45,638 bases of DNA, from assembly GCA_002688435.1 (NCBI GenBank), contig NZCW01000022.1:1-45638 (forward strand), in the 5' to 3' direction. This DNA comes from Dehalococcoidales bacterium. GTDB lineage: Bacteria; Chloroflexota; Dehalococcoidia; Dehalococcoidales; RBG-16-60-22. How positions within the stretch are numbered: the first letter of the stretch is position 1; the number at the start of each line of letters is the position of its first letter. The notes under the pieces were generated by a model. It was given only the letters and a program-made list of their open reading frames with translations. It was not told where the DNA came from and did not search any database. The position numbers and the translations under genes were made by a program. Below, piece after piece: positions 1-45,638 of this stretch.

Positions 1-151
1 AGGGAAGATGAGATCTATCATCCGAAGCCCTCAGCTTGGGGTAAACTATTTTCTAAAATTCAATTAATCGTGGGGATTAGCTTTGAAACGAGTTTCGCAC
101 ATTCCTAATACTATCAGGCGACCGGGTATAGAAATCTCCTCACTTCTCTAG

Positions 152-157
152 TATAAT
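152..157 (+). promoter_or_regulatory. Putative -10 element (TATAAT) upstream of tRNA-Ser
   Basis: TATAAT about 23 nt upstream of the tRNA 5' end; -35 not clear. Confidence 0.4.
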
Positions 158-179
158 TATTGCTGGTCGTACTTACCTG

Positions 180-269
180 GGAGGGGTGTCCGAGTGGTCT
201 ATGGTGACGGTCTTGAAAACCGTTGTTCTCGCAAGAGAACCGTGGGTTCGAATCCCACCTCCTCCGCCA
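180..269 (+). tRNA. tRNA-Ser (anticodon UGA), CCA encoded
   Basis: Acceptor GGAGGGG pairs with CTCCTCC (one G-U); anticodon loop CTTGAAA; long variable arm; GGTTCGAATCC T-arm; GCCA 3' end. Confidence 0.95.
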
Positions 270-1000
270 TGTACTATATGAAAACAGAACCACTACTCAA
301 AGCGCTCACCGCCGCCGGGACCGGCTCCCGCCGAAAGATGGCCGACGCTATCCAGCAGAACCGAGTATCGGTCAACGATGAAGTTGCTACCAACTTCCGT
401 CACCTAATAAACGTGGCCACCGACCGTATCTCCATAGATGGCCGGGCAGTTAACCTCAGTCCGGGGCCAGCGATTACCCTAATGCTCCACAAGCCGAAAG
501 GTGTGGTCTCCACGGTCAGCGACGAAAGAGGGCGGCGCAAAGTCACCGACCTCCTACCGGAGAAATACCGCCGCCTGAGGCTGTACCCGGTGGGGCGACT
601 GGACCAGGACAGCACCGGTCTCCTGCTGGTAACTAATGACGGCAATCTAACCTACCGGCTGACCCACCCCAGATTCGAGCACGAAAAAGAGTATCTGGTA
701 CATATCGAGGACAGCCTCACCACCGGGGAAAAACGGCGGCTGGAGTGGGGACTACAGCTTGACGACGGGCTTACCCAGCCAGCCAAGGTCGAGAAAGCCG
801 CCATCTCACCTTTCAATTACCGCATCACCCTACACGAAGGCCGGAAACGACAGGTTCGCCGCATGTTCGCTCACCTCAGTCACCGCGTGCTGGCGCTGAA
901 ACGCATCCGGGTCGGGAACCTCGTCCTAGGCAACCTGCCAGAAGGCAAGATGCGTGAACTCAGCGCCCAGGAAGGCCACGCTCTACTCAATCCGGATTGA
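269..1000 (+). CDS. RsuA/RluB-family pseudouridine synthase (S4 domain plus catalytic GRLDQDSTGLLL)
   Basis: S4-like N-terminus, HKPKGVVST, PVGRLDQDSTGLLLVTNDG and KRQVRRMF motifs. Start is ATG 269 or ATG 278, not 194, which lies inside the tRNA. Confidence 0.9.
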   Translation: MYYMKTEPLLKALTAAGTGSRRKMADAIQQNRVSVNDEVATNFRHLINVATDRISIDGRAVNLSPGPAITLMLHKPKGVVSTVSDERGRRKVTDLLPEKYRRLRLYPVGRLDQDSTGLLLVTNDGNLTYRLTHPRFEHEKEYLVHIEDSLTTGEKRRLEWGLQLDDGLTQPAKVEKAAISPFNYRITLHEGRKRQVRRMFAHLSHRVLALKRIRVGNLVLGNLPEGKMRELSAQEGHALLNPD

Positions 1001-2558
1001 TGGCGACCTTATTCAGCATGGCAAAACCCATCGGGTTAAGATCATACCCGCTGAGGTAAGGCTTGACCAGTACGTAGTTCTGCCCGAACCATAAAGGTAT
1101 ACAGGCAACATCGACCACCAGTTGCTGCTCCGCCTCACGGTACAGCGCCAAGATCAAGTCATTGTCCAGCCCCACGCCCGCCCGCTCCAGTAGGGCATCC
1201 ACCTCGAGATTCCCGTATTCGCCGTAATTATTATCAACCCCGCTATGAAACAGGATATCCAGAAAGTCCTGTGGGTGAGGATAATCAGCCACCCAGCCGA
1301 TATAGAACATCTCGTCTTTTTCCTGCTTGAGGTGGTACATAAATCGCGATGGCTCCAGCTGCCTGACTTCTATCTCCACGCCAAGGTTCTGCCGCCATTC
1401 TTGAATAACCGCTTCCAGCTCGTTGGATATCAATCCTCCCCAGCCGGAGGTAGTAATGGTAATCGGCGGTAGACCTAACACACTACCGTACCGAGAAGCG
1501 GCCAACGACTCCTTCGCTGCGGCAACATCATAGTCCAGTCCGAATAGTTTTTCGTTAAACCCGGGCATACCCGGCGGCAGGATACCATCCGCCCGCTGTA
1601 CCATATCTTTAAACACTAGGGAGACCAGCTTGTCCTTATCAATCGCCTGGCTGAAAGCGCGGCGCACGTTGACGTCATCGAAGGGCGGCCGGTTATGATC
1701 AAAACCAATATAGCTAAAGCTCAACTCCGGTACTATATCAAGTTCCGAGTAAAATGGCCCGGCCCGGTCAATGACTTTATCAATGTAAAGTAGTGAGACC
1801 ATCGCCACATCGATCTCACCAGTCTCGTACAAATTCATCGGTACGCCGCCCCATAATTGAAAGGCAATTGAACCGACTTTAGCCGTCTCCCCGTAGTAAA
1901 GCTCGTTCTTCTCCAGAACCAGCCGACTTTCTTTTTCCCATTCCTTGAGCTGAAATGGGCCAGTGCCGTTAGGTTGCCGCCACCACTCCCCACCCGATAC
2001 CACTTCATTCTCGTCCACCACAAAAGCCACCGGGTAGGTCAGCTTGGATAGGAAATAAGACTTAGGAACGTCAATGGTTACTTGGAGGGTGTAATCATCA
2101 ATTATCCGGACGCCGCTGATTTCCCTGGTTTGGCTGGCCAGCACCTCCATCACCCCGACAATATCACCAAGATAGGTAGCCGCCGTGAACGACCCGGTAT
2201 CAGGATGACAAGCTCGATCCCAGGAGTATTTAAAGTCCGCCGCTTTGACCGGCCGTCCATCATGGAACTTGACGTCCGACCGCAGATAAAAAGTGTAAGT
2301 CCGGCCGTCCACGCTGACTTCCCACCTTTCGGCAATATCCGGCACCGGCACCAAGCTGTCGTCAAGACGGACCAAGCCACCAAATATTTGCAGTATGTAC
2401 TCGTGAGAGAGCATCTCGCCGGAGACCGCCGGGTCAAGCGTTATAGGGTCAATACCGTACAGATTAAGCTCTGACGTTTCCCGGACCGACTGACAGCCCA
2501 CCATCAGCAGGCTGCCTAAAAACAACAGTAAAAGAATCAAATATAAAGCTTTTTTCAT
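987..2558 (-). CDS. Peptide/oligopeptide ABC transporter substrate-binding lipoprotein (SBP family 5)
   Basis: Signal peptide with lipobox LMVGC; KFHDGRPVKAADFKYSWDRA motif; full length. Confidence 0.9.
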   Translation of the reverse strand: MKKALYLILLLLFLGSLLMVGCQSVRETSELNLYGIDPITLDPAVSGEMLSHEYILQIFGGLVRLDDSLVPVPDIAERWEVSVDGRTYTFYLRSDVKFHDGRPVKAADFKYSWDRACHPDTGSFTAATYLGDIVGVMEVLASQTREISGVRIIDDYTLQVTIDVPKSYFLSKLTYPVAFVVDENEVVSGGEWWRQPNGTGPFQLKEWEKESRLVLEKNELYYGETAKVGSIAFQLWGGVPMNLYETGEIDVAMVSLLYIDKVIDRAGPFYSELDIVPELSFSYIGFDHNRPPFDDVNVRRAFSQAIDKDKLVSLVFKDMVQRADGILPPGMPGFNEKLFGLDYDVAAAKESLAASRYGSVLGLPPITITTSGWGGLISNELEAVIQEWRQNLGVEIEVRQLEPSRFMYHLKQEKDEMFYIGWVADYPHPQDFLDILFHSGVDNNYGEYGNLEVDALLERAGVGLDNDLILALYREAEQQLVVDVACIPLWFGQNYVLVKPYLSGYDLNPMGFAMLNKVAINPD

Positions 2559-2583
2559 CGTTCCGCCCTAGCGTGAACCCGCC

Positions 2584-3645
2584 TTATAAATTCGCTTTGA
2601 CCGCCTGGCAGAACCGAGTGGTGGAAGACGTCCCGCCCTGGTCATGAGTCAGGCATTTACCTTCCCGATAAACCCGATACACCGCTGTCTCCAGTCGACA
2701 AGCCGCCTCCCCAAAGCCGAGATACTCCAACATCAATCCTCCGGCTAAGAGCATAGCCGTAGGATTGATAATGTCCCGGCCGACAATATCCGGAGCCGTA
2801 CCGTGAACCGACCCGAAGTAAGCGTAGTCCTTACCGATGCAGGAGTTGGGGACGATACCCAACCCACCCACCAGGGCCGCCGCGCCGTCGGCCAGAATAT
2901 CGCCGTGCTCGTTGGACATCACCACCACGTCAAACTGCTTCGGGTTGAGGACTAACTGCTGGGCAAAATTATCAATGATGAACTGGTGGAAGGTGAGCCC
3001 GGGGTACTCGCCGACCGTTTCTTCAGCTATCCGTCGGAACATCTCATCTGACTGGATAAGTACGTTATATTTACTGGACACGGTCACCTTCCCTAGGCCG
3101 CCATTTGCCTTTCTTTTCAAAGCCAGCTGGCAGGCCACTCGGCAGATGTCCTTGGTCGCTTCTTCGGTGGTTATTTTCACAGCAAATTTACCTTCAGCGC
3201 TAGTATCAAGAGCCTGGTTTATCCTTTCGTTCCTCAGGTTAAGAGAAGTCAGCTGCCCGATGTCTCCCTCCCAGCCAGGATACAGCCCTTCCAGGTTCTC
3301 ACGGACGATAACAAAATCGATACCAGTAGGGTCTTTGAGCGGAGTTATCATCCCGCTGACGTATCGGGTGGGCCGGATATTGGCGTAGCACTTTTTACCC
3401 CACCTCAGGTAACCGTGGACTCCACCGAGTGTCCTAGTCGACCCAAAGATAGCACAATCGGCCTCATCTATTATCTCTTTGGCCACCCGTGGACAGTTTT
3501 CACCGTATCTAGTTACCGCCTCATCGCCGGTGACGGACCAGAGGAACTCGATGTCCAGCCCCATCCCTTCGATAATTTGGACGGTAGGTACCACCACCTC
3601 CGGCGAAGCATCATCTCCTTTTACCACGCAAATTTTCTTAGTCAC
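2584..3645 (-). CDS. Isocitrate/isopropylmalate dehydrogenase family protein
   Basis: VIVRENLEGLYPG, NEHGDILADGAAALVGGLGIVPNSCIG, FGSVHGTAPDIVGRDIINPTAMLLAGGLML; exact substrate not assignable. Confidence 0.85.
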   Translation of the reverse strand: MTKKICVVKGDDASPEVVVPTVQIIEGMGLDIEFLWSVTGDEAVTRYGENCPRVAKEIIDEADCAIFGSTRTLGGVHGYLRWGKKCYANIRPTRYVSGMITPLKDPTGIDFVIVRENLEGLYPGWEGDIGQLTSLNLRNERINQALDTSAEGKFAVKITTEEATKDICRVACQLALKRKANGGLGKVTVSSKYNVLIQSDEMFRRIAEETVGEYPGLTFHQFIIDNFAQQLVLNPKQFDVVVMSNEHGDILADGAAALVGGLGIVPNSCIGKDYAYFGSVHGTAPDIVGRDIINPTAMLLAGGLMLEYLGFGEAACRLETAVYRVYREGKCLTHDQGGTSSTTRFCQAVKANL

Positions 3646-3807
3646 CGATACCTCCTACTTTCCAGCTAATTTTCCACATCTTCCGCATACCTACCCCTAA
3701 TCAATATAGCATATGCCGTCCTTTTTCGCCTATCGGTAATATAATACGGTGACCGCAAATATATACGCGCGTCAATAAAAGATCTTATAATTCAGTCTGG
3801 AAAAGAG

Positions 3808-4327
3808 GTGCACCAGCCTACACCAGTTAATGTTAGGGGATACCTGAGGCGGAGGATTTATCGCATCCACCGGGAGTTCAAACCACTGCGGGAAAACTAC
3901 CTTTACCAGAGTTTTCTGGCCACGATAGTGGTCTTTATCATACTTCTATTGTTAAACATAGAACACGCGATGGTCCTCGCCTCCATTAGTGCCAGCATTT
4001 TCATCGTCTTTACCATGATGAGAAACGTCACCGCGGTACCGAGAAGAGTCATCGACGGCCACCCAATCAGTCTTTTAGCCGGCTCGTTATGCGCCTTGAC
4101 ACCGTAGCCTTCAATCATCTTCGTCATCATCAGTTACTCGCTAGCCGTCAGGATTTCCATCTTCCTGATGGTAGCTGAATATGGAACACTCACCGGCCGG
4201 CGGCACGGCATTAGGAGTAGCCATCACCGGTTTTTCGCCCGGCGCCATAACAGCCGTTTCAACCAGCAGCCTAGTGCTAGTTCTGGCCCACCGCTTCTCC
4301 AAGAAATTCATGAGAGACCTGGCTTAG
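3808..4327 (+). pseudogene. HPP-family integral membrane protein gene, disrupted (in-frame TAG and frameshift)
   Basis: Frame 1 reads ..RNVTAVPRRVIDGHPISLLAGSLCALTP* (TAG 4105-4107), continues PSIIFVIISYSLAVRISIFLMVAEY, then shifts one frame to MEHSPAGGTALGVAITGFSPGAITAVSTSSLVLVLAHRFSKKFMRDLA*. Confidence 0.65.
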
Positions 4328-4377
4328 ACCGCCGCCCTACCTGACCGTGAATCGGAATACGTCCAGCCACCGCCAGA

Positions 4378-5040
4378 TCAGATTACGCGGTATACCCAGA
4401 TCTGATGATATACCTCGGGCTTTTTCAGAAGCAGCGGTATCTTTTCGCTCACTTCCGCCAGTGTCCATCTACCTGCCGCCTCCAATGCCGTCTGTTTTTC
4501 TTTGAAACCACCACCTTCGTATATTTCAACACGCAAGGTGAAAATAATATACCCGCCCGGCCGGGTAATACGCACCAGTTCGTCCAAGGAGCTGGGTGGC
4601 GCATGTCCGGTGGTCAGTACGCCGATACTCATAACGACATCAAACGAGTCGGTGGCAAAGTCCAGAGGCTCCCCCATGACCGCCCGGTGAAATTCCCGGT
4701 AAACGTTTTTCCCTGTGGCCTCCTCAAGCATCTCCTGAGACAAGTCCATTGCCACCAGGTCATCATAGCCCAGGCCGGCCAAGGTAACGCCCATCAGACC
4801 GGTGCCGGCGCCCGCATCCAGAATCTTCGCTCCCCTGGGCACGTATTTGGTGAATAGTTCGGCGGTACACCGCGGACCCCTCCACCCTAAGTCCTGCTCC
4901 AGATCAGTGTCATAGTCCTTAGCCCATTGCGCATAGCGCTCGGCCAGCTCTTCGTTATTCCGGGAAGAAAAAACCCACTGGATTTTATCCTGCTTTTCCA
5001 ATATCCTCATCTCCTTTATCAAAACGCCGTTACTTCTCAA
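4378..5040 (-). CDS. Class I SAM-dependent methyltransferase
   Basis: ILDAGAGTGLMG motif I; VMSIGVLTTGHAPPSSLDELVRITRPGGYIIFTLR. Confidence 0.85.
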   Translation of the reverse strand: MRSNGVLIKEMRILEKQDKIQWVFSSRNNEELAERYAQWAKDYDTDLEQDLGWRGPRCTAELFTKYVPRGAKILDAGAGTGLMGVTLAGLGYDDLVAMDLSQEMLEEATGKNVYREFHRAVMGEPLDFATDSFDVVMSIGVLTTGHAPPSSLDELVRITRPGGYIIFTLRVEIYEGGGFKEKQTALEAAGRWTLAEVSEKIPLLLKKPEVYHQIWVYRVI

Positions 5041-6181
5041 ATACCGCTACGGCCCGTGATATATTAGCGATAACATCCACGTCAAAGGGACACCTCTCCA
5101 CACAGACGCCGCACTCGGTACAGGCCGAAGCTTTCACCGATAAAACTTCGTATTCCCGGCTAAGATTATCACTACCGCCATAGCCGACAGCATCCGCCAG
5201 CCGCGTGGTGGCCCCGATATCAATGTTAACCGGACAGGGCAGGCAATGGTTACAGTACATACAGCTACCTTTCAACTTCCACATCGGGTTCCTTTGAATA
5301 GCGCTGTAGTCTTTTTCTTCGTCGGTGGCCTTTAGAAAAGCCAGGGCGGCTTTCATTTCGGCCGCCGTCCGACAACCCGGCACCACGGTACAGACACCGG
5401 GCCGAGAAAGAGCATAGCTGAGGCATTGCACCGGTGTCAACACGATAGAACTAGGATTACCCGGCTGGAAAAGAATACCCGCCGCATAGGGTTTCATCGC
5501 CACGATACCCACGTTATGGACGGCACAGTCGTGGTACAATGCCTCTCTTTCCGTTACCGATTTACTGGTGGTAGTGCCGACATAATTATATGATTCCTTA
5601 TTTTTTAAAGCTTCCGCTGTCAAATCGCCCGGCAAAGTGTCGAAAGCAGGGTTCACCGGAAACATAAGCACATCAATGTACCCGCTGTTAACCGCCTGCA
5701 ACGCCATTTGAACATTATGCCCGCTCATGCCAATAAAGCGAGCTTTGCCCTCCTCTTTCAGACGCACCGCTACTGCCAACAAGCCCGCGGAATCAAATAC
5801 TTTGGAGTAGTTATCGGGGTCATCAACATAATGCAGCATCAGAGTATCAAGGTAATCCGTCTGAAGCCTGATTAAAAGATCGTCAAAATATTTTTCACAC
5901 CGGGCTTTGTCCCTCGATTTACAGCACTGCCCATTCTCCAGCACGGCTCCCAGGTGGCCGGCAATCATGACCTGATGCCTTTTATTTTTCAAGACAACAC
6001 CGAAATTATCACGGACGCCAGGAGAAGCCATAAACAAATCAATATAATTCACGCCGCCGTCCAAGGCTTCATCGACTACCGAAGTAACTACCTCTCTCGA
6101 GGCAAATTCCAGATGCTCCGCGCCCAGTCCGACAATACCAACGTCAACGCCAGTCCGACCCAGCTTTCTATACCTCATCAA
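5030..6181 (-). CDS. Aldo/keto reductase with C-terminal ferredoxin-type cysteines
   Basis: RKLGRTGVDVGIVGLGAEHLE N-terminus; CMYCNHCLPCP and CTECGVCVERCPFDV. Confidence 0.9.
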   Translation of the reverse strand: MMRYRKLGRTGVDVGIVGLGAEHLEFASREVVTSVVDEALDGGVNYIDLFMASPGVRDNFGVVLKNKRHQVMIAGHLGAVLENGQCCKSRDKARCEKYFDDLLIRLQTDYLDTLMLHYVDDPDNYSKVFDSAGLLAVAVRLKEEGKARFIGMSGHNVQMALQAVNSGYIDVLMFPVNPAFDTLPGDLTAEALKNKESYNYVGTTTSKSVTEREALYHDCAVHNVGIVAMKPYAAGILFQPGNPSSIVLTPVQCLSYALSRPGVCTVVPGCRTAAEMKAALAFLKATDEEKDYSAIQRNPMWKLKGSCMYCNHCLPCPVNIDIGATTRLADAVGYGGSDNLSREYEVLSVKASACTECGVCVERCPFDVDVIANISRAVAVFEK

Positions 6182-6426
6182 AATATCTCTTTCTTTTTCA
6201 GACTCATGTAATTCTAGCCACCAATAATGATATGACCCAGGACATCTGCCGTATCAGGCCCACCTTCCTACTTTAGCCCTTTTCCTATACCAAATACTTA
6301 AGCCATCTCCTTAAGGCTACTAAACTGACGCAGTAGCCGCTGGACGACCACCATCACCGATTCACCTGATATTCCACACCCCATAATGCGGGACACAAGA
6401 AAGTCACCATTTCCGGGCTTACCTTT

Positions 6427-7524
6427 TCAATCCGGGAAGACGTAACCCTGCCATAGGCGGTCCAGACCGTCCATGTCAAAGTCATAAACCCGACCTAGGG
6501 CCTGGTCATAGCCGCTGCCTTTCCGGAAAGTGCGCAATAACTCAAGCATATGACTCTGTCCATAATTATGGATGAGAAACTCGACCAGGCTATAGCTCTG
6601 GGCATAGGCGAGGGTGGACTGCTCCGCGTAAGCGGAAAATGGGCTAGACAGACTGCGAACGGAGATAAGACTGCCGTCATCTTCGGCTTCAACAAGCAAA
6701 TCGGCGAAAGTCGGCGGTAGCGTCCCCTCGGCATACATGGCCAAGCCTTCATCAAGCCAAGCGGGCAGCTCGTTGTAAGGATTAAAGACCATCTGGTGGA
6801 CGACCAAATGGGTCAACTCGTGGGCAATTGCCCGCCTACCCCAATCGAGCTTACCTGGAGCTATTCCGATGGCAATAGTACCGAACCGGGTAAAGGCAAC
6901 CCCACCCGTCCACTCCTGAGGGAAAATCATGGCTCCCCGTAAGGCCTGGGCATCATCGTAAATATACAACTTGACCGGGTCTTCCGGCTTGGCCCCAGTA
7001 GACTCCGCCAAGCGAGCCAGTACGTCTTGGGCGGTGGTCATTATCTTTCGGGCGAAATCCTCGTCTCCTTCATACCAGTACACGGTTAGCATACCCTCGG
7101 TCAGGCTTTGCCAAGCATGACGGTCATCGTTAAACTGTAGCTGAACCGGATTAGTCTCTATCTTATCCGCACTGGCATCTACCACCGTCCACCAATACCT
7201 AATGCGGCTTCCTGGAGGCAACCCACCCGTCTTCCTCATATCCCAGCTCCACCCCTCAGCAACCGTAGCCGCCGGCGTAAAATCAATATAGACCTCGCTG
7301 GTTACCTGGGTGTAACCTCTTTGGTCAACGATGTAGTGCAAACGAATATCGGTGATACTGACATCGCTAGCCGCGGACAGATTAAAATCAAGTCTGGTAG
7401 GAAAATCGGTGGCCACCGAGCTGCCTAACACCGCCAGCCCACCATCGGCCTGAGCCAAGGCAGCACCCAGTAAGATCAGAATCAGACAGAAAACCAAGAC
7501 CAGTAAAGCGGTTTTTCTTATCAT
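6427..7524 (-). CDS. Exported peptidase MA-like (gluzincin) metalloprotease
   Basis: N-terminal signal sequence; AHELTHLVVHQM (HExxH) and LPAWLDEGLAMYAEG. Confidence 0.8.
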   Translation of the reverse strand: MIRKTALLVLVFCLILILLGAALAQADGGLAVLGSSVATDFPTRLDFNLSAASDVSITDIRLHYIVDQRGYTQVTSEVYIDFTPAATVAEGWSWDMRKTGGLPPGSRIRYWWTVVDASADKIETNPVQLQFNDDRHAWQSLTEGMLTVYWYEGDEDFARKIMTTAQDVLARLAESTGAKPEDPVKLYIYDDAQALRGAMIFPQEWTGGVAFTRFGTIAIGIAPGKLDWGRRAIAHELTHLVVHQMVFNPYNELPAWLDEGLAMYAEGTLPPTFADLLVEAEDDGSLISVRSLSSPFSAYAEQSTLAYAQSYSLVEFLIHNYGQSHMLELLRTFRKGSGYDQALGRVYDFDMDGLDRLWQGYVFPD

Positions 7525-8619
7525 TTTTCTTTACCCATCAGCGACCGGAGATAGGCGGTGATAAAATCGTCCAGAGCCCCATCCAACACGGCATCAGTAT
7601 CACCGGTCTGATAATCAGTGCGGTGGTCTTTCACCATCCGGTACGGATGCAGGACATAACTCCTTATCTGATTGCCCCACCCAGCCGCCACGTGCTTTCC
7701 TTTAACCCGAGTCTTTTCCTCGGCTTGCTCCGCCAGCCTCCGCTCGAGCAGTCGTGACTGGAGTATCCTCATGGCAATCTCTTTATTCCGATACTGAGAG
7801 CGTTCACTCTGACAAGTAACCACCAGCCCTGTCGACAGGTGAGTCAGCCTGACGGCGCTGCTCGTCTTCTGCATATGTTGTCCCCCTGGCCCGCTGGAGC
7901 GGAAGGTCTCGACTTTTACATCGTCAGGCGCTATCTTTATGTCAACATCAGCTTTGGCCTCGGGCATAACCTCCACCAGAGCAAAGGAAGTATGCCGGGC
8001 ATGGTCAGCATCAAAGGGAGAAAGACGTACCAGCCGATGGACACCGTGCTCCGACTTCAGGTAGCCGCAGACGTAATCACCACTTATCCCGATAACGACA
8101 CTCTTCATGCCGGCCTCTTCGCCCGGGGAGCTGTCCAGCACCTCCGTCTGGTAGCCGTACCGCTCCGCCCAGCGGAGATACATCCTCATTAACATTTCCA
8201 CCCAGTCTTGGGAATCAGTGCCGCCAGCGCCGGCATGAACCGCCAGAATCACATTTCTGTCATCATACTCACTACGGAAAGCCAGCTGAAATTCCAGCTC
8301 GCCAAGCCGAGAACTCACTTCCTCGACCTCGGACTGGATTTCGGCCTGCATTACCTCATCTTCTTCGGCTAGGGAAACCAGTTCGATAAGGTCAGCCACC
8401 CTCTCCTCCAGCTCCCGCCATCTCTGGACTACTTTCTTATGCTCCGCCAGCTGGCGCATCACGCCCTGTGCGCTGGCCTGGTCCAGCCAGAAATCAGGTC
8501 TGGTGGACTCTTTTTCCAGCCGACCGATTTCCTTTTCCTTAGCGGCTACGTCAAAGATGCACCAGCGCCATGGAAATTCTGGACCGCAAGCTCTCTAATT
8601 TATCCCTTAACTCCTGCAT
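7521..8619 (-). CDS. prfB: Peptide chain release factor 2, programmed +1 frameshift at CTT TGA C
   Basis: ATG at 8619; 22 codons MQELRDKLESLRSRISMALVHL, then in-frame TGA (8553-8551); +1 frame continues DVAAKEKEIGRLEKESTRPDFWLDQASAQGVMRQ... into the listed ORF; SSGPGGQHMQKTSSAVRLTH motif. Confidence 0.95.
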
Positions 8620-8660
8620 CTTTCATCTCCCGTAACTTTCCCGGGCAAAAATTTCTCCTA

Positions 8661-9362
8661 TTAGCCAGCCACCGAAGCCACTATATCTTTTCCCAACCTT
8701 AAATTTCCGCCGGTCGCCGGATGGGCCAGCTGAGTAGACTCGGGCAAGCGGCAACCACGGCAGCACGCCAGCACCCAGTGTATCGCCGCCGGGAGGTCAA
8801 CTTTATGGCCTACGGAGACATAAACGGACTTCGCTCCGCATCTGGTGCGCAGAGCCGCCCCGATAATTTCACTACCATCCACCAGTTCCGCGTAGCTCCC
8901 CGGATCATCACCCGGCACCTGATGGCGGCCGCACAGACAGGACTTAGCGTAGCCAATCATCGACTTATCCAGGAACAGGCCTAGGTGAGAAGCCAAGCCT
9001 ATCCGCAAGGGATGGGCAATCCCTTGCCCGTCAACCAGAACAAGGTCAGGAGTAACGGTGAGTTTCTCAAAAGCCGCCAGTATCAACGGCTCTTCCCGGA
9101 AGGATAATAGCCCCGGAATATAGGGGAAGCCGAGCTCCTCGCTGACCACTTCCATGGCCACCAGCTTCAGTTCAGGGTAACTGAGGACAACCACCGCGCC
9201 AGTCGCCATCTCACTCATTTTACTGGTGGATATATCCACACCGGCAATCAAACGGGGAACGGTAATTTCGCTGACTCTCGATACCCTAGCCACCAGTGAT
9301 AACTGCATCTCTAAGGCTTGGGTAACACTCACCGCCCAATCATGCAACTGTGTCACTTTCAT
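8661..9362 (-). CDS. nfi: Endonuclease V (deoxyinosine 3'-endonuclease)
   Basis: IAGVDIS, FPYIPGLLSFREEP, LVLVDGQGIAHPLRIGLASHLGL motifs. Confidence 0.9.
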   Translation of the reverse strand: MKVTQLHDWAVSVTQALEMQLSLVARVSRVSEITVPRLIAGVDISTSKMSEMATGAVVVLSYPELKLVAMEVVSEELGFPYIPGLLSFREEPLILAAFEKLTVTPDLVLVDGQGIAHPLRIGLASHLGLFLDKSMIGYAKSCLCGRHQVPGDDPGSYAELVDGSEIIGAALRTRCGAKSVYVSVGHKVDLPAAIHWVLACCRGCRLPESTQLAHPATGGNLRLGKDIVASVAG

Positions 9363-9409
9363 ATTCCGATTATAATCTCAAAACGATCTCTTGGCAACCA
9401 ATTATTTGA

Positions 9410-9438
9410 TTGACATTGACAGCCATTTCGGTTATAGT
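9410..9438 (+). promoter_or_regulatory. Sigma70-type promoter for rpsP operon: TTGACA-N17-TATAGT
   Basis: -35 at 9410-9415, -10 at 9433-9438, upstream of rpsP ATG 9472. Confidence 0.75.
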
Positions 9439-9471
9439 ACATATATATTCAGGAAAGAAACATAGATAAAC

Positions 9472-9930
9472 ATGGTAAAGATTAGACTCCGTAGGGTAGG
9501 TGCCAAGAAACAGCCAAGCTATCGCTTGGTCATCGCTGATTCCCGGTCACCACGTGATGGGGCATTTATTACCACCATCGGCCACTATAACCCCCTTACC
9601 AACCCGGAAACAGTAGTCATCAACGAGGAAAAAGCGCGCCACTGGTTAGACCAAGGAGCACAGCCAACCGATACCGCTGCCAGATTACTGGCTAAAGCCG
9701 GTATTATCGCCGAGTCCAAAGTCCGAATAGAGAAAATTAAGGCCGGCGCGCCCGCAAAACCTAAAGTCAGCAAGAAAAAAGTCAAGGCCGGCGTAACTGA
9801 AAAATCAGAGACCGCTACCACCGAGGAACCAGAAGCCGTTAAGGAAAAATCAGAGACCGCTACCACCGAGGAACCAGAAGCCAGCGTTACCCAAAAACCC
9901 AAAGCAAGCAAGGAGAAAACCAAATCATGA
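9472..9930 (+). CDS. rpsP: 30S ribosomal protein S16 with long acidic, repeat-containing C-terminal tail
   Basis: [42 protein letters not shown]. Confidence 0.97.
9799..9882 (+). repeat. Two copies of an identical 39-nt unit, 45-nt period, inside rpsP
   Basis: gaaaaatcagagaccgctaccaccgaggaaccagaagcc at 9799-9837 and 9844-9882. Confidence 0.95.
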
Positions 9931-10154
9931 AAGAGCTCGTTGAATTCATCGCCAAATCAATCGTGGACGCGCCTGATGAAGTAAAAATTGAAGAGGAAAC
10001 CACCGAGGAAGGTTTGACACTTAAGCTGCAGGTGGCCGATGAGGACAAGGGAAGAGTCATTGGCAAACAAGGCCGAATCGCTGAAGCAATACGCACTCTA
10101 CTCAGAGTAAAAGCCGCCAAAGCAGACACCAAGGTCAGACTTGAAATTATCTAA
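9927..10154 (+). CDS. khpA: KH-domain RNA-binding protein (KhpA/YlqC family)
   Basis: [20 protein letters not shown] GxxG KH motif; position after rpsP. Confidence 0.9.
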
Positions 10155-10169
10155 ATTAACTCCAGAATA

Positions 10170-10508
10170 GTGACCAGCCGCCCCGAAGATGCCCGAAAGC
10201 TGCGTGGAGAAGCCGTGGAAATACCCCGTAACCAGATCCACCCCCTGCCGAAAGGGCAATACTACCATTTCCAGCTTATTGGCCTAGAAGTATGGACTAC
10301 CCGGGGAGAGCTGTTGGGTCAAATCTCCGAAATCCTGACGGCAGAGAGTAATGATAACTACGTGGTCCGCTGCCCCAAAGGGGAGATCCTTATTCCCGCC
10401 ATTGATGATGTCGTCAAGTCTATTGACTTGGAGCAGGGGCGCCTGACCGTGGAAGCTATTACCGGGTTAGTTGACTTAAACCGGAAAAGCAAATGGTTAA
10501 CCGGGTGA
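10170..10508 (+). CDS. rimM: RimM-related protein, C-terminal PRC-barrel portion only
   Basis: DARKLRGEAVEIPRNQIHPLPKGQYYHFQLIGLEVW..GEILIPAIDDVVKSIDLEQGRL; GTG start, no upstream room for the N-terminal RimM domain. Confidence 0.75.
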   Translation: MTSRPEDARKLRGEAVEIPRNQIHPLPKGQYYHFQLIGLEVWTTRGELLGQISEILTAESNDNYVVRCPKGEILIPAIDDVVKSIDLEQGRLTVEAITGLVDLNRKSKWLTG

Positions 10509-10516
10509 CCGTTTTC

Positions 10517-10942
10517 CTAAGTCCCCGTTTTTTTCCTCCGCCTGACTGTTTCCGCCACCTTGAGACGGGCCAGCGAACGCCGCAGCGCCGCTTCCGTCCG
10601 AGCGGTATCAAACCCTTCGGGCTTTTCGGCCATCCGCTCCCGAGCCCGGCGCCTAGCTTCTTCGGCACGGGCGATGTCAACCTCTTCAACCTTCTCGGCA
10701 GCATCTGCCAAGACGATAACTCTATCCGGCCGCACTTCCAGAAAACCGCCGGAAATGACCACGGAGACCTCTTCCCCACCCTTCTTTATCCGCAATTCCC
10801 CCGGCTGCAGGATGGTCATCAAAGGCGTATGATGGGGTAAGATCCCCAGCTGGCTTTCTACCCCGGGGGCGATGACCATATCCACTTCTTGCGAATATAT
10901 TTCCTTCTCGGCAGTAACGATATCAAGCTTGATACCAGGCAT
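10517..10942 (-). CDS. atpC: ATP synthase epsilon subunit
   Basis: [39 protein letters not shown]. Confidence 0.95.
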
Positions 10943-10946
10943 TAAC

Positions 10947-13210
<2,264 letters not shown>

Positions 13211-13225
13211 TCTTTTACCTCTTCT

Positions 13226-14761
13226 TCAATCAATGACGTGCCGTAATAATTCCTTAAAATGAATCTCTTTAAACTCCAGGATTACTTTCTTAAGGGCTGC
13301 TTCCGTCTCGGCACTGATTTCCTTCGTTTTAGTAACAGCCTCACCTATCTCATGGTACGTTGTTTCCATAAAGCGGTGGAATTCGTTTTCAAAAATAGCC
13401 ACCTTATCCAGGGCCACATCATCCAGATAACCGTTAATCGCCGCGTACAGAACCATGACCTGTGCAGCCATCGCCATCGGCACAAACTGCGGCTGTTTCA
13501 AGACTTCGGTAATCCGCTGGCCGCGGTCAAGTTGGATTCTCGTCGCCTTGTCCAGCTCACTAGTGCCAAACTGGGCAAAAGCCGCCAGCTCCCGGTATTG
13601 CGCCAGCTCCAGCCGGAGCCGGCCGGCCACCCGTTTCATCGCTTTAGTCTGCGCGGCGCTCCCCACCCGGGACACGGACAAACCCACGTTCAAGGCTGGC
13701 CGATTACCGGCGTTAAACAGATCCGTCTCCAAGTACATCTGGCCATCAGTGATGGAGATAACATTAGTCGGGATATAGGCGGACATATCGCCCGCCTGCG
13801 TCTCGATAATCGGCAGCGCGGTCAGTGAACCGCCGCCATATTCCGAGGCGTATTTCGCCGCCCTTTCCAGCAGGCGACTATGCAAATAAAAGACATCACC
13901 GGGGTAGGCTTCTCGTCCAGGAGGCCGATGCAGCAGCAGTGAAAGCTGCCGATAAGCCCAAGCATGCTTGGAAAGGTCATCATAGACCACCAAGACATCC
14001 TTTCCTTGCTCCATAAATTCCTCCCCGATAGCACAGCCGGCATAGGGAGCCAGATACTGCAGGGCTACCGAGTCAGAAGCATTGGCCGCTACTATGATAG
14101 CATGCGCCATGGCCCCGTGAGCCTCCAGAGTAGCCGCTACCCGGGCTACCTTGGACGCCTTCTGACCGACGGCCACATAAATGCAGATTAAATCACCGCC
14201 CTTCTGGTTGATGATGGTATCCAAAGCAATCGCCGTCTTACCGGTTGACCGGTCGCCAATAATAAGTTCCCGCTGCCCCCGCCCCAAGGGAATCAGACTG
14301 TCTACCGCCTTAATACCGGTCTGCACCGGGGTATCAACCGACTGGCGCATTACTACGTTGGGAGCTATCCGTTCCACGGGCCGAGTCTTTCTGGTCTTAA
14401 CAGCGCCTTCACCATCCAGAGGACGCCCTAGAGGATCAACCACCCGCCCGATAAGCGCCTCGCCAACAGGCACTTCGGCAATACGGCTGGTGCACCGTAC
14501 CTCATCACCCTCTTTAATCCTAGTATAGTCACCCAAGACAATAGCCGCCACGCTGTCTTCTTCCAGATTCAGCGCAATGCCGATAATGTCATTAGGGAAC
14601 TGGAGCAACTCGTTATATCTGGCCGCGGCCAGCCCGTGAATCCGGGCAATACCATCGCCAACCTCAATCACTGTACCCACGTCCACCAGAGCTACCGCCG
14701 TGCCAAACTGCTTGATCTGCTGCTTGATAACCGCAACAATATCCTGACCTCTGGTTGCCAA
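13226..14761 (-). CDS. atpA: ATP synthase alpha subunit (TTG start)
   Basis: [41 protein letters not shown]. Confidence 0.98.
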
Positions 14762-16741
<1,980 letters not shown>

Positions 16742-16817
16742 TAAAAATTCCCCGTCCCGTTTGAATACAATTTCCGCCAGCTTCCCGAGCTGGCCGACCA
16801 ATCAAATAAAATGATAC

Positions 16818-17273
16818 TTAATCCTGTGCCGTAACGCCCATCAGTTGGGCAAAGGCATTTTCCAGCCTGGTGGCAATCACCGAGGCTAATCCCCGATAAA
16901 CCTTGGAGCCTATCACAGGATGGTTCTCACACATTTTAGCCAGTTCTTTACCATTGAAAGCCAGTACCCGAGTCGTCTCTATGGCTTTCACCGTGGTGTG
17001 GCTGCGGTAGGGCGACATCAGGGCAGACCAAGCGATAACCTCAAAATTGGAAGCCGCCTGAAGTTGTCGATGGGCCATCGGCCCCAGTTCAAGATGAAGT
17101 CCGACCAGCCCGTCTTCAATGAAATAGAGTTTCTCCTGGGTCCGACCTTGCTTACACAGTCTCTCGCCCACCTCATATACTTCTTCGGCGCCGATTTCGG
17201 CAATCATTTTAAGCTGTTCATCGTCCAGCTCACGAACAAAGGGACATCTTTTCAATACCTCCAACTTAGTCAC
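16818..17273 (-). CDS. Stand-alone cyclic-nucleotide-binding-domain (Crp/PKA regulatory-like) protein without HTH
   Basis: VLKRCPFVRELDDEQLKMIAEIGAEEVYEVGERLCKQG..LYFIEDGLVGL..YRSHTTVKAIETTRVLAF; GTG start with GGAGG upstream; no C-terminal HTH. Confidence 0.85.
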   Translation of the reverse strand: MTKLEVLKRCPFVRELDDEQLKMIAEIGAEEVYEVGERLCKQGRTQEKLYFIEDGLVGLHLELGPMAHRQLQAASNFEVIAWSALMSPYRSHTTVKAIETTRVLAFNGKELAKMCENHPVIGSKVYRGLASVIATRLENAFAQLMGVTAQD

Positions 17274-17306
17274 CGCACAACCTCCTTTACTACTACTTGG
17301 CGATAG

Positions 17307-17852
17307 TTACTGTCCATCTCCGCCGGCCAGTTCTCTCTGCAAAGCCACCAGCCGGCCGCGGGTGCTACCGTCTAGCAACTTGCCGCCAACTCTGGCGATA
17401 ATTCCGCCGATTAGTCCCGGGTCTACCTTAGCCGTCTTGAGTACCACTTTCCGGCCCACCACCGCACCCAGACTTCCAGCCAGTTTCACCCGATCTTTCT
17501 CATCAAGGAGAATGGCGGTAATTACCTCGGCCGGCTCAATACCACGGTAGTTATCCAGTCGCTGATGATAGTCATCAGCAATGTCGCCGATGATATCCAG
17601 CTTATCCCTAGCGACTAGTAACCGTGCCAGGTTTAACGCCAAGGGACGGATACCTTTCAATCGCTCTCTCAGTATTTTCGCCTTATCGTCAAAAGACAGT
17701 CTGGGACTCTTCAACAAGGCCATAAGCATGGTATCCGTAGCCGTACCGGCCATCTCTGCCAGGTCGGACCGCCATCTGTCCAATTCTTTCGTCTCCAGCG
17801 CTATTTCAAACACGGCCTGAGCGTAGCGCCTCGCCAACGCTGTTTTCACCAT
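17307..17852 (-). CDS. atpH: ATP synthase delta subunit
   Basis: ALARRYAQAVFEIALE N-terminus; DPGLIGGIIARVGGKLLDGSTRGRL. Confidence 0.95.
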   Translation of the reverse strand: MVKTALARRYAQAVFEIALETKELDRWRSDLAEMAGTATDTMLMALLKSPRLSFDDKAKILRERLKGIRPLALNLARLLVARDKLDIIGDIADDYHQRLDNYRGIEPAEVITAILLDEKDRVKLAGSLGAVVGRKVVLKTAKVDPGLIGGIIARVGGKLLDGSTRGRLVALQRELAGGDGQ

Positions 17853-17876
17853 ACCGTCTCCTCAAAAGGCAGTAAA

Positions 17877-18386
17877 TCACTTCTTTTTTCGTCTGGTACT
17901 TTCCTCGAGTACCCGATCAATAAGCTGGCGGTGCGCTTTCTTATCCAGAGAGCGGTCAATGACTTTCCCTGCCACCATTATTGTCAGGTCGGCCACCTCT
18001 TTACGCACCTCCTCAATCGCTTCGTCCCGCTCCCGCTGAATCTCATGGCGGGCCCGGGTGAGTAGAGTTTCTGTTGCCTGCCTAGCTTCCTCCTGCGCTT
18101 TTTGTTTCACCTCTTCCCCGGTCTGGACGGCCCGGGTGATTTTTCCCTGCCCTTCCCGACTGGCCGCTTCGAGTTGCTTTTTCACCTCTTCTTCGGCGTG
18201 AGCCGCCTGCTCCTTAATCGATTCCGCTTGCGCCATGCTCTCTTTAACCCGTCGGGAACGCTCATCCAACATCCGCATCACCGGTCGGTAAGCCACCAGA
18301 TACAGAAGGCCGAGCAAGATAGCCACGTTAACAATCTGCGCCACCAGCACCGGTAAATTTATACCAAGATCGGCCAGGCCTCCCAT
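17877..18386 (-). CDS. atpF: ATP synthase b subunit
   Basis: N-terminal TM helix, RPVMRMLDERSRRVKESM, long coiled coil. Confidence 0.95.
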   Translation of the reverse strand: MGGLADLGINLPVLVAQIVNVAILLGLLYLVAYRPVMRMLDERSRRVKESMAQAESIKEQAAHAEEEVKKQLEAASREGQGKITRAVQTGEEVKQKAQEEARQATETLLTRARHEIQRERDEAIEEVRKEVADLTIMVAGKVIDRSLDKKAHRQLIDRVLEESTRRKKK

Positions 18387-18478
18387 TCTTTGTCCCCTCC
18401 GTTTAACGAACTGAGCCTCATAATCGCCGAAACGTCTTATTAACCATACCGCCCCGACTTAAATACCTAACGGGCAAC

Positions 18479-18586
18479 CTAACTAGCCAGCACCGCCGCC
18501 ACCACCAGTCCGGTGAGCACCAAGGCTCCCAGTATGGCAGCGGCAATAATAACACCTATGGCCAAGGGTATACCATCCTGTCCCAT
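18479..18586 (-). CDS. Uncharacterised 35-aa single-TM micropeptide MGQDGIPLAIGVIIAAAILGALVLTGLVVAAVLAS
   Basis: ATG 18586 preceded by GGGAGGT at good spacing; TAG at 18479-18481; between atpE and atpF; too short for the ORF track. Confidence 0.7.
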   Translation of the reverse strand: MGQDGIPLAIGVIIAAAILGALVLTGLVVAAVLAS

Positions 18587-18606
18587 AACTACCTCCCTCT
18601 ATTACT

Positions 18607-18837
18607 CTAGACAATCATCGCCAAGATAATAGCGATAATCAGGGCATAAATACCGATAGCCTCACAGAAAGCGGTCACCAGAATCATGTTAGTCATTATC
18701 GGACCGCTGGCTTCCGGGTTGCGGGCAATTCCCTGCAGCGCCGAAAAGCCGATAAGCCCTATCCCTAGCGCCGGCCCCATTAATCCCAGCCCAGCCGTCA
18801 ACCCCACCGCCAACATTTTCATTACTTCCGCTTCCAT
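18607..18837 (-). CDS. atpE: ATP synthase c subunit (proton type by binding-site residues)
   Basis: GIGLIGFSALQGIARNPEA and AFCEAIGIYALIIAI. Confidence 0.96.
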   Translation of the reverse strand: MEAEVMKMLAVGLTAGLGLMGPALGIGLIGFSALQGIARNPEASGPIMTNMILVTAFCEAIGIYALIIAIILAMIV

Positions 18838-18879
18838 ATTACTTGTCCTCCTTTCCTAATCGCCGGAAAATTACCTATT

Positions 18880-19845
18880 TCAGTCACCCGCTCCCTGCTC
18901 CCCATGGTGGACCACCGCCAGAGTCAGAAATACCAAGGTCAGCCCGCCGAAGATAAGTGCCTGGACAAAGCCGACGAGCAGCTCCAGTCCGTAAAACGGT
19001 ATGGCAAACACCCAGGGAACTAGGAAAGCGGTAATCAACAGCAGTATCTCACCCGCCGTCATATTGCCGAAAAGACGGAAGGTAAAACTAACAATCCGGA
19101 TGAACTCACTCAGCGCCTCCAGGCAACCGACAAAAATATGGATAAGGCCGGTGAACATACCGATCATTCCGTCACGTACCCTGCCTCGTACTATCTGTCC
19201 AATACTTCTTAGAAACTGTCCTATATTAAGAAACTTACCTAGATAGTGAAAGCCTAGCGACTGCAGCCCGAAGTACTCCACGAAGACGAAGGATATCAGT
19301 GCCAGGGCCAGCGGCATATTAATATCGGTATTAGCGCCCCGGAGCAGATGCACATGGTGACCATCGGCCGTGGTCACCATTATGGAGCCGAATCCGGGAA
19401 TCAGGCTCAGCCAAGCGTTAAAAGCGACAAACAGAAAAATAGTGGCCACCACCGGGAAGAAGCGGCGTCCGTTCTCTTCTCCGGCCACCCTCTGGCAGAG
19501 ATGGTAAAGCCAGCCCAGTAAAGATTCAAAAGCGCTCTGCAGTCTCCCGGGCACAATCTTCATCCGACGGGTAATGACGTAGGCAAAGACCACCAAAAAA
19601 AGCATGGTCAGCCAAGCACCGATAATGCTATTGGTAACGGGAAAACCGAACAGATGGAAAACTACTTCGGCCGGTAGTTCCGGCACGGGCCGGGGTACGA
19701 TGAGCCAAGCCGGCAAGCCGAGGTCGCCAAACAGGCTCCTGCCCAACGGACCGATAACAAAGCCAGTGACCAAGAGTACAAAGAAGACCGCTAAAAACCC
19801 GACCACCACGTAGAAGGAAACACCGAAATAGCCCCGTTTAGGCAT
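18880..19845 (-). CDS. atpB: ATP synthase a subunit
   Basis: SFTFRLFGNMTAGEILL, ELLVGFVQALIFGGLTLVFL. Confidence 0.96.
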   Translation of the reverse strand: MPKRGYFGVSFYVVVGFLAVFFVLLVTGFVIGPLGRSLFGDLGLPAWLIVPRPVPELPAEVVFHLFGFPVTNSIIGAWLTMLFLVVFAYVITRRMKIVPGRLQSAFESLLGWLYHLCQRVAGEENGRRFFPVVATIFLFVAFNAWLSLIPGFGSIMVTTADGHHVHLLRGANTDINMPLALALISFVFVEYFGLQSLGFHYLGKFLNIGQFLRSIGQIVRGRVRDGMIGMFTGLIHIFVGCLEALSEFIRIVSFTFRLFGNMTAGEILLLITAFLVPWVFAIPFYGLELLVGFVQALIFGGLTLVFLTLAVVHHGEQGAGD

Positions 19846-20066
19846 CAGCCGTTCTCCTTGTCCTGCCGGTCAGAAACGAGCGGCAGAAGCATCCGGTAAA
19901 CACCATAAAAAGTAACCATAATTCCCAGAATCAAACCCGGTAGCCAGAGCCAGTTTGTGCCGAACTTATTATCAAGCCAGAGGCCAGCCAGCACACCCAG
20001 CATAATAGAACCACCAATAAAAAACCCCACCCCTACCAGCCTCAAGGCGGCTACCCATCTGCTCAT
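19845..20066 (-). CDS. AtpZ/AtpI-like small membrane protein
   Basis: Two TM segments, GGSIMLGVLAGLWLDNKFGT; TGATG overlap with atpB start; first gene of atp operon. Confidence 0.8.
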   Translation of the reverse strand: MSRWVAALRLVGVGFFIGGSIMLGVLAGLWLDNKFGTNWLWLPGLILGIMVTFYGVYRMLLPLVSDRQDKENG

Positions 20067-20093
20067 ATCAGCCTCAATACCCCCGCCTTGGGC

Positions 20094-20123
20094 AGCATAT
20101 CAAATTCTCTGACATCAGGTCAA
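20094..20123 (-). promoter_or_regulatory. Candidate sigma70 promoter for the atp operon: TTGACC-N18-TATGCT
   Basis: -35 at 20123-20118, -10 at 20099-20094, about 30 nt upstream of the first ATG. Confidence 0.6.
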
Positions 20124-20147
20124 GATGGTATTCGAGAAGACTAATAG

Positions 20148-20180
20148 AAGAGCCCTGACATTTCCTATTCCAGAGCTCTT
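20148..20180 (-). terminator. Candidate terminator hairpin downstream of zinc-ribbon gene
   Basis: AAGAGCTCTG / CAGGGCTCTT 10-bp stem with one G-U, followed by a pyrimidine-rich run; T-tract weak. Confidence 0.45.
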
Positions 20181-20215
20181 TATCACCAGTTTATGAATTC
20201 AGAGAAAATCACGGT

Positions 20216-20539
20216 TTATTTCTGCGCTAAAAGCCGGGAGAAGTCTCCGTCAAAATCCTTCAGGAAAACGTGCATACTCAGCACGTCATCAACGTCAATA
20301 GCATTCTTATCGAACCTACCCGACGCTTCTTCCGCGGGGCCGACCACCTCCCCAGACATCCGGCTTTCTTTGACTACCGCCGCCATCAAGCACCGGGTAT
20401 GGCAGGCGGGACAGGACACGTTTAAGAACCAGAGGTCTTCACGGTGGCCAATAATATCAATGCCGGACATCTCGTAGTGCTGCCCACAGAAATCACACCC
20501 TATTGAAGTCATCAGCTTTTTAATCAGTCTCTCTTCCAT
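20216..20539 (-). CDS. Small zinc-ribbon protein (CDFC...CPAC)
   Basis: IGCDFCGQHYEMSGID..VSCPACHTRC. Confidence 0.65.
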   Translation of the reverse strand: MEERLIKKLMTSIGCDFCGQHYEMSGIDIIGHREDLWFLNVSCPACHTRCLMAAVVKESRMSGEVVGPAEEASGRFDKNAIDVDDVLSMHVFLKDFDGDFSRLLAQK

Positions 20540-20577
20540 CGGTCCAGCCTCTTAAGTGAGATGGTCAATCCTCCGGC

Positions 20578-21126
20578 CTAAGATTTACGTTTGTCAAAGT
20601 CATCTAGGTCAAGTGTGTTAATGAAGTCATAGAAGGCGGACATCTTTTTCATTTCATCTTCGCTCACCTCGCGGCCCTCACTATCGGCCTCTTCGGTTTC
20701 CTCAGTTATCGGCTTGCCCGTCTCTTCATCCATCAGGAGGCCCGCTTTATCCAGAACCGCCTCGTCCGCATAGATAGGCACCTCCGCCCTTACTGCCAGT
20801 GCCAAAGCGTCACTAGGGCGAGAGTCAATCTCTATCTGCCCTCCGTCTACGTTAAGGATAATCTTGGCGTAAAAAGTATCACTTTTAAGGTCGCAAACTA
20901 CGATGGAATCAATGGTAGCCCCCAGTGAGTCAATCACCGAGCTCAGTAGGTCATGAGTCAACGGTCTCTCCACGTCAACTCCCTGTAATTTCACGGTAAT
21001 AGCATCCGCCTCCGCCGGGCCAATCCAGATAGGCAGGCAACGTTTGTCGATTTTCTCCTTCAGAATCACCACCCGTTGGTAGTTCATCAAGCTAACCCGA
21101 ATACTAGAGATACTCATTTCTACCAT
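20578..21126 (-). CDS. DUF151/bifunctional nuclease family protein
   Basis: LPIWIGPAEADAITVKLQGVDVERPLTHDLL; IDSRPSDALALAVRAEVPIYADEAVLDKAG. Confidence 0.92.
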   Translation of the reverse strand: MVEMSISSIRVSLMNYQRVVILKEKIDKRCLPIWIGPAEADAITVKLQGVDVERPLTHDLLSSVIDSLGATIDSIVVCDLKSDTFYAKIILNVDGGQIEIDSRPSDALALAVRAEVPIYADEAVLDKAGLLMDEETGKPITEETEEADSEGREVSEDEMKKMSAFYDFINTLDLDDFDKRKS

Positions 21127-21241
21127 CGCCTGACCTCCACGATTAATCTGCCAGTATCTTAATACTACGCCCTATTACTGCCCCTGTCAACTTAATATAG
21201 TTCACTTTAGGCTCAAAAAATTAGTCATCAGAGAAGGAATA

Positions 21242-21250
21242 TGATATAAT
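21242..21250 (+). promoter_or_regulatory. Extended -10 promoter (TGATATAAT) upstream of dgt
   Basis: TGnTATAAT at 21242-21250. Confidence 0.55.
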
Positions 21251-21370
21251 GATACCATCAGCAGTGTCCCGGCATTACCAGTATCTTCCGAGCTTACGGG
21301 AAAATCGGACTAGGAGCACCATCTCAGCCCCGGTAGAAAGGCCGATAATTGAAACAGGGAGAGCCAAGAC

Positions 21371-22462
21371 TTGGTGATTAGATCGATTAATATCCGCCAG
21401 CTAAGTGAAGAAAAAGAAGAAAACCTCTCCCCTTATGCCGTGAAAAGCCGGCTATCGCCGGGTAGGCCGAGACACGAAGATCCTTGCCCGATACGCACCA
21501 CCTTCCAGCGTGACCGCGACCGTATTATCCACAGCAAAGCTTTCCGGCGCCTCAAACACAAGACGCAGGTCTTTATTGCTCCTCTCGGTGACCATTATGC
21601 CACGCGGCTTACTCATACTCTAGAGGTATCTCAAATAGCCCGCACCATATCCCGATCCCTGAACCTCAACGAGGACCTAACGGAAGCCATTGCCTTGGGC
21701 CACGACCTAGGGCATACTCCCTTCGGCCATACGGGGGAGGATATCCTCAACGAACTCTATCCCAAGGGGTTTCGGCACAACGAGCAAAGCCTAAGGGTTA
21801 TCGACCTCCTAGAAAATGACGGACAGGGACTGAATCTCAGCCAAGAGGTAAGAGACGGCATCCTAAACCATTCCAAGATGAGAGGGGACATCTCCGGAAA
21901 AGAGCGGGGGAAACCCAACACCCTAGAGGGAGAGGTATGCCAAATGGCCGATGCCATTACCTACATCAACCACGACATCGGTGATGCCGTCAGGGCTGGC
22001 ATTATCACCGAGCGCGACCTGCCTCTCTCCGCTATCAAGACACTGGGTATCTCCCATTCGCAACGCATCAACACCATGGTCGGCGATATCATTGATAACT
22101 CGTGGTCCGCCAGCGGTTATACTACAATGAATGCTGCCGTTAGTGATACCACGGGAACAGATAGACCAGTAATAAGTCTGAGCTCTCAGGTGTTGGAGGC
22201 AACCAATAATCTCCGTGAATTTCTTTTTCAGCGAGTGTATAATGTGTCCTCAGTCCGGGAGGAGGCCACCAGAGCCGGTGAAGTAATCCGCATGCTGTAC
22301 CACTACCTCAAGGAGCACGAAGCCAAGCTGCCGCCGGAATACCGCGCCTACAGTGACGAAACGGAACGGAGGGTAATGGACTATATCGCCGGTATGACCG
22401 ACCAGTACGCGCTAAGACTAGCGGACGGGTTACCCGCCGTTAAAGAGAAGATTGAACAATAA
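21371..22462 (+). CDS. dgt: Deoxyguanosinetriphosphate triphosphohydrolase-like HD protein
   Basis: FRRLKHKTQVFIAPLGDHYATRLTHTLEVSQIARTI; LGHDLGHTPFGHTGE. Confidence 0.93.
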   Translation: MVIRSINIRQLSEEKEENLSPYAVKSRLSPGRPRHEDPCPIRTTFQRDRDRIIHSKAFRRLKHKTQVFIAPLGDHYATRLTHTLEVSQIARTISRSLNLNEDLTEAIALGHDLGHTPFGHTGEDILNELYPKGFRHNEQSLRVIDLLENDGQGLNLSQEVRDGILNHSKMRGDISGKERGKPNTLEGEVCQMADAITYINHDIGDAVRAGIITERDLPLSAIKTLGISHSQRINTMVGDIIDNSWSASGYTTMNAAVSDTTGTDRPVISLSSQVLEATNNLREFLFQRVYNVSSVREEATRAGEVIRMLYHYLKEHEAKLPPEYRAYSDETERRVMDYIAGMTDQYALRLADGLPAVKEKIEQ

Positions 22463-22539
22463 GCGCTCCTTTCCAGTGATATTTGAAAGGGTAAAACCCA
22501 GAAGAGAGAAAACAAAAGAGAGTCAAAGAAAGGTGAAAC

Positions 22540-22600
22540 CTCTCTTACACAACTATTCCCTTCCCTTATCAAAGGAAGGGGGATACGGGGGTGGGGTTAA
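22540..22600. repeat. Degenerate palindromic intergenic repeat, copy 1
   Basis: Core cccttcccttatcaaaggaaggg flanked by aacc...ggtt; resembles the element at 27456-27510. Confidence 0.45.
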
Positions 22601-22633
22601 ACTTAGAGAAGAAGAGGTAGTTAATAATATAAA

Positions 22634-24412
22634 ATGAGCGTCATTGGCGAGGTAAAACAGAGGACGGATATCGTAGCCGTGGTCAGCCAGTATGTCGCGC
22701 TGAAAAAAGCGGGCGGGAACCTAACCGGACTATGCCCGTTCCACAATGAGAAAAATCCTTCTTTCTTCGTCTACCTTGAGCAGCAGAGCTGGCACTGCTT
22801 CGGTTGCAATACCGGCGGCGATGTCCTTTCCTTCATCATGAAGAAAGAGAGTATGGACTTCGGGGAGGCGCTGCGCCTCCTCGCCCAGAAGGCGGGAGTC
22901 ACCCTTCCATCTCGGCCCGAGCGCGAGGAAGAGAAAAAGGGGAAAGAGAGGCTATACCAGGTTAACGAAGCCACCGCCCGGTACTTCCATGACCAGCTTC
23001 GCGACTCCCCGACCGGGGAGAAAGCGCGAAGTTATCTCGCCAGCCGCAGGTTTTCCCAAAAAACAGTCGCTGACTTTCAACTCGGCTTCAGCCTTAACCG
23101 CTGGGACGCCTTAAAGCAGCACCTGCTAGAGATAGGCTATACCGATGATGAACTGTTGACCGCGGGCCTAGTGGTAGCAACGGAAGACGGCAAAACACAC
23201 GACCGATTCCGCAACAAATTAATGTTCCCCATACGGGATAACCGAAAACACGTTATCGGTTTTGGCGCCCGGGTACTGGATGACTCGCTGCCCAAATATG
23301 TTAACTCACCGCAGACCCCTCTCTTTGACAAGAGCGGCAGCCTATACGCTATAGATCTGACCGCCACCGACATCCGCCAGCAGAACCTGGCCGTCATCGT
23401 CGAGGGCTACATAGATGTCATCACCGCCCACCAGAGTGGTTTTAACAACGTGGTGGCCTCTATGGGAACCTCGGTCACCGAAAGACAGGTCAGCTCTCTC
23501 AAAAAGCTAACTAAAAATATGACGCTGGCGTTAGACGCCGATGCCGCCGGAGAGGAAGCCATGCTGCGCGTGGTAAGCTATGAAAACATCATTGAGGGCG
23601 AGATAAAGGTTATGATTCTCCCGAAAGGGAAAGACCCCGATGACGTGATTAAAGAGGATACCGATAAATGGCGAAAACTAGCAGTAGAGGCCCTACCGAT
23701 AATGGACTACACCTTTAACATGGCTGTCGCCGAGCTCGATCTGGCCACGGCCAGAGACAAGTCTCTGGCCGTGGCCAAGCTCTTACCCACCATTGCCGAG
23801 ATGAAAGACGCCGTACGCCAGATCCACTACCTGCAAAAGCTGGCTCGGCTGGTCAATATCAGTGAACGTACCATTGAAGCCGAGCTAAACCGCATCAAGC
23901 GCATCCCGGAAAGACGTCGGATCCGAACGCCAGAACCGCAAACGGTTATCTCCACCCCACGCCCTCTTCTGTCCAGCCGTCTGGAGGAAAACTGCCTAGC
24001 TTTACTCTTACAACATCCTGAGCTTAAGAAAAGTGATAAAAAGTTAGCCCTTGAATATTTTAAAAGTAGTGAAAACCGGGAAATATTTATGGCTTGGCAG
24101 CAGTCCGCAGGGCTACCCGCGATAAGGAAAAAACTAGATGCCTCTATTCATGAGCATCTTGATTCCCTGATAAACCACAGCTTGCCGTCCGATCGGAAAG
24201 AGCAAAGATATACTGAATACGTCCAGCGGTTAAAGGAAAACCATCTGAAAAACCTAGAAGCGGAAAGGGCCGAGATATTCGCCCTTGAAGCCGCGTCAAG
24301 AGGTACCGGTGCTGACTTGACCAAGCTTGAAAAAGAAGGGATTGAACCCAGTATCCAGCTGAAAGAGGTTTTTACCCAGAAAGGCCAGAAGTGGTCAGAG
24401 CCAAGGAGGTAA
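22634..24412 (+). CDS. dnaG: DNA primase
   Basis: CPFHNEKNPSF...WHCFGCNTGGDVLSFI zinc finger; TOPRIM VEGYIDVITAHQSGFNNVVASMGTS. Confidence 0.96.
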   Translation: MSVIGEVKQRTDIVAVVSQYVALKKAGGNLTGLCPFHNEKNPSFFVYLEQQSWHCFGCNTGGDVLSFIMKKESMDFGEALRLLAQKAGVTLPSRPEREEEKKGKERLYQVNEATARYFHDQLRDSPTGEKARSYLASRRFSQKTVADFQLGFSLNRWDALKQHLLEIGYTDDELLTAGLVVATEDGKTHDRFRNKLMFPIRDNRKHVIGFGARVLDDSLPKYVNSPQTPLFDKSGSLYAIDLTATDIRQQNLAVIVEGYIDVITAHQSGFNNVVASMGTSVTERQVSSLKKLTKNMTLALDADAAGEEAMLRVVSYENIIEGEIKVMILPKGKDPDDVIKEDTDKWRKLAVEALPIMDYTFNMAVAELDLATARDKSLAVAKLLPTIAEMKDAVRQIHYLQKLARLVNISERTIEAELNRIKRIPERRRIRTPEPQTVISTPRPLLSSRLEENCLALLLQHPELKKSDKKLALEYFKSSENREIFMAWQQSAGLPAIRKKLDASIHEHLDSLINHSLPSDRKEQRYTEYVQRLKENHLKNLEAERAEIFALEAASRGTGADLTKLEKEGIEPSIQLKEVFTQKGQKWSEPRR

Positions 24413-24415
24413 GGT

Positions 24416-25879
24416 ATGAGCCCAGGAAAAGAAAAGAACAATTCGCAGCTACTTCCCCGGGATAATGATGAGGAATCGGAGCATAAAGTGGTCACCGGAT
24501 CAGGCGAGCCATTACATACGCCAAAGCGTCTCAAGATTGAGAACCCCGCATCGATAAGACTCCAACCTGAAACACCAGCAGAAGCACTAGTCGACCAAGG
24601 CATAACCGACGACCCGGTGCGTATCTACCTTCATGAGATTGGCCGGGTGAACCTCCTCACCGCCGCGGACGAGAAGGTCCTGGCCCAGAAGATAGAGGCC
24701 GGTGGACGCATCCACAAGATAAGAGATCAATATCTGCATCGATACGGCAGCGCTCCTTCCATCACCGACATCATACTTACTCTAATTGAAGAAACATGCC
24801 ATATCCTGACTACTACCCAGCCTCTCCAAGAGCAACTCGGCCTACCTCCCGCCACTAGCTTTAAAGAGAGTATCTCTGATGCCAGATTGAAGGTCATCCT
24901 CAATAATATGCTGAAGCAACAACTGGCCCGTGATGCCACCCTCCCAACTAATGAGTCCACAATAGAAATGGAGCACCTCCTCATCAAGCTAACTCTAAAC
25001 AGCCAGCTGTTACCGAAGGAAGTCCTTAGCGCTATCGACGATAATGCCTCGCCGACTGACGTCGAGAAACTGGTAATCGATAGCTCCTTTAGCAATTCGG
25101 TCCTGGTCCACGAAAAACGACTCGAGACCTACCTGAAAACTATTGAGTATGAAGCCAAAAAGGCGGTAAAGCATCTCATTGAAGCCAACCTCCGCCTAGT
25201 AGTCAGTGTCGCCAAGAAGCATATCGGACGAGGCATGTCCCTGCTTGACCTCATTCAGGAGGGGAATATCGGCCTGATGAGAGCGGTGGAGAAATTTGAC
25301 TACCACAAAGGCTATAAATTCAGCACCTACGCCACCTGGTGGATACGCCAGGCGCTTACCCGAGCAATAGCAGACCAAGCCCGCACCATTCGCATTCCGG
25401 TCCATATGGTGGAGACCATTAACCGACTGCTGAAAACCAGCCGGAAGCTCGCCCAAGAATACGGACGGGAACCGACCTCTACTGAAATCGCTAAGGAAAT
25501 GGAGATATCTTCGGAGAAAGTCAGAGAGATAGTCAAAGTCTCGCAACTGCCGATATCACTGGAATCACCTATCGGTGAAGAGGAAGACAGCCCACTGGGT
25601 AATTCCATAGAAGACCGGAACGTCCTGCCGCCGGTTGACGCCGCCTCTAAGCAGCTCCTGAAAGAGCAAATCGAGGACGTGCTGAATACCCTGACCTCCC
25701 GCGAGCAGCGGGTGCTCCAGCTCAGATTCGGCCTTGAGGACGGACGGAGCCGCACGCTGGAGGAAGTAGGCAAGGAATTCGATGTCACTAGGGAGCGGAT
25801 TCGCCAGATTGAAGCCAAGGCGCTGCGCAAGCTGCGCCATCCCAGCCGAAGCCGAAAACTAAAAGATTACTTGGAGTAA
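24416..25879 (+). CDS. rpoD: RNA polymerase sigma factor RpoD (sigma70)
   Basis: [75 protein letters not shown] formed by end of dnaG. Confidence 0.97.
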
Positions 25880-25893
25880 AGAAAGAGTAGAGA

Positions 25894-27237
25894 CTACCGA
25901 AATATCCCCATCAGGTTCCGGGGCAGTTTACCTCGGGGCAGTTTACCTCGGGTCCCCATCTTCAGCAGCTTCTGCATCTGCTGAAACTGGTTAAGCAGCT
26001 GGTTAATATCCTGCGGCTTTAGCCCACTACCTCGGGCAATGCGCCGCCGTCGGCCGCCGCCAATAATGTTCGGGTTATGCCTCTCCTCAGAGGTCATGGA
26101 AAGTATAATCGCCTCGACCTTCTTCATCTGTTTTTCTTCAATTCCCTCGGGCAGCTGTCCGGCCAACTTAGACATACCGGGCAGCATCTCCACCAACTGC
26201 GCTACCGGCCCCATCTTTTTAATCGACCTCAGCTGGGCGAGGAAGTCCGCTAGGTCAAAAGTAGCCGCCCGCACTTTTTTCTCCAGCTCACTGGCCTGCT
26301 GTTGGTCAAAGATGGCTTCGGCCTTCTCGATGAAAGCCAGCACGTCACCCATCCCCAGGATACGTGACGCCAAGCGGTCGGGATAAAAAGGCTCAAAAGC
26401 GTCCGCCTTCTCGCCTGTACCGATGAACTTAATCGGTACCCCACTCACCCACCGGATAGAGAGAGCCGCCCCACCTCGGGCGTCCCCATCCATCTTGGTC
26501 AGGATAAGTCCGGTCAGGCTTACCCGAGAGTGAAACTCCCCGGCCATACGCACCGCGTCCTGGCCGGTCATGGCGTCAACCACCAGCAGCATTTCGTCCG
26601 GCTTCAGCTCTTTCTTCATCTGGACCAGCTCGTCCATCATGGCTTCATCTATGTGGAGCCGGCCTGCCGTGTCAACGATAACCCAGGTGGCCGCCATCTC
26701 CTTAGCCTTTACGCGAGCACGGGCGCAGACGTCCCGGCCCGGCATATCCGGAGACTCGCGATAGACCGGTACATCAAGCTGCTTACCCAGCGTCACCAAT
26801 TGTTCGATGGCCGCCGGCCGGCGGTTATCAGCGGCGACCAGCAGGGGCCGCTGCCCGGTCTGCTTCAGATGACGCGCCAGCTTAGCGGCGGTGGTCGTCT
26901 TACCGCTGCCCTGCAGGCCGGTCAGCATCACCACCGATGGCGGTTGAGAAGCTGCCGTCAAGCGACCCGGCTCACCGCCGAGGACGACCACCAGTTCCTC
27001 GTTAACGATTTTGACTATCTGCTGGGCCGGAGCCAGGCTCTGCCGTACGTTAGCACCAAGAGCACGATCCCTTACTCTGGTCACAAAATCCTTGACCACC
27101 TTAAAGTTAACATCGGCTTCTAGGAGAGCCAGTCGCACCTGGCGCAGCGCCTCGTCAATATCCTTCTCGGTAAGACGACCTTTATTACCTAACAGATGGA
27201 ATACCTGGTTTAACTTATCACTGAGAACCTCAAACAC
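25894..27237 (-). CDS. ffh: Signal recognition particle protein
   Basis: MLTGLQGSGKTTTAAKLA, VDTAGRLHIDE, LTKMDGDARGGAALS. Confidence 0.97.
   Translation of the reverse strand: MFEVLSDKLNQVFHLLGNKGRLTEKDIDEALRQVRLALLEADVNFKVVKDFVTRVRDRALGANVRQSLAPAQQIVKIVNEELVVVLGGEPGRLTAASQPPSVVMLTGLQGSGKTTTAAKLARHLKQTGQRPLLVAADNRRPAAIEQLVTLGKQLDVPVYRESPDMPGRDVCARARVKAKEMAATWVIVDTAGRLHIDEAMMDELVQMKKELKPDEMLLVVDAMTGQDAVRMAGEFHSRVSLTGLILTKMDGDARGGAALSIRWVSGVPIKFIGTGEKADAFEPFYPDRLASRILGMGDVLAFIEKAEAIFDQQQASELEKKVRAATFDLADFLAQLRSIKKMGPVAQLVEMLPGMSKLAGQLPEGIEEKQMKKVEAIILSMTSEERHNPNIIGGGRRRRIARGSGLKPQDINQLLNQFQQMQKLLKMGTRGKLPRGKLPRNLMGIFR
25919..25948 (-). repeat. 15-bp perfect tandem duplication at the 3' end of ffh
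   Basis: ggggcagtttacctc x2, encoding GKLPR GKLPR. Confidence 0.9.
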
Positions 27238-27455
27238 GATTTCATTCTAATCGAGATAACCTGAGCCGTCAAGCAGATTGAACAAGAGCGGGGTATCCAA
27301 TTGGTTACGATAAAGGAATAACACCGACGGCATAAGGCACTTCGAAAGCCACGACTCACTACCAGACACTCTAATCCGCCAACCCGACCTTATCAAGGAC
27401 CCGTTAGAGAAATATTAATACGGATGTCAAGCGAGGCGCCAGCCCTTCTTTTCAA

Positions 27456-27510
27456 AACCATCCCTTCTTCCCTTTGGCAAGAGGAAGGAGGACAAAGGAG
27501 GATAGGGTTA
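27456..27510. repeat. Degenerate palindromic intergenic repeat, copy 2
   Basis: aaccatcccttcttccctttggcaagaggaaggaggacaaaggaggatagggtt; arms partly complementary. Confidence 0.5.
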
Positions 27511-27579
27511 CCTAACAAATAATGTTTTTAATTGTGCTAAAATAAGCTTGTTGGGACTGATATATATGGAGTTTAGCTG

Positions 27580-30150
27580 ATGATTCCCCTCAGGTTAAAA
27601 CTGCATAATTTTATGTGCTACCGGGATAACGTACCTCCCCTCCACTTTGAAAGCATCCACATCGCCTGCCTCTCCGGCGACAACGGCAGCGGCAAATCCG
27701 CCCTGATTGACGCCATGACTTGGGCTTTGTGGGGACAGGCCCGGACCAGAAGCGATGATGACCTAGTTTACTCCGGGCAGGCGGAAATGGCGGTAACGTT
27801 CGATTTCACCGTCGGGTCGCAAACCTACCGCATCATCCGCAAGCGCTCCCGACCCAAACGGCGGGGAAGTGCGGGACAGTCCACCTTAGAATTCCAGCTA
27901 GCCTCCGGGAACGGCTTCCGGCCAATCACCGGCAACAGCATCGCCCAGACACAGCAGAAAATTAGTGATGAGCTGCGCATGGATTACGATACTTTCATTA
28001 ACAGTGCTTACTTACGACAGGGACACGCCGACGAGTTTACCATCAAACGTCCCGCCGAACGCAAGGAAGTGCTGGCTAATATTCTCGGGCTTTCTTTCTA
28101 CGATAAGCTCGAAGAGCAGACCAAGGCTCTGGCCCAACAGCAGGAAACCGACAGGACACCGCTGGAAAGCGCCATCAGAGACATCGAGGCAGAATTAACC
28201 CAGAAACCAACCTATGATGCGGAATTCGAAGAAGCCCGGCGCGCCCTTTCCCAGTTGGAAGAGAAAACAAAAGGAAAAGAGTCCGGACTGAATAAGCTGC
28301 GCCAAGAGAAGGAATCCTTGGGGAAAAAGAAAGCGCAGCTGAAACAGCTGGAGATAAGCTTGGTCGGCCACCAGAACAGCCTGAAAGTAATGGAGGAGCA
28401 GGCCGGCCAGCACCATTCCCGAATAAAAGAGTGTGAGAAGCTAATCACCCGGCGTACTGATATAAAAGCCGGCTATGCCCGATTCAGCCAGGCCCAGAAA
28501 TTAAACTACGAACTCGAACAAAAGTCCCGGCAGTCGGCCAAACTAGAAAGACGGAAATCACAGCTAGAAAGAACACTGAATGAGGCCAGCCAGAGTTTGG
28601 TCAGAAAGCATGCCGTAGCACAAAACCAAGTAGAAAAGCTGAAAGATGACGCGCAGCGGCTACCCCAGCTTAAAACCCAGCTGCAGCAGCTCCAGGCCCA
28701 ACTGGTCCAGCTAGCAAAACAGGAAGAGATGCTGCGCCGCAAAAAGCAGGCTGGTCAAGAATTACAGGCACAGGTCAATTTTCTGGAGTCCAGCCAGGCC
28801 CAGTTGGCACGGGAAATAGAGGAGACTGCCGGAAAAATCGCCCTCCTTTCCACCCAGACCGAAGCCAAATGCCCTCTGTGTGAAAGAGAACTTGAAGCCG
28901 GTGGTCTCAAGATCATTGAATCAAAATACACCGCTGAAAAATTAAACCGAGCCGAATCCCTGAAATCAAACCAGACCGAGCTGGTGCAAAGGAAAACAGA
29001 GTTTGAGGCGCTAGAGAGGGAAATATCACTGCTGGAAACGCAGAGAATCCAGCAGAAAATCGAGACGCAAAGTCAGGCTGGCTCCTGCCGACAAGAAATT
29101 ACCCGGGCAGAAAAGGCAGCCCGACAACTGGCCGAGGAGAAAAACCGGCTAGCGGAAATTGAACAGCACCTAGCCCAGAAAGATTTTGCCCGTAGCGAAC
29201 AAGCGGCGCTCAACGAATTGGAAAGTGAACTAGCCGGACTCGGCTATGATTCAGTACAGCACGACCAGATATGGAATGAGTTCAGGGACCTGGAGCAGTA
29301 CGAAAAGACCAATCGTGAGCTGGAATTAGCGGAACTGGATCTGGTACGGGAAAAAGAGTTAGCCACCGAGCTATCTAACGCCACCGGGAAACTGCGTCAC
29401 GCCGCAGACGTTGACCATCGGCAAAGACAGGTGCTGGCGGCGGAACTTAACCGACTACCACAGGTCATCGTCGAGATTACCCGGGTCGAGACCGAGCAGT
29501 CGGAGCTGGAAGAGCAGCAAGGAAAGGCCCAAGAAAAACTAGGAAGCGCAAAAGCTAATCTACAACGCCTAGCGGAACAAGAGGTAAAAAAGAAAGAAAA
29601 GAAAGACATGCTGTTACAGGCCTCGAGGGAAGAAAGCATTTACAAAGAACTAGCCAAGGCTTTCGGTAAAGAAGGCATACCAGCCTTGCTCATTGAAAGA
29701 GCCCTCCCGGAAATCGAGGTTGAAGCCAATAGACTACTGGGACGGATGACGGACAACCGGATGCACGTGAAGTTTGAAACGCAAAGGGAATCAAAGAAGG
29801 GAGACACCATTGAAACCTTAGACATCAATATCTCCGACGAGTTGGACCTGAGAAATTACGAGAATTTCAGCGGCGGTGAAGCTTTCCGCATCAACTTCGC
29901 CATTCGTATCGCCCTGTCCCGGCTGCTGGCCCGGCGGGCCGGGGCACCCCTCTCCATCTTAATTATTGATGAAGGTTTCGGCACTCAGGACAGCACCGGT
30001 ATTGAAAAACTGAGAGAAACGATAAACTCCATCCAAGAGGATTTCGACAAGATACTGGTCATTACCCACATCGAGGAACTCAGGGACGCCTTCCCCTCCC
30101 ACATCGATGTCATCAAAACCACCGAAGGCTCCACTCTATCGGTCAGCTAG
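27580..30150 (+). CDS. SbcC/Rad50-like SMC-family ATPase with zinc hook
   Basis: SGDNGSGKSALIDAMTWALWG Walker A; AKCPLCEREL CxxC hook in coiled coil; NFSGGEAFRINFAIRIALSRLLA signature; LIIDEGFGTQD Walker B. Confidence 0.9.
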   Translation: MIPLRLKLHNFMCYRDNVPPLHFESIHIACLSGDNGSGKSALIDAMTWALWGQARTRSDDDLVYSGQAEMAVTFDFTVGSQTYRIIRKRSRPKRRGSAGQSTLEFQLASGNGFRPITGNSIAQTQQKISDELRMDYDTFINSAYLRQGHADEFTIKRPAERKEVLANILGLSFYDKLEEQTKALAQQQETDRTPLESAIRDIEAELTQKPTYDAEFEEARRALSQLEEKTKGKESGLNKLRQEKESLGKKKAQLKQLEISLVGHQNSLKVMEEQAGQHHSRIKECEKLITRRTDIKAGYARFSQAQKLNYELEQKSRQSAKLERRKSQLERTLNEASQSLVRKHAVAQNQVEKLKDDAQRLPQLKTQLQQLQAQLVQLAKQEEMLRRKKQAGQELQAQVNFLESSQAQLAREIEETAGKIALLSTQTEAKCPLCERELEAGGLKIIESKYTAEKLNRAESLKSNQTELVQRKTEFEALEREISLLETQRIQQKIETQSQAGSCRQEITRAEKAARQLAEEKNRLAEIEQHLAQKDFARSEQAALNELESELAGLGYDSVQHDQIWNEFRDLEQYEKTNRELELAELDLVREKELATELSNATGKLRHAADVDHRQRQVLAAELNRLPQVIVEITRVETEQSELEEQQGKAQEKLGSAKANLQRLAEQEVKKKEKKDMLLQASREESIYKELAKAFGKEGIPALLIERALPEIEVEANRLLGRMTDNRMHVKFETQRESKKGDTIETLDINISDELDLRNYENFSGGEAFRINFAIRIALSRLLARRAGAPLSILIIDEGFGTQDSTGIEKLRETINSIQEDFDKILVITHIEELRDAFPSHIDVIKTTEGSTLSVS

Positions 30151-30418
30151 CGCGTTACCGTCCCGGTATTCCCTCTCTATTCACCCGTACCCACCCCCTT
30201 TCCGTCCGGTCTCAGCAACGAGACCAGCACCAGACCGATAACACCCGGTTATGGCATAAATTTAAGAAAACCGACTGATAACTACCGGTGATATCCTATC
30301 AGAAAAGAAACCGGCATGATAATATGACCGTAGTAAAATTTAGCTTCTCTATTCTTAATCATAGATAAAAACTGCCGTTTAAAGCTATGACACCGGATTA
30401 TTTTCCTCTGTAGCCAGG

Positions 30419-33265
30419 TTACGCGATTAGAGCCGACTTCATATCCGCAGGCAGGACTCTGGTCAGATACTGTCCGGTGGCCGAAGTTTTCACCTGGATC
30501 ACTTCCTCAGGGGTACCGGTAGCCACCACATAGCCGCCCCGGTCACCCGCTCCGGGACCAAGGTCAATAATATAGTCGGCATTCTTAATGACATCCAGGT
30601 GATGCTCGATGATAACTACCGTATTGCCCACGTTCACCAAACGCTGCAGCACACGGAGTAGCGCCGCCACGTCCTCAAAAGCGAGACCGGTCGTCGGCTC
30701 ATCGAGGATATACAGGGTCCGGCCGGTAGACCGCCGCGACAGCTCGGTGGACAGTTTCACTCGCTGCGCCTCACCACCGGAAAGAGTCGGGGCCGGCTGG
30801 CCGAGGTGAATATAGCCCAACCCAACGTCGTTCAGGGTCTGAAGCTTATTCTCTACTTTAGGGAAATGCTCGAAAAAAGCCAGCGCCTGCTCTACGGTCA
30901 TATCCAGTACTTCCGCGATATTCCGGTCCTTGAATCTGATTTCCAGCGCCTCCCGATTATAACGTTTCCCGTAGCACACTTCGCAAGGGACGGTAACATC
31001 GGGCAAAAACTGCATCTCAATCTGGATAAACCCTTCACCGCGGCAGGCCTCGCAGCGCCCGCCCTTGACGTTAAACGAGAACCTCCCCAGGGCGTAGCCT
31101 CTCAGGCGGGCCTCTGGCACGGTGGCAAAAAGCTCGCGGATAGGAGTAAAAGTGCCGGTATAGGTCGCCGGATTGCTCCGCGGTGTCCGCCCGATAGGTG
31201 ACTGGTCAATATTGACTACCTTATCAATATATTCCACGCCGAGAATATCATCACAGGCGCCCGCCTTTTCCCGGGATTGATAGAATATCTGGGCCAGTTT
31301 CTTATGCAGGATTTCATCAATGAGAGTGCTCTTACCGCTGCCGGAAACACCAGTGATACCGACCAGCTTACCCAGCGGTATGCTCACGTCTATGTTTTTC
31401 AGATTGTTCTGCCGCGCGCCTTTAATCACCATTTCTTCACCAGAGCCTGGACGGCGTCCGGTCGGCAAAGGAATCTGCCGGGTGCCGCCAAGATACTGGC
31501 CGGTAATTGACTTCTGACAGGCGGTAACATCGGACATGGTCCCGGTGATGACAATCCAGCCGCCGTGTTCCCCAGCCCCTGGCCCCATATCGATAATATG
31601 GTCCGCCGCCCGCATCATAGCTTCATCGTGTTCGACGACCAATATGGTATTGCCCAGACCTCTCAGCCGCTTCAGGGTGGCAATCAGGCGGGCGTCATCC
31701 GCCGGGTGCAGTCCTACGGTCGGTTCGTCACAGATATAAAGGACGCCCATTAGACCGCTGCCAATCTGGGTTGCCAAGCGAATCCGCTGCGCCTCACCGC
31801 CGGAAAGGGTAGCCGAAGCACGGTCAATAGTCAAGTACTCCAGGCCAACGTCCCTGAGAAAGCTCAGGCGGGCCTGAATCTCTTTGAGAATCTGGTGGGC
31901 AATCATCTGCTCACGCTCGGTAAGACCTTTATCACCGAGCGCACCGGCCCAGTCTAGCGCCTGCGCCACCGACATAGCGCTAACCTCCATGACATTGCCA
32001 CCGCCGATGGTCACGGCCAGAGATTCCGGTTTCAGCCGTTTGCCCTGGCAGACCAGACAGGACCGGGAGACCATATAACGCTCAATATACAGACGGGAAT
32101 TCTTGGACTCGGTATCCCGATAGAGCCGCTTCATCCGGGGAATAACCCCCTCAAAATCGGGATAGTACTCCTTTACCCGCCCGAAGCGGTTCCGGTGCCG
32201 ATAAGGCTCACTCCCGTCCCCGTAAAGAACGAGGTGAAACAAGTCGGCACCAAGGTCTTTTACCGGCGTAAGTAAGGAAAACCCGTGACGCTGCGCCAGA
32301 GACTCAATCTGATAGGAGAACCAAGACGAGAACTGCCAGGGACGAATCGCCCCCTGCTCAATAGATAGCTCCCGGTTAGGGATAACCAGCTCGGGGTCTA
32401 TCTCCAGTTTCACTCCTAGGCCGGAACAGGCCGGGCAGGCACCATGAGGACTATTAAAACTGAAAGTCCGGGGGGCAAGCTCCCCCAAGCTAATACCACA
32501 GTGCACGCAGGCGAAGTGTTCTGAAAAAAGTAATTCTTCACCGTCAACAATAGATATCAAGACTGTCCCCATCCCAAGCTTAAGCGCCGTCTCCACCGAA
32601 TCAGCGATACGGCCCGGGCCTCCACTCTGCCCGATGACCAGCCGGTCCACCACCGCCTCAACAGAGTGTTTTCGGTTCTTCTCCAGTTGAAACTCCTCGG
32701 AGAGGTCATGAATTTGTCCGTCAATTCGAACCCGGACATACCCCGCTTTACGCAGGTCACTGAACACCGACTGGTATTCACCTTTACGGTCTCTAATCAG
32801 CGGCGCCATGACCATAATACGGCTCTTTCCCGGCAGGCTCTGCACGGCATCCACAATCTGCTGTACCGTCTGCATGGTAATCTCCCTTCCGCACTTGGGA
32901 CAGTGGGGATGACCCACCCGGGCAAAGAGGAGCCTCAGGTAATCATAGATTTCGGTTACCGTACCCACCGTAGACCGCGGGTTCCGGCTCGGGCCCTTCT
33001 GGTCAATGGAAATAGCCGGACTCAACCCTTCAATATAATCAACATCCGGCTTCTCCATCCGTCCCAAAAATTGGCGGGCATAGGCGGACAGGGACTCCAC
33101 GTAGCGGCGCTGCCCTTCGGCATAGATGGTATCAAAAGCCAGCGAGCTTTTCCCCGAGCCGGAGACCCCGGTAATGACCACCAACCTGTCCCGTGGGATA
33201 ACCACGTCTATATTTTTAAGGTTATGTTCACGGGCCCCTTTGACCACGATAGAATCTAACGGCAT
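30419..33265 (-). CDS. uvrA: Excinuclease ABC subunit A
   Basis: [67 protein letters not shown]; start ATG 33265. Confidence 0.97.
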
Positions 33266-33367
33266 AACGCTAAGGCTCCTCTTTAAATCTAAATTTAATT
33301 GTATCATTAAGAACTCAAGTGCAACAAGAAATAGTACTTCAGGTTACCCCATAATCCCCCGGTCGTA

Positions 33368-33396
33368 TTGACAAATCGACGAGCCATCTGCATAAT
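33368..33396 (+). promoter_or_regulatory. Sigma70-type promoter upstream of RidA: TTGACA-N17-CATAAT
   Basis: -35 at 33368-33373, -10 at 33391-33396. Confidence 0.65.
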
Positions 33397-33473
33397 ACGA
33401 TTGGAGATATCTTGGCGTTTGAAAGACTAACGCGATCTTGTTAAAATCAAAAAATAAAGGCGGGAGATTTACT

Positions 33474-33875
33474 ATGGTTAAAAAAGCGATCACCTTGAAT
33501 ACCCCCACCGGGTTTCCTCCCGGCATGCCGATCGGGCTTCCCTTTTCTCCCGGCATGAGAGCCGGTGACTTCATTTTTACCTCGGGGCAGGTGGGGAGCG
33601 TAGATAATAATAGAGCCGAGGTCAAAGGGATAGAAGCCCAGACCCGGCAGACTATGGAAAACTTGAAGACTATCCTAGAAGCAGCCGACTCGTCTTTCCG
33701 CGACGTGGTAAAAGTAACCGTCTTTTTAGTTGACGTCAATGATTTCGCCAAGATGAATGATGTCTACCGGACTTACTTCTCCGAAGACCTCCCGACGCGT
33801 TCCACTTTGGTAGTCGCCGCTCTGGCCAAGCCATCCTGGCTGGTGGAAATTGAATGCATTGCCTATCACCCATAG
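33474..33875 (+). CDS. RidA/YjgF/YER057c family protein
   Basis: FIFTSGQVG..GIEAQTRQTMENLKTILEAADSSFRDVVKVTVFLVDVNDFAKMNDVY; GGCGGGAG SD before ATG 33474. Confidence 0.9.
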   Translation: MVKKAITLNTPTGFPPGMPIGLPFSPGMRAGDFIFTSGQVGSVDNNRAEVKGIEAQTRQTMENLKTILEAADSSFRDVVKVTVFLVDVNDFAKMNDVYRTYFSEDLPTRSTLVVAALAKPSWLVEIECIAYHP

Positions 33876-34036
33876 TTCCGTAGTCACCGTGAAGGTACGT
33901 ACACTGAACCTGAAAGCGTTTGACACTGGCGGCGTACCAGTCAGAAGTACGCTGGATCAATCTTAAAAGCGCAGCTGACCCACTGCCGTCCCTATCCCGA
34001 AGGTACCGGAATAGCGTGGTGCCAATCGCACCGAGA

Positions 34037-35314
34037 ATGTCTTTGAATTTCAAACCATCAAAAGTATTTTACGGGTGGTGGATTGTCGGCGCCTGCTTTT
34101 TGATTGCGATGTACACCAGCGGGGCCCTCTTCCACGGGTTCACCGCCATCTTTAAGCCGATTACCAATGAGTTCGGTTGGAGCTACACGCAGATTTCGTT
34201 TGCCCAATCGATACGCGGCCTAGAAGTGAGCCTAGTGGCCCCACTGGTCGGGATACTTGTTGACCGCTGGGGACCGAGAAAGCTGATATTCGGCGGAGTG
34301 TGCATTACCAGCATTGGTTTACTACTCCTCAGTCGGACAAACTCCCTCTCAGTATTCTACATCGCCGCCGTACTCACAGCTATCGGTATGAGCAGTTCTG
34401 GTACCTGGGTAACGATGGCGGCCGTAGGCAGCTGGTTCCGTCGGAAAATGGGCCTAGCCACCGGCATCATGGTCTGCGGATACGGTGCCGGCGGATTCCT
34501 AGTCCCGGTAATGGTCAAGCTTATTGATACTTATGAATGGCGGACGACGATGGTGATCCTAGCCATAGGCATCCTTATCATCGGCCTGCCACTGTCACTG
34601 ATGGTTCGGCACAAGCCAGAACAGTACGGCTACCTGCCCGATGGTGAACTGCCGAGCACGACGATACCGGAGGTAGAGGTGGCCGCCATACCGGACCCCA
34701 AGGCAGATACCGAAGTAAAGCGAGCCTTGAAAAGCCGAGTCTTCTGGCACCTAACGCTAGCCTTGACACCCCAGTTCATCGCGATAGGGGCGGTAATCAC
34801 CCATGTCATGCCCTACCTCAGCAGCCTTGGCATCACCCGATCAGTATCCGGCCTGGTAGCCATGGCTATCCCATTGATGAGTATCAGCGGCCGCTTCGGT
34901 TTCGGTTGGCTTAGTGATAAATTTGATAAAAGACGTCTGTCCGCCGACGCGTTGGCCATACTGGCCTTGGGATTACTCTGTTTTGAATACATCCCGGCCG
35001 GCGGCACCTGGCTACTGGTACCGGCCATTATCTTCCTCGGAATAGGTTATGGGGGCAACATCCCTATAATGGCCTTACTAGTGAGGGAATACTTCGGCCG
35101 AAACAAATTTGGCACCATCATCGGTTTCGTCTGGGGCATACTAATGCTGGGGAACGTGACCGGGCCGCCAATTTCCGGATGGGTCTTTGATAACTGGGGC
35201 AACTACCAAGGTATCTGGCTGGCATTTGCCGGTCTTACCGCTATCGGTATATTCATCATGCTCAACACGCCGACGGTTAAAGCCTGGTCCCGGAAGACCG
35301 ATAGAACACCTTAA
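34037..35314 (+). CDS. MFS transporter (monocarboxylate/oxalate porter-like)
   Basis: 12-TM pattern; KVFYGWWIVGACFLIAMYTSG N-terminus; LVDRWGPRKL; start ATG 34037 preferred over 33920. Confidence 0.85.
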   Translation: MSLNFKPSKVFYGWWIVGACFLIAMYTSGALFHGFTAIFKPITNEFGWSYTQISFAQSIRGLEVSLVAPLVGILVDRWGPRKLIFGGVCITSIGLLLLSRTNSLSVFYIAAVLTAIGMSSSGTWVTMAAVGSWFRRKMGLATGIMVCGYGAGGFLVPVMVKLIDTYEWRTTMVILAIGILIIGLPLSLMVRHKPEQYGYLPDGELPSTTIPEVEVAAIPDPKADTEVKRALKSRVFWHLTLALTPQFIAIGAVITHVMPYLSSLGITRSVSGLVAMAIPLMSISGRFGFGWLSDKFDKRRLSADALAILALGLLCFEYIPAGGTWLLVPAIIFLGIGYGGNIPIMALLVREYFGRNKFGTIIGFVWGILMLGNVTGPPISGWVFDNWGNYQGIWLAFAGLTAIGIFIMLNTPTVKAWSRKTDRTP

Positions 35315-35340
35315 ATTATTCAGAGACAACGCCAAGTACC

Positions 35341-37029
35341 TCAGGCAGCCGAGGCAAAGTCCAGGATATTGAGTCGCAGTCTCTCTTCCCCACCCCACCG
35401 GTCCATTTCCAGGTTATAGACGATATCGAGGGAAGAGATTACCTCGCCCAGATAACCTCCTAACCGAAAGCCGACCCCATCCCAGACCGAACCGTCCTGT
35501 TTTAGTTTCAACCTCAGGTGCTCACTGCCACCACCCATGGGACGGCAGTTCATAACCTCTACTTGGCGACTGAGAAAGGTGGGCATCGGATTGCCGCACC
35601 CGAAAGGGGCCAGCTGCTGCATTATAGGAAAAGTATCCCCACCGAGGCCGGACAAGGTAACTTCGGCGTCAATATCCAAGTGGGGGCGCAGGTCAATCCC
35701 GGCCAGCTGGACGGTGGCCAATTCCTGAAGTGTCTGTTGCAGGCGGGGTAAATTTCGGGTCGGCAAGGTAAAACCGGCGGCCTGAGAGTGCCCGCCGAAC
35801 TGGTAAAGCAAACGGCCACACCGGTTCAAGGCAGCGATAATGTTGAACTCGGGAATGCTACGACAGCTGCCACTGCTTACTTTCTCACCAGTCCGGACAA
35901 CAATGGCCGGACGGTAGAACTCCTCGGATAGCCGTCCGGCGACCAGCCCAGCAATACCAATCAGGTAGTCCCGGTCACCCGCCATCAGTAGCGGTGAAAT
36001 CCCTTCCGTTAATATCTGCTCTCGGACCATATCCAAGGTAGCCACAGTCAATTTCTTCCGTTCCGTATTCTTCTGGTCCAACCAGGCCGCCAGCCGAAAG
36101 GCCTCTTCGGTCGACTCCGTCATCAGTAACTTATAGCTGGTAATGGCGTGTTCCAGTCGGCCAACGGCGTTCAAACGCGGAGCAATACTCCAAGAGATAT
36201 TTTCGGCATCAATGCTTCCTGGTTTCAGTCCGGCCTGGACAATCATTTCCATGAGACCAAGCGAGGGGGCCATGTTAATCCGCTTTAATCCTTCTCTCAC
36301 CAAGTATCGGTTTTCCCCCAGTAACGGCGATACGTCAGCGATGGTGCCCAGCGCCACCAAGCCCATCAGCTTATCCAGGTGTTCTTCCCGGCCAACACTC
36401 CGAAACAAGGCCTGGAGCAACTTGAGGGCCACGCCCACACCAGCCAGTCCTGAGAAAGGATAGGTAGAACCGGGCATCCTAGGATTGATGATAGCCGTAG
36501 CTGGCGGAATTTCAGGCAGAGGGGTATGATGATCGGTAATAATTATGTCAAGCCCCAGTCGCCTTGCCGTTTTCACTTCGGCTAGGCTGGTGATACCGCA
36601 GTCGGCAGTAATCACCAGGCTAATGCCCTGCCGATAAAGGTTCTCCAGGGCCGCTTTTCTGAGACCATAGCCCTCGGTCAGACGATGCGGTATATAAGGG
36701 ACAGCCTCGCCACCGAGGAAGGTCAGTCCTTTGACCAGCAAGGCGGTGGCGCTAATACCATCAGCATCATAGTCGCCATAGATAGCCATCTTTTCGCCAG
36801 CGAGCAACGCACGGTAAACCCGGGCCACCGCCCGGTGCATATCGGGCATCAGGAAAGGGTCGGCCGACTGGCTTTTATCGCCGGTGAGGAAGGCTTGCAG
36901 CTGTGCCGGTTCGGTGAGACCACGATTATACAGGAGCTGGATGATTAGCGGGGGGAAACTTGAGTTATTTACCAGATATTGGTTCGGAACCGATGGTCGA
37001 AGATTCCAGCGACGATGGCTCAAGATCAA
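35341..37029 (-). CDS. recJ: Single-stranded-DNA-specific exonuclease RecJ
   Basis: YGDYDADGISATALL, ITADCGI, IITDHHTPLPEIPPATAIINPR; TTG start overlaps fabF stop (TTGA). Confidence 0.95.
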   Translation of the reverse strand: MILSHRRWNLRPSVPNQYLVNNSSFPPLIIQLLYNRGLTEPAQLQAFLTGDKSQSADPFLMPDMHRAVARVYRALLAGEKMAIYGDYDADGISATALLVKGLTFLGGEAVPYIPHRLTEGYGLRKAALENLYRQGISLVITADCGITSLAEVKTARRLGLDIIITDHHTPLPEIPPATAIINPRMPGSTYPFSGLAGVGVALKLLQALFRSVGREEHLDKLMGLVALGTIADVSPLLGENRYLVREGLKRINMAPSLGLMEMIVQAGLKPGSIDAENISWSIAPRLNAVGRLEHAITSYKLLMTESTEEAFRLAAWLDQKNTERKKLTVATLDMVREQILTEGISPLLMAGDRDYLIGIAGLVAGRLSEEFYRPAIVVRTGEKVSSGSCRSIPEFNIIAALNRCGRLLYQFGGHSQAAGFTLPTRNLPRLQQTLQELATVQLAGIDLRPHLDIDAEVTLSGLGGDTFPIMQQLAPFGCGNPMPTFLSRQVEVMNCRPMGGGSEHLRLKLKQDGSVWDGVGFRLGGYLGEVISSLDIVYNLEMDRWGGEERLRLNILDFASAA

Positions 37030-38282
37030 GCCTCAGCGTACCCTCGCAAGACCAAGACGGAATTATGACCACCGAAGCCAAAAGAAGTGGAAAGTGTGGT
37101 GGTTACCTTGGCCCGGCGAGCGACATTAGGCACATAATCTAAATCGCATTCCGGATCGGGGTTCGTCAGATTAATGGTCGGTGGGATAATGCTTTCCCGG
37201 ATAACCATAAGGCAGATAGCCGCCTCGGCAGCGCCGGCACAGCCGATAAGATGCCCCAGCATCGACTTGGTGGAGCTTATCGGAACTTGATAGGCATAAT
37301 CCCCGAAAACGGTTTTTATAGCCCTGGTCTCCATTGTGTCGTTCAGAGGGGTAGAAGTACCGTGGGCATTAATGTAATCAATTTCAGCCGGGGTAATGGC
37401 CGCCTTTCTCAGAGCTACCTGCATAGCCCTAGCGGCACCCCCGCCGTTCTCAATTGGCTGGGTAACATGATGGGAATCAGCCGTGGCACCATAGGACAGG
37501 ATTTCACCCAAGATATTAGCTTCCCTCCCTTGGGCATGCTCCAAGCTCTCCAGGACAAGGACACACGCCCCCTCGCTGATGACAAAGCCGTCACGCCCAG
37601 CATCGAAAGGACGGGAGGCTAATTGCGGCGTGTCGTTCCTAGCGGAGATGGCTTTCAGGGCATTGAAGGCAGTAATACCCAACGGATTGATGATGGCCTC
37701 GGTGCCGCCGGCCAGCATAACCTGGGCATCACCGTGTTTGATAAGTTCGTAGGCAGCGCCAATGGCGTCCGAGCCACTAGAACAGGCGGAGGTGGTGCAA
37801 AGGTTCAATCCCTTCACTCCTAGCACAATTGATACTTGGGCAGCGGCGATATCAGATATCATCATTGGCGCCAGGAACGGGCTTACCCTACCTGGTCCTT
37901 TTTCCAGCAGCACTCTGGTTTGCTCAAATAAAGTGGTCAGACCGCCAATCCCGCTACCGATGATGACACCGATATCATCATAATTGCTTTGATTGATATC
38001 CAGTCGAGCCTGCGCCACCGCGCCGCGACTGGCCGCCACGGCCAACTGGGCAAAGCGGTCCATATGACGGGCTTCCTTACGGGTCATGTAAGCCGTGGGC
38101 TCGAATCCTTTTACCTCTCCGGCAAACTTAGTCTCCATAGGTTCCGCATCAAACAGTGTAATATAATCTATCCCGGACTTACCTGCAACAAGGCCTGCCC
38201 AGGCAGTCGCCGCGTCCAAGCCCAGGGGAGTGAGCATGCCTACCCCCGTAATGACGACTCTGTGATAACTATCACCTACCAA
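37026..38282 (-). CDS. fabF: Beta-ketoacyl-ACP synthase II
   Basis: CTTSACSSGSDAIGAAYELI, INAHGTSTPLNDTMET, STKSMLGHLIGCAGAAEA. Confidence 0.95.
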   Translation of the reverse strand: MVGDSYHRVVITGVGMLTPLGLDAATAWAGLVAGKSGIDYITLFDAEPMETKFAGEVKGFEPTAYMTRKEARHMDRFAQLAVAASRGAVAQARLDINQSNYDDIGVIIGSGIGGLTTLFEQTRVLLEKGPGRVSPFLAPMMISDIAAAQVSIVLGVKGLNLCTTSACSSGSDAIGAAYELIKHGDAQVMLAGGTEAIINPLGITAFNALKAISARNDTPQLASRPFDAGRDGFVISEGACVLVLESLEHAQGREANILGEILSYGATADSHHVTQPIENGGGAARAMQVALRKAAITPAEIDYINAHGTSTPLNDTMETRAIKTVFGDYAYQVPISSTKSMLGHLIGCAGAAEAAICLMVIRESIIPPTINLTNPDPECDLDYVPNVARRAKVTTTLSTSFGFGGHNSVLVLRGYAEA

Positions 38283-38284
38283 CC

Positions 38285-38650
38285 TTACTCCTTTTTCTCT
38301 CCATCGGCATTAGCCGAAGAGCGCCAAGCGATAAACACCGAGGCCAGTCTCAAGACACCGGACATCCCGGACGGGGTAATAACCTTAACCTCGGTAGATC
38401 CCAAATCGAAAGCCCGCCGTCGGTCTTTCTCCAAATCCTTTTGCAGCTGCTTATCAGGAATTCTCTCCGCAATCTTTCGAGCTACAGAATACCTCCCCGT
38501 AGCTATAGTAAGTTTTTTACCATAATCCCAAATTATTTGCAAGTGCCTGACCAATTTTTGACCCACTTCAAATCCGAACAGTATAATGACAGATAGAGTG
38601 AATATCAAAAGAACCAGTATTACTTTCGACTGCCTAGGCTGTAAACTCAA
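38285..38650 (-). CDS. Small membrane-anchored hypothetical protein, start uncertain
   Basis: N-terminal TM VILVLLIFTLSVIILFGF; abuts fabF; 5' end overlaps mtaB head-to-head if the 38650 start is used. Confidence 0.45.
   Translation of the reverse strand: MSLQPRQSKVILVLLIFTLSVIILFGFEVGQKLVRHLQIIWDYGKKLTIATGRYSVARKIAERIPDKQLQKDLEKDRRRAFDLGSTEVKVITPSGMSGVLRLASVFIAWRSSANADGEKKE
38558..38587 (+). promoter_or_regulatory. Sigma70-type promoter TTGACC-N18-TATAAT overlapping the listed mtaB ATG
   Basis: -35 38558-38563, -10 38582-38587. Confidence 0.6.
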
Positions 38651-39863
38651 CCAGGCGGAGACCGAGCTTTTCGCCCGGCAAGCGACCGAGGCCGGCTATA
38701 AGATGGTATCGCCGACCGATAAAGCGGACATCTATGTCCTAAACACCTGCACGGTGACCCATCTTGCCGACCGTAAGTCCCGCCACCTACTCCGTCTGGC
38801 CCACCACCGGAACCCCGGCGCCCGGCTAATAGCTATCGGCTGCTATGCCGAGCGGTCATCGGAGGAACTGGCCCGGATTGACGGGGTGAACCTTGTCCTG
38901 GGCAATAAGCAGAAGCCGTTCCTATTCCAGCGATTACGGGAATCCGGCGCCCCGGACTATCCTCCCGACACCCGAGCGGACTACCCTGCCGATGGCTACC
39001 GGACCCGCGCCTTTATCAAAGTACAGGACGGCTGCCGGAACTTCTGTACCTACTGCATCGTACCTCTAGTACGAGGGCAGGGGAAAAGCGTGCCGGCCCG
39101 CCGGGTCATAGCCGAAATCAGGCAGCGGGTGGCCGGCGGGACTAAAGAGGTAGTGCTAACCGGGACGGAAATCGGTACCTATCGCAGTGATGGAGTCAAC
39201 CTGAAAGGCCTGTTGGAGCGCATCCTAGCGGAGACCGGAGTAACCAGGCTCAGGCTGTCTTCCCTCCAGTCTTGGGAAATATCCTCCGATTTTATCGCAC
39301 GGTGGCAGGACCAGAGGATGTGTCCCCACTTTCATCTATCCCTCCAGAGCGGTAGCGACGCCGTACTAAGCCGGATGAAACGGCGCTACACCACCAGAGA
39401 CTATCGGGCAGCCGTTTCCTTAATTCGGAAAATGGTACCGGAAGCCGCCGTCACCACTGATATCATCGTCGGCTTCCCTGGTGAGACTAAAGAGGAATTC
39501 CAGGAGAGCCATGACTTCTGCCGACGGATGGCATTCGCCCGCATTCACCCCTTCCCTTACTCTCTCCGCCCCGGGACGGAAGCCGCCCGGATGCCCGGAC
39601 AGATAGACGCTAAAATTAAGAAACAGCGGAGCGAGCAGATGCTAACGCTAACCAAAGAAAGCGCCCAGAAATTCCAGCAGCAATTTTTAAGCCAGACGAT
39701 GCCGGTACTCTGGGAAAAGCAAGATAAAGGCGTCTGGTCCGGCCTCACTGCCAACTACATCAAGGTCTATATTAGAAGCGATGAGGACCTAACCAACCGG
39801 ATAATACCGGTAAAACTGGTGAAAGTCTGGAAAGATGGGGTAGGAGGGGGAGAGAATAGCTAA
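38598..39863 (+). CDS. MiaB-like tRNA methylthiotransferase (MtaB type)
   Basis: DCLGCKLNQAETE, VLNTCTVTHLADRKSRH, KVQDGCRNFCTYCIVPLVRG radical-SAM CxxxCxxC; start GTG 38598 preferred over ATG 38586. Confidence 0.9.
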   Translation: MNIKRTSITFDCLGCKLNQAETELFARQATEAGYKMVSPTDKADIYVLNTCTVTHLADRKSRHLLRLAHHRNPGARLIAIGCYAERSSEELARIDGVNLVLGNKQKPFLFQRLRESGAPDYPPDTRADYPADGYRTRAFIKVQDGCRNFCTYCIVPLVRGQGKSVPARRVIAEIRQRVAGGTKEVVLTGTEIGTYRSDGVNLKGLLERILAETGVTRLRLSSLQSWEISSDFIARWQDQRMCPHFHLSLQSGSDAVLSRMKRRYTTRDYRAAVSLIRKMVPEAAVTTDIIVGFPGETKEEFQESHDFCRRMAFARIHPFPYSLRPGTEAARMPGQIDAKIKKQRSEQMLTLTKESAQKFQQQFLSQTMPVLWEKQDKGVWSGLTANYIKVYIRSDEDLTNRIIPVKLVKVWKDGVGGGENS

Positions 39864-40723
39864 CGATGCACCTTCCCTACCGGATTTTGGGACTCGCAGG
39901 GCACTTTGGTCTGGCATAACCCGCAGCCGGCCACACCCACATCATACTCTTTTCGCAGATAGCCGATATCATCCCGCAGGTAGTCGCGGCACCTTACCTT
40001 GTCGTGGCCGCTCTCGTTGACGGCCTTCGCCGGGCAACGGTCAATACAGGCTCGACATTTATTATTAACATAGAAAAGGCAGTTGGCTAAATAGTTTTTC
40101 GCCGTCCGGGGACTAGCCGGCAGTGACAAGTCGGTGACCACGCTGCCGCATCGGTGGGCGATACCGCGCTCAGTGATAAAGCCATCAGAAAGACTGAAAG
40201 TACCCAGTCCGGCAGCGTAGGCGATATGCCGTTCCGACCGGTTGGAGTAAGGGCCCTTCTCATTAGTCATAGTTCTAAAATAAGGCTGTATCATCGGGGC
40301 AACGGCCAGGCATCCAAGTTCCACAAGGAGCTCCACCACATACTGCCGCAGGGTTTCGTTAAACTTCTCACCATACCAACGGGTATATGACCAGATACGG
40401 GACGGAATTTCCGTCTGCGGACGGTTGGACTCCCGTATTTTCCGGGTAATGGGCAGCACCCAGCTGATAACGGAAAGACGGTTCGGCAGCTCCTCTGGAC
40501 TCTTACATTTCGGCGTTAGCCAGCGCTTCGCGCGGGGTGAGATGGGTGGCAGCAATAATGGTCTGGTACTCGGTAAATATGGGGTCGTCACCATCGGCAT
40601 ACTGCATCAGCGGCTCGTCAAAGATAATACCGATAGCCGACCCCGGCAGGCAATTCAGGGAGCTAGTGGCGACAATGCTCTGATTTTCTCCTCGATGAAC
40701 GGTGCCATTTCTGTCTGTTTCAT
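39860..40723 (-). pseudogene. Double-[4Fe-4S] epoxyqueuosine-reductase-like (COG1600-like) gene disrupted by two apparent frameshifts
   Basis: MKQTEMAPFIEEKIRA | IVATSSLNCLPGSAIGIIFDEPLMQYADGDDPIFTEYQTIIAATHLTPREALANAEM* | CKSPEELPNRLSVISWVLPITRKIRESNR...; fragments in different frames join collinearly; CRACIDRCPAKA and CGLCQTKVPC. Confidence 0.7.
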
Positions 40724-40775
40724 AGTCTTATCCGACGGCTTTCCCTTCTATCTGTATACTTTCCGATCTTGGCCT

Positions 40776-41138
40776 TCACTCCGCCTCCAGAGCGTGCGTC
40801 AGTACCTCTTTCATATGCGAGCCCGGCATCAGGAAATCTTCTTCCGAACCGTCACTCTCCTTGATGAGCTTTATCTTCTCCAGCAGGGCGTGGAAATTGA
40901 TGGCCCAGCCAACACCAAATACCTCGGGCGAAAAAACGCGGCTCTCATACTGGTTCCAGTAAGACTCTTTGAGTCTCTCAATGGTGGGCAGCCGGAAATC
41001 ATACGGAATAAAGCCGACCACCTGCCCGTACCACTTCCTTTCTTCCTTGGGTTTTTCCAGTTCCTGGCAGACCGCCGCCATGGTGACTGTTATGGCGGTA
41101 GCTTGAAGCATCCTGATCAACCATTTAATGTTCATCAT
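40776..41138 (-). CDS. DUF5808-like conserved hypothetical protein
   Basis: KWYGQVVGFIPYDFRLPTIERLKESYWNQYESRVFSPEVFGVGWAINFHALL. Confidence 0.5.
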   Translation of the reverse strand: MMNIKWLIRMLQATAITVTMAAVCQELEKPKEERKWYGQVVGFIPYDFRLPTIERLKESYWNQYESRVFSPEVFGVGWAINFHALLEKIKLIKESDGSEEDFLMPGSHMKEVLTHALEAE

Positions 41139-41635
41139 GGTGACTCCTTTATACCTTTTTCGATATGTAACCCCAGCACCACTGATGCCTCAATCTGGCG
41201 CCATGGGATATCCCAGTATTTCTGTAACAACTCGTCTTTACCAAGCAACCGGCGGAAGCCGTACTTCTGGTAGAAAGCAATTGCCCGGCGGGCGTCAGCC
41301 CAGGTCCCGACCAGCAAACGAGAAGTGGTTACCAACTCCTTGATATGATTTAAAAGCCGGCTGCCAATACCTTTTCCCTGCCACCGAGGCAGCACGTAGG
41401 AATGACGGATAAGAGTCACATCTTCAATCGGTTCCACTCCCATTATGCCGATAAGCTCCCCACTCTCTTCCCAGACGTAAAAGGTAACCCGTTTCATCTC
41501 CTCTTCCAACTCTTCCATCAGCATATAAGGCTGGTGATAGCAGTCCGCCGGTATCACGCCATCATAAGCTCTAGCGGCCTCGTTGATAATAAGGTACATC
41601 CTTCTGGCATCATTGGCCCGACACTTACGAATCAT
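41135..41635 (-). CDS. GNAT family N-acetyltransferase
   Basis: HSYVLPRWQGKGIGSRLLNHI acetyl-CoA site; AIAFYQKYGFRRL. Confidence 0.88.
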   Translation of the reverse strand: MIRKCRANDARRMYLIINEAARAYDGVIPADCYHQPYMLMEELEEEMKRVTFYVWEESGELIGIMGVEPIEDVTLIRHSYVLPRWQGKGIGSRLLNHIKELVTTSRLLVGTWADARRAIAFYQKYGFRRLLGKDELLQKYWDIPWRQIEASVVLGLHIEKGIKESP

Positions 41636-41748
41636 AAGCCGTTATTTAGTTTATACCACTAAACAGTTTTTTATCAAGGGAATTCTGTAGGGACGGAGGC
41701 TGATAAAAATTACCAGCTGGCTATTATCTTTAATGCTAGATTAAAGTA

Positions 41749-41757
41749 TGCTATAAT
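41749..41757 (+). promoter_or_regulatory. Extended -10 promoter (TGCTATAAT) of pckG
   Basis: TGnTATAAT about 107 nt upstream of ATG 41864. Confidence 0.6.
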
Positions 41758-41763
41758 AAATCA

Positions 41764-41817
41764 ACGGGAACTACCGTTTATCCTTCCTCGTCAGGCGAGA
41801 CAGGATTTCCGGAAGGA
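41764..41817 (+). promoter_or_regulatory. Structured 5' leader of pckG with alternative hairpins
   Basis: ACGG/CCGT hairpin; ATCCT..CTCG/CGAG..AGGAT hairpin; competing TCCTTCC/GGAAGGA pairing. Confidence 0.4.
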
Positions 41818-41863
41818 GTCAGACACCCCTACCATTTAATTTTGAATACTGCGAGGATAGCCG

Positions 41864-43654
41864 ATGACTGACAACATCAAGCTAAAAAATTGGGTCAAGG
41901 AATCCGTCGAGCTCTGCCAGCCTGATGACGTTATCTGGTGCAACGGTTCAGAAGCAGAGAAAGAACGCCTAGAGAAACAAGCTTTTGCTACCGGTGAAAT
42001 TATTCAGCTTAATCAGGAAAAGCTCCCAGGCTGTACCTACCATCGCACCGCCGCCAACGATGTCGCCCGTACCGAACACCTGACCTTTATCTGCACCAGC
42101 CGAAAAGAGGATGCCGGCCCGACCAACAACTGGATGAGTCCAGAAGAGGGCTATGAAAAGGCCGGTGCCATTTTCAAGGGTTCCATGAGGGGCCGCACCA
42201 TGTATGTTATCCCGTTTTCCATGGGACCTGTCGGCTCACCTTTTAGCAAAATTGGCGTCGAACTCTCCGATAGCATCTATGTCGTCCTGAACATGCGCAT
42301 CATGACCAACATGGGCCAGACAGTACTGAATGCGCTTGGCACCAATGGTGAGTTCACTAAAGCTCTCCACGGCAAGGCGGAACGGGACATAAATAAACGC
42401 CTCATCCTTCAGTTCCCGGAGGATAACACCATCTGGAGCGTAGGTAGTGGTTATGGAGGTAACGTCCTGCTGGGCAAGAAATGCCTTTCCCTCCGTATCG
42501 CCAGCTACCTAGGCTGTCAGGAAGGCTGGCTGGCCGAACACATGCTCATCGTCGGTATCCAAGACCCACAGGACCGGATGACCTACATCGCCGGTGCTTT
42601 TCCCAGCGCCTGCGGTAAGACCAACCTAGCTATGCTAGTCCCTCCCGAAGCACTGAAGGCTAAAGGATATAAGGTGGTAACCATCGGCGATGATATTGCC
42701 TGGATGCGAATTAAAGAGGATGGACGCCTATGGGCGGTTAATCCCGAGGCCGGTTTCTTTGGTGTGGTTCCCGGCACCAACTGGAAAACAAATCCCAACG
42801 CCATGGCTACCATCCAGAAAAACACCATTTATACCAACGTTGCCCTCAAATCGGACGCGACTGTCTGGTGGGAAGATGGCGGTGCCTCCCCCCCGGTGGA
42901 AGCCCAAGACTGGCAGGGGAATTTCTGGAAACCGGGCATGACCGACGAAGACGGTAAGGCTATCACCGGAGCCCACCCGAACAGCCGTTTTACTGCCCCG
43001 GCATCACAATGTCCTTCCATCGCCCAGAACTGGCAGGACCCCGAAGGAGTACCGATTTCCGCGTTTATTTTCGGTGGCCGTCGGGCACACCTGGCACCCT
43101 TGGTCTACCAGTCATTCAACTGGCAACACGGCGTCTTTGTTGGCGCTTCCATGGCTTCGGAACGTACCGCCGCCCAGTATGGCAAGCTCGGTGAAGTAAG
43201 ACGTGACCCCATGGCTATGCTGCCGTTCTGCGGCTACAACATGGGTGATTACTTCGGTCACTGGCTGGAGACCGGTAAAAAACTCACCAATCCACCCAGA
43301 ATATTCCATGTTAACTGGTTCCGTGCTGACGAGCGGGGTAAGCTACCCTGGCCCGGATTCGGCGAGAATCTCAGGGTGCTGGACTGGATAGTCCGACGCT
43401 GCTATCAAGGCGAAGCTGACGCTAAAGAAACGCCTATCGGCTATGTGCCTACCCCTGGTGCCATTGATATGTCCGGCCTAGATGTACCAGCCAAGGTCAT
43501 GGAGCAACTACTCTCCGTCTCCCCGGATAACTGGGCAGACGACCTGAAAAATATTGAAGAGTTCTTCACCAGATTCGGTGACCGTCTTCCCGGGGAGATA
43601 TGGGAGGAATACCGAGCGCTGAACACCCGCTTCGGCAATGGCACTCCCCGGTAA
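41864..43654 (+). CDS. pckG: Phosphoenolpyruvate carboxykinase (GTP)
   Basis: GAFPSACGKTNLAML, MRGRTMYVIPFSMGP, FIFGGRRAHLAPLVYQSFNW. Confidence 0.97.
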   Translation: MTDNIKLKNWVKESVELCQPDDVIWCNGSEAEKERLEKQAFATGEIIQLNQEKLPGCTYHRTAANDVARTEHLTFICTSRKEDAGPTNNWMSPEEGYEKAGAIFKGSMRGRTMYVIPFSMGPVGSPFSKIGVELSDSIYVVLNMRIMTNMGQTVLNALGTNGEFTKALHGKAERDINKRLILQFPEDNTIWSVGSGYGGNVLLGKKCLSLRIASYLGCQEGWLAEHMLIVGIQDPQDRMTYIAGAFPSACGKTNLAMLVPPEALKAKGYKVVTIGDDIAWMRIKEDGRLWAVNPEAGFFGVVPGTNWKTNPNAMATIQKNTIYTNVALKSDATVWWEDGGASPPVEAQDWQGNFWKPGMTDEDGKAITGAHPNSRFTAPASQCPSIAQNWQDPEGVPISAFIFGGRRAHLAPLVYQSFNWQHGVFVGASMASERTAAQYGKLGEVRRDPMAMLPFCGYNMGDYFGHWLETGKKLTNPPRIFHVNWFRADERGKLPWPGFGENLRVLDWIVRRCYQGEADAKETPIGYVPTPGAIDMSGLDVPAKVMEQLLSVSPDNWADDLKNIEEFFTRFGDRLPGEIWEEYRALNTRFGNGTPR

Positions 43655-43763
43655 GACAAGCTCCGGCCATCTTTTTCACCGATCCGACTCCTACCGGGCT
43701 TTCCATTATTAGTTATATCCAGTAGTTAGGAATCTATATGATGGAGATTTTAGCTTCAAAAAG

Positions 43764-43839
43764 TGGCGCGCCTAGAGGGATTCGAACCCACGACCCTCGG
43801 TTCCGAAGACCGATGCTCTGTCCGCTGAGCTATAGGCGC
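43764..43839 (-). tRNA. tRNA-Arg (anticodon UCG), CCA encoded
   Basis: Acceptor GCGCCTA/TAGGCGC, anticodon stem TCGGT/ACCGA with loop CTTCGGA, GGTTCGAATCC T-arm, G + CCA. Confidence 0.95.
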
Positions 43840-43901
43840 ATGCTCTTTTTTGTAGCTAATTTTGCCCCATATTGGTTAACCTGACGAGGACATTGCCATT
43901 T

Positions 43902-43923
43902 TTGCTAACGGATTGCTAACGGA
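43902..43923. repeat. 11-nt tandem near-repeat between tRNA-Arg and integrase gene end
   Basis: tgctaacggat tgctaacggaa; overlaps the integrase stop region. Confidence 0.6.
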
Positions 43924-45082
43924 ATTTTTCAACAGGCTCATTTCTACCTTCATTATATCGTGCGCTAAAGACCTCGTCAAAGCGAACTGCCGCTGCTTGT
44001 TGAAGTCCTGGGGCAACGTGACTGTAGGTATCAAGGGTTATCTGTATACTGGCATGACCTAACCGCTCCTGGACGATCTTCGGATGTACTCCCTGTTTAA
44101 GCATAAGACTAGCATGGCTATGGCGAGTGTCATGTAACCTGATAGGCTTTAGCCCAGCACGGCGTACCAGCTTAATCCAGGCGTGAGTTACAGTATTGGG
44201 TAGTAATGACTTCCCATCAAACTGGCTAAATACCAAATCATCATTTGTTAGCGGTATTCCCAGCATAGCCCGTTCTAGATTTTGTTTCTCATGGTGTTCT
44301 TTAAGGAGTAGAATAGCTGAAGGTGGCAAGGCAACGGTGCGCCTACCTTTAGCCGTCTTGGATGATCTGAAGATAACCCTACCACCCTTCAAGACATGCA
44401 TGCTGCGGCTTACGTATACCTGGCTCAGCATTAAGTCCACGTCCTGCCAGCGCAGGGCTAACAATTCAGACCGCCTCATACCAGTAAAAAGGGCGGTGTA
44501 GAATAGCGCATAATAAGAGCTGTCTTTGGCGGCCTCAATGAAACGGGCAATATCTTCTTCACTCCAGGTCTGCATCTCCGGACGCTGCACACGTGGCGGG
44601 CTGACAGCATCGGCTACATTGCGATTTAATAAGCCCCATTCTACCGCCGTTTGCAAGGCTTTATGTAAAGCGGTATGGTGGTGTCTTACCGTCTGGGCGC
44701 TCAGGTTGCCTGTTAGCTTCTCCGAGTAGTATCTCTGAAGATGCTCTGGCTTTACATGGGCCAGTGTCATACTTCCCAGTGCCGGTATAAGGTGACGGCG
44801 CATGATGTGCTCATAGCCTTCTGCCGTCCTGGGGGCTAAGTTGGGCCATGCGTAGTCTTTTAACCACCTCTCAAGATACTCTGCTAGGGTAGTCTTCCCA
44901 GGCTTCATAAACGTGCCGTTGTCAAGCTGGTATAATAGCTCCGCAAGTCTCTTTTCAGCGTCCTTCTTAGTGCCCTTCACGCTAACCCATTGCTGCTTAC
45001 GCTTGCCCGTGGTGGGGTCACTCCATAGGTTAAGGACGATAGCATAGCTACTCTTTGACCTTTTGGTTATTGAGCCTCTCAT
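43916..45082 (-). CDS. Tyrosine recombinase / phage-type integrase
   Basis: GMRRSELLALRWQDVD, RLHDTRHSHASLMLKQGVHPKIVQERLGHASIQITLDTYSH catalytic R/HxxR/H/Y. Confidence 0.96.
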   Translation of the reverse strand: MRGSITKRSKSSYAIVLNLWSDPTTGKRKQQWVSVKGTKKDAEKRLAELLYQLDNGTFMKPGKTTLAEYLERWLKDYAWPNLAPRTAEGYEHIMRRHLIPALGSMTLAHVKPEHLQRYYSEKLTGNLSAQTVRHHHTALHKALQTAVEWGLLNRNVADAVSPPRVQRPEMQTWSEEDIARFIEAAKDSSYYALFYTALFTGMRRSELLALRWQDVDLMLSQVYVSRSMHVLKGGRVIFRSSKTAKGRRTVALPPSAILLLKEHHEKQNLERAMLGIPLTNDDLVFSQFDGKSLLPNTVTHAWIKLVRRAGLKPIRLHDTRHSHASLMLKQGVHPKIVQERLGHASIQITLDTYSHVAPGLQQAAAVRFDEVFSARYNEGRNEPVEKFR

Positions 45083-45084
45083 TG

Positions 45085-45638
45085 TTAATCCTCCATTTCC
45101 TCGATTTCATCTCCTTCTACCTCTACGGTAGAACCGATGGAACCTCTAACAGTTATTCCACGTTCTGTAATGGTGTAACCACGTTCAACTGATACTGTAC
45201 CAGCCCGACCCCCTAATCTCTTTAAACCCTCATCTAATTCTCTTAGCATTTCACCAAGCGGTATTAGATGCTCATGTATTGCATTTTCTTTTCTAAGGAA
45301 ATACTCTCGTCTGATGTCAATATCAGCTATAGCACGATAATAATGAACCTTTAGAACTCCTAGGGTTGTGAGGTCATAAGGATGTTTTTCATTCCACTCA
45401 TTACATAGTAGCTTCCAATTAATCCGTTTGTGCGGAGTGAATGAGTGGTGTACTAGATTACTTAATGTTAGGAACTTCTCTGCCACAAAAGAAACTAAAT
45501 GTAACTGCTTTTCAAAACTCTTCTTATATCTCTTCTTTGAAGTGTTGTCTCCAAATTTAGTCTTACGATGAACGTTGCTACTGTTACCACTATAGGGGCT
45601 ATTGTTAACTGCTGCGGCGATAAGTCTTAGGTAATCTG
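45085..45638 (-). CDS. Hypothetical protein, 5'-partial (open to window edge)
   Basis: Reading frame stays open upstream of the listed GTG (45486): DYLRLIAAAVNNSPYSGNSSNVHRKTKFGDNTSKKRYKKSFEKQLHLVSFVAEKFLTLSNLVHHSFTPHKRINW... Confidence 0.6.
   Translation of the reverse strand, partial: DYLRLIAAAVNNSPYSGNSSNVHRKTKFGDNTSKKRYKKSFEKQLHLVSFVAEKFLTLSNLVHHSFTPHKRINWKLLCNEWNEKHPYDLTTLGVLKVHYYRAIADIDIRREYFLRKENAIHEHLIPLGEMLRELDEGLKRLGGRAGTVSVERGYTITERGITVRGSIGSTVEVEGDEIEEMED

Follow-up and report, generated by a model that had tools for sequence, protein, structure and literature searches.

A conserved one-helix micropeptide gene adjoining atpE in Dehalococcoidia, probably encoding an Fo accessory subunit or c-ring assembly factor

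A gene of 35 codons, lodged between atpE and atpF in the ATP synthase operon of a Dehalococcoidales bacterium, was found to have counterparts in many relatives and, from the comparison of their sequences, is near certain to be protein-coding. Its product is probably a one-helix accessory subunit of the Fo sector or an assembly factor of the c-ring, and the explanation modestly favoured here, on the grounds of gene sequence and neighbourhood, is that of a genuine translated one-helix membrane protein of the Dehalococcoidia Fo motor that acts on subunit c. The usual picture of the bacterial F-type ATP synthase is one of eight fixed subunits served by AtpI-type helpers, and a conserved extra protein tied to subunit c would add a new component to an enzyme that is among the best studied. 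No published description of the open reading frame (ORF) was found in the open-access literature, preprints excluded.

The window (the whole stretch of DNA analysed, 45,638 nucleotides) carries the operon on its reverse strand in the order atpI, atpB, atpE, micropeptide, atpF, atpH, Crp-like ORF, acetyl-CoA-synthetase-like ORF, atpA, atpG, atpD and atpC, where the names other than atpI, atpE and atpF were given by sequence and position and not by profile scan (Table 1). The micropeptide ORF starts with an ATG and lies 20 nt downstream of the atpE stop and 92 nt upstream of atpF, in a gap of 220 nt (18607 to 18386) that is empty except for this gene. A sequence-only reading had described the ORF, its sequence and coordinates, its GGGAGGT ribosome site and the otherwise empty gap, and every one of these particulars was reproduced. 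No known RNA element was found in the gap, the Rfam scan of the window giving two tRNAs only, and no second credible copy was found in the window's own genome by profile search. In the same operon, atpH and atpA are split (14762-17273, reverse strand) by the Crp-like cyclic-nucleotide-binding ORF (16818-17273) and the acetyl-CoA-synthetase-like ORF (14762-16801).

Table 1. Positions of the micropeptide gene, its operon neighbours in the window, and related loci in other genomes.
Feature	Location	Strand	Description
Micropeptide gene	18479..18586	-	35 aa, MGQDGIPLAIGVIIAAAILGALVLTGLVVAAVLAS; start codon at 18586, stop codon ending at 18479; one predicted transmembrane helix (residues 5-34)
Shine-Dalgarno of the micropeptide gene	18591..18597	-	GGGAGGT, read 18597-18591
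atpE, subunit c	18607..18837	-	PF00137; near-constant neighbour of the micropeptide gene
atpF, subunit b	17877..18386	-	PF00430; 3' of the micropeptide gene
atpB, subunit a	18880..19845	-	Upstream of atpE; named from position and AtpB-like sequence
atpI-type gene	19845..20066	-	PF09527; the detached trios begin with a gene related to it
Detached trio, CP070693/G047	L045:3738-4368		AtpI-like two-helix protein, c, micropeptide
Detached trio, G058	L153:3577-4217		AtpI-like two-helix protein, c, micropeptide
Stand-alone homologue, G085	L155:2901-3008	-	MEQEGIPTWIAIFVAMAVVVAFIIVGAVFVAVLQMT; same strand as, and just upstream of, nuoE/nuoF-like genes
Stand-alone homologue, G306	L093:6-113	-	MEQEGFPTGLGLIIGFAVLGAFIFAGIVVGAVIMSG; opposite strand to nuoE/nuoF-like genes

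The loci of relatives were retrieved via atpE. In 96 non-redundant loci the gap between atpE and atpF was inspected, and 66 of them carried a hydrophobic ORF of 33-45 aa with an ATG start directly 3' of atpE, a proportion that is not a frequency, the sampling having been made partly by similarity to the window's atpE. The homologues start 1-60 nt downstream of atpE and comprise 65 distinct peptides, 28 of them exactly 35 aa long; a Shine-Dalgarno-like element precedes all 65, and near the N terminus they share an almost unvarying G-[IL]-P motif. Three of the sampled loci, labelled Deltaproteobacteria, nest in the same clade and are probably misnamed bins, the others being Dehalococcoidia or Chloroflexi. 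Ten phylogenetically separate pairs gave a dN/dS of about 0.21, with changes over the codon positions of 55/24/96, and displayed 65 amino-acid differences against 96±5 when the same substitutions were placed at random (minimum 78 of 1000). That 65 distinct sequences agree in frame, start, ribosome site, length class and motif, together with this purifying selection, places the ORF beyond chance, and the low dN/dS and the deficit of amino-acid changes mark it as a protein-coding gene. The outcome that the sequence-only reading had named as refuting, a lack of conservation of frame and ribosome site in relatives, was not observed.

A profile of 39 members matched 40 of 393 genomes of the class at E ≤ 0.01, and 33 of these also passed E ≤ 2e-5; the matches were spread over many families and orders. 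A phylum-wide search gave no credible match outside Dehalococcoidia, the hits there being weak and confined to the inside of long ORFs. On a tree of subunits c and b the trait falls on both sides of the class and requires eight changes, for which the simplest reading would be a gene ancestral in Dehalococcoidia with several losses. Many members of this class of mostly uncultured bacteria do not carry the micropeptide in the atp operon, the closed genomes G038 and G182 included, which we take to be Dehalococcoides and Dehalogenimonas, genera with cultured members. The gene is easily overlooked, with its absence from these closed genomes and its length of about 35 residues; moreover, 51 of the 65 peptides contain neither lysine nor arginine, so that they yield no tryptic peptides and trypsin-based proteomics is blind to them.

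AlphaFold2 predicted a single helix over residues 5-34 with a mean pLDDT of 94.6. The N-terminal segment is acidic (95 D/E versus 5 K/R summed over the 65 peptides), the helix core is free of D/E, and the C tails contain K/R/H and no D/E, which, by the positive-inside rule, suggests an orientation with the N terminus outside and the C terminus inside. Small residues recur at about every five positions (permutation p = 0.006), and a single conserved helix face was not significant (p = 0.22).

The linkage of the micropeptide gene to atpE is tighter than to atpF, atpB or the F1 genes, with atpE a near-constant neighbour and the distance to atpF ranging over 2-152 nt in relatives. Two genomes of different families (G047 and G058) carry detached trios of an AtpI-like protein, c and the micropeptide, with neither atpB nor atpF and distant from these and from the F1 genes. 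Against an AtpI profile built without them, the first proteins of the trios in G047 and G058 scored 6.8e-6 and 0.006, respectively, and a profile of the trio's AtpI-like protein matched these two trios only among the 156 genomes of the order. No F-type a subunit was detectable in G058 and V-type proteolipids were present, so that the ring of this trio may have a use outside an F-type synthase. The absence of PF00119 from G047 is uninformative because a scaffold gap lies where atpB belongs in its atp operon; on this single-contig chromosome (CP070693) the gap is of 100 N, just upstream of atpE (L040:3861-3983), and atpB is unseen. In G071, the interval between atpB and atpE holds a related ORF, MEQNLVLMLIGAVLASAIIGAFVIVGGVLAGVLGRREQ, that is preceded by a ribosome site of its own and looks like a relocated copy, with weak similarity (18 bits, E 0.004) and without the GIP motif; it was the only comparable hydrophobic ORF in the 26 atpB-atpE gaps of operons without the downstream ORF. 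The constancy of atpE against the variable distance to atpF, the detached trios and the position of the G071 ORF on the other side of atpE make subunit c the likely partner. Of the columns of c and b, those that differed most with the presence of the gene were mostly in c, with only four supported independent pairs. The sequence-only reading had offered an Fo-sector peptide with an accessory or assembly function as one of two possible roles, and this part is supported, not proven, by the class-wide conservation, the adjacency to atpE and the trios.

On the favoured explanation, the micropeptide would be co-produced with c from one mRNA and inserted into the membrane with its acidic N terminus outside and its C terminus inside, where its small-residue surface could pack against the c-ring and help the assembly or stability of the ring; it might do so as a resident accessory subunit or, together with AtpI, as a transient helper. 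Operons that lack the micropeptide can also contain AtpI, and the two are therefore not simple substitutes. The company of AtpI in the detached trios fits an assembly role, since AtpI/UncI is described as the c-ring chaperone (PMC4154653). These trios also constitute a defined three-gene unit for probing the assembly of the proteolipid ring.

The tie to c is not absolute, as G085 and G306, draft metagenome bins of different families, each carry a clear family member that is not beside atpE but close to nuoE/nuoF-like genes. In G306 the atpE-atpF gap does not contain the ORF, although the family mates G153 and G138 carry one there; the contig of G085 ends just past atpE. These stand-alone copies could have moved within the genome, or they could have a second role. 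They also lend some weight to a rather unlikely alternative, in which the micropeptide is a general small protein of the respiratory membrane that serves a nuoE/nuoF-type enzyme, another complex or membrane physiology, its place beside atpE being merely convenient for expression. However, only two such cases were found among the 33 strongly matching genomes, the rest of the strong matches adjoin atpE wherever their flanks were inspected, the detached trios retain the micropeptide beside c, and the operon copy of G306 may simply have moved with its partner unchanged.

An unlikely variant, drawn by analogy, is that of a permanent rotor subunit, with the helix, as a single copy or several, placed within the c-ring or against it, perhaps in the hole at the centre of the ring, where it might modify ring size, the lipid plug or coupling. 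The small-residue recurrence and the lack of a preferred conserved face fit a helix contacted from several sides and do not prove it. The model for such an arrangement is the V-ATPase, in which the helices of Ac45 and the (pro)renin receptor sit in the core of the c-ring (PMC7414150). If the c-ring reading is right, the micropeptide would share with them a single transmembrane helix that binds a proteolipid ring; unlike it, they come from eukaryotes and are type-I proteins whose luminal domains are large.

Searches of Pfam (39 members), NCBIfam and PDB gave no match, or chance matches below the cut-off, and no profile relationship to any Pfam or NCBIfam model was seen; a very remote relationship is possible for so short and hydrophobic a sequence. 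In subunit b or b' a membrane anchor leads into a long coiled coil in the cytoplasm, and an assignment to this family (PF00430) was rejected with 35-45 aa, no stalk, no similarity to b N-termini and no Pfam match. It is very unlikely that the micropeptide is a b' remnant, the membrane anchor of a second b subunit whose stalk is gone. The gene does occupy the b' slot of a-c-b'-b operons, and b likewise has its N terminus outside and one anchor helix, but the comparison of the profile with 94 b N-termini gave a probability of 0.1 and no real alignment, and the micropeptide accompanies c where no b gene is near and in G071 lies upstream of c. It is about equally improbable that the ORF is a leader or spacer whose translation as such, irrespective of the peptide made, adjusts the amount of c relative to the downstream subunits by translational coupling. 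A position between high-copy c and low-copy b and a ribosome site of its own would suit that function; nevertheless, conservation extends to the amino-acid sequence, the spacing to atpF is variable, and the ORF is also found without atpF downstream.

Subunit c is a hairpin of two helices joined by a polar loop of the RNP type, the second helix bearing an ion-binding carboxylate, and the micropeptide was rejected as F-type subunit c (PF00137), with one helix, no D/E in the helix core, no profile similarity and no Pfam match. The second role offered by the sequence-only reading, a decayed or truncated c-subunit-like hairpin, is scarcely credible, for despite a Gly/Ala-rich hydrophobic helix adjoining atpE the profiles of c and its halves gave probabilities of ≤0.2, there is no RNP loop, the N-terminal motif is distinct and invariant, and the sequence is under purifying selection. 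Assignments to the AtpI/AtpZ type (PF09527, PF03899) and to AtpR (PF12966), which have two or more helices, were likewise rejected, none of the 39 members matching Pfam. Peptides of the cyanobacterial AtpTheta type are short and inhibit ATP hydrolysis; the micropeptide is unlikely to be one of these or another inhibitory peptide, since it is almost wholly a hydrophobic helix.

Among known systems, CydX of cytochrome bd and KdpF of the Kdp ATPase are accessory subunits with one helix each and about 30-40 residues, encoded in operons; the micropeptide shares their size, single helix and operon setting, whereas their complexes are different and no sequence match to them was found in the libraries searched. 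As with small one-helix accessory subunits, a conserved short gene is here linked to the genes of a complex, with the exceptions of G085 and G306. Members of the AtpI/UncI type (PF09527, PF03899) resemble the micropeptide as small membrane proteins of the atp operon, and the micropeptide joins AtpI-like proteins and c in the trios; they differ in having two helices, with no profile match between them, and the window operon has an AtpI of its own. Subunit IIa of the B-type (ba3) cytochrome oxidases is a single helix that was overlooked by earlier annotation (PMC3128077). It is similar in its length of about 35-41 residues, in its one helix and in having been missed, and belongs to a different complex; moreover, it is biochemically proven, whereas the micropeptide is a predicted protein.

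Two further features of the relatives concern the Fo genes themselves. At L062:4434-5006 and at L218 near 440-1018, atpF starts with a lipoprotein-like signal (LLSGCDAA and LLSSCDAA, respectively), which suggests a lipid-anchored subunit b in these relatives. Each of the genomes G107, G145, G224, G392 and G425 gave five or six separate c-subunit family matches, compared with one in most relatives.
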